From: Pandoraea pneumonica
GTDB lineage: Bacteria > Pseudomonadota > Gammaproteobacteria > Burkholderiales > Burkholderiaceae
DNA length: 64,000 nt
Assembly (NCBI RefSeq): GCF_902459645.1
Contig: NZ_CABPSK010000002.1
Location: 868,001 to 932,000 of the forward strand
Direction: 5' to 3'
Under the pieces are notes generated by a model that was not told where the DNA came from, ran no database searches, and saw only the letters and a list, made by a program, of their open reading frames with translations. A program made the position numbers and the translations under genes. The stretch's first letter is position 1. Each line of letters opens with the position of its first letter. This document shows, piece after piece, positions 1-64,000 of the stretch.

Positions 1-488
1 TTTATTCGAGTGACGACGTGATTGGCGTCGAAGTCGGCGGCGCGGTGAAAAACGTGCTGGCGATCGCGACGGGCGTCGGCGACGGGTTAGGCCTGGGCCT
101 CAACGCGCGTGCCGCCCTCGTGACACGCGGTCTTGCCGAGATGACGCGCCTGGGTGTGGCGCTCGGTGGCAAGCCTGAAACCTTTATGGGCTTGGCCGGT
201 GTCGGCGATCTGATTCTGACGGCGACCGGCGACTTGTCGCGCAACCGCACGGTCGGATTGCAGCTCGCCACGGGCAAATCGCTCGATGACGTGCTCGCGT
301 CGTTGGGTCATGTGGCGGAAGGGGTACGTTGCGCGCGTGCCGTCCGCGATCTCGCGCATGCGCATGGCGTCAGCATGCCAATTACCGATGCCGTTTGCGC
401 CATGCTGTTTGACGGCTTGCCTGCCCGTGCAGCCGTGGAAGCGTTATTGAGGCGCGATGCGCGCGCCGAGCGGGAAGACGACGCGTAA
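1..488 (+). CDS. gpsA: NAD(P)H-dependent glycerol-3-phosphate dehydrogenase, C-terminal part (5' end outside window)
   Basis: This is the C-terminal half of the enzyme that reduces dihydroxyacetone phosphate to sn-glycerol 3-phosphate for phospholipid synthesis in the cytoplasm. The reading frame is open from base 3 and ends at the TAA at 486-488, leaving about 161 residues. The conserved C-terminal core is clear: a [11 protein letters not shown] stretch containing the catalytic lysine of the family, then [11 protein letters not shown] and the GLAGVGDL block. The gene enters from outside the window, so its start and Rossmann domain are not visible. A gpsA-trmL-comF neighbourhood is common in Burkholderiaceae. 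Nothing in the visible part looks broken. Confidence 0.95.
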
Positions 489-560
489 GTCGTTCGCCGC
501 GCAGCCCATCTGCGATGGTCCATGGTGACCATCGACACTCGCCACAAGGGAGATATGCCC

Positions 561-1076
561 ATGTCGCCAGTTGTCCGTCTCGACGCCATCCAAGGCGATA
601 TCACGCAATGTCCGGTTGACGCCATCGTCAACGCCGCGAACGAGTCACTGCTCGGTGGCGGCGGCGTTGATGGCGCCATTCACCGGGCTGCGGGCCCCAA
701 ACTCCTCGCCGCCTGCCGCAAGCTGGACGGATGCGCGACTGGTCAGGCCAAGCTCACGCCGGGATTCCGCTTGCCGGCGAAGTTCGTCATTCACACGGTG
801 GGGCCGGTTTGGCACGGCGGCGCGCGTGACGAGCCTGCGCTGCTCGCGAGTTGCTATCGCGAAAGCCTACGGCTGGCCGCGGCGCATGACTGCGTGAGCG
901 TGGCATTTCCGGCGATCAGTTGCGGCGTCTATGGCTATCCCGCAGAGTTGGCCGTGCCACTTGCGGTCTTCACGGTGCGCGACGCGCTGCCGCATTTCCC
1001 GACGATTGAGCGGGTGACGTTTGTCTGCTTCGACGCCGCCATGCTGCGATGTTATCGCGACGCGTTAAGCGCGTAG
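561..1076 (+). CDS. Macro-domain protein, probable O-acetyl-ADP-ribose deacetylase
   Basis: A 171-residue single-domain macro protein of the YmdB type, expected to bind ADP-ribose and hydrolyse O-acetyl-ADP-ribose or remove mono-ADP-ribose. Visible motifs are QGDIT near the start, the IVNAAN signature, the glycine-rich [14 protein letters not shown] loop and the later [12 protein letters not shown] segment that closes over the distal ribose. I chose ATG 561 because the GGGAG at 548-552 is then eight bases upstream. The ATG at 555 would be too close to that site, and an upstream GTG at 522 has no ribosome binding site. It stands alone between gpsA and the leftward trmL. Confidence 0.9.
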
Positions 1077-1134
1077 GGGGCGCGTAGGGACGAATCAGGG
1101 GAGAGTCGCGGCGCGTGGCGCGCCGCCGAGCCTA

Positions 1135-1605
1135 TCAGGCCCCGCCTGCATAACCTTGTTGCCGCCACGCTTCGAAGACCACGACGGCCACCGTGTTCGA
1201 CAGGTTCAGGCTGCGATTGCCGGGGCGCATCGGTAAGCGCACGCGCTGCGTGGTTGCAAAGGTGTCGAGCAACTCGGGCGCGAGGCCGCGTGTCTCCGAG
1301 CCGAAGATGAACCAATCGCCCGGTGCGAACGACAGTTCGCCGAAGGGACGCGAACCACGGGTCGTGAGCGCAAACATCCGTGTTGGGTCCGGGGTCTCCG
1401 CACTCAGAAAATTCTCCCAGTTGCTATGCACTTTCATGTCGGCGTACTCGTGATAGTCGAGGCCAGCGCGGCGCATACGCGCGTCGTCGAGCGGGAAGCC
1501 GAGCGGCTCGATCAGATGCAGACGTGCCCCGGTATTGGCACAGAGGCGAATCACATTGCCGGTATTCGGTGGAATTTCCGGCGAGACGAGAACGACGTTG
1601 AACAT
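1135..1605 (-). CDS. trmL: tRNA (cytidine(34)-2'-O)-methyltransferase
   Basis: A 156-residue SPOUT-family enzyme expected to 2'-O-methylate the wobble nucleotide of tRNA-Leu isoacceptors using S-adenosylmethionine. It begins FNVVLVSPEIPPNTGN, typical of TrmL, and ends with the knotted SAM site NRSLNLSNTVAVV. The SETRGL motif in the middle is also characteristic. The length matches the E. coli enzyme closely. The ATG at 1603-1605 is the only start that gives the canonical N-terminus; the frame runs upstream but without family similarity. It lies 26 bp downstream of comF on the same strand, so the two are probably cotranscribed. Confidence 0.93.
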   Translation of the reverse strand: MFNVVLVSPEIPPNTGNVIRLCANTGARLHLIEPLGFPLDDARMRRAGLDYHEYADMKVHSNWENFLSAETPDPTRMFALTTRGSRPFGELSFAPGDWFIFGSETRGLAPELLDTFATTQRVRLPMRPGNRSLNLSNTVAVVVFEAWRQQGYAGGA

Positions 1606-1631
1606 GGTCGATGAGCAGTCAGGAGGCAAAG

Positions 1632-2471
1632 TTATTCGGAATATGGGGTTCGCAGCACGACGGCAGCGAGCACATGCGCCGCGCCCGCTCGCTTGAGCGC
1701 TCGCGCCGCAGCATGACACGTCGCGCCGGTGGTCATCACGTCGTCGATCAACACGATGCGTCGGCCGCGAACCCGATCGCTGGCAATGAAGGCATCACGC
1801 AGATTGCGTTGCCGGACATCTCGTGTGAGCCCGCGCTGAGACGCCGTCGCACGCTCGCGGCGTAGCCAGCGAGCGCTTGCTGGACGCTGCGTACGTCGAG
1901 CCGCAACGCGCGTGAGTTCCCACGCCTGATTGAAGCCACGCGCGGCGAGTCGAGCGGGGGCCAGCGGCACGGGAACAAGCCATGGCGCGCCATCCCCAAT
2001 GTGGTCGCCATCGCCATCGCCATCACGGAGATTGACGCGACCGCAATACGGCAACAGGGCATCGCCGAGCCGTTCGCCGAATTCGCGCGCCAGTGGCAGC
2101 GCGCCATGGTATTTCAGACGAATCATCAGTGCATCGAGTGGCGCTACGTAATCTGCTAGGGCGATGGCTGCGTCGAAAGCGGGGGGATGTCGAAGACAGG
2201 CCCCGCAAACGACGGATGGGGTGCGGCAAATTGTCGCACTTTCGCCGAGCGTCGTGTCGTCGGGGAGCGCAGGCATCGGCATCGCAATCGCGCATCGCTC
2301 GCACCGTCTTGTCGCCGGGGCGCGGGCGGCATCGAAGGCCAGCGCACAACGCGGGCAAAGCTGGCGCGGTGCACGTGCCTCGCAGACCGCGCAGTGGTCG
2401 GGCAACGCGGCAGCCAGCAGCCCCTGTGCAAAGCGGCCAATCAGCGGGAGAGCGGTGCGGAGGATGGACAA
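1632..2471 (-). CDS. comF: ComF family protein (phosphoribosyltransferase-like, DNA-uptake related)
   Basis: ComF-like protein with an N-terminal zinc-binding cysteine pattern (CAVC then CPRC, later CERC and CGAC) followed by a type I phosphoribosyltransferase fold, with the PRPP-loop motif VLIDDVMTTGAT near the C-terminus. Family members are linked to natural transformation (handling of incoming single-stranded DNA), though their biochemical activity is not well defined. The start is uncertain. The frame is open far upstream but overlaps the divergent methyltransferase; no ATG or GTG gives a good N-terminus, so I use the TTG at 2469-2471, which has no obvious ribosome binding site. It is upstream of trmL on the same strand. 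Confidence 0.85.
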   Translation of the reverse strand: MSILRTALPLIGRFAQGLLAAALPDHCAVCEARAPRQLCPRCALAFDAARAPATRRCERCAIAMPMPALPDDTTLGESATICRTPSVVCGACLRHPPAFDAAIALADYVAPLDALMIRLKYHGALPLAREFGERLGDALLPYCGRVNLRDGDGDGDHIGDGAPWLVPVPLAPARLAARGFNQAWELTRVAARRTQRPASARWLRRERATASQRGLTRDVRQRNLRDAFIASDRVRGRRIVLIDDVMTTGATCHAAARALKRAGAAHVLAAVVLRTPYSE

Positions 2472-2570
2472 GGCGATAACGGGCGACGGGGGAGCGGGCG
2501 GAGCGCGGGGCTGCCCGGATGCGCTCGGGCAGCAGCGAGTATACTGCCGACTCGCCTTTTTGCCCGTCCC

Positions 2571-3482
2571 ATGAAGCCTGCCGCCGCCCCCCCGTCCCCG
2601 TTCCCCGCCCGCTTTTTGCGCACCGCGTTCGATCGTCGCGCAACGAAATGGGCCGACGCCGATTTCCTGATGAGAGAAGTCGCCTCGCGCCTTGCGAGCC
2701 GGCTCGACTACATCAAATTGAAGCCCAAACGCGTGTTGGATATCGGCTGCGGCACGGGCGGCGATCTGCTGGCCTTCGGCGAGCGTTATCCCGACGCTTA
2801 CCGGGTTGGCCTCGACGCCTCGTTCGGCATGGCCAGTGCGGCCGCTGCGGCGGGGGCCGCCACCGGCTGGCGCCGTCTGTTGCGTAGCTCCCCGCCGTAT
2901 GGTGTCGTGCAGGCCGATTTCTCTGCGCTGCCGTTCGCGCCGCGCGCGTTCGATCTCGTCTGGTCCAATCTTGCGATGCATTGGTATCGCGAACCGCATC
3001 GCGTGATTCCCGAGTGGCATCGCGTGCTGAGCACCGACGGGCTGCTGATGTTTTCCGCGTACGGTCCCGACACGCTTCGCGAACTGCGGGCGGCATGGGC
3101 CGAAGTCGATGACGTGCCGCACGGTCTCGAGCCGACCGACATGCATGATCTGGGCGACATGATGGTGGCGAGCGGCTTCGATACGCCGGTAACGGATATG
3201 GAGCGGCTGACGCTCACGTTCGAGACGCCGGACACGCTGCTGCGAGACGTTCGCTTGCTGGGCGTGAATCCGTTGCCGGAGCGCCGTAGCGGACTGACCG
3301 GGCGCGCTCGTCTGGCTGCGCTGCGCTCCGCGCTGGAGCGTCAACGTGGCAGCGACGGCACGATTTCATTGACGTTCGAGCTTGTCTACGGGCACGCCTG
3401 GAAGGTGCCCGAAAAGACCGACGCGGCAGGCAATGCCGTGGTTCGCATTCAGGACATCGGCCGCGGCGGGCGCCCGCGCTAA
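2571..3482 (+). CDS. SAM-dependent methyltransferase, BioC-like
   Basis: A 303-residue class I methyltransferase resembling BioC, which O-methylates malonyl-ACP at the entry to pimeloyl/biotin synthesis. Motif I is VLDIGCGTGGDL (near residues 55-65), followed by an acidic residue in GLDAS, the QADFSALPF block and LVWSNLAMHW, which is very close to the BioC pattern. It is longer than E. coli BioC because of an N-terminal extension and a C-terminal tail. It is transcribed divergently from comF. No other biotin genes are in the window, so biotin function rests on family resemblance only. This is the last core gene before the accessory cluster. Confidence 0.82.
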   Translation: MKPAAAPPSPFPARFLRTAFDRRATKWADADFLMREVASRLASRLDYIKLKPKRVLDIGCGTGGDLLAFGERYPDAYRVGLDASFGMASAAAAAGAATGWRRLLRSSPPYGVVQADFSALPFAPRAFDLVWSNLAMHWYREPHRVIPEWHRVLSTDGLLMFSAYGPDTLRELRAAWAEVDDVPHGLEPTDMHDLGDMMVASGFDTPVTDMERLTLTFETPDTLLRDVRLLGVNPLPERRSGLTGRARLAALRSALERQRGSDGTISLTFELVYGHAWKVPEKTDAAGNAVVRIQDIGRGGRPR

Positions 3483-3528
3483 ACCCCGCATTCCTTTTTC
3501 CTTCCTTTTAATACGCCGCACCCTGCGT

Positions 3529-3546
3529 CCTACATGAGCATGCAGG
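3529..3546. promoter_or_regulatory. Candidate lux box upstream of the accessory cluster
   Basis: The 18-bp sequence CCTACATGAGCATGCAGG is an inverted repeat with 7 of 8 arm positions matching around an AG centre, and it fits the CT-N12-AG core of LuxR-type operators. A weak -10-like TTAAAT lies at 3570-3575, which would put the box centre near -44, the usual class II LuxR activation position. A luxR-type gene is at the other end of the cluster. Short arms can match by chance, so this is a candidate only. Confidence 0.45.
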
Positions 3547-3656
3547 TGTTCGGCGCGGATGCCATTCGCTTAAATGACGCTTCACGGCGTGCATGAGCGA
3601 ACGATTTCGATCTGCCACGCCATTCCGTTGCCTTCGGGCAAGACTTCAGGAGAGGC

Positions 3657-4742
3657 ATGGTGGGGCATCCGCACGAAACCCTATCGACGGTCGCCATACC
3701 CACGGCGTGTGGCGCGTCTGGCCCGTGTGGCGATGCCGAGCCGCCGCTGCGCGTGTCCGATTCCTTTCTACAACCTTCGCCGCCGCTATTTACGGACATC
3801 GATGGTCTATGCGCCGCGACGGTTCATCTCAAGTTGGAAGGGCTTAACGCCGCGGGCTCCATCAAGCTCAAGACGGCGCTCCAACTCATCGACGATATCG
3901 AAGCTAGCGGAGGAATTCGCGAAGGCACGCGGCTGATCGAATCGTCGTCAGGCAACCTGGGCGTGGCGTTGGCAATGGTCTGCGCTCACCGAGGCTATCG
4001 CTTCACTTGCGTGACCGACCCCGACACCTCTCAGCACGCTGTGCGCACGATGCAGGCGCTGGGCGCTCGCGTCGTACGCGTTGACCGTCGCGATGCCCAG
4101 GGCGGTTTTCTCGCGACGCGTATCGCATGGATTCACGAGCAATTAGCAAGCGACGGCGATTGGCTCTGGATCAATCAATACGCGAATCCCAGCAACTGGC
4201 GTGCGCACTATCGCTGGACTGCACCGGAGATATTCGCAGCCTATGCATCGGTGGATCACCTCTTTGTCGGCGCCGGTACGACAGGCACATTGATGGGGTG
4301 CTTGCGGTATGTGCGGGCGAATCATCCGCAGACGCGCGTAATCGCTGTCGACACGGTGGGCTCGGTCACTTTCGGCGCCGCACCGGGGCGTCGCTACATG
4401 CCCGGGTTGGGCACGAGCCGGCGCCCCGAGTTGTGCGATCCCTCGCTGCCCGACGCCGTTGTCCACATCCCTGAGATCGAGGCGGTTCGAATGTGTCACG
4501 CGTTGGCGAGCCGCGGCTACTTCGCAGGCGGTTCGACGGGCAGCGTGCTATGCGCGGTGCAGCGTGAAGCGGCACGAATCGACGTCAACGCGACCGTGGT
4601 CGCGATCGCGCCCGACATGGGGGACAAGTATCTGGATGGCCTCTACGACGCGTGCTGGGTGCAGCGGTGCTTCCCGCAAATGTCCAGCGCCGACATGCCG
4701 GCGTCCTCCGTCATCGAAACGGTTACCCCATCCTTGCCATGA
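3657..4742 (+). CDS. SbnA-like PLP synthase (N-(2-amino-2-carboxyethyl)-L-glutamate synthase family)
   Basis: A 361-residue fold-type II PLP enzyme of the cysteine-synthase superfamily, closest in pattern to SbnA. SbnA joins O-phospho-L-serine and L-glutamate to give N-(1-amino-1-carboxy-2-ethyl)-glutamate, the first step to L-2,3-diaminopropionate. The PLP lysine is in AAGSIK (K70); the substrate loop is SSSGN (96-100); the phosphate-cradle glycines are GAGTTGT, and GGSTGS appears near the C-terminus. About 45 residues precede the fold. ATG 3657 follows CAGGAGAG at a good distance. It overlaps the sbnB-like gene by ATGA, the same gene pair as in staphyloferrin B, zwittermicin and viomycin clusters, which supports the assignment. 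Substrate identity is inferred. Confidence 0.85.
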   Translation: MVGHPHETLSTVAIPTACGASGPCGDAEPPLRVSDSFLQPSPPLFTDIDGLCAATVHLKLEGLNAAGSIKLKTALQLIDDIEASGGIREGTRLIESSSGNLGVALAMVCAHRGYRFTCVTDPDTSQHAVRTMQALGARVVRVDRRDAQGGFLATRIAWIHEQLASDGDWLWINQYANPSNWRAHYRWTAPEIFAAYASVDHLFVGAGTTGTLMGCLRYVRANHPQTRVIAVDTVGSVTFGAAPGRRYMPGLGTSRRPELCDPSLPDAVVHIPEIEAVRMCHALASRGYFAGGSTGSVLCAVQREAARIDVNATVVAIAPDMGDKYLDGLYDACWVQRCFPQMSSADMPASSVIETVTPSLP

Positions 4743-5773
4743 GCGCGATTCCGATACCTCAATTCCGTGTGTTTACCGGGGAGCAGATTCACGCCGTGGT
4801 GCGCGACGGCCGTCGTGCTGTGCTCAATACGGTCGAAACGGCCTATCGAGCGCACCATGCTGGCCGCACCGTCAACCCCGAAAGCCAATTCCTGCATTTT
4901 CCCGGCGGACCCTCGAATCGGATCATCTCGCTACCTGCTCACATCGATGCTGGCGACGGCGATGGCGTCACGGGCATCAAGTGGATATCGAGTTTTCCGG
5001 AGAACATCACACATGGCATGCCGCGCGCATCCGCCGTGTTGATTCTGAACGATGTCGTGACGGGCTATCCGATGGCCTGCATGGAGGCCAGCATCATCAG
5101 CGCAGCACGCACGGCGGCGAGTGCGATCAGTGCGTTACGGTGTTTCTCCCGCAGCGGGACAACGGTGACGAAGGCAGTACGCGTCGCTTTTGTCGGCACG
5201 GGATTGATCGCGCGACACGTTGCGGAGTCTCTGCCGCTGGCCGACGTGCCGATCGAGCGAGTCGTACTGCACGATTTGAACGAAGGCTACGCTGCGCTGC
5301 TTGCGGGACGCATACAAACGCACCTCGGTTACGAAGCCGTCACTGAGACTTCCCTTGAGCAAGTCGTTCGACAAGCGGATGTCGTGATCTTTACAACGAC
5401 GGCCTCCGTTCCCTACGTCGACAACCCCGATTGGTTTGCTCATTGCCCTGTGGTGTTGCACTTGTCGCTTCGCGACCTTGCACCTGCCGTGGTGCTCGAG
5501 TCCTACAACGTCGTCGACGATATCGAACACTGCATGCGGGCGATGACATCGCTGCATCGTGCAGAGGTGGCGACTGGACATCGACGCTTCGTAACGACAT
5601 CGCTTCCCCACCTGCTCAGCGGAGGGGAAATACCCCCACGCGATCGTCCGATCGTGTTCTCGCCGTTCGGCATGGGCATTCTCGATATCGCCGTCGGCCG
5701 TTGGGTCTACGAAAAGCTGGCGGCACAGCAGGCACCGATTCCCCGTTTCTTCTACGATATGCAACGCGCATGA
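4739..5773 (+). CDS. SbnB-like dehydrogenase (ornithine cyclodeaminase/mu-crystallin family)
   Basis: A 344-residue member of the ornithine-cyclodeaminase/mu-crystallin family. The SbnB branch oxidatively cleaves the SbnA product with NAD+ to release L-2,3-diaminopropionate and 2-oxoglutarate. The NAD-binding Rossmann motif is VAFVGTGLIARHVAE (about residues 151-165), followed by an acidic residue in VVLHDLN. Upstream are the family KWISSFPEN and MEASIISAARTAA segments, the latter lining the active site. The start ATG 4739 overlaps the preceding stop (ATGA), and the gene itself ends in an ATGA overlap with the adenylosuccinate-synthetase-like gene, so the three are translationally coupled. 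Pairing with the SbnA-like enzyme makes diaminopropionate the likely shared product. Confidence 0.85.
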   Translation: MSAIPIPQFRVFTGEQIHAVVRDGRRAVLNTVETAYRAHHAGRTVNPESQFLHFPGGPSNRIISLPAHIDAGDGDGVTGIKWISSFPENITHGMPRASAVLILNDVVTGYPMACMEASIISAARTAASAISALRCFSRSGTTVTKAVRVAFVGTGLIARHVAESLPLADVPIERVVLHDLNEGYAALLAGRIQTHLGYEAVTETSLEQVVRQADVVIFTTTASVPYVDNPDWFAHCPVVLHLSLRDLAPAVVLESYNVVDDIEHCMRAMTSLHRAEVATGHRRFVTTSLPHLLSGGEIPPRDRPIVFSPFGMGILDIAVGRWVYEKLAAQQAPIPRFFYDMQRA

Positions 5774-7263
5774 CTTCTGCTTCCTGCTCTACCACCTCCT
5801 CTGCATCGTCCACGTTGCCCGCCCCGCCTGACGCCCCCGCCGGGTATGCCGACGTACTTGTCGGCCTGCAATATGGCGACGAAGGCAAGGCAAAGATCAT
5901 CGATGTACTGGCCACTGAATACGACGTGATTGCGCGCTTCAATGGCGGTGCCAACGCCGGTCACACGATCGATACGCCGCTGGGGCGCATCGCGCTCAAA
6001 CAGATGCCTTCCGGCGTATTTCATCCGCACGCGGCGCTCTACATCGGATCGGGATGCGCGCTCAATCCGTGGAAGCTGGCCGACGAGATCACGCAATTGC
6101 GCGAGATGGGGGTGGAGCTCGACGGACGTCTGCATATCAGCGCACGTGCCGCCATCGTGCAACCGCATCACATCGCGCTCGACCGACGCGGCAGTGCCGC
6201 TATCGGTACGACTGGCAACGGCATCGGGCCTTGCTACGCTGACCGCGCATTACGCGTTCGCAATGAAGCAAGAGTCAACTTCATGCTCGGCGATCTGCTC
6301 GATAACGAAGCGGAGACGGTCGGGGCGATGCGCCAGGTACTCACTGGCATGATCAATGCGGATGGCGGAACGTCGCCGTGGGTTGCTGAAATGTCGGATC
6401 TGCTACTGCGCCTGCCCGACGTCATGACGCTATTACGACCGCACGTCGAAATCGATCGCAACTGGCTCACGAGGCGCGTGAAATGTGGCGCAAGGGTGTT
6501 GTTCGAAGGGGCGCAATCGGTTTTGCTCGACGTCGTCGACGGTAGTCAGCCGTATGTGACGTCGAGTCATACCGTGCCCGCCTATGCGTACGTGGGCGGC
6601 GATCTGTCGCCGAAGTACCATCGCCGGACGATTGGTGTGGCGAAGGCGATCATGTCCCGCGTTGGACGCGGGCCATTTCCTTCTGAGTTGGGCGGCGAGC
6701 GCTCCGCAAAATATTGTCGAGAGGCCGCAGAAAAACACATCGGCATCGAGCACGAACACGAGCGATTTTGTGCCGATACGCTATTGCGATCCAACGACGC
6801 GTTCGAGGTCGGCGCGGCACTTCGTATGCTGACAGGCGAATACGGTACCGGTACCGGCAGGCCGCGTCGCATCGGCATGCTCGATCTTGCGCAGCTTCGC
6901 GAGGTCGTCAAGGCACATGGCGTTGACCGTCTTTATTTGAACAAGGTCGACTGTCTGGCCCACTATCTCCAGTCGTCGTATCAAGGCGTGCCGATGCGCG
7001 TGCACCGCGATGTGCTGCCCAGCGAACATATTCCCGATGTGCTGATTTATCCCGGGCTCACCGAACGATCGCTGGCGTACGGCCGCGAAGGGCACTTGGA
7101 CGCGGGGCTCGGTGGATTCATCGATTTCGTCGAGCGCCACATTGGCACGCCGCTCGCCGGTATCGGGCTGGGGCCGGAGCGGGCAAGCATGCTACTGCTC
7201 GACGGTGCAAAACCTACTGTGCCGTCCTGCGCCGTTGTACCGCAGGTGACAAACCATGGTTGA
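5770..7263 (+). CDS. Divergent adenylosuccinate synthetase paralogue within the accessory cluster
   Basis: A 497-residue homologue of PurA, the GTP-dependent enzyme that joins IMP and aspartate. Key elements are present: GDEGKAK P-loop (36-42) with the catalytic aspartate D37, NAGHT with the catalytic histidine (H65), GTTGNGIGP (146-154), EGAQ (246-249), VTSSHT (263-268) and the aspartate-loop region GTGTGRPRRIG (359-369). Deviations from the housekeeping pattern are visible. GTTGRGIGP has Asn in place of the basic residue; the loop TTGR has become GTGR, losing one threonine of the aspartate-carboxylate site; GWLD is GMLD. There is also a 25-residue N-terminal extension and an insertion before the aspartate loop. 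It overlaps the genes on both sides. It may be a biosynthetic ligase acting on another acceptor or amine, or a self-protection copy; the sequence does not decide. Confidence 0.88.
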   Translation: MTSASCSTTSSASSTLPAPPDAPAGYADVLVGLQYGDEGKAKIIDVLATEYDVIARFNGGANAGHTIDTPLGRIALKQMPSGVFHPHAALYIGSGCALNPWKLADEITQLREMGVELDGRLHISARAAIVQPHHIALDRRGSAAIGTTGNGIGPCYADRALRVRNEARVNFMLGDLLDNEAETVGAMRQVLTGMINADGGTSPWVAEMSDLLLRLPDVMTLLRPHVEIDRNWLTRRVKCGARVLFEGAQSVLLDVVDGSQPYVTSSHTVPAYAYVGGDLSPKYHRRTIGVAKAIMSRVGRGPFPSELGGERSAKYCREAAEKHIGIEHEHERFCADTLLRSNDAFEVGAALRMLTGEYGTGTGRPRRIGMLDLAQLREVVKAHGVDRLYLNKVDCLAHYLQSSYQGVPMRVHRDVLPSEHIPDVLIYPGLTERSLAYGREGHLDAGLGGFIDFVERHIGTPLAGIGLGPERASMLLLDGAKPTVPSCAVVPQVTNHG

Positions 7264-8152
7264 GCCATGGCATGAATCGGCCGCAGTGCGGCGTCGCCAC
7301 GGCGATGCATCGTTTCCGCCGCTATTGCCCGATCACCTGTTTTTCAACCTGTCGTTGATGCCGTACGCGACGCATCCGTGCGTTTGCGCGCTCGGCCAGC
7401 CGGTGCGTCAGCGGTTGAGCGCACTGCGCCTGGCTGACTATCTGAGCAAGACGGAACGCGTCGAGTTGTTTATCGTCAATCGCGCGGTCGAACACATGCT
7501 CGACGTGCCCGGCATCGCATCGGTGCATCGTGACGACTTGTTGGCGATCTACACCGATGAAGGCTTCCACACTTGGATGATGGAGCGCTTTCGCGGTGAC
7601 CTACATCGGCAGACCGGCTGCACGTTGCCACAACAACCGTCGCTCAGCGTCATTCGGGTGTTGGCGTTGTGCGAGGCAGTGCCGCTAGCGTACCGAGGAC
7701 TCGCGATCATGGCGGCGGCATCGGTCACGGAGACATTGATCACGGGGACGCTACGACGCGCGGGCGCGTCGGACGACGTCTATGCGCCGGTCGGTGTTCT
7801 GCTGGCGGACCACGCGGCCGATGAGATGCGGCATCAGGCGGCATTCGTGCGATTCGTCGGCGAATGGCTGCCGACGTTGTCTCGCACGGAGCGCGAGTTT
7901 CTCAATGCGCTGATTCCTGACTTGATGATGGCGTTTCTGGCGCCGGAGTTGCCGACTTGGCGAGCGCACCTTTGCGCCGTTGGGCTCGACGAGGACGTTG
8001 CCGACACTGTGATTCGCGAGAGTGTCGATCCACTGGAAGTCGGCGTGCAAATGATGGAGGCCGCCCTCGTGCCTCGCCGACTGTTCGAGCGGTTAGGCAT
8101 GTCATGCGCTCAAACGTTTGCGCAACAAGCGAGCCGATGGCGTCCGCCTTGA
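7256..8152 (+). CDS. AurF/CmlI-type diiron N-oxygenase
   Basis: A 298-residue ferritin-like diiron oxygenase of the AurF family, whose known members oxidise aryl or alkyl amines to hydroxylamine, nitroso or nitro groups. All seven metal ligands of AurF can be placed: E70, E102 and H105 (DEGFH), E159, then H186, E190 and H193 in DHAADEMRH. E159 to H186 is 27 residues, exactly the AurF spacing, and the EX28-37DEXXH signature is met. The ATG at 7256 overlaps the preceding gene by 8 bp. A 99-bp gap with a decamer repeat follows. The substrate is unknown; the neighbouring diaminopropionate genes suggest an aliphatic beta-amine or a ureido nitrogen. Confidence 0.85.
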   Translation: MVEPWHESAAVRRRHGDASFPPLLPDHLFFNLSLMPYATHPCVCALGQPVRQRLSALRLADYLSKTERVELFIVNRAVEHMLDVPGIASVHRDDLLAIYTDEGFHTWMMERFRGDLHRQTGCTLPQQPSLSVIRVLALCEAVPLAYRGLAIMAAASVTETLITGTLRRAGASDDVYAPVGVLLADHAADEMRHQAAFVRFVGEWLPTLSRTEREFLNALIPDLMMAFLAPELPTWRAHLCAVGLDEDVADTVIRESVDPLEVGVQMMEAALVPRRLFERLGMSCAQTFAQQASRWRPP

Positions 8153-8200
8153 TCTCTGCCTGAATCGATTCCATCGCAGCGCCGCGTCGCAAAGGCGGTG

Positions 8201-8240
8201 AGCATCGACACGCATCGATAAGCATCGAAGAGCATCGATA
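8201..8240. repeat. Four tandem 10-bp repeats between two cluster genes
   Basis: Four exact-register decamers occupy 8201-8240: AGCATCGACA, CGCATCGATA, AGCATCGAAG, AGCATCGATA, with consensus AGCATCGATA. They fill the 99-bp gap between the diiron oxygenase and the carbamoyltransferase, ending directly before the AAGGAG ribosome binding site of the latter. The period is about one helical turn, so it could present a protein-binding face or act as a slippage tract that changes leader spacing. No function is shown. Confidence 0.8.
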
Positions 8241-8251
8241 AGGAGATTCCC

Positions 8252-9298
8252 GTGACTTCCGGCTGGCTTGCCCCTGACTTGACGATGAGTGCCGCGGACT
8301 ACCGCGAGTTGGTCGGTGCGGCACTTGCGTTCAAACGACGCTATCCGCAACACACGGAACTCGTGCTGCGTGGCCGAACGATCTATTTTCTGTTCTATAA
8401 CGCGTCGTTGCGCACACGGAGTAGCTTCCAGACGGGGCTCTTGCGCATGGGCGGGCATCCCATCACGCTCGATCCGCAGAATGGCATCTACACCCCGGCG
8501 CTGCCCGAGGCGGAGGTTCCCTATTCGACGGAACGCGTGGCGGACGTGGCGCGTGTCTTATCGGCATATGGCGACGCCATTGCGATTCGGATGTACGGCG
8601 ATCCGGCTGGCTGGGTGTATGGCGGTGCTCACCGACATCTCGAAGCCTTTCGGCAGTGGGCGAGCGTGCCGGTCATCAACATGGAGTTCGACCGCTTTCA
8701 CCCATGCCAGGCGCTCGCCGACATCATGACGTTACGCGAGCAACTGGGTGGTTTGACCGGGTGTCGGCTCTGCATCAGTTGGGCGTATTCGGGAAGTTGG
8801 CACAAGCCGGTCGCGGTGCCGCAAAGCCTGCTGCTTGCGGCAGTGAAATCGGGCATGGATGTAACGCTCGCGCATCCTCCTGCCTTCGCGTTGGACCCGG
8901 ACGTCATGCGCGCGGCCAAACAGTTTGCGGCGCATACGGGCGCGAGCTTGCGCGTCACACATGATTTTCGTGATGGCGTCGCCGACGCACATGCCGTCTA
9001 TGCGAAATCATGGTGCAGTCTTGCGCATCTCCCGGCGCGCATCGGTGAGCCGGTGGATGAGGCCGCCATGCGCGCCGCATTCGAGGCGCATCGTGACTGG
9101 CGCGTCGATCAGAGCGTGATGCGCCAAGCCGCACCCAGCGCCGGATACTTGCATTGCCTGCCAGCCGATCGGGGGCAGGAGGTCACGGACGATGTGATCG
9201 ACGGGCCACAGTCCTGGGTATTCCAACAGGCGGCCAATCGGTTGCACGCGCAGAACGCGGTCATGGCGCATCTGCTCAACCCGGGGTGTCTGGCATGA
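8252..9298 (+). CDS. Carbamoyltransferase, N-acetylornithine carbamoyltransferase-like
   Basis: A 348-residue aspartate/ornithine carbamoyltransferase-family enzyme that should transfer a carbamoyl group from carbamoyl phosphate to an amine. The carbamoyl-phosphate motif is SLRTR (52-56), HPCQ is at 150-153 and HCLP at 301-304. Segments such as YAKSW (250-254) and NRLHAQNA are closest to N-acetylornithine carbamoyltransferase. The segment that recognises acetyl- or succinyl-ornithine in that enzyme is replaced by unrelated sequence around residues 76-90, so a different acceptor is likely. In this cluster diaminopropionate or an N-oxidised derivative would give a beta-ureidoalanine-like product; that is inference. 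The start is GTG 8252 behind AAGGAG, and the gene overlaps the next one by ATGA. Confidence 0.85.
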   Translation: MTSGWLAPDLTMSAADYRELVGAALAFKRRYPQHTELVLRGRTIYFLFYNASLRTRSSFQTGLLRMGGHPITLDPQNGIYTPALPEAEVPYSTERVADVARVLSAYGDAIAIRMYGDPAGWVYGGAHRHLEAFRQWASVPVINMEFDRFHPCQALADIMTLREQLGGLTGCRLCISWAYSGSWHKPVAVPQSLLLAAVKSGMDVTLAHPPAFALDPDVMRAAKQFAAHTGASLRVTHDFRDGVADAHAVYAKSWCSLAHLPARIGEPVDEAAMRAAFEAHRDWRVDQSVMRQAAPSAGYLHCLPADRGQEVTDDVIDGPQSWVFQQAANRLHAQNAVMAHLLNPGCLA

Positions 9299-10569
9299 CG
9301 GTCGCGTATCAATACGTCTGCGTCAGTTGCGCAGCGCCGCAGGCGTGGGGGGCGTTGTGCTATCGATGCCCCTTGTGCGGCCACAACCTGCGAATCGAAA
9401 ACATGCGGGAAAAGGGCGACGATGCGCCGTCATCGGGGGCGGAGATCGTCGCTGGCTTTCGCGGCACAGGCATGTGGCGTTATGCGCCGTTGCTGCCGGT
9501 GTCGGCGTGCTGGGCAAGTCGTCTCGCCGTCGGCGGCACGCCGCTGCTCACCTTGGGGGATGACGAAGGCGTGCATCTTTGGATCAAGGATGACAGCCGC
9601 AATCCGAGCGGTTCGCTCAAGGATCGGGCGACGGAATTGGTCCTGGCGGCTGCCAAGTGGTTTGGCTGCTCGCGCGTAGTCGCGGCGTCGACGGGCAATG
9701 CGGGGGCATCGCTGGCCTGCATTGCCGCGTCACAACAGATGCCCGCGACTGTCGTGGTGCCGAGGCATACCCCGTATGTGAAACTAGCGCAAATACGCGC
9801 CTACGGGGCCCAGTTACATGTGATCGACGGCAATTACGACGACGCCTTCGACCTGGCGACCGGCATGGCCGATGCGCCTGAAGTGTGCTGTCGCAACACC
9901 GGGTTCAATCCGTTCACCCGCGAAGGCAAGAAGACCTGTGCGTTCGAAATCGCAGAAGCGCTCGATTGGGACGTGCCCGATTGGGTTGTGGTGCCGACGG
10001 GCGACGGCAACATTCTCTCGGGTATTGCGGCGGGGTTTCTGGCGCTCTATGCGTGGGGTATCGCGACGCGAGTGCCGCGTTTGCTCGCGGCGCAGGCCAG
10101 CAGTTCGCACAGCATCGCGCATGACTGGTTGGTCAGCGAGGCGTCAGGTGCGCTGCCCGCGGTGCCGACGCCGATGGTGCCAAATACCGTGGCCGACAGC
10201 TTGTCGGTGGCGCGCCCGCGTGACCATCTCGCGGCGTTACAAGCGTTGCGAATGACGCGTGGCGCCTGCGCCATCGTGACCGATGCGCAGATCATGGCGT
10301 CATCGCAGTTGATGTCGCATCGCCATGGCTTGTGGTTCGAACCGTCGGCAGCGGCAGGGCACGCCGCCCTTAGCGACAGCATTTCCAGCGGGCGAATCGC
10401 GCGGGGCGCACGTGTCGTCCTACTCGGCACCGGCAGCGGCCTGAAAGACCCGCACGCCTACGAGCGTGTCGCGTGCGATACGCCTGAGATTACGCAGCCG
10501 CGCGACACCGTGCCGTCATCGATCTTCCCCGGCGACACGCCCGATGCTCGCGTGCGAGGCCGCCCGTGA
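9295..10569 (+). CDS. Threonine-synthase-like PLP enzyme with N-terminal zinc knuckle
   Basis: A 424-residue fold-type II PLP enzyme resembling threonine synthase. Residues C9, C12, C25 and C28 form a CxxC-x12-CxxC zinc-ribbon-like knuckle, as in one threonine-synthase subgroup. The PLP lysine is K109 in NPSGSLKDR, followed by ASTGNAGAS and the PLP-phosphate loop GDGNILSG. Threonine synthase acts on O-phosphohomoserine by gamma-elimination and beta-addition of water; relatives in secondary metabolism do replacement or elimination on other phosphorylated amino acids. Start ATG 9295 and the preceding stop overlap as ATGA; the end overlaps the oxidase as GTGA. About 35 C-terminal residues look unstructured. 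The substrate cannot be read from the sequence. Confidence 0.8.
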   Translation: MTVAYQYVCVSCAAPQAWGALCYRCPLCGHNLRIENMREKGDDAPSSGAEIVAGFRGTGMWRYAPLLPVSACWASRLAVGGTPLLTLGDDEGVHLWIKDDSRNPSGSLKDRATELVLAAAKWFGCSRVVAASTGNAGASLACIAASQQMPATVVVPRHTPYVKLAQIRAYGAQLHVIDGNYDDAFDLATGMADAPEVCCRNTGFNPFTREGKKTCAFEIAEALDWDVPDWVVVPTGDGNILSGIAAGFLALYAWGIATRVPRLLAAQASSSHSIAHDWLVSEASGALPAVPTPMVPNTVADSLSVARPRDHLAALQALRMTRGACAIVTDAQIMASSQLMSHRHGLWFEPSAAAGHAALSDSISSGRIARGARVVLLGTGSGLKDPHAYERVACDTPEITQPRDTVPSSIFPGDTPDARVRGRP

Positions 10570-11525
10570 CGCGCCAACGCGTCATCGTCGTCGGTGCGGG
10601 CGTGAGCGGTCTGACGACCGCCGTCACGCTCGAGATGGCGGGCTGCGATGTCGAGATTCATGCGGCGGAAGCCCCAGCGCAGACCACCTCGGCATTGGCT
10701 GCCGCGATCTGGCATCCGTTCTATCAGGCCCCCGATCTCGTCTATCTCGAAAACGCCCGGCAGACCTATTCGGCCATGGCGCGGCTCTCCGAGGACGAGG
10801 CGTCAGGTGTCACGATGCGCCCGCTCACGGAGTACTTTGCGCGCGATACCGGTACCCCGTGGTGGGCGGAATGCGTTCCGAAGGTCGTGCGGCTGGGCAA
10901 CGACGGTGGCGTGCCTTCGCGCTACGCCTGCGCCTACCGAATGCCGGTTCCTGTTGCGGACACGACGCGCTATCTCGGCTATTTGACGACGATGTTCCTC
11001 GATCTCGGCGGCCGGTTCGTGCTCGCTCGCGTCGAAGATCCAGGTGCGTTGCTCGATGACGTAGATTGCGTGGTGAATTGCTGCGGCTACGGAGGCGCAG
11101 CATTCGGTGATGGCGCGATGTCGCTCTCGCGTGCGGTGGTGCTGCGTGCGAGACGCCACGAGGCTGTCACGGGATGCTTTGTCGACGATTCGGACGTGCT
11201 GCGCCCGACCTACATCGTTGAGCGGAGTCACGACATCATTCTCGGCGGCACCGCAGATCCCGACATGACCTCGACGGTGATCGGCGAACGACAGGTGAGT
11301 GACATTGTCCGCCGGTGTGCCGGGCTTTGCGAAGGCGTGACGTCGCTCGACATTCTCGACGCCCGGGTTGGCTTCCGGCCGATGCGCCGGACAGCGCGCG
11401 TGGAACGCGACGCCACGCATGCCGGACTCCTCCACAACTATGGTCATGGCGGCGGTGGCTTCACGCTGTCGTGGGGGTGCGCCAATCAGGTGCTTCGACT
11501 GATGAACGAATCGGCGGTGCACTGA
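10566..11525 (+). CDS. FAD-dependent D-amino-acid-oxidase-like oxidoreductase
   Basis: A 319-residue flavoprotein of the D-amino acid oxidase family. The FAD dinucleotide-binding motif VVGAGVSG begins at residue 8, the family SALAAAIWHPF segment follows near residue 42, and the C-terminal signature NYGHGGGGFTLSWG near residues 293-306 closes the FAD site. Substrate arginine and tyrosine positions cannot be assigned safely without alignment. The start is GTG 10566, overlapping the threonine-synthase-like stop as GTGA. In this cluster it would plausibly oxidise an amino-acid intermediate to an imine or keto acid, or drive a ring-forming oxidation. No signal peptide is visible, so it is cytoplasmic. 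Confidence 0.83.
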   Translation: MTRQRVIVVGAGVSGLTTAVTLEMAGCDVEIHAAEAPAQTTSALAAAIWHPFYQAPDLVYLENARQTYSAMARLSEDEASGVTMRPLTEYFARDTGTPWWAECVPKVVRLGNDGGVPSRYACAYRMPVPVADTTRYLGYLTTMFLDLGGRFVLARVEDPGALLDDVDCVVNCCGYGGAAFGDGAMSLSRAVVLRARRHEAVTGCFVDDSDVLRPTYIVERSHDIILGGTADPDMTSTVIGERQVSDIVRRCAGLCEGVTSLDILDARVGFRPMRRTARVERDATHAGLLHNYGHGGGGFTLSWGCANQVLRLMNESAVH

Positions 11526-11614
11526 TCGTTGATGCGCTTCATTGCGTGCCTCATTACGCGCTTTATGACGCACTACGCACCACCGCGTACTCCGCACACC
11601 TATCGAGGGGCAAT

Positions 11615-12298
11615 ATGCAGATCGATCCAACGACGCTTGACGAAGCCCGCATCTACAACTTCATGATGAGCACCATCCTGCCGCGGCCGATTGCCTGGGT
11701 GAGCACGGTCGACCGGCAAGGCCGCCCCAATCTCGCGCCGTATGCGTACTTCATGGGCGTGTGCTGCGTGCCGATGACCGTGCTGTTCTGTCCTGTGGTG
11801 CCGCCGCCGCCAATGCAAAAGAAGGACACGCTGCGCAACATCGAAGACGTGCCGGAGTTCGTGGTGAATGTGGCGAGTGCGTCGTGTATCGAAGCGGTGA
11901 ATCTCAGTGCCGCGCCGCTGCCACCTGGGGAATCGGAATTTGCGTTGGCAGGTGTCACGCCGGTGACATCTTCGCGGGTGCGTCCGCCGCGCGTTCAGGA
12001 GGCGGGTGTGGCATTCGAATGCGTGGTTCGCGACATCATCGAGATCAGCGCGGCGCCCGGGGGAGGGTGGGTTGTCCTTGGCACGGTGCTGGCAGCGCAC
12101 GTGGACGATGCGCTGCTCGACCCGGCGACGCATCAGGTCGATCTTCGCGCGCTCCAACCCATCGGCAGACTCGGCGGCGGCGAGTTCGTGAATGCGGCGA
12201 GCGACACCTTCACACTGACGCGTTACAAAACACTCGCCGACCTTGCCGCTAGGCGCGATCCGATGCGCGGCGATGCGCGCAACGGGGCCGACGCATGA
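11615..12298 (+). CDS. Flavin-reductase-domain (FMN-binding split barrel) protein
   Basis: A 227-residue protein of the flavin-reductase-like (DIM6/NTAB) family. It opens with PRPIAWVST followed by GRPNLAPYAYF, the usual FMN-binding start of the fold, and later has GESEFALAGVT, also typical. Family members use NAD(P)H to reduce free flavin or carry tightly bound FMN. It could supply electrons to the diiron oxygenase two genes away from the carbamoyltransferase, but that is inference from context. The start ATG 11615 follows GAGGGG; an 89-bp gap separates it from the oxidase, and it overlaps the NHL gene by ATGA. Confidence 0.82.
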   Translation: MQIDPTTLDEARIYNFMMSTILPRPIAWVSTVDRQGRPNLAPYAYFMGVCCVPMTVLFCPVVPPPPMQKKDTLRNIEDVPEFVVNVASASCIEAVNLSAAPLPPGESEFALAGVTPVTSSRVRPPRVQEAGVAFECVVRDIIEISAAPGGGWVVLGTVLAAHVDDALLDPATHQVDLRALQPIGRLGGGEFVNAASDTFTLTRYKTLADLAARRDPMRGDARNGADA

Positions 12299-13146
12299 CG
12301 ACCGCACCGGCATGTGGTGAAGCGCGCGTCGTGGCGCTCGGGGCGCGACGGTATCACGTCGATGCCTCGCCGTTCTCGGAGGATTTGCGTGGTGTACTCG
12401 TCTCCGACGTCGCTGTCGACAAGGCGCACCGTGTGGCGTTGATCATGCGAGGCGCGCCTGTCATTCGGTGGTTCGACGAACAAGGGGAAGCGAAGGGCGC
12501 ATGGCAGCTCGACCAGATGACACACGGCCACAGCGCATGTTTCGACGCACAAGGCAGGCTGCTGGTCGTCGATTCGGACCGTCATTGCGTGCATCGCTTC
12601 GGCGCCGACGCGCAGATCGACACCACGCTTGGCGTTGCCGACGAACCCAGATGGCGCGAGCCTTTTAATCATCCGACTGGTGTGGCGGTTGCTCCGAGCG
12701 GGGAGATATTCGTCTCGGATGGCTACGGCAATTCACACGTCCATCGATTTTCGGCAGCGGGCCGCCACATCGCGAGTTGGGGCAGTCCGGGTGAAGAAGC
12801 CGGACAATTTAGCAACCCGCATGCCATCGCTGTCGATGCCGACGATCAGGTCTGGGTGGTGGATCGCGAGAATCATCGGGTGCAGCGGTTTTCTGCCGAC
12901 GGACAGTGTTGCGGCGAGCTTCGCGGGCTGCATCTGCCGACAGCCATCGCCATCGGTCGTGACGGCATCGTCTACGTGACCGATCAGACGCCACGACTTT
13001 GCGCTTACACGCCGAGTGGGCAACTGATCGGCCGTTGCCGCACTTTCGGTGCCATCGGTCACGGGCTTGCCGTCGACGCGAGCGGCGATATTTATGTCGC
13101 GAACATGATGCCGAACTGCGTCACGAGGTTGCGGCGGTTTGCGTGA
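12295..13146 (+). CDS. NHL-repeat beta-propeller protein
   Basis: A 283-residue protein built almost entirely of NHL repeats, giving a probable six-bladed beta-propeller. Repeated units of the form (G/P)xG-x-hydrophobic-xVxDxxxxHRVxRF are clear, for example VDSDRHCVHRF, VSDGYGNSHVHRF and VDRENHRVQRF. NHL propellers occur in lyases such as peptidyl-hydroxyglycine alpha-amidating lyase and as ligand-binding scaffolds; which applies here is unknown. There is no signal peptide. It overlaps the flavin-reductase gene by ATGA, so it belongs to the same transcription unit, and its last 26 bp overlap the 3' end of the convergent luxR gene. Confidence 0.85.
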   Translation: MTTAPACGEARVVALGARRYHVDASPFSEDLRGVLVSDVAVDKAHRVALIMRGAPVIRWFDEQGEAKGAWQLDQMTHGHSACFDAQGRLLVVDSDRHCVHRFGADAQIDTTLGVADEPRWREPFNHPTGVAVAPSGEIFVSDGYGNSHVHRFSAAGRHIASWGSPGEEAGQFSNPHAIAVDADDQVWVVDRENHRVQRFSADGQCCGELRGLHLPTAIAIGRDGIVYVTDQTPRLCAYTPSGQLIGRCRTFGAIGHGLAVDASGDIYVANMMPNCVTRLRRFA

Positions 13147-13894
13147 GCGCACCGCGGCAGTCTTCGTCGAGCAATCCGTATTCGCTCGCCAGCGTAGCGG
13201 CGCGATGACGGCTCGATACGTCGAACTTGCGCATGACGCTGCGCAGATGAAAGACCACCCCATGCTCCGAGATGGTCAGAATGCGGCCGATTTCCCATGA
13301 CGTTTTGCCGCGTGCCACCCATTGAAGGCACTCACGCTCGCGCGGCGTCAATACCGGTGGCGACGCCGGTGCCGCCTCGCGTTGCACGATGCGCCGAGCC
13401 GCGTCGTGTACGTGCATGGCCAATGTCGCGCCGAGATGAAGGGTCCATGCGCGCAGCCGGGGTCGCGGACGAACATCGGGCGCGGCGAGACTCAATATCC
13501 CGGGTGCCCCGGACGGCGCGAACACCGGGTACGTCACGCCCATGCGAAGTCCTGCGGCTGCCTGCTCGCTGCGCAAACGCGCGGCATCGGGCGTCGTGAA
13601 CAGATCTGGCGTCCATTCCACTGGCGTGAGTTGTGTGCCCGCCTTGGCGAGTACCGGATCGAGGGCGGCATAGCCGCGTTCGTCGTAACGGCGCAGCCAG
13701 GCTTCGGGGTAATTGGAGACTTGGGGCTGCGCAGTGTCGCCACGCGCCAGGGTGAATTGCCCTTGATAGCGAAAGTGGCGATATCTGAGCAGCTCGCACA
13801 GCGATTGCAACTTCGCATGAAGGACGTCGAAGTCGTTGGCCGACTGAAGCGTTTGCAGGCCATCGGCAAACGCATGAAGGATCGCGCAACGCAT
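13121..13894 (-). CDS. LuxR-type quorum-sensing transcriptional regulator (no luxI in window)
   Basis: A 257-residue regulator with an N-terminal autoinducer-binding domain and a C-terminal GerE/LuxR helix-turn-helix beginning LTPRERECL. The residues that contact acyl-homoserine lactone in TraR are all present at matching spacing: W66, Y70, D79, P80 and W94, with a glycine at 119 near the conserved one. It should therefore respond to a lactone signal rather than being one of the divergent LuxR solos. No luxI is in the window, so the synthase is elsewhere or the signal is foreign. The ATG at 13892-13894 is the only start before an in-frame stop. It converges on, and probably controls, the nine-gene cluster. 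Confidence 0.9.
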   Translation of the reverse strand: MRCAILHAFADGLQTLQSANDFDVLHAKLQSLCELLRYRHFRYQGQFTLARGDTAQPQVSNYPEAWLRRYDERGYAALDPVLAKAGTQLTPVEWTPDLFTTPDAARLRSEQAAAGLRMGVTYPVFAPSGAPGILSLAAPDVRPRPRLRAWTLHLGATLAMHVHDAARRIVQREAAPASPPVLTPRERECLQWVARGKTSWEIGRILTISEHGVVFHLRSVMRKFDVSSRHRAATLASEYGLLDEDCRGALTQTAATS

Positions 13895-13946
13895 GGCATC
13901 GTTTCGCCGGCATCGGCGTTCATGTAGGGAACATGCGTCGCTTGTA

Positions 13947-13964
13947 GCACGCGATATCGCGTGC
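13947..13964. promoter_or_regulatory. Perfect 18-bp palindrome upstream of luxR
   Basis: GCACGCGATATCGCGTGC is a perfect palindrome 53 bp upstream of the luxR start codon. It does not fit the CT-N12-AG lux-box pattern, so it would be a site for some other dimeric regulator controlling luxR, or a chance palindrome in GC-rich DNA. Confidence 0.4.
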
Positions 13965-14342
13965 CGACGCTCACGGTCATCGGCGCGTCATCAGAGTGTT
14001 GTCAGGATGCGACCCGGAGGCGGGCGCGACATAACGTCGCACGCGAAATTCGGCACAGCGTCTACTGTTGATGGATATCGGACGAATCCCGCATCGCAAC
14101 GTGCGCGTGTCCCGTGTCGATGCCCATGACAGTGTCGCGATCCTATCCATGAACAAGGCGGCACGAAGCGTTCGACAAGACTTGCGACCGGCTATTCAGG
14201 ACACCGCAATGACTTGTGTCGTGTTGCAACGTGTCAAACGCACAAAGCATAGGGAGTATCCCGTAGACGCTTTCGCGCGGGCTTCATTGGCTAAGGGAAT
14301 AACCGGATTTCCCTTTTGCATCAATGAGTTCAGGAGGATGCT
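13965..14342. other. Intergenic region between luxR and the cytochrome oxidase locus
   Basis: No convincing gene is seen here. A frame opening at 14068 continues to 15006 but crosses the DUF2244 gene and the coxB start in another frame, and its first part shows no recognisable protein pattern. This stretch is the right-hand junction of the accessory cluster with the core genome; I see no tRNA, integrase remnant or direct-repeat boundary in it. Confidence 0.5.
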
Positions 14343-14399
14343 ATGGCGCGCCAAATACTCGGTATCAATGTTGTCGCTTCGAGAAGGCGCGTTCTATAA
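14343..14399 (+). CDS. Possible 18-codon small ORF with a strong ribosome binding site
   Basis: ATG 14343 follows CAGGAGG at an ideal distance and encodes MARQILGINVVASRRRVL before a TAA. It overlaps the -35 and -10 of the predicted coxBAC promoter, so it would have to be expressed from a promoter further upstream. It may be the remnant of a longer gene, a leader peptide or chance. Confidence 0.2.
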   Translation: MARQILGINVVASRRRVL

Positions 14400-14400
14400 T
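14371..14400 (+). promoter_or_regulatory. Predicted sigma-70 promoter of the DUF2244-coxBAC operon
   Basis: TTGTCG at 14371-14376 and a perfect TATAAT at 14395-14400 are separated by 18 bp. Transcription would start about 70 bp before the DUF2244 gene, with coxB, coxA, ctaG and coxC downstream on the same strand. Confidence 0.6.
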
Positions 14401-14473
14401 GCGGCAGTTTGTCGCGGCCCGGACGTAACTAGTTCCCGGCCGTCGGACATGAAAGACCCAAAATGCCCCACGG

Positions 14474-14956
14474 GTGACGGCGATGCTCGCAGCCTCTTCT
14501 TCCGAAGCCGGATCGGTGACGAAGGAATGGAAGCACAAGCGCAACTGCGCGATATCGCCGCGCCAGTTTGTCCTGTTCTACCTGTCGTTGGCCGCCGTGT
14601 CGCTGGGTGTTGCCTTGATTGCGGCGTGGCGCGGTGGGTGGTTGGTCTTGCCGTTCACAGGCCTGGACTTGCTCGTGGTGGGCGTTGCGTTCGTCATTCA
14701 TGCCCGGCATGCCACAGATTACGAGGTCATTCGGTTGTCGCCCGTGAGCCTTGTGGTCGAGCAACGTTCAGCACAGAGGTTGACGCAATACGAGTTCAAT
14801 CCCCGCTGGGTACGCATCGACATCGAGAAGCCGCCGCGTTTGCGCATCATCTTGCGCTCGGGTGGTCGCTCGGTCACTGTCGGTGCTTATCTTGCGCCGC
14901 ATCGCCGCGAACACTTTGCGCGCGAGCTGCGCCGTTGTCTTGCCCAAGAGGCCTGA
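14474..14956 (+). CDS. DUF2244 membrane protein preceding coxB
   Basis: A 160-residue DUF2244 protein with two closely spaced transmembrane segments (roughly residues 32-50 and 56-75: FYLSLAAVSLGVALIAAW, then LPFTGLDLLVVGVAFVIHA). A soluble C-terminal half follows, containing VVEQRSAQRL and NPRWVRID. The family has no defined biochemical role, but it regularly sits immediately upstream of cytochrome oxidase subunit II genes in Betaproteobacteria, suggesting a part in oxidase assembly or function. The start is uncertain: GTG 14474 is used, with ATG 14483 also in frame; neither has a strong ribosome binding site. It is followed by coxB 43 bp later. Confidence 0.8.
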   Translation: MTAMLAASSSEAGSVTKEWKHKRNCAISPRQFVLFYLSLAAVSLGVALIAAWRGGWLVLPFTGLDLLVVGVAFVIHARHATDYEVIRLSPVSLVVEQRSAQRLTQYEFNPRWVRIDIEKPPRLRIILRSGGRSVTVGAYLAPHRREHFARELRRCLAQEA

Positions 14957-14999
14957 GAGAGATGGAGACGATCTCGGGCGACCGCCAGGGAGGATTTGG

Positions 15000-16238
15000 A
15001 TGGTAATTTTGGGTAAGGAAGCTATGAAAAAAACGAAACACGCCTTGGCGGCTTTCCTTGCGGGCGCCTCACTGCTCGCCGGCGCTCCGGCACTGGCAGT
15101 GGCGGCGGTCACCGATATGCCGGGGGGACCGGCCGTCAACGAGCTCAACTTCCAGCCGCCGGTCACTAAGCTTGCGGAAGAGCTTCACAGCCTGCACAAC
15201 ATGATGCTGATCATCTGCTTGGTGATCTTCATCGGCGTGTTCGGCGTGATGTTCTATTCGATCTTCAAGCACCGCAAATCCAAGGGCCATCAGCCCGCGA
15301 ATTTCCATGAAAGCACCACCGTCGAGGTGATCTGGACGGTCGTGCCGTTCATCATCGTGATTTTGATGGCGCTGCCCGCCACGAAGACCGTGGTGGCGAT
15401 GAAAGACACCACCAACGCCGACTTGACCATCAAGGTCACCGGCTATCAGTGGAAGTGGGGCTACGACTATCTCAAGGGCGACGGCGAGGGCATCAAGTTC
15501 CTGTCGACGTTGAGCACGCCGCGCAGCCAGATCGACGGGCAGGAAGCAAAGAGCAACACGTACCTGCAAGAAGTCGATAACCCGATGGTCGTGCCGGTCA
15601 ACAAGAAGGTGCGCCTGATCACGACGGCGAACGACGTGATCCACTCGTTCTACGTTCCGGCGTTCGGTATCAAGCAGGATGCGATTCCGGGCTTCGTGCG
15701 CGACACGTGGTTCAAGGCCGAGAAGGTCGGCGAGTATCGCGGCTTCTGTACCGAACTGTGCGGTAAGGAACACGCGTACATGCCGGTCGTGGTGAAGGTC
15801 GTCTCGGAAGAGGACTACACCAAGTGGGTCGATGCGCAGAAGAAGCTCATGGCCGCGTCGGCCGACGATCCCAACAAGACCTACACCGTGCAAGAACTGA
15901 TGGAGCGCGGCCAGAAGGTCTACGCCTCGAATTGCGCAGTTTGCCACCAGCCGAACGGTAAGGGCGGCGGTGCATTCCCGGCACTCGATGGCGGGAAGAT
16001 CGTGACGGGCCCGGTGGCCGATCACATCAGTATCGTGCTGCATGGCAAGAATGCGATGCCGAATTGGTCGCACCTGAACGACGTAGAGTTGGCCGCTGTG
16101 ATTACGTTCGAGCGCAACTCGTGGAGCAATAAGACCGGCGACGTCGTTCAGCCGGCGCAGGTGCGCGAGGCGCGCGGCAACAAGTCGGCCAATGCCGGCG
16201 ATGCCGCCACCGCCGTTAGCGCAGCGAAGAATAGTTAA
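15000..16238 (+). CDS. coxB: Cytochrome c oxidase subunit II with fused cytochrome c domain
   Basis: A 412-residue subunit II that accepts electrons from cytochrome c at the binuclear CuA centre. It has a signal-like hydrophobic N-terminus, two transmembrane helices (about residues 65-120), then the cupredoxin domain with DVIHSFYVP and the CuA ligands in CTELCGKEHAYM. The C-terminus carries a covalent heme c site CAVCHQ, so this is the cytochrome-c-fused type. ATG 15000 follows GGGAGG at a good distance; the frame is open further upstream but overlaps DUF2244, and a second ATG eight codons in (15024) is an alternative start. It is the first catalytic gene of the coxBAC operon. Confidence 0.95.
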   Translation: MVILGKEAMKKTKHALAAFLAGASLLAGAPALAVAAVTDMPGGPAVNELNFQPPVTKLAEELHSLHNMMLIICLVIFIGVFGVMFYSIFKHRKSKGHQPANFHESTTVEVIWTVVPFIIVILMALPATKTVVAMKDTTNADLTIKVTGYQWKWGYDYLKGDGEGIKFLSTLSTPRSQIDGQEAKSNTYLQEVDNPMVVPVNKKVRLITTANDVIHSFYVPAFGIKQDAIPGFVRDTWFKAEKVGEYRGFCTELCGKEHAYMPVVVKVVSEEDYTKWVDAQKKLMAASADDPNKTYTVQELMERGQKVYASNCAVCHQPNGKGGGAFPALDGGKIVTGPVADHISIVLHGKNAMPNWSHLNDVELAAVITFERNSWSNKTGDVVQPAQVREARGNKSANAGDAATAVSAAKNS

Positions 16239-16273
16239 GTGCCGTTCGACCAAGTCGAGGAAGGAGATTGGGT

Positions 16274-17866
16274 ATGAGTTCCATCGCTCACGATCACGTG
16301 GCGGGTCACGACGATCACGCGCACGACCATCCGCATGGGTGGCGTCGCTGGCTGTTCGCGACGAATCACAAGGACATCGGCACGATGTACATGATCTTCT
16401 CGTTCGTCATGCTGCTCTCGGGCGGCGTGATGGCGTTGATGATCCGTGCGGAATTGTTTGAACCGGGCCTGCAATTCATTCGTCCGGAGTTTTTCAACCA
16501 GCTCACCACCATGCACGGGCTGGTGATGATTTTCGGCGCGATCATGCCGGCGTTCGTGGGGTTTGCGAACTGGATGATCCCGCTGCAAATCGGCGCGTCG
16601 GACATGGCGTTCGCGCGGATGAACAACTTCAGCTTCTGGCTGCTGCCGGTGGGCGGTCTGCTGCTGATTTCGTCGTTCCTCGTGCCGGGCGGTGCCACGG
16701 CAGCCGGTTGGACTATGTACGCGCCGCTGTCGGTGCAGATGGGCCCGGGCCAGGATCTGGCGATCTTCGGTGCACACATTCTGGGTGCTTCGTCGATCAT
16801 GGGCGCGATCAACATCATCGTGACCATTCTGAACATGCGCGCGCCGGGCATGACGCTCATGAAGATGCCGATGTTCGTGTGGACGTGGCTGATTACCGCG
16901 TACCTGCTCATCGCCGTGATGCCGGTGCTCGCCGGTGCGATCACGATGCTGCTCACGGACCGTCACTTCGGTACGTCGTTCTTTAACGCAGCAGGCGGTG
17001 GCGATCCGGTGATGTACCAGCACATCTTCTGGTTCTTCGGTCACCCCGAGGTCTACATCATGATCTTGCCGGCGTTCGGGATCGTCTCGCAGGTGATTCC
17101 GGCGTTCTCGCGCAAGCCGCTGTTCGGCTATAGCTCGATGGTGTACGCCACCGCGTCGATCGCGATTCTCTCGTTCATGGTGTGGGCGCACCACATGTTC
17201 GTGACCGGCATGCCGGTGACGGGCCAGCTCTTCTTCATGTACGCGACGATGCTGATCTCGGTGCCGACCGGCGTGAAGGTGTTCAACTGGGTGGCCACGA
17301 TGTGGAAGGGCGCGCTCACGTTCGAGACGCCGATGCTCTTCGCCGTGGGCTTCCTGTTCGTGTTCACGATGGGCGGCTTCACCGGCCTGATTCTCTCGCT
17401 GGCCCCGCTCGATATTCAGATGCACGGCACTTACTACGTGGTGGCGCACTTCCACTACGTGTTAGTGGCCGGTTCACTCTTCGCACTATTCTCAGGGTTC
17501 TATTACTGGGTGCCGAAGTGGACGGGCCACATGTACAGCGAGTGGCGCGGCAAGTTCCACTTCTGGGGCTCGCTCATCACGTTCAACGTGACGTTCTTCC
17601 CGATGCACTTCCTGGGGCTGGCCGGCATGCCGCGTCGCTATGCCGACTACCCGGCGCAGTTCACCGACTTCAACCAAATCGCGACGATCGGCGCGTTCGG
17701 TTTCGGCCTGATGCAGGTGTACTTCCTGTTCTTCGTGGCGATCCCGGCATGGCGTGGCGGCCCGGCTGCCGAAGCCAAGCCGTGGGACGGCGCAGAAGGT
17801 CTGGAGTGGACCGTGCCGAGCCCGGCGCCGTTCCACACGTTCGAGACGCCGCCGAAGGTGCATTGA
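16274..17866 (+). CDS. coxA: Cytochrome c oxidase subunit I (aa3 type)
   Basis: A 530-residue catalytic subunit with twelve predicted transmembrane helices that houses heme a and the heme a3-CuB centre and pumps protons while reducing oxygen. The CuB and cross-link region is GHPEVY, the CuB histidine pair is in WAHHMF, and the heme histidines are in HFHYVL. The glutamate of GHPEVY marks it as an A1-type oxidase with a D-channel. A histidine-rich N-terminus (HDHVAGHDDHAHDHPHG) precedes the first helix. I chose ATG 16274 over a TTG six bases upstream because AAGGAG then sits eight bases away. It is followed two bases later by the 39-residue assembly gene. Confidence 0.97.
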   Translation: MSSIAHDHVAGHDDHAHDHPHGWRRWLFATNHKDIGTMYMIFSFVMLLSGGVMALMIRAELFEPGLQFIRPEFFNQLTTMHGLVMIFGAIMPAFVGFANWMIPLQIGASDMAFARMNNFSFWLLPVGGLLLISSFLVPGGATAAGWTMYAPLSVQMGPGQDLAIFGAHILGASSIMGAINIIVTILNMRAPGMTLMKMPMFVWTWLITAYLLIAVMPVLAGAITMLLTDRHFGTSFFNAAGGGDPVMYQHIFWFFGHPEVYIMILPAFGIVSQVIPAFSRKPLFGYSSMVYATASIAILSFMVWAHHMFVTGMPVTGQLFFMYATMLISVPTGVKVFNWVATMWKGALTFETPMLFAVGFLFVFTMGGFTGLILSLAPLDIQMHGTYYVVAHFHYVLVAGSLFALFSGFYYWVPKWTGHMYSEWRGKFHFWGSLITFNVTFFPMHFLGLAGMPRRYADYPAQFTDFNQIATIGAFGFGLMQVYFLFFVAIPAWRGGPAAEAKPWDGAEGLEWTVPSPAPFHTFETPPKVH

Positions 17867-17868
17867 AC

Positions 17869-17988
17869 ATGTCAGTCGGTCGTGAACAGCGCGCAAAAAA
17901 CGTGCGCACGGGATTGATTCTCGCGTCGGTGGTGGCGATCTTCTTCTTCGGCGTGATGATCAAGGCCAAGCTGTTGGGCGGGATCTGA
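17869..17988 (+). CDS. Cytochrome oxidase small assembly protein (39 aa)
   Basis: A 39-residue single-transmembrane protein starting MSVGREQRAKNVRTGL and continuing with a hydrophobic helix (LASVVAIFFFGVMI) and a KAKLLGG tail. Such tiny proteins are regularly encoded between coxA and ctaG in Betaproteobacteria and are annotated as cytochrome oxidase small assembly proteins; the mechanism is not established. ATG 17869 begins two bases after the coxA stop, consistent with translational coupling, and a gap of 72 bp leads to ctaG. Confidence 0.8.
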   Translation: MSVGREQRAKNVRTGLILASVVAIFFFGVMIKAKLLGGI

Positions 17989-18060
17989 TGCGGTGCGCGA
18001 CCCACGAGGTCGCGCGCGGTAGCGCAGTCAGCGGCAATCGGCAGGACGGAAAGGACGAAT

Positions 18061-18678
18061 ATGGGCGGTTTGCGGCGGATCAATGTGCGTACCTTCAGCA
18101 AGTTGTTGCTGCTGGTCGCGGTGATGTTCGGTTTCGGCTACGCCATGGTGCCGTTCTACCGCGCGTTCTGCGATCTCGTGGGCATCAACCAACTGGGCGA
18201 TCGTACGAACGAGATCACCGCCCGTAATTCGCAAGTCGACGAGAGCCGTACGATCACTGTCGAGTTCGATGCGAATGCGCAGGGACCGTTGCGTTTCAAG
18301 CCGGCCAAGAGCAGTCTGACCGTTCATCCGGGACAGATTGCCACGATCGAGTACGAAGTCGCGAATCAGCAACCGCATGACGTGCGTGCGCAGGCCATTC
18401 CGAGCTATGCGCCTGCACAGGCAGCGAGCTACTTTAAGAAGATCGAGTGTTTCTGCTTCACGCAGCAAACGCTCAAGGCCGGTGAGGCCAAAGAGTTTCC
18501 GGTGGTGTTCGTGGTTGACACGAAGCTGCCAAAAGATGTGACGACGATTACGCTGTCCTACACTTTTTTCGATCTCGGCAAAGCCGACGCCAACCAGCGT
18601 GCGGACGTGTCGACCCCACCGGCTACCGTGCCGGGTGCGATAGCCGGTGAAAGCGGAGGTAAGGGCAGCAATGGATGA
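18061..18678 (+). CDS. ctaG: Cytochrome c oxidase assembly protein CtaG/Cox11 (CuB insertion)
   Basis: A 205-residue Cox11-family copper chaperone that delivers copper to the CuB site of subunit I from the periplasmic side. One N-terminal transmembrane helix (LLLLVAVMFGFGYAMVPFY) is followed by the family motif PFYRAFCDLVG and the immunoglobulin-like soluble domain with the copper-binding IECFCFTQQ. The length fits bacterial CtaG. The ATG follows GGACGGAAAGGACGAAT. Its last 8 bp overlap the DUF2970 gene. Confidence 0.95.
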   Translation: MGGLRRINVRTFSKLLLLVAVMFGFGYAMVPFYRAFCDLVGINQLGDRTNEITARNSQVDESRTITVEFDANAQGPLRFKPAKSSLTVHPGQIATIEYEVANQQPHDVRAQAIPSYAPAQAASYFKKIECFCFTQQTLKAGEAKEFPVVFVVDTKLPKDVTTITLSYTFFDLGKADANQRADVSTPPATVPGAIAGESGGKGSNG

Positions 18679-18892
18679 CCTCAAGGAGGCGACCCGTCGC
18701 AAGCTGTCGTTCGTACAGACCATCAAAGCGGTGTTCTGGTCGTTCTTCGGCGTGCGTAAGGGGCGTGATCACGACCGCGACATGGCACAGCTCAACCCTG
18801 TGCATTTGATTCTCGCGGGACTGATCGGGGGCATCCTGTTCGTGGTGGCGTTGGTGATGCTGGCGAAGCTCGCCATCCGCCTCGCGACGTAA
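18671..18892 (+). CDS. DUF2970 small membrane protein
   Basis: A 73-residue DUF2970 protein with the conserved start DDLKEATRRKLSFVQTIKAVFWSFFGVRKG and a C-terminal transmembrane helix (HLILAGLIGGILFVVALVML). Its role is undefined, but it is consistently found between ctaG and coxC in Betaproteobacteria, so a part in oxidase assembly is likely. ATG 18671 is preferred over an upstream GTG at 18647 because GGAGGT at 18655-18660 is ten bases away. It overlaps the ctaG stop by 8 bp. Confidence 0.85.
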   Translation: MDDLKEATRRKLSFVQTIKAVFWSFFGVRKGRDHDRDMAQLNPVHLILAGLIGGILFVVALVMLAKLAIRLAT

Positions 18893-18927
18893 ATCAGATA
18901 AAGAGAACCAAGCCTGGAGAGATAAGA

Positions 18928-19788
18928 ATGAGTGGTCAACACCAAACGGCGCCTTATTACTTCGTGCCGGCGCCATCGCGCCATCCGGTGAGTTGCAGCG
19001 TCGGCCTGCTGGTGGTGCTCGGCTCGGCGGCGGCATGGGTCAACGGACAATCGTGGGCCCCGTGGACGGCACTTGCCGGTCTGCTTTGGGTGCTGTGGGT
19101 GCTGCGTTCGTGGTTCGGCGATTCGATCGCCGAGTCGGAGGGCGGGCTCTACAGCAAGCGCATCGACGTCTCGTATCGCTGGGGGATGAGCTGGTTCATC
19201 TTCTCGGAAGTGATGTTCTTCGCGGCGTTCTTCGGTGCGCTGTTCTACGCACGCACGCTGGCGATGCCGTGGCTTGGCGATCTCGACAACAAGCTGCTGT
19301 GGCCCGACTTCACCGCTGTGTGGCCGAATGCCGGTCCGGCGGGCGTGGTCGACGCGTTCGAGACGATGGGCCCGTGGCCGATCCCGACGCTCAACACGGC
19401 ACTGCTGCTCACCTCGGGTGTCACGCTCACGATTTCGCACCATGCACTGCGTGCGAACCATCGTGGCAGCGCGATCTTCTGGCTGTTCGCCACGGTCGTG
19501 CTGGGCTTCGTGTTCCTGGGCTTCCAAGCGTATGAATATCACCACGCTTACACCGAGCTGAACCTGAAGCTGACCTCGGGCGTGTATGGCTCGACGTTCT
19601 TCCTGCTCACGGGCTTCCACGGCTTCCACGTGATGCTGGGCGCGATCATGCTCTCCGTGATGTTGGTGCGCTTGATGAAGGGCCACTTCACGCCGGAGCA
19701 TCACTTCGGCTTCGAAGGCGCCGCCTGGTACTGGCACTTTGTGGACGTGGTCTGGCTGGGGCTGTACGTCGTGGTGTACTGGCTCTGA
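18928..19788 (+). CDS. coxC: Cytochrome c oxidase subunit III
   Basis: A 286-residue subunit III with seven transmembrane helices; it stabilises the catalytic core and contributes to proton uptake in the aa3 oxidase. Typical blocks are the GMSWFIFSEVMFFAAFFGALFY start of the conserved core, GFQAYEYHHAY, the TGFHGFHV segment and the C-terminal AWYWHFVDVVWLGLY. Histidines and acidic residues in these blocks match the family. The ATG follows GGAGAGATAAGA. A rho-independent terminator after the stop closes the coxBAC transcription unit. Confidence 0.97.
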   Translation: MSGQHQTAPYYFVPAPSRHPVSCSVGLLVVLGSAAAWVNGQSWAPWTALAGLLWVLWVLRSWFGDSIAESEGGLYSKRIDVSYRWGMSWFIFSEVMFFAAFFGALFYARTLAMPWLGDLDNKLLWPDFTAVWPNAGPAGVVDAFETMGPWPIPTLNTALLLTSGVTLTISHHALRANHRGSAIFWLFATVVLGFVFLGFQAYEYHHAYTELNLKLTSGVYGSTFFLLTGFHGFHVMLGAIMLSVMLVRLMKGHFTPEHHFGFEGAAWYWHFVDVVWLGLYVVVYWL

Positions 19789-19821
19789 CGCGTCGCGTTA
19801 GCTAGCTTCCCTCGGTGTCAC

Positions 19822-19848
19822 ACGCCGCCGGATTCCGGCGGCGTTTCT
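19822..19848 (+). terminator. Rho-independent terminator after coxC
   Basis: ACGCCGCCGG and CCGGCGGCGT pair as a 10-bp stem around a 3-base ATT loop, followed by TTTCTGTTT. It ends the DUF2244-coxBAC operon. Confidence 0.75.
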
Positions 19849-20051
19849 GTTTCTGGCGTCAGTTGACGTGGGAAATCGCCGCGAGCGCGCTAAGAATGCG
19901 GCCATATGTCGCAGCGGTATTTGGGCGACAAAGTGCGCAGCCAATGCGCGCCGCGACATCAATCCGGGGAACGCTTTCGCACGCAGGGTGCGGATCGGAT
20001 GGCGAGTAGAAGATGGGTGCGGCGATTTGCCGCAGTGGGCCCGCGCGGGAC

Positions 20052-20255
20052 TCAGTATCGTATGCCCGTGCTGTGAATCCAGCCCATCCAGTTAGCAAAC
20101 AGGATGAGCAGAAACAGCGTCACAGACAGGCCGACACGCACCATGAGCGAATGCACGGTGCGATTCGATCGGCCCTTGTCCCGCATCATGAAAAACAATG
20201 CGGACGCCAGACTGCCGAGAATCAGGATGAAGGCGATGGCAACGAGAATGCGCAT
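20052..20255 (-). CDS. Twin-transmembrane small protein (DUF2909)
   Basis: A 67-residue protein with two transmembrane helices (ILVAIAFILILGSLASALFFMM and LSVTLFLLILFANWMGW) joined by a basic loop MRDKGRSNRTVHSLMVRVG. This is the DUF2909 pattern, found next to surf1 and cox genes in Betaproteobacteria. Its function is unknown; a role in oxidase assembly is guessed from context. It is the only leftward gene inside the cox locus and lies between the coxC terminator and the surf1-like gene. Confidence 0.8.
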   Translation of the reverse strand: MRILVAIAFILILGSLASALFFMMRDKGRSNRTVHSLMVRVGLSVTLFLLILFANWMGWIHSTGIRY

Positions 20256-20373
20256 AATCGGGCGGGTGACGGGAATGCGTCATTATCGGGCAATGGACAT
20301 CGGCTGGCACGCTGCAATGCAGTGTGCGCGAGTGTCCCCACGGCCCCACTGCGCTGCCAGACAAGGAACGTAA

Positions 20374-21135
20374 GTGTTGAAAACCCTTTTTCGCGGGATG
20401 CGTCCGGTACCGGCGCTGCTTATCGTGCTGGGCGTGGCACTGACCGCTTCGCTCGGCGTGTGGCAGTTCGACCGCGCGCATATGCGGTTGGCGCGTCAGG
20501 CGCTGATCGAACAAGCCGAGCATGCGCCGGTGATCGAGTTCGAGCGTGGGCCCAACGCCAAGACCTACACGCTGGACGATGTCGCTAACCGGCGCGTTCG
20601 CGTGACAGGGCATTTTCTCCAGAACCGCGTGGTGTATCTGGATAACCGTCCGCGTAACGAACTTCCCGGGTTCTATGTGGTGATGGCGTTGCAGGTGACG
20701 CCGGATCGCGTCGTACTGGTGAATCGCGGTTGGCTGCCGCGCGATTTGCGCGATCGCGCCGCGATCATGCCGTACGCCACGCCCGCGGGCGATGTCACGA
20801 TCGAGGGCATCGCCCAGCCCGATCCGTCGCGCGCGTTCGAGCTGGGGCATGGCGGGTCGGCAGCGGGCATGATGATCCGGCAGAATCTCGACGTGAACGA
20901 CTATGCGCACGAGACCGGGTTGCCGCTGCAACCGTTTGTGATCATGCAGAGTAACGACACGGGCGATCATCTGCTGCGCGACTGGCCGGCGCCGGCGAGC
21001 GGCGCGGATCGCAACTATGGTTATATGGCGCAGTGGTTCGGCATGTCGCTGATCCTCGCGTTGTTGGGGCTGCGTCTGGCGTATAAACGTGGCCGTCGGC
21101 TGGAGAACCCAGCGCAGAACATGAGGCAGATATGA
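20374..21135 (+). CDS. SURF1 family cytochrome oxidase biogenesis protein
   Basis: A 253-residue SURF1-type protein, involved in inserting heme a into subunit I. It has the two-helix topology of the family: one transmembrane segment at the N-terminus (LLIVLGVALTASLGVWQ) and one near the C-terminus (GMSLILALLGLRLAY), with the soluble domain between. The motifs GVWQFDR, LDNRPRNELPGFYVV and RGWLPRD match SURF1. The start is GTG 20374, with TTG 20377 adjacent, behind AAGGAACG. It overlaps the following SCO-like gene by four bases (ATGA). Confidence 0.92.
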   Translation: MLKTLFRGMRPVPALLIVLGVALTASLGVWQFDRAHMRLARQALIEQAEHAPVIEFERGPNAKTYTLDDVANRRVRVTGHFLQNRVVYLDNRPRNELPGFYVVMALQVTPDRVVLVNRGWLPRDLRDRAAIMPYATPAGDVTIEGIAQPDPSRAFELGHGGSAAGMMIRQNLDVNDYAHETGLPLQPFVIMQSNDTGDHLLRDWPAPASGADRNYGYMAQWFGMSLILALLGLRLAYKRGRRLENPAQNMRQI

Positions 21136-21776
21136 GTGCAGAGGTGACCAGCGGGCAGGCCAAATCCGCACAGAACCCACCCGCCATCGATCCGGTGCAA
21201 CGTCGCCGGGCGCGGCGCATGTTGGTGCTACTGTTCGTCGTGTGTGCGGCACCGGCAGTGGCGGCCTATTTGATGTATTACGTGTTCAAGCCGCAGGGCG
21301 GCACGTCGTCGTACGGCAAATTGATCGAGCCGCAACGCCCGCTGCCTGCACTGGTTGTGCGCGACGACGAGACCGGCGAGACACTGCCGCTCACGGCGCT
21401 CAAAGGCAAGTGGCTGATGATCAGCGCCGATACAGCCGCGTGTGACGAAAGCTGCGTGAGCAAGCTCTTTTACATGCGGCAGATCCGCGTGTTGCAGGGC
21501 AATGAGCGTACGCGCGTAGAAACCATTTGGCTTGTGACGGACGACAACGCGGTATCGGACAAACTCGATACTGCCTACGAGAACACGCGCCGCTTGCGCG
21601 CCGACCCGGTGGCACTGGCCAATTGGCTGCCCACGCAAGAGGGCACCGGCCTGCGCGATCACATCTATCTGGTCGACCCGCTGGGCAACCTGATGATGGC
21701 GTTCCCGAAGAACCCGGATCCGGGCCGCATCAAGAGCGACCTGACGCGGCTGTTGAAGTGGTCGGGTACGGGTTGA
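21132..21776 (+). CDS. SCO-like thioredoxin-fold membrane protein
   Basis: A 214-residue protein with one N-terminal transmembrane helix (MLVLLFVVCAAPAVAAYLMYYVF) and a periplasmic thioredoxin-like domain. It carries a CDESC motif, the CxxxC spacing of SCO copper chaperones, and a later RDHIYLVDP in the position of the SCO distal histidine. It is thus a second, divergent SCO-type protein beside the canonical sco gene at 24.1 kb, probably handling copper or thiol redox for CuA assembly. It overlaps the SURF1 gene as ATGA and is followed by ctaA. Confidence 0.82.
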   Translation: MSAEVTSGQAKSAQNPPAIDPVQRRRARRMLVLLFVVCAAPAVAAYLMYYVFKPQGGTSSYGKLIEPQRPLPALVVRDDETGETLPLTALKGKWLMISADTAACDESCVSKLFYMRQIRVLQGNERTRVETIWLVTDDNAVSDKLDTAYENTRRLRADPVALANWLPTQEGTGLRDHIYLVDPLGNLMMAFPKNPDPGRIKSDLTRLLKWSGTG

Positions 21777-21851
21777 TTGGTCGAATGACGGAAATGCGGA
21801 AAACCGGGTGCGATTACGCGCCGGACATGACGAAGGATTGACGTAAAACCG

Positions 21852-23084
21852 ATGCTTTACCTTTTGGAACTGGGCTTCATCGGCCTGTGTATCGCGGTGC
21901 TGCCGCTGGGCTGGGTGCTGTTGCGCCGCGACCCCGACAAGTACCGCAAGCTGGCTTGGGTGACGACCTTTCTCACGCTGGACCTGATCATGTTCGGCGG
22001 CTTTACGCGCCTGACGGATTCGGGACTGGGTTGCCCCGATTGGCCGGGCTGCTACGGCACGTCGTCGCCGTTCGCCGCGCATGCCGATATTCACGCCGCG
22101 CAGTTACTGCTGCCGACCGGCCCGGTGACGTTCGTCAAAGCGTGGATCGAGATGGTCCACCGATATTTCGCCATGGCCGTGGGCGTGCTCATCATCGTGC
22201 TGATGGTGATGGCTTGGCGGAAGTGGTTGCAGGCACGTGTGCTGCGTCCGACGCAGGCCGGACAGCAAGCCGCACCGGTGCAGTCGCCGTGGCTCGCCAC
22301 GTGGCTGTTCGTTCTCGTGTGCGTGCAGGGTGCTTTCGGCGCCTGGACCGTCACGATGAAACTCCAGCCGGTGATCGTCACCACGCACCTGATGCTGGCG
22401 CTCACTTTGCTGGGTTCATTGGCCTGGCTGGCGTCGCGCCAAGTACCGGCGTCGAGCATTGCGGCCGACCCAGGGGCGCTGCGCTGGCGCTGGGCCGCGC
22501 TCATTGGGCTGGCCTTGCTGGTGTTCCAGATCGCGCTAGGCGGCTGGGTGAGCACCAACTACGCTGTGCTTGCCTGTACCGACTTCCCAACGTGTCAAGG
22601 TCAGTGGGTGCCGTCGATGGACTTCCACAATGGCTTCAAGCTCTGGCGTGAGCTGGGCAAGACGGCCGGCGGGGAGGTGATCCCGATGGAGGCGCTCGTC
22701 GCGATTCACTGGGTGCACCGTACGTTTGCGGTCATCGTGGTGCTTTATCTGGGGTGGCTGGCCACGCGCCTGCGACGACATGCCGCGCTACGGCGGCCCG
22801 CAACTCTGGTATTTATCCTTGTCCTCGTGCAATTTGCGACGGGGCTGTCGAACATCGTTTTCCAGTGGCCGTTGCTTAACGCCATTGCCCATAACGGTGG
22901 GGCGGCCGTCCTGCTGCTATTGCTTGTTATGTTAAACTACCGCATTCGCGCCGCCCGGGCGGCGTCTGTTTCGACGGGTCTGAATCCGATGGATCAGTCC
23001 GGCGATCCCGCCCGCCAGAAGCCCCTCCCCGCAGCGGAGCCGGCTGCCGCACCACTCGCTGGCGCCCCGACTGGCTCGGCGTAG
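21852..23084 (+). CDS. ctaA: Heme A synthase (COX15/CtaA)
   Basis: A 410-residue membrane protein that oxidises the C8 methyl of heme O to the formyl group of heme A. About eight transmembrane helices are visible. Conserved features are GGFTRLTDSGLGCPDWPGCYG near residue 36, an HR pair in VHRYFAMAVG, GGWVSTNYAVLACTDFPTCQG and VHRTFAVIV. The 45 or so C-terminal residues after the last helix are Ala/Pro-rich and probably disordered. It is followed by ctaB 18 bp downstream. Confidence 0.95.
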   Translation: MLYLLELGFIGLCIAVLPLGWVLLRRDPDKYRKLAWVTTFLTLDLIMFGGFTRLTDSGLGCPDWPGCYGTSSPFAAHADIHAAQLLLPTGPVTFVKAWIEMVHRYFAMAVGVLIIVLMVMAWRKWLQARVLRPTQAGQQAAPVQSPWLATWLFVLVCVQGAFGAWTVTMKLQPVIVTTHLMLALTLLGSLAWLASRQVPASSIAADPGALRWRWAALIGLALLVFQIALGGWVSTNYAVLACTDFPTCQGQWVPSMDFHNGFKLWRELGKTAGGEVIPMEALVAIHWVHRTFAVIVVLYLGWLATRLRRHAALRRPATLVFILVLVQFATGLSNIVFQWPLLNAIAHNGGAAVLLLLLVMLNYRIRAARAASVSTGLNPMDQSGDPARQKPLPAAEPAAAPLAGAPTGSA

Positions 23085-23102
23085 CGCATTGCCTCTGAGT
23101 GT

Positions 23103-24008
23103 ATGAAAAGCACGACCCTTCCCCATCCGCCGGCTAGCCGTATCGCACAATACTGGGCGTTGACCAAGCCCCGTGTGACGCAGCTCGCCGTGTTCTGCGC
23201 CGTCATCGGCATGTTCCTGTCCACGCGCGGTATGGTGCCGTGGCAGGTGCTGATCGGCGGCACCATCGGTATCTGGCTGCTTGCCGGTTCCGCTTTCGCT
23301 GTGAACTGCCTGATCGAGCAACGCGTCGACGCGCTCATGCGCCGCACGGCGTGGCGTCCGTCCGCACGTGGCGAAATCGCGCCTTGGCAGATCATCGTCT
23401 TCTCGACGATTCTGGGCGCGGCCGGCATGGTCGTGCTCTACACGTTCACCAATGCGCTCACGATGTGGCTCACGCTGGGCACCTTCGTTGGCTACGCGCT
23501 CATCTACACCATCATCCTCAAGCCCTCGACGCCGCAGAACATCGTGATCGGCGGTGCCGCGGGTGCGATGCCGCCCGCCCTTGGCTGGGCCGCCGTGACC
23601 GGCGCCGTGCCGGCCGATGCGTGGATTCTGGTGCTCATCATCTTCGTCTGGACGCCGCCGCACTTCTGGGCGCTCGCGCTCTACCGCCGTCAGGATTACG
23701 TGAATTCCGGCCTGCCGATGTTGCCGATCACGCATGGCGAGAAGTACACGCGTCTGCAAATCCTGCTCTATAGCGTGGTGCTGTTTGCCGTGTCGCTGCT
23801 GCCGTTTGCGCATCGCATGAGCGGCTATCTGTATCTGGCGTCGGCGGTGGTGCTGTCGGGTATCTTCCTCGGCTACGCGGTGAAGCTGTGGCGCAATTAT
23901 TCCGATGCGCTCTCGCGCTCGATGTTCCGCTACTCGATCGTCTATCTCTCGCTGCTGTTCGCAGCGTTGCTGATCGATCACTACGTGCAGATCTATTTGC
24001 TCGGATAA
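23103..24008 (+). CDS. ctaB: Protoheme IX farnesyltransferase (heme O synthase)
   Basis: A 301-residue UbiA-family prenyltransferase that attaches a farnesyl group to protoheme to form heme O, the substrate of CtaA. Typical motifs are [12 protein letters not shown] at the start, the first aspartate-containing loop [19 protein letters not shown], then [24 protein letters not shown] and [17 protein letters not shown]. It has roughly nine transmembrane helices. The order ctaA-ctaB-sco supports a heme A and copper maturation operon. Confidence 0.96.
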
Positions 24009-24131
24009 GTGTCTGAGCGGTATCCGGCCACGGCCGGACGCAGACGATGACAGGCGCGTACGGTTTTCTCTGCCGGCGCGCCTGTTGTCTTTTCAGGCAA
24101 TCTATTCCATACGTTTCGGGGTCATTTGTTC

Positions 24132-24734
24132 ATGAAGCTTGCTGTCATCTGGTTGCGCCGCGCGATGTTTCTGATGGGACTCACCGTTTTGCTCGCTGCA
24201 TGCGGCAAGGAAGGTCCGACGTTCCAGAGTCTCGATATCACGGGTAACAAGGAGTTCGCACAGGACTTTTCGTTGCAAGACCCGCAAGGCAAGACGCGCA
24301 CGCTCGCCGATTACAAGGGCAAAGCCGTCGTGATGTTCTTCGGCTACACGCACTGCCCGGATGTTTGCCCGACGACGATGGCCGAACTCAATCAAGTAAT
24401 GCAGAAGCTCGGTCCCGACGCGCAGAACGTGCAGGTGCTGTTCGTGACCGTCGATCCGCAGCGCGATACGGCAGACCTGATGGGGCAGTACGTTCCGGCA
24501 TTCAATCCGTCGTTCGTGGGGCTGCGTCCGGCCGACGATGCGGCATTGAAGCAAGTGACCAAGTCGTTCCGCGTCGTGGTCAACAAGGTCGAGGGCTCGA
24601 CGCCGACGAACTACACCATCGATCACACCGCCGGTATCTATGTCTTCGATCCGAAGGGGCAACTGCGTTTGTTCATGCGTCCGGATGAGCCGGTCGATGC
24701 GATGGCGCAGGATCTGAAGACGCTGTTGAGCTAA
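24132..24734 (+). CDS. SCO1/SenC family copper chaperone, predicted lipoprotein
   Basis: A 200-residue SCO protein that loads copper into the CuA site of subunit II. The N-terminus is a lipoprotein signal ending LLAACGK, so it should be anchored in the inner membrane. The thioredoxin fold has the metal motif HCPDVCPTT (CxxxC), the VTVDPQRDT block and the distal histidine in YTIDHTAGIYVFDP. I use ATG 24132 rather than the TTG two codons upstream. The last 62 bp overlap the 3' end of a convergent gene of unknown function. Confidence 0.93.
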   Translation: MKLAVIWLRRAMFLMGLTVLLAACGKEGPTFQSLDITGNKEFAQDFSLQDPQGKTRTLADYKGKAVVMFFGYTHCPDVCPTTMAELNQVMQKLGPDAQNVQVLFVTVDPQRDTADLMGQYVPAFNPSFVGLRPADDAALKQVTKSFRVVVNKVEGSTPTNYTIDHTAGIYVFDPKGQLRLFMRPDEPVDAMAQDLKTLLS

Positions 24735-25587
24735 TTTCGACGACATCGTCGGGATTCCGCGCCTGCTCCGTCAGGCGCTGTCTGAGCGCGTAGTCCTGAC
24801 TGTGCGACACGGCGGTTTCCGTGCGCGCTTCCAGCCATGATTCGAACTCCGGTGTGAGGCGCAACGACAGCGTGCGAACGTTGTCGTTGCCATGCCGCCA
24901 GCGATCCCAGTGTCGTTGCCAATGTGTGCTGCGCGTATGAAGGCCATCGATATCGTTGGCGCTCACTAGCAGTGTCAATGCATTCAGGCTCGCGCGATGA
25001 ATCGGGTCGTTCGGGCTGCGGCCATCGGCAGCGTCGTGCAGCAACACGCGCAGTCGATCGTTGCTGGACGCGTCATTGCTGTCCGAACGGCCTTGCCCGT
25101 CAGCGTCCGGTGCATTTCCCCCCACATAGTGAAATACGACACGCCGGTTTTCCGGATCGAACACCACCGGCACGCTGGTGCTGTGTCCAAACAGTTGCAG
25201 TACACGCAGCGAAAGCATCAGCGACCGATTGTGCGACTCACTTGGCAACTGCCATGTGGCATCGGACGCCCAGTGTTGCAGCGTCGGCACGGCCTTAATG
25301 CGGCGCTCGATTTCGCCATCGCGGCACGACGCTAGACGTTCCCGCAAATCGACCGCGCCTTCGGCGTGCATGCCAGTGTCGAGAATGGCGTTCAGTGTCA
25401 GCGCCGCGTGCGGCGTGCCGACCACGTCCAGCAGATGACGTAACTCGCGGCCATTGCGGCACTCCACGAGAGCGTCGTCTTCACGACGAGCGACGTAGTT
25501 GAGCAAATCGTGTTTCTGGGGCTGCTGACCGAGTTGGCGCACGCCATTGCTTGCTGTTTGCGCGATACGGTTGGAAATCGAAAACAT
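24673..25587 (-). CDS. Protein of unknown function, tandem paralogue 1
   Basis: A 304-residue protein I do not recognise. It is clearly paralogous to the gene just upstream: both have a YVAR segment followed by GTPHAALxxxxxxDxGM, PTLxxW, LSLRVLQLFxHxTSVPxVFDP with HYVGG/YYAPG, LVxxNDIDG and a C-terminal LxxEFExWLEAR. There is no signal peptide or transmembrane helix. The chosen ATG at 25585-25587 follows GCGAGGTTCTCG, a leader also present at the paralogue; the frame continues upstream into that gene without homology. The 3' end overlaps sco by 62 bp. The pair separates the heme-copper oxidase locus from the bd oxidase operon; a link to respiration is not shown. Confidence 0.7.
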   Translation of the reverse strand: MFSISNRIAQTASNGVRQLGQQPQKHDLLNYVARREDDALVECRNGRELRHLLDVVGTPHAALTLNAILDTGMHAEGAVDLRERLASCRDGEIERRIKAVPTLQHWASDATWQLPSESHNRSLMLSLRVLQLFGHSTSVPVVFDPENRRVVFHYVGGNAPDADGQGRSDSNDASSNDRLRVLLHDAADGRSPNDPIHRASLNALTLLVSANDIDGLHTRSTHWQRHWDRWRHGNDNVRTLSLRLTPEFESWLEARTETAVSHSQDYALRQRLTEQARNPDDVVEISSTASSDPAPSHRPAHPDA

Positions 25588-25615
25588 CGAGAACCTCGCG
25601 AAAAAGTGGGGTGAA

Positions 25616-26431
25616 TCATGCCGTTCGCGGAAGCTCACCGCGATTGATCCCAAACGTACGAAATGAACAGCGTGATACGGCGTTGCCGAGTCGCGCTTCG
25701 AGCCACGCCTCGAATTCCGCCGAGAGTGGCTGAGTGACGGCGCGTACCGTATCGGCGCCGTGCCACCAACAGTCGGCATCGCATTGCCAGAATGGGGAGC
25801 GCTGGGGTTGACCATCGATATCGTTGGTCAGCACGAGTAGATCGAGCGCATTGCGGCTTAGGCTGGCACCGGAGAGGTCGGCGTCACGCGCCTCTGCGGC
25901 ATCGCTCAGTGCTCGCCTTATGCCACCGTCGGCCGGGACGCGGCCTTCCGTGTGCGAACGTCCGGGGGCGTAATAGAAGGTGACGGTTCTGTGTCTTGGG
26001 TCGAATACGATCGGCACACTGGTCGCGTGGGCAAACAGTTGGAGCACGCGCAGCGAGAGGATCAGCGAGTCGTTATTCGGTCCGCCCAGCGATGGCACGG
26101 TGGCCTGATCGAACCAGGCGCGCAGCGTTGGCGTGGCCCGAATGCGCCGTTGCAATTCTCCATCGGGATAGAAAAGTAGCCGTGTAACAAGATCGGCGGC
26201 GCCTCGAGGCAGCATGCCAGCGTCGATCAGGTGCTCCGGGCGTAGTGCCGCGTGCGGCGTGCCGAGAACGAGCTGGAGGAAAGACAGTTGCAATGGTGTG
26301 CGATTGATGATTGCCGCGCCGCGCTGGCTGCGGGCGACATAGTCGAGATACTCGAATGCGGGCGTTGCGTGGCGTTGATCGCACACTCCGCATTGGTTGG
26401 AGGACGGGGCACCCATAAGGGTTGGAAGCAC
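25616..26431 (-). CDS. Protein of unknown function, tandem paralogue 2
   Basis: A 271-residue protein, unrecognised, paralogous to the gene immediately downstream over nearly its whole length (GTPHAAL, LSLRVLQLFAHATSVPIVFDP, LVLTNDIDG, EFEAWLEAR). The N-terminus adds CGVCDQRH, a short cysteine pair absent from the other copy. GTG 26431 is preferred because ACGAGGTTCGCC before it matches the leader of the paralogue; ATG 26416 is the alternative. The two genes are 28 bp apart and probably cotranscribed from a promoter in the gap before the cydX terminator. Confidence 0.7.
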   Translation of the reverse strand: MLPTLMGAPSSNQCGVCDQRHATPAFEYLDYVARSQRGAAIINRTPLQLSFLQLVLGTPHAALRPEHLIDAGMLPRGAADLVTRLLFYPDGELQRRIRATPTLRAWFDQATVPSLGGPNNDSLILSLRVLQLFAHATSVPIVFDPRHRTVTFYYAPGRSHTEGRVPADGGIRRALSDAAEARDADLSGASLSRNALDLLVLTNDIDGQPQRSPFWQCDADCWWHGADTVRAVTQPLSAEFEAWLEARLGNAVSRCSFRTFGINRGELPRTA

Positions 26432-26533
26432 GGCGAACCTCGTTTCGTCGGTCAGGGAGTCGCAACGTTACTGAGGGTTCATCGCTCCAGCTTGGCCGCC
26501 AGACCGCCAATTTCGTTCTTTGTGCGTGCAAAG

Positions 26534-26560
26534 AAAAAACGCGCCCCGAGGGGCGCGTTT
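26534..26560 (-). terminator. Rho-independent terminator of the cydPABX operon
   Basis: Arms AAACGCGCCCC (26537-26547) and GGGGCGCGTTT (26550-26560) form a strong hairpin; read on the minus strand it is followed by a run of six T residues. It sits just after cydX. Confidence 0.85.
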
Positions 26561-26593
26561 GCATTGCTATGTTTAGCCAGTCAATGCCGAGGC

Positions 26594-26710
26594 TTAGCTG
26601 CCTTCCTGACTGCGCCGTTCGAGATCGTCATGCGCTTCGAACCACATCACGTTGATGATGCCGAACGCGAGCGCGAGGCCAAGGCCGAGAACCCAAGAGA
26701 AATACCACAT
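26594..26710 (-). CDS. cydX: Cytochrome bd small subunit CydX (38 aa)
   Basis: A 38-residue single-helix protein beginning MWYFSWVLGLGLALAFGIIN and ending in an acidic VMWFEAHDDLE tail, the standard CydX/YbgT pattern. CydX packs against CydA and stabilises the hemes of the bd quinol oxidase. The ATG at 26708-26710 follows AAGGAG. It lies 15 bp downstream of cydB on the same strand and is followed by the operon terminator. Confidence 0.93.
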   Translation of the reverse strand: MWYFSWVLGLGLALAFGIINVMWFEAHDDLERRSQEGS

Positions 26711-26725
26711 GTCGCAACTCCTTGA

Positions 26726-27868
26726 TCAGTACATCGTGTGCGGGTTTTCGTTGACCTCTTCGAGTGTCACGCGTCCGCGAATCACGCGGTACACCCAGCC
26801 GGTGTAAGCGAGCACGATCGGCAAGAAGACAACGACGGCGATCAGCATGATTTGCAGCGTGAGCTGGCTCGAACTGGCATCCCACAGCGTAAGGCTGCTA
26901 CCCGGCGCGGTGGCCGACGGCATCACGAACGGGAACATCGAGAAGCCCGCCGTGAGGATGATGCCAGCCATCATCAGCCCGGTGATCACGAACGTCCATG
27001 CATAGGCGCGGCTGGTGGCCAGCAACGCCGCCAGCAATGCACACAGGCACGCGACGACGGGGGCGGCGATCATCCACGGATACGTGTGGTAGTTCGTGAG
27101 CCACAACCCCGGGCCCGTGGTGACTTGCTTCATCAACGGGTTAGCCGGTGAGTCGGTCGGCCCCATCTGCGTGATGGCGAACCCGTCCACATGCGTGGCC
27201 ACGAGTACACCCGCGACGAGGAACAGCAACAACGTGCCCAACGCGGTCATCCGCATGATGCGGCCTGCGCGTTCGGCCACCAGCGGGTCGGCCTTCATGC
27301 GCAAGTGCGCCGCACCGTGCGTCACCAGCATCAGCACGCTCACCAGCCCGCACAGCAGCGCGAACGGGTTGAGCAGTGCCCAGAACGAGCCGGTGTAGGT
27401 CGAGCGCAGCGTGTTGTCGTACGAGAACGGCAGGCCGAGCAGCAGATTGCCGAAGGCCACGCCGAACACCAGCGACGGCACGACGCTGCCCACGAACAGC
27501 GCCCAGTCCCACGACGTACGCCAACGCGGGCTCGGTAGCTTATTGCGATAGTCGAAGCCGACGGGACGCAAGAACAACGCGAACAGCACGAGCAGCAGCG
27601 CCCAGTACAGGCCTGAGAACGCGGCGGCATACACGAGCGGCCACGCGGCAAACATCGCGCCGCCGGCCGTCACGAACCAGACCTGATTGCCTTCCCACGT
27701 CGGTGCAACGGTGTTGATGATGACGCGGCGCTCCGCGTCGGTCTTGCCGAGGAAAGGCAGCAGCGTGCCGGTGCCCATGTCGAAGCCGTCGAAGAAGGCG
27801 AAGCCGATCAGCAGCACGCCGATGAGCACCCACCAGATCAGCTTGAGTACGGTGTAATCGATCATCAT
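26726..27868 (-). CDS. cydB: Cytochrome bd quinol oxidase subunit II
   Basis: A 380-residue membrane protein with about nine transmembrane helices, the heme-free partner of CydA in the bd oxidase that oxidises quinol with oxygen. Typical blocks are [24 protein letters not shown] at the start, [47 protein letters not shown] (family signature segment) and the C-terminal [11 protein letters not shown]. Two in-frame ATGs are adjacent at the start. It is 21 bp downstream of cydA. Confidence 0.96.
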
Positions 27869-27889
27869 GATGTGGTTTCTCCCTGACGA

Positions 27890-29491
27890 TCAGACCGAGG
27901 CCGGGCGGTCGCGGCCAATGGCCCCGCTCGCACCGTCTTCCGTCTCGAAGTGGTAGCGGCCGGTGTGCAGCGACGACGGGCCGAGCTTGACGTACTTCAC
28001 CATCAGGAACATCTCGATGATCAGCAACGCGGTGTAGAAGATGATGAAACCCGCGAGACTCAGATACAGATCGCCTGCCGAGAGCGACGACGTCGAGAGA
28101 TGGGTTGGCAAGATGCCAGCGATGGTCCACGGCTGACGGCCCATTTCGGCAACGATCCAACCGAATTCAGCGGCAAGCCATGGCAGCGGAATCGCCCAGA
28201 CCGTCCAGCGCAGGAACCACGCCGAGCGCGGCTTGAGCAGGCGACGACGCGCGCACAGCCAGAAGGCCCACAGGAACGTGAACAGGAACAGGAAGCCCAG
28301 GCCGACCATGATGCGGAACGACCAGAACACGGGCGCGACTGGCGGGATGGTGTCGTTCGCGGCCATGTGGATCTGTTCCGGCGTGGCATCGACGACGTTC
28401 GGCGTGTACTTCTTGAGCAGCAGGCCGTAGCCCAGATCGTCCTTGTACTTGTCGAACTCGGCGCGCACCGCGGGCGACGTGTCGCCGTTGCGCAGCTTCT
28501 CGAGCGCAGCGAAGGCGATCATGCCGCGCTTGATGTTGTCCTTGTGTTCGTCACGCAGTTGCGTGAGACCGATCACCGGCGTGTCGACCGAGCGCGTGGC
28601 AATCAGGCCCATCGCCCAAGGAATCTTCACCGCAAAATCGGTGCGCTCTTCCTTCTGGTTCGGGAAACCGAACAGCGTGAACGATGCAGGCGGCTTGGCG
28701 GTTTCCCACTCGGCTTCGATGGCGGCGAGCTTGACCTTCTGCACTTCACCCGTGGTGTAGCCCGATTCGTCGCCAAGCACGATCACCGAGAGCGTCGACG
28801 CGAGACCGAAACCGGCGGCCACCGCGAACGAGCGCAGGGCGAACGGTACGTCGCGGCGCTTGAGCAGATACCACGCCGAGATGCCGAGCACGAACATCGC
28901 GGCGGTCACGTAACCGGCCGAGAGCGTGTGCACGAACTTCACCTGCGCGACCGGGTTGAAGATCACGTCCCAGATGCTGTTCAACTCCATGCGCATGGTC
29001 TCGTAGTTGAAGTGCGCGCCGACCGGATTGTTCATCCAGCCGTTGGCCACGAGAATCCACAACGCCGAGAGGTTCGAGCCGAGTGCCACCGCGAATGTGG
29101 TGGCCAAGTGGCCGATGCGCGAGAGCTTGTTCCAGCCGAAGAAGAACAGGCCGACGAACGTGGCTTCGAGGAAGAACGCCATCAGGCCTTCAATGGCCAG
29201 TGGCACCCCGAAGATGTCGCCGACGTAGTGCGAGTAGTACGCCCAATTGGTGCCGAACTGGAATTCGAGCGTGAGACCGGTGGTCACGCCCATGGCGAAG
29301 TTGATCAGGAAGAGCTTGCCCCAGAACTGGGTCATGTCCTTGTAGATCTGCTTGCCGGTCATCACGTAGACCGACTCCATGATGACAAGCAGCCACGACA
29401 GGCCCAACGTTAGCGGGACGAACAGAAAGTGATACAGCGCCGTTATGGCGAACTGCAAGCGCGAGAGGTCAACGACTTCGCTACTGATCAT
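27890..29491 (-). CDS. cydA: Cytochrome bd quinol oxidase subunit I (long Q-loop type)
   Basis: A 533-residue subunit carrying hemes b558, b595 and d. It begins with LSRLQFAITALYHFLFVPLTLGLS, where the histidine is a heme ligand, and contains the GRQPW motif of the quinol site. The periplasmic Q-loop between about residues 245 and 385 is extended, which places it in the E. coli-like long-loop group rather than the short-loop CIO type. ATG 29491 follows AAGGTG; a GTG three codons upstream is also in frame. The 5' end overlaps the cydP gene by 11 bp. Confidence 0.95.
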   Translation of the reverse strand: MISSEVVDLSRLQFAITALYHFLFVPLTLGLSWLLVIMESVYVMTGKQIYKDMTQFWGKLFLINFAMGVTTGLTLEFQFGTNWAYYSHYVGDIFGVPLAIEGLMAFFLEATFVGLFFFGWNKLSRIGHLATTFAVALGSNLSALWILVANGWMNNPVGAHFNYETMRMELNSIWDVIFNPVAQVKFVHTLSAGYVTAAMFVLGISAWYLLKRRDVPFALRSFAVAAGFGLASTLSVIVLGDESGYTTGEVQKVKLAAIEAEWETAKPPASFTLFGFPNQKEERTDFAVKIPWAMGLIATRSVDTPVIGLTQLRDEHKDNIKRGMIAFAALEKLRNGDTSPAVRAEFDKYKDDLGYGLLLKKYTPNVVDATPEQIHMAANDTIPPVAPVFWSFRIMVGLGFLFLFTFLWAFWLCARRRLLKPRSAWFLRWTVWAIPLPWLAAEFGWIVAEMGRQPWTIAGILPTHLSTSSLSAGDLYLSLAGFIIFYTALLIIEMFLMVKYVKLGPSSLHTGRYHFETEDGASGAIGRDRPASV

Positions 29492-29792
29492 GGCGGACAC
29501 CTTGACTGGGGGTGGGGGATGGCGTTTTGTCGGCTGACGGCCCGATCAGGGCACGAGCCACGACGTCCGGCGGCAAGTACATGTGCTTGGCCATCGGGGC
29601 GTCGAAGAACGCGTTCTTAAGAATGAAAAGGAGTACTACCTTGATCGCGAGCACGATCAAGATTTCGAGCATGAAACGGGAAGGGCGGGTACGCCATCGC
29701 CGGATTAGCCACGCGACGAGGGCGGAATGCGCCACCGCCGGCGTGGTTGCCGTGGCGGGAGGCTTCGGACTGCTAGGAGAGTGGGTGTCCAT
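29481..29792 (-). CDS. cydP: Small membrane protein of the cyd operon, CydP-like
   Basis: A 103-residue protein with a proline-rich N-terminus (THSPSSPKPPATATTP), one transmembrane helix (FMLEILIVLAIKVVLLFILK) and a short tail starting NAFFDAPMAKHM. The tail pattern is that of CydP, annotated as a small subunit or accessory factor of proteobacterial bd oxidases. The ATG at 29790-29792 follows CAGGAG. It overlaps the cydA start, so translation is probably coupled, and it is the first gene of the operon. Confidence 0.78.
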   Translation of the reverse strand: MDTHSPSSPKPPATATTPAVAHSALVAWLIRRWRTRPSRFMLEILIVLAIKVVLLFILKNAFFDAPMAKHMYLPPDVVARALIGPSADKTPSPTPSQGVRHDQ

Positions 29793-30126
29793 CCGTGACG
29801 GCTCCTGGCGTCGAGAGTCGGTGTGTTGGGAACAGCGTCGACTCTCGCGGCATTGTGCCTTATCGCTTAAAAATGTCAAACCGCAGCGCACTGGGGGCAG
29901 ATAACACGCGGATGACACCCGATCGATGCGGATCGGCTGCCTTGGGGCAGCACAGGGGCAGCGGGTTCGAGACTAGGGTCCGGCGCGTCGAACGGCCCCC
30001 GGGGCCGTCCTTCGCACGTAGCATGGCCACGTACGGACCGATTCTATCGACCGGTCAGCCGGTAGACCTTGCGATGCATCAAGTCCTAAGCAAATGACGG
30101 GTGAACTTGGGCGGACGCCAGAAAAC
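29793..30126. other. Intergenic region between cydP and rpoH
   Basis: This stretch holds the leftward cyd promoter near 29850-29877; the rpoH terminator lies just beyond its right-hand edge. Between them, about 29885-30126, I see no gene with a ribosome binding site and no RNA structure I recognise; it includes a GC-rich GGCCCCCGGGGCCG palindrome near 29995. Confidence 0.5.
29850..29877 (-). promoter_or_regulatory. Predicted sigma-70 promoter of the cydPABX operon
   Basis: On the minus strand a perfect -35 TTGACA (29877-29872) is followed after 16 bp by CACAAT (29855-29850), a fair -10. Transcription would start about 50 bp before cydP. I see no clear FNR or ArcA site. Confidence 0.5.
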
Positions 30127-30158
30127 AAAAAGCCCCGCGACGGATCGCGGGGCTTTTT
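30127..30158 (-). terminator. Rho-independent terminator of rpoH
   Basis: AAAAAGCCCCGCGA pairs with TCGCGGGGCTTTTT around a 4-base CGGA loop, a 14-bp stem with a T-run on either strand. It lies 30 bp after the rpoH stop and could also stop transcription from the other side. Confidence 0.9.
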
Positions 30159-30188
30159 GCGGGGAGCGGGCTGCGGCTTAAGTGTGGA

Positions 30189-31127
30189 TTAAGCGAACGC
30201 TTGCAGTGCACCCTTCATCTTCTTCATGGCGGCGGTCTCGATCTGACGGATGCGCTCGGCAGAAACGCCGAATTCGTCGGCCAGTTCGTGCAGCGTGGCG
30301 CCGCCGCTGCCGTCGTCTTCGACCGACAGCCAGCGCGCTTCGATGATGCGGCGGCTGCGCGGGTCCAGACGGGCGAGGGCGGTTTGCAGACCGTCGCTTT
30401 GCAGATGATCGCGTTCGCGCGCGGCGATCACTGCCGTCGGCTCTTGATGCGAGTCGGCAAGGTAAGCGATCGGGGCGAAGCTCGCGCTGTCGCTGTCGTC
30501 GCTATGCCCTTCGAGGGCGATATCGCCGCCGGACATACGCGTTTCCATCTCGATGACGTCTTCGCGCTTCACATTCAGATCGCGGGCGACCTGATCGATT
30601 TCTTCCGGGGTGAACGCCTGCAAGCCTTGCTTCTGGCTGCGCAGGTTAAAGAACAGCTTGCGCTGGGCCTTGGTCGTGGCGACCTTCACGGTGCGCCAGT
30701 TCTTCAGCACGTACTCGTGAATTTCGGCCTTGATCCAGTGCATGGCATACGACACGAGCCGCACGCCCTGCGTGGGGTCGAAGCGTTTGACTGCCTTCAT
30801 CAGGCCGATGTTGCCTTCCTGAATCAGGTCGGCATGCGGCAGCCCATAGCCGAGGTAGTTACGCGCGATCGAGACCACCAGACGCAAGTGCGAGAGCACG
30901 AGCTGGCGGGCGGCGTCGAGATCGTCGTTATCGCGCAGACGCTTGGCGAGCGACTGCTCTTCCTCGGCGGTCAGCAGCGGAATACGGTGAACAGCCTGAA
31001 TGTAGCTGTCGATGTTGCCCAGACTGCCCGGCAGCATCAATGCCGACGGGGCGAGAGCAAGGGCACGAGAATTCGGCGCCGTGCCGGTGGCCGGCGTCGT
31101 CGGATGCAAAGTGGCGGCAGTACTCAA
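30189..31127 (-). CDS. rpoH: RNA polymerase heat-shock sigma factor (sigma-32)
   Basis: A 312-residue sigma-70-family factor that directs transcription of heat-shock genes. Region 2 is visible as SHLRLVVSIARNYLGYGLPHADLIQEGNIGLMKAVKRFDP, and the sigma-32 RpoH box lies in the QKQGLQAFTPEEI segment. Region 4.2 ends with FGVSAERIRQIETAAMKKMK. About 35 residues precede region 1.2. No upstream ATG exists: the start is TTG at 31125-31127, eight bases after AGGAG, an unusual start codon that may limit translation. A perfect CIRCE element 36 bp upstream implies HrcA control, so two heat-shock systems are linked here. Confidence 0.95.
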   Translation of the reverse strand: MSTAATLHPTTPATGTAPNSRALALAPSALMLPGSLGNIDSYIQAVHRIPLLTAEEEQSLAKRLRDNDDLDAARQLVLSHLRLVVSIARNYLGYGLPHADLIQEGNIGLMKAVKRFDPTQGVRLVSYAMHWIKAEIHEYVLKNWRTVKVATTKAQRKLFFNLRSQKQGLQAFTPEEIDQVARDLNVKREDVIEMETRMSGGDIALEGHSDDSDSASFAPIAYLADSHQEPTAVIAARERDHLQSDGLQTALARLDPRSRRIIEARWLSVEDDGSGGATLHELADEFGVSAERIRQIETAAMKKMKGALQAFA

Positions 31128-31162
31128 GTGGTGGACTCCTGGTTAGCCTCTGGGAAAGCATT

Positions 31163-31189
31163 TTAGCACTCTCTCCAGACGAGTGCTAA
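31163..31189. promoter_or_regulatory. CIRCE element (HrcA operator) at the rpoH promoter
   Basis: TTAGCACTC, nine bases, then GAGTGCTAA: an exact match to the CIRCE consensus bound by the HrcA repressor. On the minus strand it overlaps a plausible promoter (TTAGCA, 18 bp, TAAAAT) for rpoH, so HrcA bound here would block transcription. Confidence 0.92.
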
Positions 31190-31350
31190 AGACGTTAGAA
31201 CCCTTACTGGGCGGGAAGTTTCCGAGGTCTCGGGGTTTTCCAGCAGCCCCGGGGTTCCGGGAAAAGTCACTGGCGCAAACGTGACCTGGATGGTGTAAAT
31301 TGCAACCCAAGTCGCGTGTGTTCAGGTGTCGGCGAGACGGGGAGGTCAGC

Positions 31351-31734
31351 ATGGCTGGGAAGCATATCGACGCAATACGAGAGCTCGAAGCGGCGCGGTT
31401 TTCCGCGATGGTCGAGGTCGATGTCGAAAAACTGGACTCACTTCTGGCCGATGGCGTTCGATACGTGCATTCGAACGGCAAATGCGAAACAAAACAGCAA
31501 TTTCTGGGGGCGCTCACGTCCGGACGCCGCCGCTATCTCGACATTCAGCCGTCGGATCAGCAATTGCATCAGTTCGGCGACACCGTCGTCGTGATCGGGA
31601 AGCTTCTGGTCGAGTTGGAGACGGCGACCGGCTCGCTGGAATCGCAGATGATCTACACCGCGGTCCATGTGCGCGAGGCCGAAGCCTGGCGCCTCATCTC
31701 ATGGCAGGCAACGCGTATGGCGTCGGCCGAGTAA
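31351..31734 (+). CDS. NTF2-like/DUF4440 family protein
   Basis: A 127-residue protein with the SnoaL/NTF2-like cone fold pattern typical of DUF4440: a helical start (AIRELEAARFSAMVEVDVEKLDSLLADGVRYVHSNG), a KQQFLGAL helix and a beta-sheet C-terminal half ending AEAWRLISWQATRM. Family members are small ligand-binding proteins or ketosteroid-isomerase-like enzymes; no catalytic residues can be assigned. The ATG follows GGAGGT at 31341. It is a single gene between rpoH and a repeat array; function unknown. Confidence 0.8.
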   Translation: MAGKHIDAIRELEAARFSAMVEVDVEKLDSLLADGVRYVHSNGKCETKQQFLGALTSGRRRYLDIQPSDQQLHQFGDTVVVIGKLLVELETATGSLESQMIYTAVHVREAEAWRLISWQATRMASAE

Positions 31735-31980
31735 GCGCCACGGGGCTTGCCGCTTAGCGCGGTTCGCCGGGCGCCACGTGCTCATCTGGCCGACACATCG
31801 GCCGTCCCTCTGACACGCTTCGCGCGTGAACTCCAAAGCAGAAGATTTGATGTGTTTCGGGATGAAATGTTCCGGAAATATCGATATTTTGGCGAAAAAT
31901 CTTGATATCACCGATATTCGGGCGGCGGGACCTGCTTGTGGCCGGAAATCGGCCGGATGGGGCGGGCGCTTCGCCTGTTA
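31735..31980. other. Convergent intergenic region with short palindromes
   Basis: No gene is supported here. It contains a GGCCGA/TCGGCC hairpin near 31788-31803, possibly a terminator without a T-run for the NTF2-like gene. There is an unusually AT-rich stretch with the perfect 14-bp palindrome AAATATCGATATTT (31876-31889) and further GATATC/GATATT words up to 31917. Both flanking genes converge on it, so promoter function is not expected. Confidence 0.5.
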
Positions 31981-32052
31981 GCCCGCTAGCCCGCTAGCCC
32001 GTAAGTCCATCAGTCCGTCAGTCCGTCAGTCCTTTAGCCCGCTAGTCCGGTT
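31981..32052. repeat. Degenerate octamer array, nine units
   Basis: Nine consecutive 8-bp units in exact register: GCCCGCTA twice, GCCCGTAA, GTCCATCA, GTCCGTCA twice, GTCCTTTA, GCCCGCTA, GTCCGGTT. The consensus is GYCCGYHA. Units share the invariant G at position 1 and CC at 3-4 and vary in the second half. It lies between the 3' ends of two convergent genes; this type of tract is prone to copy-number change. Confidence 0.85.
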
Positions 32053-32076
32053 GGACGGTGGCTCGTCTGCCTCGTT

Positions 32077-33033
32077 TTACTTGGCCACACCAAGCGCCTG
32101 CCGAATCACCTCGACTTGCCGGGCGATGGGGGCGGGAATGGTGACGTCGCCTGCCAGCACAGCCTCGATCCACCGCGCCGTGGATTCGGCGTCAGCGCTC
32201 GGCAGGGCGGGCGGTGCGCCCGAGGCGCCTTCTTCGGCGTCTTGCCAGACGCGATGTGCACCGTCCGAGAACCCGTCGATGGCCCCCTGACGGCGGGCAT
32301 CGGCGACGGGCTCGCCTTCGGTGCCGCGCGCTAGCAGTACGCCGGGCGCGGGGCTGTTCGCCGCGTTGGCGAACATCTCGCCGAGTGTCTCTTTGTATTC
32401 CGGATGGGTGTAATTCACCAGCCGCAGCGCCGGTCCGGCGAACGGTTGGAGCAGTTTCACGACCGTGTGCCCCGAATTCCGTACGCCCAGCGCCGCGCGC
32501 ATCTCCAGCAGGCGTTCGAGCGAAGGCGACAGCGCGGCAATCGGCAGATAGGCGACACGGCGCGCGCGCAGTGCGGCTTCGGCCTCGGCGCCCGAGCGGC
32601 AGGCGTCATGTCCGAGCGCGGCGAAGATCGCCTGTGTCCCCACGCGATTCGCGCCGCTGTGGTGCTGTCCGTGCACCAACACCGGAATGCCTTCCCGGGC
32701 GAGCAGCAACGCCAACAACGGCGTGAGATTCGGCTGTTTGCGCGCCCCGTTGTAACTCGGCAGCAGCACCGGCGGCGGTGCGTTTTCGGGGGCGGTCAGC
32801 GGGGTGAACGTCGCATGGGCGGCGTCGAGCATCGCGCGCAATTCAACGGGCGTCTCGCCCTTGATGCGGTAAGCAATCAGCACGCCGCCAAGCTCGGCCG
32901 GGGCCACACGGTCCGCCAGAATCGCGTCGAACAACGTACGCGTCTCGTCGGCGCTCAATGGCCGTGCCCCTTTGGCCCCGCGGGCGATGGTTTTGAGCAG
33001 CGGTGCGCAGGCGAAAGGGGCAGCAGAGGTCAT
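32077..33033 (-). CDS. ybiB: DNA-binding protein YbiB (anthranilate phosphoribosyltransferase-like)
   Basis: A 318-residue member of the TrpD2/YbiB family, which has the anthranilate phosphoribosyltransferase fold but binds nucleic acid instead of catalysing tryptophan synthesis. The N-terminal helical domain (LSADETRTLFDAILADRVAPAELGGVLIAYRIKGET) and the central VLLPSYNGARKQPNLTPLLALLLAREGIPVLVHG block match it. The glycine-rich PRPP loop of true TrpD is replaced by SYNGARKQ. It is a single gene, and the octamer array follows its 3' end. Confidence 0.85.
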   Translation of the reverse strand: MTSAAPFACAPLLKTIARGAKGARPLSADETRTLFDAILADRVAPAELGGVLIAYRIKGETPVELRAMLDAAHATFTPLTAPENAPPPVLLPSYNGARKQPNLTPLLALLLAREGIPVLVHGQHHSGANRVGTQAIFAALGHDACRSGAEAEAALRARRVAYLPIAALSPSLERLLEMRAALGVRNSGHTVVKLLQPFAGPALRLVNYTHPEYKETLGEMFANAANSPAPGVLLARGTEGEPVADARRQGAIDGFSDGAHRVWQDAEEGASGAPPALPSADAESTARWIEAVLAGDVTIPAPIARQVEVIRQALGVAK

Positions 33034-33223
33034 GACGCTTTACGTGTTCGAGTGGAGAGGTGACTTAAGGCGTGGTGCCGCGAGGCACAGACAGGCTTCC
33101 ATCATACGCAATCAGGGGTTGCAGCGCGCGATGCTTGCAGTACCATCTCGTGTCTGTGCGGGGCTTGGCGAGCGCCATGCACCGCCGCCCGAATACCCGA
33201 AATTCCTGCCATTGAGGGAAGCC

Positions 33224-33871
33224 ATGTCCACGCTGTACAGCTATTTCCGCAGTTCCGCCGCGTATCGCGTGCGGATCGCACTCAATTTGAAGGGCCTCGA
33301 CTACGACACCGTGCCGGTGCACCTCGTGCGTGACGGCGGTGAACAGCTTAAGCCTGCGTACCGTGCGCTCAACGTCAACGGACTGGTGCCGACGTTCGTC
33401 GACGGCGAAGCGAATATTCATCAGTCGCTCGCCATCATCGAATACCTCGAAGACACCCACCCGACACCCGCGCTGTTGCCTGCCGACCCCGTCGCTCGCG
33501 CCCAGGTGCGCGCGCTCGCCCTGGACATCGCCGCCGATATTCACCCGATCGATAACTTGCGTGTGCTGCGCTACCTGAAGCACCAACTCGGTGTGACGGA
33601 AGAACAAAAGAACGCGTGGTACGTGCATTGGGTGGTCGAGGGACTGACGTCGCTCGAAGCGCGTTTGCAGGCGCAGGCGCAGCCCGGCAAGTTTACGTTC
33701 GGCGACACGCCGACGCTGGCCGATTGCTGTCTCGTTCCGCAGATCTACAACGCCAATCGGTTCAAGATCGATATGACCCAGTTCCCGCGCATTTCCGCGG
33801 TGAACGCCCATTGCTTGACGCTCGACGCCTTCCAGCGCGCCACGCCTGAAGCGCAGCCCGACGCGGAGTAA
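33224..33871 (+). CDS. maiA: Maleylacetoacetate isomerase (zeta-class glutathione S-transferase)
   Basis: A 215-residue zeta-class GST that isomerises maleylacetoacetate to fumarylacetoacetate with glutathione in tyrosine catabolism. The signature SSAAYRVRIALN (residues 9-20) contains the catalytic serine pair, then NGLVPTFVDGEANIHQSLAIIEYLED gives the glutathione site. The C-terminal all-helical domain has GDTPTLADCCLVPQIYNA. ATG 33224 is the start giving the canonical N-terminus; the frame is open further upstream without homology. Other tyrosine-catabolism genes are not nearby, so a broader isomerase role is possible. Confidence 0.9.
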   Translation: MSTLYSYFRSSAAYRVRIALNLKGLDYDTVPVHLVRDGGEQLKPAYRALNVNGLVPTFVDGEANIHQSLAIIEYLEDTHPTPALLPADPVARAQVRALALDIAADIHPIDNLRVLRYLKHQLGVTEEQKNAWYVHWVVEGLTSLEARLQAQAQPGKFTFGDTPTLADCCLVPQIYNANRFKIDMTQFPRISAVNAHCLTLDAFQRATPEAQPDAE

Positions 33872-33879
33872 GCGCATCG

Positions 33880-34506
33880 ATGATTGATCCGGCTTTTTGG
33901 CGGGGCATGGCGCTCGGCGCCAGCCTCATCATTGCCATTGGCGCGCAAAACGCGTTCGTGTTGCGGCAAGGCATTCTGAAGCGCCACGTTGGCTTGGCAG
34001 TGGTTGTATGCGCCGTTTGCGACATGTTGCTCATCGCGGCAGGCGTAGCGGGCATGGGCGGGCTGATTGCCGCCTATCCGCGTTTTCTGACGATTGTCAC
34101 GTGGGGCGGCGCTGCGTTCCTGTTCTGGTATGGCTTGCGTGCGTGGCGTGCTGCGTTTCGCGGCACCGGAGTCTTGCAAGCGGACGGCAGCCGTGCGGCG
34201 ACGCAAGAGATGACATGGCAGCGTGCATTCGTGCTCGTGCTGATGCTCTCGGTGCTCAATCCGCACGTCTATCTCGATACCGTGATTCTGCTCGGCGGCA
34301 TCGGCGCGCGTGAACCGGCCCCCGGGAACGCGTGGTTCGCAGCGGGCGCGATGACGGCATCCGTGTTGTGGTTCACCACGCTGGGCTATGGCGCGCGGCT
34401 GCTGGCACCGTTGTTCTCCCGGGCACGGGCGTGGCAGATACTCGACGGCATCGTCGGCGCGATGATGTGGGCGCTTTGCGCGGGGTTAGTCGTGCAGCAA
34501 TTGTGA
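33880..34506 (+). CDS. LysE/ArgO family amino-acid exporter
   Basis: A 208-residue inner-membrane protein with five or six transmembrane helices, resembling LysE/ArgO exporters of basic amino acids. The start GMALGASLIIAIGAQNAFVLRQGI is the conserved first helix and loop of this subfamily, and LVLMLSVLNPHVYLDTVILLGGIG the conserved middle segment. It begins 8 bp after maiA and is probably cotranscribed with it. No regulator of the LysG/ArgP type is adjacent. Confidence 0.88.
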   Translation: MIDPAFWRGMALGASLIIAIGAQNAFVLRQGILKRHVGLAVVVCAVCDMLLIAAGVAGMGGLIAAYPRFLTIVTWGGAAFLFWYGLRAWRAAFRGTGVLQADGSRAATQEMTWQRAFVLVLMLSVLNPHVYLDTVILLGGIGAREPAPGNAWFAAGAMTASVLWFTTLGYGARLLAPLFSRARAWQILDGIVGAMMWALCAGLVVQQL

Positions 34507-34560
34507 TGTCGCGACGGCGCAGGGCAGTGTTTCGACGCTGCCCGCGGCAAATGAAATGAC

Positions 34561-34597
34561 AACGGCCCGCCACTCGATGAGTGCGGGCCGTTGATTT
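34561..34597 (+). terminator. Rho-independent terminator after the LysE/ArgO gene
   Basis: AACGGCCCGC(C)ACT pairs with AGTGCGGGCCGTT (one bulged C) around CGATG, followed by GATTTTT. It closes the maiA-exporter unit; the ftsY stop is a further 117 bp away. Confidence 0.85.
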
Positions 34598-34713
34598 TTG
34601 CGAGCCCGTAAGGCGTTATGGGCGTTAGGTTAGCCCTTGCCGTTGCTGCGATGGCGGATACTAGCCGACATAAAGACGGACGATCTTGCGTCTGTCATGG
34701 CATCGAGGCGTTG

Positions 34714-36183
34714 TTACCCAAGCAATGCATCCGCGAATTCGCGTGCCGAGAACGGTTGCAGGTCTTCCACCTTTTCGCCCACGCCGATGAAGTAGACCGG
34801 CACCGGGCGCTGACGGGCGATCGCGGCGAGAATGCCGCCCTTTGCCGTGCCGTCGAGCTTGGTGACGATGAGGCCCGTGAGTTTCAGCGCATCGTCGAAC
34901 GCCTTGACCTGCGCGAGCGCGTTCTGCCCCGTGTTGGCGTCGATGACGAGCAGCACTTCGTGCGGTGCACCGTCGGCGGCCTTGCCGAGTACGCGCTTGA
35001 TCTTCTTGAGCTCTTCCATCAGATGCAACTGCGTGGGCAGACGTCCAGCGGTGTCGGCCATCACGATGTCGATCTTGCGCGCGCGGGCGGCGCTCACCGC
35101 GTCGAACACCACGGCAGCGGGGTCGCCGCTTTCCTGGGCCACGACGGCGACGTTGTTGCGCTCGCCCCAGATCGCCAGTTGCTCGCGCGCGGCGGCGCGG
35201 AAGGTGTCGCCAGCGGCAAGCAGCACCGATTGGTCATAGCTCTGGAAGTGCTTGGCGAGCTTGCCGATGCTCGTGGTCTTACCCGCACCGTTGACGCCTG
35301 CAATCATCACCACCAGCGGCGCTTCACGGCCCAGCACGAGGCTTTGCTCCAGCGGCGAGAGCAACTCGACGAGCAGATCGTGCAACGCGCGCTTGACCTG
35401 ATCTCCTTCCGTCAGACGCTCGGCTTTCACCTTTTTGCGCAACGCTTCGATGAGGTATGTCGTGGCTTCGACACCCGCGTCGCTCATCAGCAGCGCGCTT
35501 TCCAGATCTTCGAAGAGATTTTCGTCGACTTTGACGCCGACGAAGATGCCCGTGAGCCCTGCGCTGGTTTTGGACAACCCAGCCTTCAGTCGCGTGAGCC
35601 ACGAACGCTTGGCTGCCGGGGCAGGGGCGGGCGCTGCGACGATTTCGCCGATGGCTTCGCCGGTTTCGTCTTTGACGACGACGGCGGCGACCGGGGCGGG
35701 GACAGCGGCGGGTTCCGGAATGGGCTCCGGGGCGGGCGCAACATGCGGCTCGACGATCGTAGGCGCCGGGACATTTGCCAGCGGCGGCTCGGACACTTCC
35801 GCTTTTTCAGGCACATCGGCGGCACGAGCGGGTGCGCTTTGCGGCGCATTTTCGGCGGCGGCAGGCGCGGCAGGGATAGACGGTACGGTGTCGTTCGGGC
35901 GATCAGCGGACGTTGCGGGGGCCTGCGGTGCGGCAGGCACGACCGGCGCAGCCGAAGCGGCTGGCGTGGACGTGATGTGCGTCGGCACAGTAGGTGTCGC
36001 AGCCGGTGCGCGCGGTGCCTCCGGGGCTACCGGCGCCGCAGCGGGGGCCTGCGCGGGGGCAGCGTCGGTCTCGGGCGCCGCCTGCGTGGCGACCTCGTCG
36101 GCCTCATTTTCGACGGACGATGCGGGACTCGGCTCGGCAGATTTGTTACCGCCCGACTTGAAGCGCTTGAAGAAACTGAACAT
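34714..36183 (-). CDS. ftsY: Signal recognition particle receptor FtsY
   Basis: A 489-residue SRP receptor GTPase that targets nascent membrane proteins to the translocon. The first 180 residues form a low-complexity acidic Ala/Pro/Glu region (A domain). The NG domain follows with [15 protein letters not shown] (G1), DTAGRLPTQLHL (G3) and TKLDGTAKGG (G4), ending YFIGVGEKVEDLQPFSAREFADALLG. A GNKSAEPSP stretch near the N-terminus follows a phenylalanine- and lysine-rich membrane-association sequence (MFSFFKRFKSGG). It is transcribed divergently from the M16 peptidase genes. Confidence 0.97.
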   Translation of the reverse strand: MFSFFKRFKSGGNKSAEPSPASSVENEADEVATQAAPETDAAPAQAPAAAPVAPEAPRAPAATPTVPTHITSTPAASAAPVVPAAPQAPATSADRPNDTVPSIPAAPAAAENAPQSAPARAADVPEKAEVSEPPLANVPAPTIVEPHVAPAPEPIPEPAAVPAPVAAVVVKDETGEAIGEIVAAPAPAPAAKRSWLTRLKAGLSKTSAGLTGIFVGVKVDENLFEDLESALLMSDAGVEATTYLIEALRKKVKAERLTEGDQVKRALHDLLVELLSPLEQSLVLGREAPLVVMIAGVNGAGKTTSIGKLAKHFQSYDQSVLLAAGDTFRAAAREQLAIWGERNNVAVVAQESGDPAAVVFDAVSAARARKIDIVMADTAGRLPTQLHLMEELKKIKRVLGKAADGAPHEVLLVIDANTGQNALAQVKAFDDALKLTGLIVTKLDGTAKGGILAAIARQRPVPVYFIGVGEKVEDLQPFSAREFADALLG

Positions 36184-36350
36184 GGGATGAGGAACTTGGC
36201 GTGGGGAGCGCGCTCGGAGACGTGCTGATTTGTCGTGCCATTCGCGTCATGCAAAACGCCCTACAATGGGCGGGTCCTGCATCCGACGCGGGAAATACGA
36301 TGTATTTTATCAGACGCGTATCAACGTCCATCAAGGGCACGAGGGAGTTC

Positions 36351-37793
36351 ATGAGGGAGTTCATGAGGGGATCCATGAGAGGAACCAAGCGCTGGCTTCA
36401 CGCTCTGGCTGGTCTGACCTTGGCCGGTGTGATCGGCCTGGGCCACGCCGCCGACAGCACCGGGAGCAAAACGACGGACAACACTTCCGAATTCACACTC
36501 TCAAACGGACTGCGGCTGATCGTGCGCGAAGATCATCGCGCGCCGACCGTGGCGCACGTGGTCTGGTACCGCGCCGGGTCGCTCGATGAGTTCAACGGCA
36601 CGACGGGCGTCGCCCACGCGCTTGAACACATGATGTTCAAGGGCACGAAGACGGTCGGCCCGGGCCAGTTCTCGCGTCAGGTCGCTGCACTCGGCGGCCG
36701 TGAGAACGCATTCACCAGCAAGGACTACACCGGCTATTTCGAGCAGACCGAGAAAACGCGTCTGCCCGACATGATGCGTTTGGAAGCCGACCGCATGGCC
36801 AACCTGACGCTTACGGCGGACGAGTTCGCCAAGGAAATTCAGGTGGTGATGGAAGAGCGCCGTCTGCGCACCGACGATCAGCCGCGCGCGCTGCTCTATG
36901 AGCAACTGATGGCGACGGCGCTGGTGGCTAACCCATATCGGCGTCCGATCGTGGGCTGGATGGATGATCTTCAGCACATGACGGTTGAGGATGCGCGTCA
37001 GTGGTACGACCGCTGGTACGCGCCGAACAATGCGGTGGTTGTTGTGAGCGGCGATGTCGATCCGCAGCAGGTGCACCGTTGGGCCGAGCAGTACTACGGC
37101 CCGATCAAGTCGCACGCGCTGCCTGAACGCCGCCCGCAGAACGAGCCCGCGCAACTGGGCGTTCGCCGCGTGTTCGTGAAGGCGCCCGCCGAAAACCCGA
37201 ACGTGATGCTTGCGTGGCGCGCCCCGCGTCTGGCCGATGTCGAGAAGGACGACGACGTTTATGCCCTTCAGGTGCTCGCGGCGGTCCTCGACGGCTACGG
37301 CAATGCGCGGTTGACGAGCCGCCTCGTGCGCGAGCAGCGCATCGCCAACGACGTTGGGGCAGGTTACGACGGCGTTGGCCGCGGCCCGCAGTTCTTCATC
37401 CTCGATGCGACGCCAGCACAGGGCAAGACGCCCGAGCAGATCGAGAAGGCGTTGCGCGCTCAAGTGGCCGACATCGCGGCGCATGGCGTGACGGACGAAG
37501 AGCTCAAGCGCGTGAAGGCGCAGGTCATTGCTGGGCAGATCTACAAGCGTGATTCGGTATTCGGTCAGGCGATGGAGATTGGCCTCAATGAAATGTCCGG
37601 CATCTCGTGGCGGCAGATCGACCGCATGCTCGAGAAGGTGAAGGCGGTGACACCGGCGCAAGTGCAGGCCGTCGCGGGCAAGTACTTCGGCGACGATACG
37701 CTGACCGTGGCCACGCTCGTGCCGCAGCCGATTGACGAGGCGACTCGCAAGCGCCGCGCCCAAGGGGCGGAAGACCTGAAGAACATGCGCTAA
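36351..37793 (+). CDS. M16 zinc metallopeptidase, catalytic, secreted
   Basis: A pitrilysin-family (M16) peptidase of about 480 residues with an N-terminal signal peptide (RWLHALAGLTLAGVIGLGHAA). The inverted zinc motif HALEHMMF (HxxEH) is intact, so it should be active in the periplasm. Three in-frame ATGs at 36351, 36363 and 36375 lie in a short repeat in which each is preceded by its own GAGGG(A/G) ribosome-binding-like sequence; the third gives the most typical signal peptide. I report the first. It is followed 11 bp later by a non-catalytic partner of the same family, a common two-gene arrangement. Confidence 0.9.
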   Translation: MREFMRGSMRGTKRWLHALAGLTLAGVIGLGHAADSTGSKTTDNTSEFTLSNGLRLIVREDHRAPTVAHVVWYRAGSLDEFNGTTGVAHALEHMMFKGTKTVGPGQFSRQVAALGGRENAFTSKDYTGYFEQTEKTRLPDMMRLEADRMANLTLTADEFAKEIQVVMEERRLRTDDQPRALLYEQLMATALVANPYRRPIVGWMDDLQHMTVEDARQWYDRWYAPNNAVVVVSGDVDPQQVHRWAEQYYGPIKSHALPERRPQNEPAQLGVRRVFVKAPAENPNVMLAWRAPRLADVEKDDDVYALQVLAAVLDGYGNARLTSRLVREQRIANDVGAGYDGVGRGPQFFILDATPAQGKTPEQIEKALRAQVADIAAHGVTDEELKRVKAQVIAGQIYKRDSVFGQAMEIGLNEMSGISWRQIDRMLEKVKAVTPAQVQAVAGKYFGDDTLTVATLVPQPIDEATRKRRAQGAEDLKNMR

Positions 37794-37804
37794 GGGGCCA
37801 CTCG

Positions 37805-39208
37805 ATGATGAAAATTACCGCACTACTGCGTGCGCTTGTTATGCCCGCCTGCGTGGGCGCTGTTGCCGCCGTGGCGGCTGTGCCGATGACGGCATTCGCG
37901 GCGTTGCCGATTCAAACGTGGACGGCGCCTTCGGGCGCGAAGGTGCTGCTCGTAGAGAGTCATTCGATCCCGATGCTCGATCTGAACATCGATTTCGATG
38001 CAGGCAGCCGTTACGATCCGCCCGGCAAATCCGGGCTGGCGTTGCTCACGGCGGGGTTGCTCGATTCGGGCGCGACCGCGGTGAACGGTCGTCCGGCGTT
38101 GTCCGAAGCGCAAATTGCCGACCGTTTCGCCGACGTGGGCGCCATGGAGTCGACGAGTGCCGGGCGTGATGCGGCGACGGTCACGATGCGCACGCTGTCG
38201 TCGGCTGCCGAGCGCGACGCGGCCGTCAGCACGATGGCGCAATTCCTGCAACACCCCACGTTCCCCGAGGTTGTGCTCAAGCGTGAGGCTGCGCGTTTGT
38301 CGGCCGCGATTGCCGAGGCCAATACCAAGCCCGAAGCTATTGCCGCGAAAGCCTTTCGCAGCGCTATCTACGGCAAGCATCCGTACGGTGTGAGCGCGAC
38401 GGTCGACAGCGTGAACGCGGTCAAGCGCGACGACCTGGTGCGCTTCTATCGCGATATGTACAGCCCGAAGCGCGCCGTGGTCACCATCGTCGGCGACATC
38501 GACCGTGCGCAAGCCGAGAAGCTGGTGGCGACGCTCACCGACGCGATGCCCGCTGGCGTGCAACCCCCGGCTTTGCCGCCGGTGGCGGCGCTGCGCAGTG
38601 CCGTGCAGATCGACTTGCCGCATCCGGCAGAGCAGGCGCATATCGTGAGCGGTCAGGCGTCGGTGGCACGTAGCGACCCCGACTACTTCGCACTGCTCGT
38701 GGGCAACTATGTGCTGGGCGGTGGCGGGTTCGTATCGCGTCTGACGGCGGAAGTGCGCGAGAAGCGCGGCCTGACCTACGGCGTAACGAGCATGTTCATT
38801 CCGCAGTTGCAAGAAGGACCGTTCGAGATCAGCTTGCAGACGCGTCGAGAACAGGCACCGGAGGCCTTGAAGGTGGTCCGCGAGACGCTGGGCAAGTTCG
38901 TGCAGGACGGGCCGACAGACGCCGAGATGCAGGCAGCCAAGGACAACCTGATCAACGGCTTCCCGCTGCGCTTAGATAGCAACCGCAAGCTGCTGGCGAG
39001 TGTTGCCGCGATTGGTTTCTACAACCTGCCGCTGGATTATCTCGATACGTGGACCGAGAAGATCAAAGCGGTCACGGCAGCTCAAGTGAAGGACGCGTTT
39101 GCTCGTCACGTGCAGCCGGACCGACTGGCGACGGTTGTCGTGGGTCCGAGCAATGTGTTTGGCGCCGCCGCGAATGATGCGGCCACCGCTGGGACGAAGG
39201 CGAAGTAA
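37805..39208 (+). CDS. M16 family peptidase-like protein, non-catalytic partner
   Basis: A 467-residue M16 homologue with a signal peptide (LVMPACVGAVAAVAAVPMTAFA). The HxxEH zinc motif is absent from the position after the FDAGSRYDPPGKSGLALLTAGLLDSG segment, so this copy should not cleave peptides itself. The C-terminal domain keeps the Arg/Tyr-containing REKRGLTYGV segment that in this family completes the partner's active site. The pair probably works as a heterodimer, like other tandem M16 genes. A strong terminator follows. Confidence 0.9.
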   Translation: MMKITALLRALVMPACVGAVAAVAAVPMTAFAALPIQTWTAPSGAKVLLVESHSIPMLDLNIDFDAGSRYDPPGKSGLALLTAGLLDSGATAVNGRPALSEAQIADRFADVGAMESTSAGRDAATVTMRTLSSAAERDAAVSTMAQFLQHPTFPEVVLKREAARLSAAIAEANTKPEAIAAKAFRSAIYGKHPYGVSATVDSVNAVKRDDLVRFYRDMYSPKRAVVTIVGDIDRAQAEKLVATLTDAMPAGVQPPALPPVAALRSAVQIDLPHPAEQAHIVSGQASVARSDPDYFALLVGNYVLGGGGFVSRLTAEVREKRGLTYGVTSMFIPQLQEGPFEISLQTRREQAPEALKVVRETLGKFVQDGPTDAEMQAAKDNLINGFPLRLDSNRKLLASVAAIGFYNLPLDYLDTWTEKIKAVTAAQVKDAFARHVQPDRLATVVVGPSNVFGAAANDAATAGTKAK

Positions 39209-39269
39209 TCGGCCGGAGTCGGCCGGATCGCTTGGAATGGATCGGCTCAGGCTTGGTATTTCGCCATAG

Positions 39270-39305
39270 AAAAACGGCACCGGGAAATCTTCCGGTGCCG
39301 TTTTT
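39270..39305 (+). terminator. Rho-independent terminator after the M16 pair
   Basis: AAAAACGGCACCGG pairs with CCGGTGCCGTTTTT around GAAATCTT. The stem is symmetrical and T-rich on both strands, so it may also stop the convergent ABC transporter operon. Confidence 0.9.
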
Positions 39306-39329
39306 GCTTTGTGGCGTAGGTGTCGCGCA

Positions 39330-40175
39330 TTAGCGCAGTATCCGTCGTCGCAATAACGTCAACGCGATGGCAAACGCGATGACGGCATAGGCCACGAGTG
39401 CCGCGACATGCAACCACGGTTGATCGACGGCACGCCCGAGCATCGCGGGGCGAATCAGAGCCACGGCGTGCGCGAGTGGCAACCATTCGGTGACGTGACG
39501 CGCAGCGGCTGGCAATTGCGAGAGTGGGAAGAAGACGCCGGAGAGCAGCAGCATCGGCGTCATGACGAGCGTCTGATAGAACATGAAGAAGTCATAGCTC
39601 GGTGCCAGCGCCGTCATCACCATCGCCAGACTCGCAAACGCGAGACCGGCCAGCACGACGGCGGGCAACACGACAGGCAGCGCATCGAGTCGCGCGTAGC
39701 CGAGCACACTCGCCACCAACAGAATCGCCAGCCCCGAAAGCACGGCTTTGCTCGCCGCCCAGACGACTTCGCCGAGCACCACGTCACCCAACGTTAGCGG
39801 CGTGTGCATGAGCGCCTCCCACGTGCGTTGCACATGCATGCGCGAGAAGCCGGAATACATCGATTCGAAACTCGCGGAAAACATCACGCTGGAACCGACC
39901 GTCCCTGCGGCGAGAAACGCGATATAGGACGTGCCATCCACGTTCCCGACCATCATGCCCAGACCGAACCCAAGGCCGAACAGATAGATCATGGGGTCCG
40001 CGAGATTGCCGAACATCGACGCAATCGCGAGCTTGCGCCAGACGAGGAAGTTACGTCGCCACACGCCTGTCCACGGCGTGAGGCCGGGGAGATAGCGCGG
40101 GGTTTCGGGGTGCGGTAAGTGCGCCGTGGCGGAATTAGCTTGATCGGTCTGATCCGGGCGATTGCCGTCAGTCAT
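39330..40175 (-). CDS. ABC-2 type transporter permease, NodJ-like
   Basis: A 281-residue permease with six transmembrane helices of the ABC-2 family. The N-terminal [39 protein letters not shown] and the [24 protein letters not shown] segment resemble NodJ, the permease that works with NodI. In non-symbionts such pairs are of unknown specificity, probably polysaccharide, lipid or drug export. It overlaps the ATPase gene upstream by 8 bp. Confidence 0.87.
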
Positions 40176-41085
40176 CGCGCATCTCCCGTCCTGTGAGTTT
40201 CAGGAAGACGTCTTCCAGATTGGCGCGCCGATGCAGATAGCGCACGCCGGGTTGGTCGCGTAACGCGTTCACCACAGGCGCCGCGTCGCGCACGTAGCAG
40301 AAGTGGGTTTCGCCGCTCGTTTCGATGCGCTCGGCCAGTGGCGCAAGATGTGCCAGCAATGAGTGAGGCACATCGCCAAAGACCTCGACGACATCGCAGC
40401 CGATTTCGCGCGCTACCAACTCCGGCGGTGTGCCTTCCGCGATCTTGCGGCCTGCATCGATCACGCACAGGCGATGGCACAACCGCTCGGCTTCCTCCAT
40501 GAAGTGCGTGGTCAGCAAAATCGTTTTGCCTTCGTTCATCAGCGATTTGAGCCGTTCCCAGATCAGATGCCGCGCCTGCGGATCGAGTCCGGTGGTCGGC
40601 TCGTCGAGCAGCAGCAGATCGGGGTTGTTGATGAGCGCACGGGCGAGGGTGAGGCGTCGTTTCATGCCGCCGGAGAGCTGTCCGACGCGGGCATCGGCTT
40701 TCGACTCCAGACGCGCGAAGGCGAGCAGGGCGGGAACGCGTTCGCGCACGTCGGCGGAGGAGAGTCCGAAATAGCGTCCGAAGATCGCCAGATTCTCGCG
40801 CACGGTGAAATCGGGATCGAGATTGTCGAACTGCGGCACGACACCGATGCGGCGGCGGGCTTCCGGTGCAAGTTTGGGCACGGACAAGCCGCCCAGCCGA
40901 ATTTGACCGGCGTCGGGTGTCACCAGGCCCAACAGCATGCGCAACGTCGTCGTTTTGCCCGCGCCGTTCGGCCCCAGCAACCCGAAGCATTCGCCCGGTG
41001 CCACGTGAAGCGAAAGATGATCGACGACGGGACGCCCGTCATACGCCTTGCAGAGTTCGGTTACCTCGATGGCAGCATCGGTCAT
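40168..41085 (-). CDS. ABC transporter ATP-binding protein, NodI-like
   Basis: A 305-residue ATPase partner of the permease. The Walker A is [12 protein letters not shown], the signature [15 protein letters not shown], the Walker [14 protein letters not shown], and the D-loop, Q-loop (VVPQFDN) and H-loop (TTHFMEE) are all present. About 80 residues follow as a regulatory C-terminal domain. ATG at 41083-41085 begins the canonical N-terminus, although the AGGAG upstream is rather distant (about 14 bases); the frame is open further upstream without homology. Confidence 0.9.
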
Positions 41086-41333
41086 GGCGAATTCGGTGAT
41101 CTCCTGTCGTAGCGCATGCCTTCCTAAACCACAGGGGGCAAGTCTTACGGGTGATGTGGTATGTTTCGCCTCAACAATGTAGCGTGAATTACCATGAATT
41201 TGGACGACCAGCGCGCGCAAACCCGCGCGCGACCTCACTCTTTTACCGCTTTGCGTGCTGCGCTTGCCGCCTGGGTATCGCCTGCCGATGCCGTACACCG
41301 CGCCACATGCAGCGCCACATCCCGGAGCATGGC

Positions 41334-42811
<1,478 letters not shown>

Positions 42812-42886
42812 CGGCCCCTGACGCGCCGTCAGAAGCCGCTCACCCGCATCACCCTTCCCACCGTCTGCCGCATCACGCCGGAGCGC

Positions 42887-43483
42887 TTACTTCCCCGGCG
42901 TAGCGTGCAGGCGCATCATCGCCTTTTCCATCTCGCCCTTCACGACAAGATCGACAATGTCGAGCGCGCGCGACATCGCGTCGTCGATGAGCGCCTGCTC
43001 TTCCTTGCGGGGCGGCTTGAGCACGAAGTCCACCACTTGCTGCTGACTGCCAGCCGGTTGCAGCGTGCGCGGATGGCCAATACCCAGGCGCAGACGCCAG
43101 AAGTCGGGCGTGGTCAGGTGCGCCGCGATGTCCTTCAGGCCGTTGTGGCCGCCACTGCCGCCGCCACGCTTGAGCTTTACGCCGCCCGGGGGGAGATCGA
43201 GTTCATCGTGCACGACGAGAATTTCGTCGGACAGAATTTTGTAGAAGCGTGCGAGCGCGACGACCGACTGTCCCGAGCGGTTCATGAAGGTCTGCGGCTC
43301 GAGCAGCCAGACTTCGTTGCCGGCGATGCGTGCACGTGCCGCGAAGCCGTGAAAGTTCTTCTGGTTCGACAGCGAGGCGCCGCTTTGCTGCGCCAGTGCG
43401 TCGACAAACCAGAAGCCGGCGTTATGCCGCGTTGCTGTGTATTCGGCGCCCGGATTGCCGAGCCCTACGATCAGCTTGATCAT
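42887..43483 (-). CDS. pth: Peptidyl-tRNA hydrolase
   Basis: A 198-residue enzyme that cleaves the ester bond of peptidyl-tRNAs released from stalled ribosomes. The N-terminus [23 protein letters not shown] contains the catalytic histidine, followed by FMNRSGQSV and the [30 protein letters not shown] stretch with the catalytic aspartate. It lies downstream of rplY on the same strand, beyond a terminator, and converges on the ferredoxin gene. Confidence 0.96.
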
Positions 43484-43535
43484 TTCGGTATCAGGATCAT
43501 GTGCGCAACCTTAGCAAGGATAGGCGCACCGCCAT

Positions 43536-43573
43536 AAAAAAACCCGCCGGGACATGACGTCGCGGCGGGTTTT
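43536..43573 (-). terminator. Rho-independent terminator between rplY and pth
   Basis: AAAACCCGCCG and CGGCGGGTTTT form an 11-bp stem around 13 bases; on the minus strand it is followed by seven T residues. It separates rplY from pth. Confidence 0.85.
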
Positions 43574-43609
43574 GCGTCCAGCGTCGCCGCTGAAGGACAA
43601 CTCGCAGGC

Positions 43610-44230
43610 TTAGGCAGCCGGCGTTTCGCCTTCGGCAGCCGGGGCAGCCGCTTCATCAGCAGCAGCGCCCGCCGGTTGAACGGCTTGCGCCACCACCGGG
43701 TTTTCTTGCTCGACGTGCAGCGTGAGCGTCACGCCGGCCGGCAGCTTGACGTCCTTGGCATGCACGGTTTGACCAGCAGCCAGCTTCGACAGATCGACTT
43801 CCAGGAATTCCGGCAGCTTGCCCGGCAGGCAGCTGATGTCGAGGTCGTTGACGACGTGGCTGATCACGTTAGCGGACAGCTTCACTGCCGGCGACTCTTC
43901 AGCGCCCAGGAAGTGCAGCGGCACCTTCACGTGAATCGGCTTGTTCGCGTCGACACGTTGGAAATCGACGTGGAGAACCAGTTGCTTGAACGGGTGGTAC
44001 TGCACATCGCGCAGCAGCACTTGTTCCGACTTGCCAGCGACTTCCAGCTCGAGAATCGACGAGTGGAAAGCTTCTTTACGCAGGGCGTGCCACAGTGCGT
44101 TGTGATCGAGTTCGATCAGTTGCGGATCAACGTTACCACCGTACACGATGCCTGCGGTCTTGCCGGCATTGCGCAGGCGGCGGCTCGCACCCGTACCTTG
44201 CAGATTACGCTCAAAAGCGACGACTTTCAT
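43610..44230 (-). CDS. rplY: 50S ribosomal protein L25 / general stress protein Ctc (bL25)
   Basis: A 206-residue long-form bL25 with an N-terminal 5S-rRNA-binding L25 domain ([31 protein letters not shown]) and a C-terminal TL5/Ctc beta domain ending in an Ala/Glu-rich tail. It stabilises 5S rRNA in the central protuberance. ATG at 44228-44230 follows AAGGAGTTGTT. It lies downstream of prs on the same strand, as in most Betaproteobacteria. Confidence 0.96.
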
Positions 44231-44314
44231 AACAACTCCTTGTGCCACCCGCGACCAGGTGGCGATTTCTTCCTGAACGTTCCGTGCCAAAAAACACGGG
44301 TTTCAGGAACGACA

Positions 44315-44338
44315 AAGGCGGGGAAAACGCTCCCCGCC
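44315..44338 (-). terminator. Probable terminator between prs and rplY
   Basis: GGCGGGGA and TCCCCGCC pair as an 8-bp stem around AAACGC; on the minus strand it is followed by TTTGT. A second hairpin (ACGGCGCC/GGCGCCGT, 44348-44368) lies just before it. The T-runs are short, so partial read-through is likely. Confidence 0.5.
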
Positions 44339-44389
44339 GACATGACAACGGCGCCACACAGGCGCCGTCGCAAAAACTTTACCGAACGC

Positions 44390-45337
44390 TTACTCGGCGA
44401 ACAGCGACATCACCGAGTCGCCGCGACGAATACGCGAGAACGTTTCGGCGAGCAGGCCAGCGCAGCTCAACTGGCGAATCTTGCCGCCCGTCGAGTCGTC
44501 GCGCAGCGGAATCGTGTCCGTCACGACCACTTCGTCGAGCGCCGATGCGTTGATGCGCTCGGCCGCGCCACCCGAGAGCACCGGGTGCGTACAGTAGGCG
44601 TAGACCTTCTGTGCGCCGCGTTCCTTGAGCACTTGCGCTGCCTTGCAGAGCGTGCCGGCGGTGTCGACCATGTCGTCCATGATCACGCAGGTACGGCCGT
44701 CGACTTCACCGATGATGTTCATCACTTCGGCCACGTTGGCCTTCGGACGACGCTTGTCGATGATGGCCAGATCGCAGTGCAGTTGCTTAGCGAGTGCACG
44801 GGCACGCACCACACCGCCGACGTCCGGCGACACCACCAGCAGGTTTTCGTGGTTTTGCTTGCGCACGTCAGCCAGCAGCAGCGGCGAGGCGTAGATGTTG
44901 TCGACCGGGATATCGAAGAAACCCTGAATCTGGTCGGCGTGCAGGTCCATCGTGATAATGCGTTCGACGCCTGCAATTTGCAGCATGTTGGCCACGACCT
45001 TCGCCGAGATCGCCACGCGCGCCGAGCGGGGGCGACGATCTTGACGGGCATAGCCGAAATACGGGATGGCAGCGGTGATCCGGCCGGCAGAAGCGCGCTT
45101 GAGCGCGTCGACCATGATCAGCAGTTCCATCAGATTGTCGTTGGTCGGCGCACACGTCGACTGAAGGACGAAGACGTCCTTGCCGCGCACGTTTTCCTGG
45201 ATTTCGACCTGGATCTCGCCATCCGAGAATCGGCTGACCATGGCCTTGCCGAGCGGAATGCCGAGAGTGTTGACGACCTCTTGGGCCAGGGCGGGATTGG
45301 CGTTCCCGGTGAATACCATTAGGTTATCACTACTCAT
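44390..45337 (-). CDS. prs: Ribose-phosphate pyrophosphokinase
   Basis: A 315-residue enzyme that makes PRPP from ribose 5-phosphate and ATP for nucleotide, histidine, tryptophan and NAD synthesis. Visible are the N-terminal [16 protein letters not shown], the flexible-loop [17 protein letters not shown] segment, the divalent-cation site [17 protein letters not shown] and the PRPP loop [15 protein letters not shown] at 45335-45337 gives the canonical start; the frame runs upstream into the tRNA gene. Purine demand links it loosely to apt at the far end of the window. Confidence 0.97.
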
Positions 45338-45386
45338 CTGGCTACCTGCGGGACGTATTGATGCTGAGACTGAACGACAGAGAAAT

Positions 45387-45463
45387 TGGCAGGGGAGGAA
45401 GGACTCGAACCCTCGTATGCCGGAATCAAAATCCGGTGCCTTAACCAACTTGGCGACTCCCCT
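45387..45463 (-). tRNA. tRNA-Gln (anticodon TTG)
   Basis: Read on the minus strand, the acceptor AGGGGAG pairs with CTCCCCT, followed by G and an encoded CCA (77 nt in all). The anticodon loop TTTTGAT gives TTG (Gln), the T-loop is GGTTCGAGTCC, and the D-arm has GTTGGTTAAGGC. It lies between ispE and prs, its usual place in Burkholderiaceae. Confidence 0.95.
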
Positions 45464-45517
45464 ACACTAACCGATGCCTTTGCTGCGTCGTAGGATACGC
45501 AACAAAGTAAAACTTTT

Positions 45518-46387
45518 TCACGCGAATCCGAACAGCGGGTGTTCGTCCAGACTGGTGGTCACTTGACCGATCCAGCGCTCTGGTAATCGCTTACATGCCG
45601 CTTCCGCTTCCGCCTTCGTGTCGAATGCTGCAAACACGCTGGCACCGGATCCCGTCATGCGAGCTGTGGTGAAGGTTCTGAACCAGTCAATCACAGCAGC
45701 GACTTCCGCGTATTCTCGAGTGACTACAGCCTGCATGTCGTTACGGAAAATTTCATCCGTTTCGAACACGTTTTTGTTGGCGTGCTCAAGAAAGAACGCC
45801 ATTGTGACGACGTTCGAATCCCTTGTCAACAGGGGATCGCGAAAAATCTTATCGGTTGCGACGTGTACCCGCGGGTTGACGACCAGAAAGTGCCGTTGCG
45901 GCAGATCGACGGCCTGCATTTCTTCGCCCAGCCCCTCGGCAAACGCATTGCGTCCGAACACGAAAAACGGCACGTCTGCACCGAGTTTGAGCGCCAACGT
46001 CTGGAGTTCTGCGCGCGGCAAATCGAGCTGCCACATGCGGTTCAGGGCGAGCAGGGTGGTCGCGGCATCCGAACTGCCGCCGCCGATGCCGCCGCCGGCC
46101 GGCAGGCGCTTCTCGATACCGATATCCACGCCGAATTGCACGCCACAGTGTTCCTGGAGCAAACGGGCGGCCCGTACCGTTAGGTCGGTCTCGGGCGGCA
46201 CACCGGGCAGCGGGTTCGTATGCACGATCTTGCCGTCGTTCCGGCGCTCGAAATGCAGCGTGTCGGCCCAGTCGATCAATTGGAAGACGGTTTGCAGTTC
46301 GTGATAGCCGTTGGGCCGGCGTCCTACGATGTGCAGGAACAGGTTCAACTTGGCCGGGGCCGGGCAGTCACGCAGAATTTCGTACAT
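45518..46387 (-). CDS. ispE: 4-diphosphocytidyl-2-C-methyl-D-erythritol kinase
   Basis: A 289-residue GHMP-family kinase of the MEP isoprenoid pathway. It phosphorylates the 2-hydroxyl of 4-diphosphocytidyl-methylerythritol. The start [25 protein letters not shown] carries the substrate lysine, the ATP loop is [16 protein letters not shown], and the C-terminal [10 protein letters not shown] motif is the third GHMP motif. It is followed by tRNA-Gln and prs on the same strand. Confidence 0.96.
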
Positions 46388-46558
46388 GGCAACGCGTTGT
46401 GAGGGCTAGCGGCGCAAACCGGTCGCCGAAATGCAGAAATCGCCGGGCGCGGGCGCCCAAGCAAGAGGCGCCAAGGATAGCACCGCATGGCGCGGTGCGT
46501 GAAAGACCGGGACGTGAGCGCGTAGTGCCTGCGCGCAATCACCCCGGGCCACCGGGGG

Positions 46559-47182
46559 TTATTCGTCGATCACCAGCCGTACGGCGAGCGGCGAGCCGCC
46601 GAGGTCGCGCGAGAGGTCGACGCGTTTCACGCGCAGCGGCGTGGTGTCGAAATAGGCTTGGTAGTCGATTGTCCAGCCGTCTTGCATCAGCCGAGTGGGC
46701 CGTTGCGTCTGCGGATCGCGCTCGATGTTTGCCTGCGATCCCGGCGCCCCCTGCATGCGAAGCCAGTAGCGCATGCCGCCCACGGGCAGCGCGAAACCAA
46801 GCGCGTCGTGCATCACGTCTTCGAGACGCGGGCCGGTTAGCGGTGCCTTGCCCGGTAGCTCAAGCGAAGCGCCGCGAGGGCTTTCGCGCACGATGGCTTG
46901 CGTTTGCCCGAGCGGGTCGAGCAATTGCACCGTGGCGTTCGCGCCGTTTTGCTGCCAATCGAAATTGCCGTACGTGTTGCGCGTCTCGCCGTTCTGTTCG
47001 TATCGAACGGAGAAGCGTCCGCGATAGTGCTCGACGCCGTCGCCAGCGTTCTGTGCGATAGGCGTGGGCGGCGCGAGGCTCGCGCAGCCGGTGCCGAGGG
47101 CGGCGGCTGCCAAGGCCAGCGTCAGTCCGGCCGCCCGCATCGTCAGACGCGGGCGTGACAAAGGATAGCGGCGCAGCATCAA
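46559..47182 (-). CDS. lolB: Outer-membrane lipoprotein insertion protein LolB
   Basis: A 207-residue lipoprotein that receives lipoproteins from LolA and inserts them into the outer membrane. The signal peptide ends LAAAALGTGC, giving a lipidated Cys33. The mature protein has the LolB beta-barrel pattern: YRGRFSVRYEQ, GNFDWQQNGANATVQLLDPLGQT and, at the end, LSRDLGGSPLAVRLVIDEW-like sequence (here ending VIDE). It overlaps the TPR gene by four bases (ATGA) and precedes ispE. Confidence 0.92.
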   Translation of the reverse strand: MMLRRYPLSRPRLTMRAAGLTLALAAAALGTGCASLAPPTPIAQNAGDGVEHYRGRFSVRYEQNGETRNTYGNFDWQQNGANATVQLLDPLGQTQAIVRESPRGASLELPGKAPLTGPRLEDVMHDALGFALPVGGMRYWLRMQGAPGSQANIERDPQTQRPTRLMQDGWTIDYQAYFDTTPLRVKRVDLSRDLGGSPLAVRLVIDE

Positions 47183-49119
47183 GGCGTCACGTTGTAGCGC
47201 TTCATGGTCGAGCGCAGCGTGTCGTCGTCGCTATCGACCTTGAGCGCTTCGCGCCAGGTCTTGCGAGCTTCGTCCTGTTGCCCCGATTCCCACAGAACTT
47301 CACCCAGATGCGCGCCGATTTCGGCCTGCGCCTGAATGCCGTAAGCACGGCGCAGCAGTTCGAGTGCCTGTGGCTTGTCGCCAAGGCGGTACTTCACCCA
47401 CGCAAGACTGTCCATGATGTACGGATCGTCCGGCGCCAGCGACGACGCCTTCTGCAACAGCTTGAGCGCTTCGGGCAGGCGCGTGTTGCGCTCGGTCAGC
47501 GAGTAGCCCAGTGCGTTGTAGGCTTGCGCGTTGTCGGGCTGCGTCGTCATCACGTGGCGCATGGCTTTTTCCATGACGTCGTAATGCTTGTTCAGCTCAG
47601 CCACCATGCCGTACTGATAGAGCAGATCGGGGTCGTCCGGATGGTCTTTGACCTCGACGGCCAGCAGCTTTTCGGCGTCGTCGTAACGTTTGGCTTTGAC
47701 CAGCAGATCGGACTCGGCACGCTTGAGCGCGAGTTGTTCGCGCGGATCGCTCGACTTGATGCCGTGCAGCAGCGCGCGGCCTTCTTCGACCTTGCCTTGA
47801 TCGGCCAGCAACTGCGCGCGGCCGATTTGTGCCGGCAGGTACGCGTTGCTGTCTTCGCGAATCTTCGAGAGCCACTTGTCGGCCGCCGGGTAATCCTTGC
47901 GATCTTGTGCGATTTGCGCGAGATACACATACGCCTGCGCGCCATCGGTGTTTTGCTGCTCGGCTTCCGATGCGTACTTCTGCAAGTACTGTTCGGCCGT
48001 TGCGGGATGCTTGGCGTGCAGGCTCAACAGTGCCAGTGCCATCAACGTCGACAACTCGTGCGGATAGCGCTTTTCGAGCGTCTCGAATTGCTTTTGCGCA
48101 GCGTCGAGTTGGTTATCGGCGAGCAGCAGTTTGGCGTAGGCGAAACGGGCTTCCTTGGCGTCCGGATTGCGATCGAGGAACGTCTTGAGCCCGGTGATGG
48201 CGCTTGCGCGTTCTTCTGGCCCCATCTGCCCGTAAAGCAGTGCGGCGGCTTCGTAATCCGGCTTGAGTTTGAGGGCGGTTTCCAGCGACGTGCGTGCGCC
48301 GGCCGTGTCGCCTGCATCGAGCTGCGAGCGCGCCAGTGCGAGTTGCGCTTCGGGGCGCTGCAAGTCGTTCGCCAGCATACGCTTGAGCGAGTCGATGCCC
48401 GTGGCGCGCTCGGGGCTGCGCGCAATCATCTGCTGCAATTCGAGAATGGCTTGCCCGCGGCGCGCTTCCGGCACCTTGTTCAACTCGTCGGTGAGCAGCG
48501 GTTCGGCTTCCGCCAGATGACCGGTGCCGACTTCTAGGCTAGCCAGCAATTGCGTCGCCGGGCGCCATGTCGGATCCAACGAGTGCCACAGGCGGGCGGC
48601 GACAAGGGCGTCGCCCAACTGACGTGCACCGAGGGCGATCTCCACGGCGCGGCGCGCCATGCGCGGATCCTTCGTGCGATTGGCCAGCGAGATGTAGGTG
48701 TTGAACGCCGGGGCGAGGTTGCCCTGTTGCAAACTCAATTCGGCGGCCGTCACTTCGAAGACGATCTCGCTATTGAGTGCCACGTTCGGCAGCTTTTCTT
48801 TCGGGACGTCGGCATTGGGGGCCACGTCTTCGGTGTCGGCATCGGCGTCGGCCTTACTCGCGGCGCCAGGCTTTGCTGCCTTGGCCGGCGCAGCGCCCGG
48901 TGTCGTAGCCGGTGTCGTGGCTGGGGCAGCGGGCGCCTGCGTGGTTTGGGCGAAGGCGTTCGAAGATGGCAGAAATGCCATGATCGCGCTGGCGCAGGTC
49001 ACGCCGAGCGCCGTTGCACCGGCCAAGGCCCCACGCGCCAAGGCGTCGCGCAGGCGGAATGGCACGGCCACCGAGGGCTTCGAAGCGGTGGGAACGGACG
49101 GGAGACGAGTGTTCGGCAT
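47179..49119 (-). CDS. TPR-repeat periplasmic protein
   Basis: A 646-residue protein with a signal-like N-terminus (ARGALAGATALGVTCASAIMAFLPSSNAFA), an Ala/Pro/Thr linker and then many tetratricopeptide repeats up to the end. Individual repeats can be seen, for example DNAQAYNALGYSLTERN and DPYIMDSLAWVKYRLGD near the C-terminus. Homologues next to lolB and mutM in Burkholderiaceae are annotated only as TPR proteins, possibly scaffolds in envelope biogenesis. Its function is not known. It overlaps lolB and is divergent from mutM. Confidence 0.88.
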   Translation of the reverse strand: MPNTRLPSVPTASKPSVAVPFRLRDALARGALAGATALGVTCASAIMAFLPSSNAFAQTTQAPAAPATTPATTPGAAPAKAAKPGAASKADADADTEDVAPNADVPKEKLPNVALNSEIVFEVTAAELSLQQGNLAPAFNTYISLANRTKDPRMARRAVEIALGARQLGDALVAARLWHSLDPTWRPATQLLASLEVGTGHLAEAEPLLTDELNKVPEARRGQAILELQQMIARSPERATGIDSLKRMLANDLQRPEAQLALARSQLDAGDTAGARTSLETALKLKPDYEAAALLYGQMGPEERASAITGLKTFLDRNPDAKEARFAYAKLLLADNQLDAAQKQFETLEKRYPHELSTLMALALLSLHAKHPATAEQYLQKYASEAEQQNTDGAQAYVYLAQIAQDRKDYPAADKWLSKIREDSNAYLPAQIGRAQLLADQGKVEEGRALLHGIKSSDPREQLALKRAESDLLVKAKRYDDAEKLLAVEVKDHPDDPDLLYQYGMVAELNKHYDVMEKAMRHVMTTQPDNAQAYNALGYSLTERNTRLPEALKLLQKASSLAPDDPYIMDSLAWVKYRLGDKPQALELLRRAYGIQAQAEIGAHLGEVLWESGQQDEARKTWREALKVDSDDDTLRSTMKRYNVTP

Positions 49120-49198
49120 AAGGATCCACGGCAGGTTTCGAGCGATTGTAGCGCGCCCGATACAATAGAGTCTAAATCCTCAGCAAACGTTCGCAGGC

Positions 49199-50029
49199 AT
49201 GCCTGAACTCCCCGAAGTCGAAGTCACCCGCCGCGGCATCGCGCCGCATGTGGCGGGCACGCGCGTCGCTCGCATCGACGTTCGCAATGGGTCGCTGCGC
49301 TGGCCGGTGCCGGCAGGGCTCGACGCCCTGTTGCGCGGCGAAACGCTGATCGACGTGACCCGTCGCGGCAAATACCTGCTACTCGAATACGCGCCCGGCT
49401 GGTTGCTCGTGCATCTCGGCATGACCGGGACGCTGCGCGTCTTGCCTGAACCCAACGCACTCCCGGCGGCAGGCGTGCACGATCACATCGATCTCGTCTT
49501 CGAGCGCTGCGCGTTGCGTTATCGTGACCCGCGCCGCTTCGGTGCCGTGCTGTTTCATCCGCGCACCTCCGGCGACGTGTTGCTGCACCCGTTGCTCGCG
49601 AACCTCGGCGTCGAACCGTTCTCCGACGAATTCGACGGCAACTGGTTATATGCCGGTACGCGTGGGCGCTCGGTCGCGATCAAGCAAGCCCTGCTGGCCG
49701 GTTCGATCGTCGTTGGCGTGGGCAATATTTACGCGTCAGAAAGCCTCTTTCGCGCGGGCATCCATCCGCGGCTCGCCGCTGGCAAATTGTCGCGTCCGCG
49801 CTGCGAAAAGCTGGCCGTCGCCGTGCGAGAGACGCTCGCCGCCGCGATTGAAAAAGGCGGCAGCACGTTGCGCGATTTTGTCGGCAGCGATGGCAAGAGC
49901 GGCTATTTTCAACTCGAATATTTTGTCTACGACCGCGCGGGCCAACTCTGCCGCGTGTGCGGTACCCCGATTCGGCAGATCGTGCAGCAGCAACGCTCCA
50001 CGTTTTTCTGCCCGCATTGCCAGAAATAG
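49199..50029 (+). CDS. mutM: Formamidopyrimidine-DNA glycosylase
   Basis: A 276-residue base-excision repair enzyme that removes 8-oxoguanine and formamidopyrimidines. The catalytic start PELPEVEV has Pro2 and Glu3 after removal of Met1, a beta-gamma lysine lies in the GKYLLLEY segment, and the C-terminal zinc finger is [26 protein letters not shown]. It lies 22 bp upstream of mutY, so both 8-oxoguanine repair enzymes are made from one operon. A TACAAT (49161-49166) upstream may be its -10. Confidence 0.96.
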
Positions 50030-50050
50030 AAAGCGTCCCCAAAACTACTC

Positions 50051-51178
50051 ATGACCGAATCGCTGACCGACACCTTCGCCGAGCGTCTGATCGCATGGCA
50101 GGCCGAACACGGCCGCCACGATCTGCCGTGGCAAAACACGCGCGACGCCTACCGCATCTGGCTCTCGGAGATCATGTTGCAGCAGACGCAGGTGGCCACC
50201 GTCATCCCGTATTACGCGCGTTTTCTCGAGCGTTTCCCTGATGTCGCGGCACTGGCCGCCGCGCCACAAGACGACGTCATGGCGCTTTGGGCTGGCCTTG
50301 GCTACTACTCTCGCGCGCGAAATCTGCATCGGTGCGCACAGGCCGTCGTGGCCGATCACGGCGGACGCTTCCCGTCAGACCCTGAAACGCTTGCCACGCT
50401 GCCGGGCATTGGCCGCTCGACCGCAGCGGCGATCGCCGCGTTCGCGTACGACGCTCATGCCGCGATTCTCGACGGCAACGTGAAGCGTGTGCTGGCGCGT
50501 GTATTCGGTATCGAAGGGTTCCCGGGCACGCCGAAGATCGAACGCGAGATGTGGGCGTTGGCGGAATCGCTGCTGCCCGAGCGCAATTTGCCCGCTTATA
50601 CGCAGGGCATGATGGATCTCGGCGCGACGTTGTGCGGCCGTGGCAAGCCACGCTGCGGTGAATGTCCGTTCGATGGCGACTGTGTTGCTCATTCGACGGG
50701 ACGCGAACGCACGCTGCCGACCTCGAAGCCGAAGAAGGCGCAGCCGGAGCGTTATGTGGACGTGCTGGTGATTCGGGCGGGCGATCGTGTGCTGTTCGAG
50801 CGGCGTCCCGACAGCGGAATTTGGGGCGGGTTGTGGAGCTTGCCGGAACTCACGCCGCCGCTCGACACGCTTGAGCCGGACGATGCCGCGCTGCGCGACC
50901 GGTTGGGCGCACGCGCGGCCACGTTGGGCGCTGCGCACGGTGTGGTGCGGGAGATGGTGCCGCTGCTAGGACTCACGCACGTCTTCACGCACTTCAAGCT
51001 GCATCTTCGCCCGTGGCTGGTCACGATGGCGCAATCCGCCGCCTCTAGCGAGGCCACGGATTCGCAGCGGGCATGGTTGAGTGCGGGAGAAGCGGCAGGG
51101 GCAGGGTTGCCGTCACCGATTCGCAAGATTGCCGACGCGCTCGCGCCGGACAACGGGCAGTTGTCGCTACCGGCCTGA
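50051..51178 (+). CDS. mutY: Adenine DNA glycosylase
   Basis: A 375-residue enzyme that removes adenine mispaired with 8-oxoguanine. The helix-hairpin-helix region LPGIGRSTAAAIAAFAYD, catalytic aspartate in the MDLGATLC segment, and the iron-sulfur loop CGRGKPRCGECPFDGDC (C-x6-C-x2-C-x5-C) are present. The C-terminal MutT-like domain, used to recognise 8-oxoG, follows with RRPDSGIWGGLWSLPE. It follows mutM directly. Confidence 0.96.
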   Translation: MTESLTDTFAERLIAWQAEHGRHDLPWQNTRDAYRIWLSEIMLQQTQVATVIPYYARFLERFPDVAALAAAPQDDVMALWAGLGYYSRARNLHRCAQAVVADHGGRFPSDPETLATLPGIGRSTAAAIAAFAYDAHAAILDGNVKRVLARVFGIEGFPGTPKIEREMWALAESLLPERNLPAYTQGMMDLGATLCGRGKPRCGECPFDGDCVAHSTGRERTLPTSKPKKAQPERYVDVLVIRAGDRVLFERRPDSGIWGGLWSLPELTPPLDTLEPDDAALRDRLGARAATLGAAHGVVREMVPLLGLTHVFTHFKLHLRPWLVTMAQSAASSEATDSQRAWLSAGEAAGAGLPSPIRKIADALAPDNGQLSLPA

Positions 51179-51259
51179 AACGTTCGAGCTATTCGACGGC
51201 GCCGCACCAATTCATCGGGTCGATAAGCGGCGAGCTCGGCCGCCCACAAATCGATGATC

Positions 51260-52132
51260 TCAGCCGACGTCGCTGTCGACGAGTTCGCGATGGCGCACTA
51301 GCACGCTCGACTCTGCGCGAAAGCGTTCACCGAGCGTTTCTGCGATAAACACCGAGCGGTGCTGTCCGCCGGTGCAGCCGATCGCTACGGTTAGATAACT
51401 GCGGTTATCGCGCATGAAGCTTGGCAGCCACTTCTGCAAATAGGCGCCGATATCGTTGATCATCTCGTCGACTTCCGGAATCGCGGAGAGGAAGTCGATG
51501 ACAGGTTGGTCACGTCCGGTGAGCGGGCGCAACTGCGTGTCGTAGTACGGATTGGGCAGCGAGCGCACGTCGAACACCAGATCGGCATCGAGCGGCACGC
51601 CATGCTTGAAGCCGAACGATTCGAACATCAGCGTGAGGCCCGTGTGATCGTGCTGCACGAACTCGCGAATCCAGCGGCGCAGGGCACTCGCGCGCAGATT
51701 GCTGGTGTCGATTTGATGGCCGAGCTCCGTCACGCTGTTGAGCATCTCGCGCTCTTTCTCGATCACTTCCACGAGCGATCCATTCGCGGTAAGCGGATCA
51801 GTCGCTGCGGCAGAGAGCGGATGGCGACGACGCGTTTCCGAGAAGCGCTGCACCAGCGTTTGCGTGTTCGCGTTCAGGAACAGCACGCGCACATCGTGGC
51901 CGAAACGGCGCAGGCCGCCGATGATCGGCGGCAGATCGGCGAGCGAGCCGCCGCTGCGCGCGTCGATGGCGACGGCAAGACGTGTGTAGTTCTGTGTTTC
52001 GAGATACTCGGCGAGCTCAGGCAGAAAGCGCGACGGCAGGTTGTCGACGCAGTAGTAGCCCGCATCCTCGAGGACGTTCAGGGCGAGCGATTTGCCCGAA
52101 CCCGAAACGCCGGTAATCAATACGATTTTCAT
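51260..52132 (-). CDS. rapZ: RNase adapter protein RapZ
   Basis: A 290-residue RapZ/YvcJ-family P-loop protein. In E. coli RapZ guides RNase E to GlmZ sRNA and senses glucosamine-6-phosphate. Walker A is GVSGSGKS (residues 8-15), with [24 protein letters not shown] and the C-terminal [17 protein letters not shown] typical of the family. ATG at 52130-52132 gives the canonical start. The neighbourhood with hprK and ptsN is the usual betaproteobacterial one; whether it works on sRNA here is unknown. Confidence 0.95.
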
Positions 52133-52264
52133 GGCATTTCCCGGATACAACCATGATGGTAAGCGATTGTGTCGTTCGGGTGTCGGGCCTGTAATTGCGT
52201 GAATGGTTCCGCGCGTTATTCAGACTTGCGCTCATGTGTGCCTGACGTAATACCGGGGGCACCA

Positions 52265-52293
52265 ATGAAAACGGCGCCCGTCGGGGCGCCGTT
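52265..52293 (-). terminator. Rho-independent terminator after psiF
   Basis: AACGGCGCCC and GGGCGCCGTT form a stem around GTCG; read on the minus strand it ends with TTTTC. It separates psiF from rapZ. Confidence 0.7.
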
Positions 52294-52313
52294 CGCGAGC
52301 CAGGTTCCGGCGC

Positions 52314-52643
52314 TTAGGCCGCCGGTTGGTTCGACAGGCACTGTTTCATGAACGCCTTGCGATCATCGCCCTTCTTGCCAGTGGCAGCGGTGTTGCAGGA
52401 CTTCATCTTGTCTTGCTGGGTCTGCTTGGCAGCGGGGGCAGGGGTGCCGGCGGCCGACAGACACTGCTTCATGAACGCCTTGCGATCGTCGCCCGTCTTG
52501 CCGGTAGCCTGTTGGTTACAGGCGGTCATCTTGTTGTTTTGCGAGTTCGCCTTGGGGGCTGCCGGTGCCGAGGCCGATTGAGCAAAAACCGGCGATGCGA
52601 GCAGCGGGGACAGCAGGAGCAGTGCAGCGAGTGCTTTCTTCAT
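52314..52643 (-). CDS. PsiF repeat family secreted protein
   Basis: A 109-residue protein with a signal peptide (KKALAALLLLSPLLASPVFA) and two copies of the PsiF repeat, each of the form MxxCNxxAxGKxGDDRKAFMKQCLS. In E. coli psiF is a phosphate-starvation-inducible gene of unknown function. The repeat cysteines (two per unit) probably form disulfides in the periplasm. ATG at 52641-52643 gives the signal peptide; the frame is open upstream without homology. It lies 153 bp downstream of hprK. Confidence 0.88.
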   Translation of the reverse strand: MKKALAALLLLSPLLASPVFAQSASAPAAPKANSQNNKMTACNQQATGKTGDDRKAFMKQCLSAAGTPAPAAKQTQQDKMKSCNTAATGKKGDDRKAFMKQCLSNQPAA

Positions 52644-52796
52644 GGTCGTCTCTCCATAGGGTCGGACACGCGAGCGGAAGGACTGCGTGGCGATTACAAC
52701 ATGAAAGAAAACGCGCCGCAATCGCGCGGCGTTGACAGAAAAACGCAGAAATTGCGGTAAACCCGGGGGGAATTGGGGTGCCCCGGGCGTGGAAGC

Positions 52797-53762
52797 TCAG
52801 AGCAGCTTGCCCTGCATGCCGTCTGGGTCTTGCATGGCCTGGCGCTGGCGCTCCATGAAGTCCTTGAGCGTATCGATGCCGCGCAGTTGCAGTATCGTGT
52901 TGCGCACGGCGGCTTCGACCAGCACGGCGAGGTTTCGCCCGGCGGCCACTTGCAGAATCACCTTGTTGATCGGCAGGCCGAGCACGTCGACCGTTTGCGC
53001 TTCGAGCGGCAGACGCTGGAATTCGCCGTCGGGGCGGCGCACCAGTTGCACGATCAGCTTGAGCTTCATTTTGCGGCGCACGGCCGTCTCACCGAAGATC
53101 GTCTTGATGTCGAGCAGCCCGAGACCGCGCACTTCCAGCAGGTTTTGCAACAGCGGCGGACAGCGGCCTTCCACGAAATCGGGGCCAAGACGCACGAAAT
53201 CGACCGCATCGTCTGCGACCAGGCCGTGCCCACGGCTGATGAGTTCCAGACCCAGTTCGCTCTTACCGAGGCCGGAATCGCCCGTGAGCAGCACTCCCAT
53301 GCCCAAAATGTCGATAAAAACGCCGTGCATCGTGCAACGCGGCGCAAACACGCGCGAAATGTACAGACGCAGGCTGTCGATGACCGATGCGGTCGACAGC
53401 GGGGTGGTGAACAGCGGGGTCGAGGAGCGCGTGCAGCGCAGTACGAGATCGGGCGGTGCTTCGAGGCCGTCGGCCACGACGAGGAACGGCGGTTCGAGCG
53501 CAATTACCTCGCCCATATGACGCTTGCGGTTCTCTTCCGTCAGCCGCTGGTAGTAGCGCAGTTCGGCTTCGCCCAGCACCTGAATACGGTTCGGGTGGAT
53601 GAGATTCAAGTGACCGACGAGGTCGGCGCTCGACGTGGCGGTGGCCACGCTCTCCGGCGTAAAGCCGCGTTCCCACCCCTCATGGCCGGTCAGCCACGAC
53701 AGTCGCAGCGTGGCGGCGTTGTCGTCGAAAATGCTCTGCGCGTTGATGCCGGTCAGTTCCAC
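52797..53762 (-). CDS. hprK: HPr kinase/phosphorylase
   Basis: A 321-residue bifunctional enzyme that phosphorylates and dephosphorylates serine of HPr-type proteins. The Walker A is [15 protein letters not shown], preceded by [15 protein letters not shown]. The C-terminal signature is [11 protein letters not shown] with [16 protein letters not shown]. The start is GTG 53762 behind CGAGGCG; the N-terminal [29 protein letters not shown] is typical of Burkholderiaceae. It lies after ptsN in the nitrogen-PTS gene cluster. Confidence 0.95.
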
Positions 53763-53819
53763 CGCGTCGCCTCGTTCGGTTGGGGGTGTGGGTCTACGGG
53801 GTTTGCCTGGCGTGTGGGC

Positions 53820-54275
53820 TCAGGGCTGCCAGTTCGCGAGCGCCGAATGCACGTCTTCGGCACTCGGTGCGTTCGATAACGTCTCGCGCATCGAGCGGTC
53901 CGAGAGCAATTGCGCGATCTCGGACAGAATTTCAAGATGCTGCTGGGTGGCTTGTTCGGGCACTAGCAGGAAGAACAGCAGGGACACGGGCTGGCCGTCC
54001 GGAGCCTCGAAGGGAATCGGCGCTTCCAGGCGCACGAAGGCTGCCATGGGATGCTTCAGGCCCTTGATCCGTCCATGCGGAATCGCCACGCCTTCGCCCA
54101 ATCCGGTCGAGCCGAGCCGCTCGCGCGCGAAGAGATTGTCGGTGATGACAGCGCGGGTGAGGCCGGCATTGCTCTCGAAAAGGAGCCCGGCTTGCTCGAA
54201 GACGCGCTTCTTGCTGGTGACGGAGAGTCCAAGCAGGATGTTGGACGCAGGTAAGAGTTTGACTAAACGGTTCAT
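53820..54275 (-). CDS. ptsN: Nitrogen-regulatory PTS EIIA component
   Basis: A 151-residue EIIA-Ntr that receives a phosphoryl group from NPr and regulates potassium transport and other functions. The phosphorylated histidine is in AIPHGRIKGL. Other family segments are NRLVKLLPASNILLGLSVTSKKRVFEQAG at the start and FFLLVPEQATQQHLEILSEIAQLLSD. ATG at 54273-54275 gives the canonical start. It is 236 bp downstream of hpf past a terminator and is followed by hprK. Confidence 0.95.
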   Translation of the reverse strand: MNRLVKLLPASNILLGLSVTSKKRVFEQAGLLFESNAGLTRAVITDNLFARERLGSTGLGEGVAIPHGRIKGLKHPMAAFVRLEAPIPFEAPDGQPVSLLFFLLVPEQATQQHLEILSEIAQLLSDRSMRETLSNAPSAEDVHSALANWQP

Positions 54276-54385
54276 CTTGTAATGCGGGCGAACGCGTAGT
54301 CGCCCTCCAACCCCCGATTGACCTCGCATTATAGACCACCTGCCGCCGGCCCCGCGCCAATCACCAGACGATGCGCCGAACCATA

Positions 54386-54411
54386 TAAAAGGGGCCGTTC
54401 TACGGCCCCGC
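54386..54411 (-). terminator. Rho-independent terminator between hpf and ptsN
   Basis: GGGGCCG and CGGCCCC form a 7-bp stem around TTCTA; on the minus strand it is followed by TTTTAT. It implies ptsN has its own promoter in the following 100 bp or receives read-through. Confidence 0.7.
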
Positions 54412-54511
54412 GGTGGGTGATGCCAGACTATGACAGACGCAATTGCAGGCGCGAGGTTCCGCGCGGGTTTTCGCTAATGTCAGTCGACGCGACTACCACG
54501 CCAGGAAGCTT

Positions 54512-54865
54512 TCATTGCAGCGGTTCCTGTTCGGGCGGTTGCTGATGCTTGAGGGCCTCGCGGCCGTGATCCTGAACCTTGTCCTTGTACTGGATTACCT
54601 TGCGGTCGAGCATGTCGATCAGCTTGTCGATGGCGGCGTACATATCTTCGTCACACTTCTCGACGAAAATCTCCTTACCCTTGAGATACACGGTAACGCT
54701 AGCAACTTGGCGCCCCGTTTTCTCTTTGGTCTTGTCGACAGATAGGATCACCTCGGCTCCGATCAACTGGTCGAAATGGCGCAACACGCGTTCAAGCTTG
54801 TTGATCACAAATTCGCGCAGCGAAGGCGTGAGTTCGAGATGGTGTCCACTGATCTTCAGATTCAT
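54512..54865 (-). CDS. hpf: Ribosome hibernation promoting factor
   Basis: A 117-residue short-form HPF/YfiA-family protein that binds the 30S decoding centre and inactivates ribosomes in stationary phase. It begins [45 protein letters not shown]-type sequence and contains the [21 protein letters not shown] helix of the beta-alpha fold. It is the first gene downstream of rpoN, the conserved proteobacterial order, and may be sigma-54 regulated through it. Confidence 0.95.
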
Positions 54866-55004
54866 AGCTGCTCTCCTTGCTGAAATGCCGAAGTGCGGGC
54901 CACGTCACATAGACGGGCTAGCGGGAGTGCGAGCCAAACATGTGACGCAATGTCGCACTGCGGCGTTATGCCCCAGCAGGCCAACACGGCTCACCAGGAC
55001 TGTC

Positions 55005-56495
55005 CTACAAAGATTTGCGCAAGTTGACTGCGGGAATTCGCATGGCTTCGCGGTACTTGGCGACGGTGCGTCGCGCGACCACGAACCCTTGCTCTGCCAG
55101 CAGTTCCGCGATACGGCTGTCGGAAAGGGGGCTCTGCGGGTCTTCGGCTCCTATCAGTTGCTTGATGAGGGCACGGATGGCCGTAGATGACGCGGCCCCT
55201 CCGGCTTCCGTCGCGACGTGTGAACCAAAGAAGTACTTAAGCTCGAAAGTTCCGAATGGAGTGAGCATGTACTTACTGGTTGTCACGCGCGAAATCGTGG
55301 ATTCGTGTAATCCCAGCGTATCAGCAATCTCGCGCAAAACCAAGGGGCGCATGCCGATTTCGCCGTGGGAAAAGAAGTTCTTTTGACGCTCGACAATCGC
55401 CTGCGCCACACGCAGGATCGTGTCGAAACGCTGCTGAATGTTTTTGATCAGCCAGCGCGCTTCCTGCAATTGCTGTTGCAGATTCCCGGTGCCCGGATCG
55501 TTGCGGTTATTTCGCAGAATACGGGCATACATTTCGTTGATGCGCAGACGCGGCATCACTTCGGGATTGAGCTCTGCGGTCCAGCCGCTGCCCTGCCGGC
55601 GCACCAGCACGTCGGGGACGACGTAGTCGGCTTGCGGCGTGCCGTAAGCGGCGCCGGGGAACGGATCGAGCGAGCGAATGAGTTGGTGTGCGGCGCGCAG
55701 GCTATCTTCGCCAACCCCCAGCACGCGGCGCAGGCGCGTGTAATCGCGCGCAGCCAGCAATTCCAGATGATCGGAGACGATGCGCAGCGAGATGGTACGG
55801 ATCGGGCTCGCGGGCAGCCGCTGCAATTGCAGCCGCAGGCATTCTGCGGGGGTGCGGGCACCGACGCCGGCGGGGTCGAAGCTTTGCAGCAATGCCAGCG
55901 CGGCGTTGATTTCTTCGGCTTCCAGCGACAACTCTTCGGTCACTTCTGCCTGAATTTCGTCGAGCGTCGTGCCCAGATAGCCGTCTTCGTCGAGCGACTC
56001 GATGAGAAATTCCACCAACGCGCGATCGCGCGGCGCCGCCTTGGTCACACGCAACTGTGCGAGCAGATGCTCGCGCAGATTCGGATGATCGACGTGCAAT
56101 TGCGGGCGCGCGTTGTTGTCGTCGTCGTCGGTGGCGTTGCCCGTGCGGGCGAAGTCGTTCAGGCTCCAGTCGCTGCCGCTGTCTTGGCCGTTGTCGTCGA
56201 AGCGGGTTTCGCCATCGAGCTCGCGTGCCTCGTCGTGACCGTTACCTTCGCTGGGCGCGTCGTTCGTGCTGCTGACCGATGACGTGCGTTCGTTGCGCAG
56301 CGAGCCATCGGTACCCACGCGCACCGACCCGGCGAGCCAGTCGTCTTCGCGCTCGAGCATCGGGTTCTGGGTGAGGGCGTGCTCGACTTCTTGTTGCAGT
56401 TCGAGCGTCGACAGTTGCAACAACCGGATGGATTGTTGCAACTGCGGTGTGAGGGTCAGGTGTTGCGAGGTGCGAAGTTGGAGGGTCGGTTTCAT
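55005..56495 (-). CDS. rpoN: RNA polymerase sigma-54 factor
   Basis: A 496-residue sigma-54. Region I is glutamine- and leucine-rich ([28 protein letters not shown]), region II is acidic ([23 protein letters not shown]), and region III ends with the helix-turn-helix [19 protein letters not shown] and the RpoN box [13 protein letters not shown] at 56493-56495 follows AAGGCGAG; an ATG six codons upstream has no binding site. It sits between lptB and hpf in the usual order. Confidence 0.96.
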
Positions 56496-56589
56496 AACGT
56501 TTCTCGCCTTCATTGTAGAGGCTTTGTCACGTCAGCGAAACCGGCCTGCCTCGCTATCGGAGGCAGGGTTTACATGCGAAAAATTAGCT

Positions 56590-57393
56590 TTACATCCGGA
56601 AATTTTCGCCCAGATACACGCGCCGGACGCTTTCGTCGGCAACGATCTGGTCAGGCGTGCCGGCGGCGAGCACCGAGCCTTCGCTGATGATGTACGCGTG
56701 ATCGCAGATACCCAGCGTTTCGCGCACGTTGTGGTCGGTAATCAGGACACCGATACCTCGGTCCTTCAGGAAGCGCACAATCCGCTGAATTTCCAGCACG
56801 GCGATCGGGTCCACGCCCGCAAACGGCTCGTCGAGCAGGATGAAGCGCGGTTGCGTGGCCAAAGCACGGGCAATTTCCACGCGGCGGCGTTCGCCGCCCG
56901 AGAGCGACATGGCCGGGTTTTCACGCAAATGCGCGACTTGCAGTTCGTCGAGCAGCGCTTCGATGCGGCGCTCGATTTCATCGCGCTTGAGCGGCTTGCC
57001 CTGCGCATCGACCTGCAATTCGAGCACGGCGCGAATATTGTCTTCGACCGTCAGTTTGCGAAAGACCGAGGCTTCCTGCGGCAGATACGAGACGCCCATG
57101 CGGGCGCGCTCGTGAATCGGCAGTTCGCTGATCAAATTGCCGTCGAGCTGAATTTCGCCGTCGTCGGCGGGCACCAGCCCCACGATCATGTAGAACGACG
57201 TGGTCTTGCCAGCACCGTTCGGCCCGAGCAGACCCACGACTTCGCCGCTTTTCACGTCGAGCGAGACGTCCTTGACGACCGTGCGCGCGCCGTATTGCTT
57301 CTTGAGCGAGCGCACAACGAGCGCGCTCGGCTTGCCCGCCATACCGGCGCTCTGGTTGATGCTGGAGGCGTTGCTTTGGGCAGGATTACTCAC
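56590..57393 (-). CDS. lptB: LPS export ABC transporter ATP-binding protein
   Basis: A 267-residue ATPase driving LptFG-mediated extraction of lipopolysaccharide from the inner membrane. Walker A is [16 protein letters not shown], the signature [15 protein letters not shown], Walker [14 protein letters not shown] and H-loop DHNVRETL. The start is GTG 57393, overlapping lptA by 8 bp. An N-terminal Ser/Asn-rich extension of 25 residues precedes the usual start of the domain. Confidence 0.95.
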
Positions 57394-58114
57394 GCGGATT
57401 CTCGATGCGTTTGGAAGGGGCTAGCGCCGGCAGGTCGCCTTTGGGCGCCGCAGCGGGCTTGCTTGCGCCGCCGGGCTGGGCTTGGCTGTCGCCGGTCGCA
57501 TTGCGGGGCGCGAGGGTGGCGCGCACACGGCCCTTCGGATTGTTCGAATTGATCTGGTCGGCACCGCTATTGGCGGTGTAGACCTCGTTGTAGGTGTCGT
57601 ACGTGATCACGCTGCCGTGCACCTCGTCGAGCACCCTCGTGCCACCGGCCAGCCGCTTGAGCGTGGCCCGCGTGGTCAGCGTGGCGACTTCGGTCTTGCC
57701 GTTGTAGTAAATCGTCTCGCCCCAGCCGTCGATGTACTCGTCCAGGCCATCGCGTTTCTGGCGCATATAGGCGAGCGGGCCGCCCGGCTTGTAGTAAGCG
57801 GTGGCGTACTGATAGCCTTCGGGGTCCTGAGTCACTTCCACGCGATCGGCCTTGAGGATGATGGTCCCCTTGGTCATCGTCACGTTGCCGGTGAAGATGT
57901 TGACCTGCTTGAGGTCGTCATAGCTCAGGTGATCCGCTTCGATATTGAGCGGCTTGTCGCGGTCGGCGCGTTCGGCATGGGCGAGCGGCGAGGCGAGTGC
58001 GCCGAGCACCGCGAAGGCGGTGGCCAGAGCGCGCACAGAGCGGCCAAACGATTGGCGCAGCGAGCCGCCGAGCGGACGATGGAAAGCGGGTCGCAGGTAA
58101 GGGCGATCGGTCAT
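57386..58114 (-). CDS. lptA: Lipopolysaccharide transport periplasmic protein LptA
   Basis: A 242-residue OstA/LptA-family protein that bridges the periplasm in the Lpt machine. A long signal region ends [12 protein letters not shown], and the jellyroll domain begins [25 protein letters not shown] with [15 protein letters not shown]. The C-terminal 50 residues are Ala/Pro-rich and disordered. It overlaps lptC (ATGA) and lptB, so the three are coupled. Confidence 0.93.
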
Positions 58115-58797
58115 GGGGTCTTGGGGCCCTGTGTGGTCGGGGGTGGCGCGCTCGGAGCGGGGGCTGCCGGAGCGCCGGTTGTTGCGGCGGGCTGCACTGG
58201 CGGCTTCTTGCCAAGCTCGGCCGGCTGAATTGTGCCATGCACATTGCCGAGCAATTGTACGGCCCGCGAGATGTTATTGAAAATCATGCCGTCGCCATAC
58301 ATCACCGACTGGCCACGGTAGAGCGTAACCGGCAGTTCCGTGCGCACGATGTCTTCGTTCACGAGCACCTGAAAGTGCTCGGACAATGCGCGCATTTCCG
58401 GGTCGCGCGGGCCCGGCTGGCGAACCACGACGGCATCGTCGTACAAATCGACGACCGACATGTCGGCGTTGAGCGTGCCGCGCTTGCTGGTGGCGGTGAC
58501 TTCCGGCGAATCGGGGGTGAAGGCGCGCACGGCGGGCAACGTCATAGCCGTCGTCGCGTCGTCTTCGAAGTGCGTCATGTGCACGGCATTGACGCGGTAC
58601 TGCGTGAGCCCGGTCGGCGACAGCATGGAGATCACCATGTTGTCGGCGTAGTAATCGGGAACGTGCTTTTTCACATAAGGTGTGCGATCGGCATCGGACG
58701 GCAGCGTGCGTTGCACGAGCCAGTAGGTGCCTGCGGCGAGGCCGGCCAGCACCGTGATGGCGATGAGTGAAGCAGGCGAGACGCGTTGTACGGCCAT
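58111..58797 (-). CDS. lptC: LPS export ABC transporter periplasmic protein LptC
   Basis: A 228-residue bitopic protein with a single N-terminal transmembrane helix (SLIAITVLAGLAAGTYWLVQ) and a periplasmic jellyroll domain, docking LptB2FG to LptA. The motif PDYYADNMVISMLSPTGLTQYRVNA is typical of betaproteobacterial LptC. The last 35 residues are Pro/Ala-rich. It overlaps lptA by four bases and follows kdsC by 24 bp. Confidence 0.92.
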   Translation of the reverse strand: MAVQRVSPASLIAITVLAGLAAGTYWLVQRTLPSDADRTPYVKKHVPDYYADNMVISMLSPTGLTQYRVNAVHMTHFEDDATTAMTLPAVRAFTPDSPEVTATSKRGTLNADMSVVDLYDDAVVVRQPGPRDPEMRALSEHFQVLVNEDIVRTELPVTLYRGQSVMYGDGMIFNNISRAVQLLGNVHGTIQPAELGKKPPVQPAATTGAPAAPAPSAPPPTTQGPKTP

Positions 58798-58821
58798 GGG
58801 TTCTTCGGCTCCGTAGGCGCG

Positions 58822-59412
58822 TCAGGCGAGGGCTGCCGCGAGCAGGGCGTCGTAACGTCCCTGCGCACGCAGAATGAAGTCACACAGCTCGCGCACAGCA
58901 CCGTTGCCGCCGCGCATGCTGGCGATCCAATGGCAGCGCGACTGCACTTCGGCGTGGGCGTTGGCCGGGCACGCGGCAAACCCTACGCGGGTCAGCACGG
59001 GCAAGTCGGGCCAGTCGTCACCGATATGGCCGCAGGCGTCGGCACTTACCGACACTTTGGCGCACAGGTCTTCGAAGGCAACTCGCTTATCGTGCACACC
59101 CTGATAAACATGAGCAACGCCCAGATCGGCGGCCCGTTTGGCCACGATGTCCGACTTGCGGCCCGTGATGATGGCCGTGACGATGCCCGCTTCCGCGAGC
59201 AGTTTCAGGCCATGGCCGTCGAGCGAGTCGAACGTTTTGAACGTCTCGCCGGTCGGGCCGTAGCGCAGGCCACCGTCGGTGAGTACGCCGTCGACATCGA
59301 AGACCATCACACGCAGCTTCGCGGCGCGCGCCGTAGCGGCGTCCAGATCGAAATCAGCGGTGGGAGGGGTAGCAGGGGAGGTGCGAGGTTGATTCATGGG
59401 GCGCAGACTCAC
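58822..59412 (-). CDS. kdsC: 3-deoxy-D-manno-octulosonate 8-phosphate phosphatase
   Basis: A 196-residue HAD-superfamily phosphatase that releases KDO from KDO-8-phosphate for lipopolysaccharide core synthesis. The HAD motif I is VFDVDGVLTDG, motif II TGRKS and motif IV GHIGDDWPDLPVL. The GTG start at 59412 overlaps the kdsD stop as GTGA; ATG 59397, five codons in, is an alternative. It is cotranscribed with kdsD and the lpt genes. Confidence 0.95.
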   Translation of the reverse strand: MSLRPMNQPRTSPATPPTADFDLDAATARAAKLRVMVFDVDGVLTDGGLRYGPTGETFKTFDSLDGHGLKLLAEAGIVTAIITGRKSDIVAKRAADLGVAHVYQGVHDKRVAFEDLCAKVSVSADACGHIGDDWPDLPVLTRVGFAACPANAHAEVQSRCHWIASMRGGNGAVRELCDFILRAQGRYDALLAAALA

Positions 59413-60389
59413 ACGACCTTAGCGGCGAACAGGTCGTGGACGTTCAGCGCGCCTACCAGGCGGTCGTTCTCGGTCACGAGCAATTGCATGATGCCGAAGC
59501 GCTCCATGAGCTCCGCGGCTTCGGCGGCCAGTTGATCGGGGCCGATGGTACGCGGGCCGGCGGTCATCACGTCGGCCAGTTTCAGCGCGCTGAAGTCGAG
59601 CGTGCGCTTGAACAAACGGCGCAAGTCACCGTCCGTGAAGATACCGACCACATGATCGTCGGCATCGACAATCGCGGTCATGCCGAGCCCCTTGGCCGTC
59701 ATTTCAAGGAGCGCGTCCGACAGGCTGGCATCGGCGCGCACACGCGGCACGCGCTCGCCGGTGCGCATCACATCGCGCACGAACGTGAGCAGGCGGCGGC
59801 CCAACGAGCCACCCGGATGCGAGCGGGCGAAATCTTCTGCACCGAAGCCACGCGCGTCGAGCAAGGTGACGGCAAGTGCATCGCCAAGGGCGAGTGCGGC
59901 GGTCGTGCTGGCGGTGGGCGCGAGGTTGAGCGGGCAGGCTTCCTTTTCGACGTGCGCATCGAGATGCACGTCCGACAGGCGCCCGAGGCTTGAATTCGCA
60001 TTGCCGGTCATGGCGATCAGCTTCGCGCCGAGGCGCTTGACCATCGGCAGCACGCTCACCAGTTCGCCGGTCTCGCCGGAGTTGGAGAGCGCGACGACAA
60101 CGTCGTCTGCGGTGATCATGCCCAGATCACCGTGGCTGGCTTCAGCGGGGTGTACAAAGAAAGCGGGCGTGCCGGTGCTGGCGAAAGTGGCCGCCAACTT
60201 GCGGCCGATGTGGCCCGATTTGCCCATGCCGGTTACGACGACGCGGCCGCGGCAGGCGAGCAGCAGCGAGACCGCTTCAAAGAAGCTGCCGTCGAGGTGC
60301 GCGGCGACGCGTTCGATGGCGTCCGCTTCGGTGCGCAACACCTCCCGGGCGACCTCGAGTGCCCGGCCTGGATTGATTTTCGCTATCAT
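59409..60389 (-). CDS. kdsD: Arabinose-5-phosphate isomerase (KpsF/GutQ family)
   Basis: A 326-residue isomerase that converts ribulose 5-phosphate to arabinose 5-phosphate, the first step of KDO synthesis. An N-terminal SIS domain contains GMGKSGHIGRKLAATFASTGTPAFFVHPAEASHGDLGMI and ALSNSGETGE; two CBS domains follow after residue 210 (MRTGERVPRV and MTAGPRTIGPD). It is the first gene of the kdsD-kdsC-lptCAB-rpoN cluster and is divergent from the antiporter gene. Confidence 0.95.
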   Translation of the reverse strand: MIAKINPGRALEVAREVLRTEADAIERVAAHLDGSFFEAVSLLLACRGRVVVTGMGKSGHIGRKLAATFASTGTPAFFVHPAEASHGDLGMITADDVVVALSNSGETGELVSVLPMVKRLGAKLIAMTGNANSSLGRLSDVHLDAHVEKEACPLNLAPTASTTAALALGDALAVTLLDARGFGAEDFARSHPGGSLGRRLLTFVRDVMRTGERVPRVRADASLSDALLEMTAKGLGMTAIVDADDHVVGIFTDGDLRRLFKRTLDFSALKLADVMTAGPRTIGPDQLAAEAAELMERFGIMQLLVTENDRLVGALNVHDLFAAKVV

Positions 60390-60569
60390 GCGCGGAGTAT
60401 ATCAAAATGGCTGCGGCACCGAGGGACAGCCGCGCCAGGCTTAGGCGTGCGACGCCTAGCTCATGCCGCCTCCTGCCGCCGACGTGATCCGATTCCGTCA
60501 TCGGGACTCAAACTGGCACGACACTTGCGTCGCAAGTGCCGAGCTCACCCAGGAAACCCACCTCCGCTG

Positions 60570-62552
60570 ATGGCTTCACCGCTCGAACTCACTCTCGTTC
60601 TGTTGTTTGCCGCCTGCGTCGGGGTGGTGCTGTTCCGCATGCTGCACTTGCCGCCGATGCTCGGCTATCTGAGCGTGGGCATCGTCATCGGCCCGCATGC
60701 GCTCGGGCTGGCGTCCGATTCGCAACGCGTGCAGTACCTCGCCGAGTTTGGCGTGGTGTTTCTGATGTTCTCCATCGGTATCGAATTCTCGCTGCCTAAA
60801 TTAAAGAGCATGCGAAGGGTGGTGCTTGGCCTCGGGGTCTCGCAGGTTCTAGGCACGTTGCTCGTGGCGGTGGGCATCGGTGCGCTCGTCAACTTGTTCT
60901 GGTCCTTCTCGTGGCAGGCATCGGTCGCGTTGGGCGGCGCGCTGGCCATGTCGTCGACGGCCATCGTCACCAAGATGCTGGCCGAGCGGCTCGAACTCGA
61001 GACCGAGCACGGGCGCAACATCATGGGCGTGCTGCTGTTTCAGGACTTGGCCGTGGTGCCGCTGCTCATCGTGATCTCGGCGCTGGGCGGCAACTCGAAA
61101 GCCCTGGTGCTGGCGCTGTCGCTGGCGGCGCTCAAGATCACGGGCGCTCTCGCGCTGCTGCTGTGGGTCGGGCAGAAATTGGTGGGGCGTTGGTTCCACA
61201 TCGTCGCGGCTCGCCGCTCGCAAGAGCTGTTCATGCTCAACCTGTTGCTGCTGACACTGGGCCTCGCCTACATCACCGAGCATCTGGGCCTCTCCATGGC
61301 ATTGGGCGCGTTCATCGCGGGCATGCTGATCGCCGAGACACCGTTCCGGCACCAAGTGGAAGACGACATCAAGCCGTTCCGCGACGTCTTGCTGGGCCTG
61401 TTCTTCATCACGACGGGCATGTTGCTCGACCCGGTCATCGTGGTGAAGCAGCCGCTGCTCGTGCTGCTCTTCTTCGTCGGACCGCTGCTCGTCAAATTCA
61501 CGTTGATCGCAGGCCTTGCGCGTATTTTCGGCAGTGCGCCGGGTACCGCGATCCGTACCGGCCTCGGCTTGGCGCAGGCGGGCGAATTCGGCTTCGTGCT
61601 GCTCAACCTCGTGATCGACCGGAACCTGCTCGACCCGTCGCTCTCACAGGCGGTGCTCGCGGGCATGCTGCTCTCGATGCTGTGCGCACCGTTCCTCATC
61701 ATCAACGCCGACCGTATCGCCCTGCGCTTCGTCGCGAACGAATGGATGATGCAGTCGCTGCAAATGACGCGCATCGCCACGCAGAGCATCAAGACCTCGG
61801 GCCACGTGATCATCTGCGGCTACGGTCGTTGCGGCCAGAATCTGGCGCGCATGCTCGAACAAGAGGGCATCGGCTACGTCGCGCTCGATCTCGACCCCGA
61901 CCGCGTCATGGAAGCCGCTAGCTCGGGCGAAACCGTAGTGTTCGGCGACGCGGCGCGCCGTGAAGCGCTCGTTGCTGCCGGTATCCATCGCGCTGCCGGT
62001 ATCGTCGTGACGTACGACAGCACACCGGCCGCGCTCAAAGTGTTGGCACAGGTGCAGGCGTTGGAGCCCACGTTGCCGGTGGTGGTGCGCACCGTCGACG
62101 ACACCCATATCGACGACCTGATCGCTGCGGGCGCCACCGAAGTCGTGCCCGAAATCGTCGAGGGCAGCCTGATGCTCGCGTCGCATGCGCTCGTGCTGAT
62201 GGGCGTGCCGATGCGCCGCGTCTTGCGCCGCGTGGCGCAGGCCCGTAACGAGCGCTATAGCCTGTTGCGCGGCTACTTCCACGGTCTTGATGATGACGAT
62301 GAAGGCGGCGAGCGCGAGCAGGTTCGCCTGCAATCGGTACCGCTCACGCTCAACGCCGACGCGGTGGGCCGCACGCTGGGCGAATTGAAACTGGACAAAC
62401 TGGGCGTGACGGTCACGGCCATTCGCCGCCACGGCATTCGCGGCGTAGAGCCAGTCGCCGAAACGCGGCTGATGGCCGAAGACATCGTCGTGCTGCGCGG
62501 CCTACCCGAAAAACTCGCGGCGGCAGAGCAGCGGCTACTTGGCCGGGGCTGA
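60570..62552 (+). CDS. Monovalent cation:proton antiporter, KefB/YbaL-like
   Basis: A 660-residue CPA2-family antiporter. The N-terminal 390 residues form about twelve transmembrane helices beginning [41 protein letters not shown], with [17 protein letters not shown] in the conserved exchange region. A RCK_N nucleotide-binding domain follows ([35 protein letters not shown]), then a TrkA-C domain at the C-terminus. Such proteins exchange potassium or sodium for protons and are gated by nucleotides or glutathione conjugates. ATG 60570 gives the usual start; the frame is open upstream across the kdsD promoter. Confidence 0.93.
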
Positions 62553-62698
62553 CGCCGAGGTCGGCGCCCTCCCGGCGCCACCCACGCCAACCTGTCTCAG
62601 CGCACGTCATCAAGCGGGAACCGTCGTTTTGGCATAATGTGGACTTTCGGGCGTCCGCCCGAGTGAATTCCACCAAGCATCCAGAAAGAAGGATCCCC

Positions 62699-63250
62699 GT
62701 GCAGATCGACGAGTCCCCTGCCGCCTATATCAAGAGCCAGATTCGCACCGTCCCCGACTGGCCCGCGCCCGGCGTGCAGTTCCGCGACATCACGCCGCTG
62801 CTCAAGAACCCGCGCACGCTGCGGGTCCTGATCGACGTGTTCGTGCATCGCTACATGGACCATCGTCCCGACTACATCGCGGGACTCGACGCAAGGGGCT
62901 TCATCCTCGGCTCGATCCTCGCGTACGAGCTGAACATCGGTTTCATCCCCATCCGCAAGAAAGGCAAGCTGCCGTACCAGACCGTAGCTGAAGAGTACGA
63001 ACTGGAATACGGCAGCGCGACCGTCGAGATCCATGCCGACGCGTGCGGCCCCGGCGATCGCGTGCTGCTGATCGACGATCTGGTCGCCACTGGCGGCACC
63101 ATGCTCGCGGGCAAGAAGCTGCTCGAACGGCTGGGTGCCACCGTTATCGAAGGCGCGGCCATTGTCGATTTGCCTGAACTCGGCGGCTCGCGTCTGATCC
63201 GCGACGCCGGTTTGCCGCTTTTCCTGCTGTGCTCGTTCGAGGGCCACTGA
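62699..63250 (+). CDS. apt: Adenine phosphoribosyltransferase
   Basis: A 183-residue purine-salvage enzyme forming AMP from adenine and PRPP. Conserved segments are [43 protein letters not shown] and [15 protein letters not shown], with the PRPP loop [17 protein letters not shown]. The start is GTG 62699 behind AAGGATCC; the frame is open twenty codons further upstream without homology. It lies between the antiporter and a LysE-type exporter. Confidence 0.94.
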
Positions 63251-63314
63251 CCTTACCGTCGACCTCGCGCCCGCCTTACCTTTCGCCTTTTCGCCACCCG
63301 ACCCGGACGCTGCG

Positions 63315-63929
63315 ATGCCCAACCTCTGGCTGTTTTTGCTGACCTCGGTGGCGATCACGCTCGCGCCGGGCCCCGACAACATGCAGGTCATTGCGCGCGG
63401 CATCGCGCAGGGGCGCCGCGCGGGCCTCGCAGCGGCGGCTGGCTTTACCGCGGGTTGCCTGTTCCACACGACCATTGCAGCCGTCGGTCTGGCAACCGTC
63501 TTGCGCTCGTCGCCGTTCGCGTTTGAAGCGATCAAGCTGGTCGGCGCGGCTTATCTCGTCTGGATCGGCATCAAGGCGCTGCGTGCGCGCGGCGGCCTGA
63601 CGATGGCGAGCAGCGCAGCCCCGCAACCGCTGTGGGGCGTCTTTCGCCAGAGCGTGTTCGCGAACATGCTGAACCCGAAGGTCACGCTCTTCTTCCTCGT
63701 GTTTCTGCCGCAATTCGCCACCGCTGACGCGGCCCATCCGGGCGCGCAGATGTTCCTGCTGGGGCTGGTCTTCATGGCGCAGACCATCGTCGTATTCAGC
63801 CTGTACGGCTGGTTCGCGGGCGTGCTGGGCACGTGGCTCAAGCGCCGGCCGGGGGCAGGGCGCTGGCTCGATCGCGTGGCCGGGATGATCTTCATCGGGC
63901 TGGGTGTGCGCGTCGCGTTGCAGGGGTAA
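63315..63929 (+). CDS. LysE/RhtB family amino-acid exporter
   Basis: A 204-residue inner-membrane exporter with six transmembrane helices of the RhtB type. The start LWLFLLTSVAITLAPGPDNMQVIARGIAQGRRAGLAAAAGFTAG and the NMLNPKVTLFFLVFLPQF segment are diagnostic of the family, whose members export threonine, homoserine lactone, leucine or other neutral amino acids. It begins 64 bp after apt. The substrate cannot be deduced from the sequence. Confidence 0.9.
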   Translation: MPNLWLFLLTSVAITLAPGPDNMQVIARGIAQGRRAGLAAAAGFTAGCLFHTTIAAVGLATVLRSSPFAFEAIKLVGAAYLVWIGIKALRARGGLTMASSAAPQPLWGVFRQSVFANMLNPKVTLFFLVFLPQFATADAAHPGAQMFLLGLVFMAQTIVVFSLYGWFAGVLGTWLKRRPGAGRWLDRVAGMIFIGLGVRVALQG

Positions 63930-64000
63930 CGTACGCCGCACCGTGTCGCCACAAGCGCATTCGTGCGTTCCCAAAAAAGATTTCGTAGTCCAACCGTCAC

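Follow-up and report, generated by a model that had tools for sequence, protein, structure and literature searches.

What is made by an operon that combines genes for L-2,3-diaminopropionate (DAP) with a paralogue of adenylosuccinate synthetase and an AurF-type diiron protein, and what switches it on? These questions are raised by a locus at positions 3657-13894 of the window, i.e., the whole stretch of 64,000 nucleotides of Pandoraea pneumonica analysed here. Nine rightward, tightly coupled genes and a convergent luxR gene were all found where the initial annotation had placed them. Our preferred reading, to which we give a probability of about one half, is that the locus encodes a LuxR3-controlled, carrier-free DAP pathway, which was inserted once and in which PurA2 would be a neofunctionalised ligase.

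Gene content of the operon

The first two genes on the forward strand, sbnA (3657-4742) and sbnB (4739-5773), belong to 2,3-diaminopropionate biosynthesis. Enzymes of the SbnA/SbnB type yield L-DAP from O-phosphoserine and glutamate. Both products exceeded the curated equivalog cut-offs (TIGR03945, 387.8 vs 349.95 bits; TIGR03944, 364.3 vs 326.9 bits), in line with the SbnA/SbnB module of staphyloferrin B and other DAP clusters, and the DAP module proposed earlier was borne out. L-2,3-diaminopropionate formation by the predicted SbnA and SbnB has good sequence support. Unlike in staphyloferrin B-type clusters, a domain of the NRPS, NIS synthetase or carrier type was not found next to the two genes. 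The remaining families were called with Pfam at scores over the gathering thresholds, and no NRPS or carrier-protein domain was detected in the ten proteins scanned, in agreement with the initial annotation.

Downstream on the same strand lie purA2 (5770-7263; PF00709), aurF (7256-8152; PF11583, 72.5 bits), otc (8252-9298; PF00185/PF02729), thrC2 (9295-10569; PF00291), dao (10566-11525; PF01266), flr (11615-12298; PF01613) and nhl (12295-13146; PF01436), which encode an adenylosuccinate-synthetase-like ligase with altered amine-side residues, an AurF-type diiron N-oxygenase-like protein, a carbamoyltransferase of the N-acylornithine (AOTCase/SOTCase-like) type, a threonine-synthase-like PLP enzyme, a D-amino-acid-oxidase-like flavoprotein, a flavin-reductase-domain (FMN split-barrel) protein and an accessory NHL beta-propeller, respectively. 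An orphan LuxR-type regulator is encoded by luxR3 on the reverse strand (13121-13894). The tight junctions noted before were recovered: ATGA overlaps join sbnA/sbnB, sbnB/purA2, otc/thrC2 and flr/nhl, a GTGA overlap joins thrC2/dao and an 8-bp overlap joins purA2/aurF, with gaps of 99 bp between aurF and otc and 89 bp between dao and flr.

The threonine-synthase-like enzyme stayed under the cut-off of NF006050 (215.5 vs 303 bits) and its nearest PDB entry was 6cgq, while that of dao was 1an9, a D-amino acid oxidase (E 2.5e-25). Both enzymes may work on amino-acid intermediates of a pathway that would end in a small metabolite. Among the papers searched, none combined 'Pandoraea' with 'diaminopropion', and passages of PMC12144892 present the pandorabactins as the first characterised natural products of Pandoraea. 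The operon would add a carrier-free DAP pathway to this genus.

Distribution and site of insertion

The cluster was carried by 28 of the 32 Pandoraea genomes. A scan for related loci, which relied on short exact peptides, picks up close relatives only; evenly sampled genomes of the order (399), the phylum (398) and the class (303) were scanned as well. Within the samples searched, no cluster was found outside Pandoraea, so the operon appears to be specific to the genus. The 28 loci comprise the window, 17 loci (L013-L029), the locus L030 and nine further ones; alignments and residue counts below cover 19 of them (the window and L013-L030). When the gene set was sought in other genomes, each of the 28 Pandoraea loci proved to have the eight genes from sbnA to flr plus luxR. 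The NHL gene, which had been counted as a cluster gene, is present in the window, but it is dispensable and lies outside the conserved core, because only five of the 28 loci have it (the window, L013, L014, L030 and L142). One or two cluster genes are interrupted in three loci (L134, L135 and L140); either some species can do without the pathway or are losing it, or the interruptions are assembly errors. The gene set is nevertheless more than a chance grouping: the dN/dS values for the nine genes ranged from 0.056 to 0.134 in comparisons with L013 and L014, where dS was 0.90-1.50 and thus partly saturated.

The cluster had been suggested to be an insertion between bioC and the DUF2244-cox locus, and the flanks of cluster-free genomes agree: among seven searched, DUF2244 follows bioC directly in all six in which it was found, and G003 gave no DUF2244 match. 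The insertion of the cluster between bioC and DUF2244-cox is real, and the operon would have entered once. Horizontal gain had also been sought in base composition and was dropped: the G+C content of cluster and window is equal (0.627 each), so base composition gives no sign of it.

LuxR3 and its putative operator

The luxR3 product possesses both the autoinducer-binding (PF03472) and GerE (PF00196) domains. Of the 32 Pandoraea genomes, 28 carry the gene together with the cluster, and the other four (G003, G023, G025 and G029) lack both. According to passages of PMC6691176, the LuxR3 solo of Pandoraea sits downstream of cox genes and is absent from P. thiooxydans; the luxR of the window occupies the same position, and was matched by position rather than by published sequence. 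The LuxR3 passages of that paper do not mention the adjoining cluster, and the link to the cluster and the operator come from the present analysis.

A lux-box-like operator, CCTACATGAGCATGCAGGT (3529-3547, forward strand), was found 110 bp upstream of the sbnA start, with a -10-like hexamer, TTAAAT (3570-3575, forward strand), 22 bp past it. This pattern, derived from the same loci in which it was counted, is present in the window, in 17/17 of L013-L029 and in 9/9 further loci, one of them with one mismatch. Both the operator and the 22-bp spacing to TTAAAT are kept in 27 of the 28 loci; the operator of L030 diverges by four mismatches, yet forms a near-perfect dyad (CTACAAG-AC-CTTGTAG). Dyad symmetry amounts to 12/16 in the window and 8/16 in the commonest form. 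In its own genome the operator has its only exact match at sbnA, and six other places match with two mismatches. A generic sigma-70 scan listed no promoter at the TTAAAT site. LuxI (PF00765) matches occurred in 31 of the 32 genomes, many of them weak (~23-30 bits, mostly frames of ~300 aa).

The luxR3 product probably activates the cluster at this operator, a mode of control for which the sequence gives good support. The initial annotation had recorded the convergence of luxR correctly; it had not tied the gene to the cluster promoter, though the gene is co-inherited with the cluster and the lux-box-like site is conserved. If LuxR3 indeed acts there, a published solo regulator gains a probable target, namely an adjoining operon with a conserved and directly testable operator. 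A link to BtaR5 of Burkholderia thailandensis was considered and dropped, as the relatives turned out to be Pandoraea.

PurA2, a divergent relative of adenylosuccinate synthetase

PurA2 belongs to the adenylosuccinate synthetase (ADSS) family PF00709 (265.1 bits; gathering score 27), but fell under every ADSS equivalog cut-off, well below that of NF002223 (243.1 vs 402 bits) and of another model (212.1 vs 395.55 bits). A canonical purA also exists elsewhere in the same genome. PurA2 formed a deep, long-branched clade (100/100) apart from 31 canonical PurA, which were E. coli plus 30 loci, the 30 listed from a search of 40 genomes; the PurA2 clade without its sister, P3, received modest support (90/79). 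With the IMP contacts of the Helicobacter pylori enzyme as residue reference (given in part of PMC11276676), the IMP, GTP and catalytic positions were invariant among the 31 canonical enzymes, 19 PurA2 and 19 P3; PurA2 retains D13, K16, N38, H41, T129, R143, Q224, T239, V273, R303, R305, K331 and D333. Nevertheless, 35 positions nearly fixed in canonical PurA are fixed differently in PurA2. One of them is Arg131, which we take to be the aspartate contact: it is Asn in 38/38 (19/19 PurA2 and 19/19 P3), and Arg in 30 and Lys in one of the 31 canonical enzymes. Position 300 was dropped as a diagnostic, since the 31 canonical enzymes are not uniform there (T 18, V 8, N 3, S 2). The earlier view of PurA2 as an adenylosuccinate synthetase paralogue is weakened: the fold family and the IMP/GTP residues agree, but the clade is separate and other residues are changed, Asn at 131 and 34 further fixed differences among them.

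From these residues, we infer that PurA2 is a GTP-dependent ligase rather than a spare housekeeping enzyme. Its nucleotide substrate may still be IMP or something closely related, which it would couple to an amine that is not the usual aspartate. Alternatively, the cluster could make an antimetabolite that resembles aspartate, as alanosine and hadacidin do, with PurA2 as an insensitive target copy protecting the producer. Adenylosuccinate synthetase is hit by a metabolite of alanosine. Hadacidin inhibits the same enzyme in competition with aspartate (passages of PMC6136348), L-alanosine is built on DAP (passages of PMC11705231), and the cluster unites DAP genes and an N-oxygenase-like protein with a PurA2 that keeps the IMP/GTP residues while others are changed. 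We nonetheless regard this possibility as rather unlikely, as PurA2 is deep and long-branched, not a lightly altered copy, and P3 occurs without DAP genes within its ~20-kb loci. P3 lies inside a conserved six-gene operon in 19/19 loci, 0/19 of which carry another cluster gene within ~20 kb. The MFS protein of that operon resembles aromatic-acid importers, so an enzyme fits better than a resistant target.

Comparison with diazeniumdiolate clusters also argues against an antimetabolite. The alanosine cluster employs carrier proteins. Like the putative product here, alanosine of Streptomyces is a DAP-derived, nitrogen-oxidised amino acid, but its cluster has the cupin AlnA and takes the second nitrogen from CreD/CreE homologues or nitrate/nitrite reductases (as passages of PMC11705231 describe), none of which was seen here. 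The ham cluster for fragin and valdiazen (Burkholderia, with homologues in Pandoraea) shares an AurF-like protein, HamC, and quorum-type control, but relies on an NRPS together with a heme-oxygenase-like protein and a cyclase, according to passages of PMC5878181. No carrier protein, cupin or heme-oxygenase-like N-N enzyme was detected by Pfam among our ten proteins.

The P3 operon looks catabolic. The cluster itself might serve metabolism or catabolism instead of making a natural product, with DAP and purine-linked amines as nitrogen-salvage intermediates; its core-like spread and the lack of any transporter or resistance gene within it would fit. We consider this very unlikely, given that SbnA and SbnB are biosynthetic and that three loci have interrupted genes. 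Quorum-type regulators more usually govern secreted or communal products, and such control argues for one here.

Returning to PurA2 as a ligase, PurA2 and P3 constitute a subfamily of adenylosuccinate-synthetase-like proteins in which the nucleotide site is kept; as they differ elsewhere and occupy two unrelated gene neighbourhoods, undescribed ligase chemistry is suggested. It is attractive, albeit quite improbable, to speculate that PurA2 puts a DAP-derived amino acid, instead of aspartate, on C6 of IMP, and that the nucleotide replaces the missing carrier protein. The purine would hold the alpha-amine, leaving the other amine to the carbamoyltransferase and the diiron oxygenase, and the product would be freed by the D-amino-acid-oxidase-like enzyme. 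If this is true, a quorum-controlled metabolite would be made by a carrier-free route in which a nucleotide is the tether. We rejected a connection of PurA2 to phages: phrog_1211 is a generic match, because E. coli PurA scores 489.1 bits against 235.1 for PurA2, and the best phage matches were at most 36% identical among the ten listed.

Carbamoyltransferase and AurF-like protein

Like the DAP carbamoyltransferase (DPTCase) of zwittermicin and viomycin, otc stands beside DAP genes, and a parallel to these pathways had been drawn. This parallel was not supported as drawn: the motif is HCLP, with Cys302 in 19/19 orthologues, instead of the HDLP that DAP carbamoyltransferases carry (passages of PMC4581275), and the protein is closer to N-acetyl- and N-succinylornithine carbamoyltransferases. 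Its best curated family was N-acetylornithine carbamoyltransferase (NF003384), at 275.9 bits below the cut-off of 288. The AOTCase residues Glu92, Asn185 and Lys302 are replaced by Thr93, Pro186 and Glu310 in 19/19; relative to the SOTCase pattern (A/S/P/V/Q, P, V/I/E), Thr is unlisted and Pro and Glu fit, with the alignment of loop 180-186 being uncertain. Overall, the predicted enzyme resembles those for N-acylated ornithine. It may carbamoylate a free amine of its acceptor, the other amine of which is probably substituted, because its relatives are of the N-acylornithine type. The initial annotation had proposed a free carbamoylated DAP of the 3-ureidoalanine type, subsequently N-oxygenated. 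The co-occurrence of SbnA/SbnB, a carbamoyltransferase and an AurF-like protein speaks for such a product, which we judge unlikely in view of the HCLP motif and the N-acylornithine-using relatives, and which would leave PurA2 without a role.

The AurF-type diiron oxygenase called earlier has an intact diiron site. Seven positions matched to what we take to be the ligand numbering of AurF (E70, E102, H105, E159, H186, E190 and H193) are invariant in 19/19 AurF-like proteins. Its score against the 4-aminobenzoate N-oxygenase model was below the curated cut-off (39.2 vs 620 bits). Within the carrier-free pathway that we prefer, it may oxygenate a nitrogen of a DAP-derived amine, possibly assisted by the FMN protein Flr, whose nearest PDB entry is 3bpk and which also matches 4z85, a 2-nitrobenzoate nitroreductase. 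A search for plasmids with AurF-like genes gave eight records, four from Streptomyces, in which asparagine-synthase-like genes stand beside the diiron gene; the same cluster on these Streptomyces plasmids was discarded, as no DAP genes are annotated in the four neighbourhoods. Also set aside was a paper on AurF, SbnB and carbamoyltransferase genes of Streptomyces scabies, the passages of which concern separate loci, not a single cluster. Most cluster-bearing Pandoraea possess a second, distant AurF-like gene elsewhere (~23% identity), which is a better candidate for HamC than the AurF-like gene of the cluster.

Gene content, distribution and conservation of the cluster

All ten genes of the initial annotation, nine running rightward and one convergent luxR, were found as claimed, with matching overlaps and gaps, and family scans upheld the assignment of each encoded protein. 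SbnA and SbnB both scored above the curated cut-offs and make up, at the level of sequence, a module for 2,3-diaminopropionate (DAP). The remaining products are the adenylosuccinate-synthetase paralogue PurA2 (PF00709), an AurF-like protein (PF11583), the carbamoyltransferase encoded by otc (PF02729/PF00185), the threonine-synthase-like PLP enzyme ThrC2 (PF00291), a D-amino-acid-oxidase (DAO)-like flavoprotein (PF01266), a flavin-reductase-domain FMN protein encoded by flr (PF01613), an NHL protein (PF01436) and the LuxR regulator (PF03472/PF00196). By sequence, the diiron site of the AurF-like protein is intact, all seven iron ligands being kept in 19 of 19 sequences. In PDB comparisons, the alignment of the DAO-like protein to D-amino acid oxidase spans its length, and the relatives of the FMN protein include nitrilotriacetate monooxygenase component B and 2-nitrobenzoate nitroreductase. 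ThrC2 aligns with threonine synthase, scoring under its curated cut-offs. We infer the order of the reactions, the substrates of the aurF, otc, purA2, thrC2, dao and flr products, activation by LuxR3 (the luxR product) and the final product.

The nearest relatives by the AurF-like protein lay in 17 distinct loci, all from Pandoraea. Strong matches (E 5.5e-82 or better) to this protein occurred in 28 of 32 Pandoraea genomes, including that of the window, and in none of 29 other genomes from the same family and order. In even samples, the AurF-like protein (399 genomes of the order, E up to 1e-20) and the carbamoyltransferase (398 genomes of the phylum, E up to 1e-70) were each recovered from their own genome only. 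Plasmid records held distant AurF-like proteins only (eight records, identity ≤33%). The four Streptomyces plasmids among these records all carry an asparagine-synthase-like gene beside the AurF-like diiron gene, mostly with MFS and PqqD-family genes nearby. A second, distant AurF-like gene (~22–23% identity) lies far from the cluster in two Pandoraea genomes (G001 and G002) and in others of the genus, and is possibly the HamC homologue mentioned for Pandoraea in an excerpt of PMC5878181.

Genes sbnA, sbnB, purA2, aurF, otc, thrC2, dao, flr and luxR were present in all 28 Pandoraea loci, every one of which was examined (the window, 17 relatives, one more and a further nine; L013–L030 and L134–L142). 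The order from sbnA to flr plus luxR is unchanged in 28 of 28, always between bioC and DUF2244, while nhl occurs in five. The extracted cluster proteins are full length in the 18 loci L013–L030. Three of the nine loci L134–L142 have interrupted genes: otc is in two frames in L134 and L140, and in L135 ~1.27 kb separates two pieces of purA2, and thrC2 is likewise spread over two frames, reflecting either real decay or assembly error. The dN/dS values for nine genes against L013 and L014 were 0.056–0.134, with dS of 0.90–1.50 and thus partly saturated. One locus, L030 (G014:C23), carries a diverged version of the cluster at ~51–77% identity, with nhl and a LuxR3 at 50%.

The cluster is real and conserved, and it looks undescribed. 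A literature search, mostly outside subscription journals, returned no paper combining Pandoraea and diaminopropion, and a search of the same scope on the enzyme combination gave nothing that we recognised as this cluster. The best supported new points are the link to LuxR3 and the PurA2/P3 subfamily.

Insertion site and the LuxR3 regulator

The cluster had been proposed to interrupt genes that are usually contiguous in relatives. Seven genomes were searched for the empty site, and bioC adjoins DUF2244 and cox in three cluster-free Pandoraea (G023, G025, G029) and in three further members of the family (G033, G035, G155); the seventh, G003, gave no match to DUF2244. The sequences show a single insertion site. 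The simplest reading is that the ancestor of the remaining Pandoraea acquired the cluster once, with loss as the alternative.

The LuxR3 account in PMC6691176 places this solo in almost every Pandoraea genome analysed there, invariably downstream of cytochrome c oxidase genes, and reports P. thiooxydans to be without it; the neighbouring cluster is absent from that account. The luxR gene of the window occupies the position given there for LuxR3. We detected luxR3 in 28 of 32 Pandoraea genomes (E up to 1e-40), and the four lacking it are the same four that lack the cluster, a pattern of co-inheritance.

A 19-bp element, CCTACAYGANNWTGCAGGT, precedes sbnA, with TTAAAT 22 bp on, in 27 of 28 loci (the window, L013–L029 and L134–L142; one has one mismatch), and L030 has a divergent form, CTACAAGACCTTGTAG, of greater symmetry. 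The window's copy lies at 3529–3547, 47 bp past the bioC stop and 109 bp ahead of sbnA. A CT-N12-AG shape and a location ahead of the -10 are typical of LuxR-type operators, and the element is a conserved putative operator. Its pattern matched the window's own genome exactly once and with two mismatches at six places. Several points weigh against an operator. The pattern was derived from these very loci, and the dyad symmetry is only partial, at 12/16 in the window and 8/16 in the commonest form. No such element was found before luxR3 itself, where the best match has six mismatches, and a sigma-70 scan listed no promoter at the element upstream of sbnA.

PurA2 and its sister paralogue P3

The window's genome encodes a canonical PurA (600.5 bits) alongside PurA2 (316.8 bits). 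In a tree of 31 canonical enzymes, 19 PurA2 and 19 proteins of a sister paralogue, P3, a branch with full support (100/100) set PurA2 and P3 jointly apart from the canonical enzymes; PurA2 by itself received 90/79. Common to all three groups are D13, K16, N38, H41, T129, R143, Q224, T239, V273, R303, R305, K331 and D333 (numbered as in the E. coli enzyme, Met not counted). In the structural excerpt of PMC11276676, N37, T121, R135, T230 and V264 of the Helicobacter pylori enzyme hold IMP, and R294 bonds to IMP in the fully ligated structure; by a constant numbering offset, these residues would match shared positions of PurA, PurA2 and P3. Another 35 positions are near-fixed in the canonical enzymes and fixed otherwise in PurA2, five of them as deletions. 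The most telling of the altered positions is Arg131, presumably on the aspartate side of the enzyme; Asn takes its place in all 38 PurA2 and P3 sequences.

Among 329 family genomes sampled, P3 occurs as a second copy in six Pandoraea and also in 12 other genomes; it is found on a Caballeronia plasmid as well. All 19 P3 loci (L066–L083 and L038) share six genes, for a hydrolase, an AraC regulator, RidA, P3, a PF12900 FMN protein and an MFS protein, as judged with queries from two of the 19. The alpha/beta hydrolase gene of this operon is divergent and the MFS protein importer-like, nearest to aromatic-acid symporters (273.5 bits vs a cut-off of 418.55); the hosts are Pandoraea and other Burkholderiaceae. 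The other cluster proteins had no match in any of the 19 P3 loci, and another 302 genomes from the class yielded no PurA2-type protein at E up to 1e-80. The two unrelated neighbourhoods and the many fixed changes speak, short of proof, for an enzyme with its own reaction rather than a simply resistant copy.

The carbamoyltransferase

The best curated family for the cluster carbamoyltransferase is N-acetylornithine carbamoyltransferase (AOTCase), at 275.9 bits, just below the cut-off of 288. All 19 sequences retain the motifs SLRT and HCLP as well as Glu145 and Lys252, and HDLP, the mark of DAP carbamoyltransferases, is missing. Thr93, Pro186 and Glu310 stand in place of Glu92, Asn185 and Lys302 of AOTCase, residues named in an excerpt of PMC4581275; the PDB chain used for the alignment itself has Glu at 302. 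On these grounds, a substrate with a substituted alpha-amine would be a reasonable guess.
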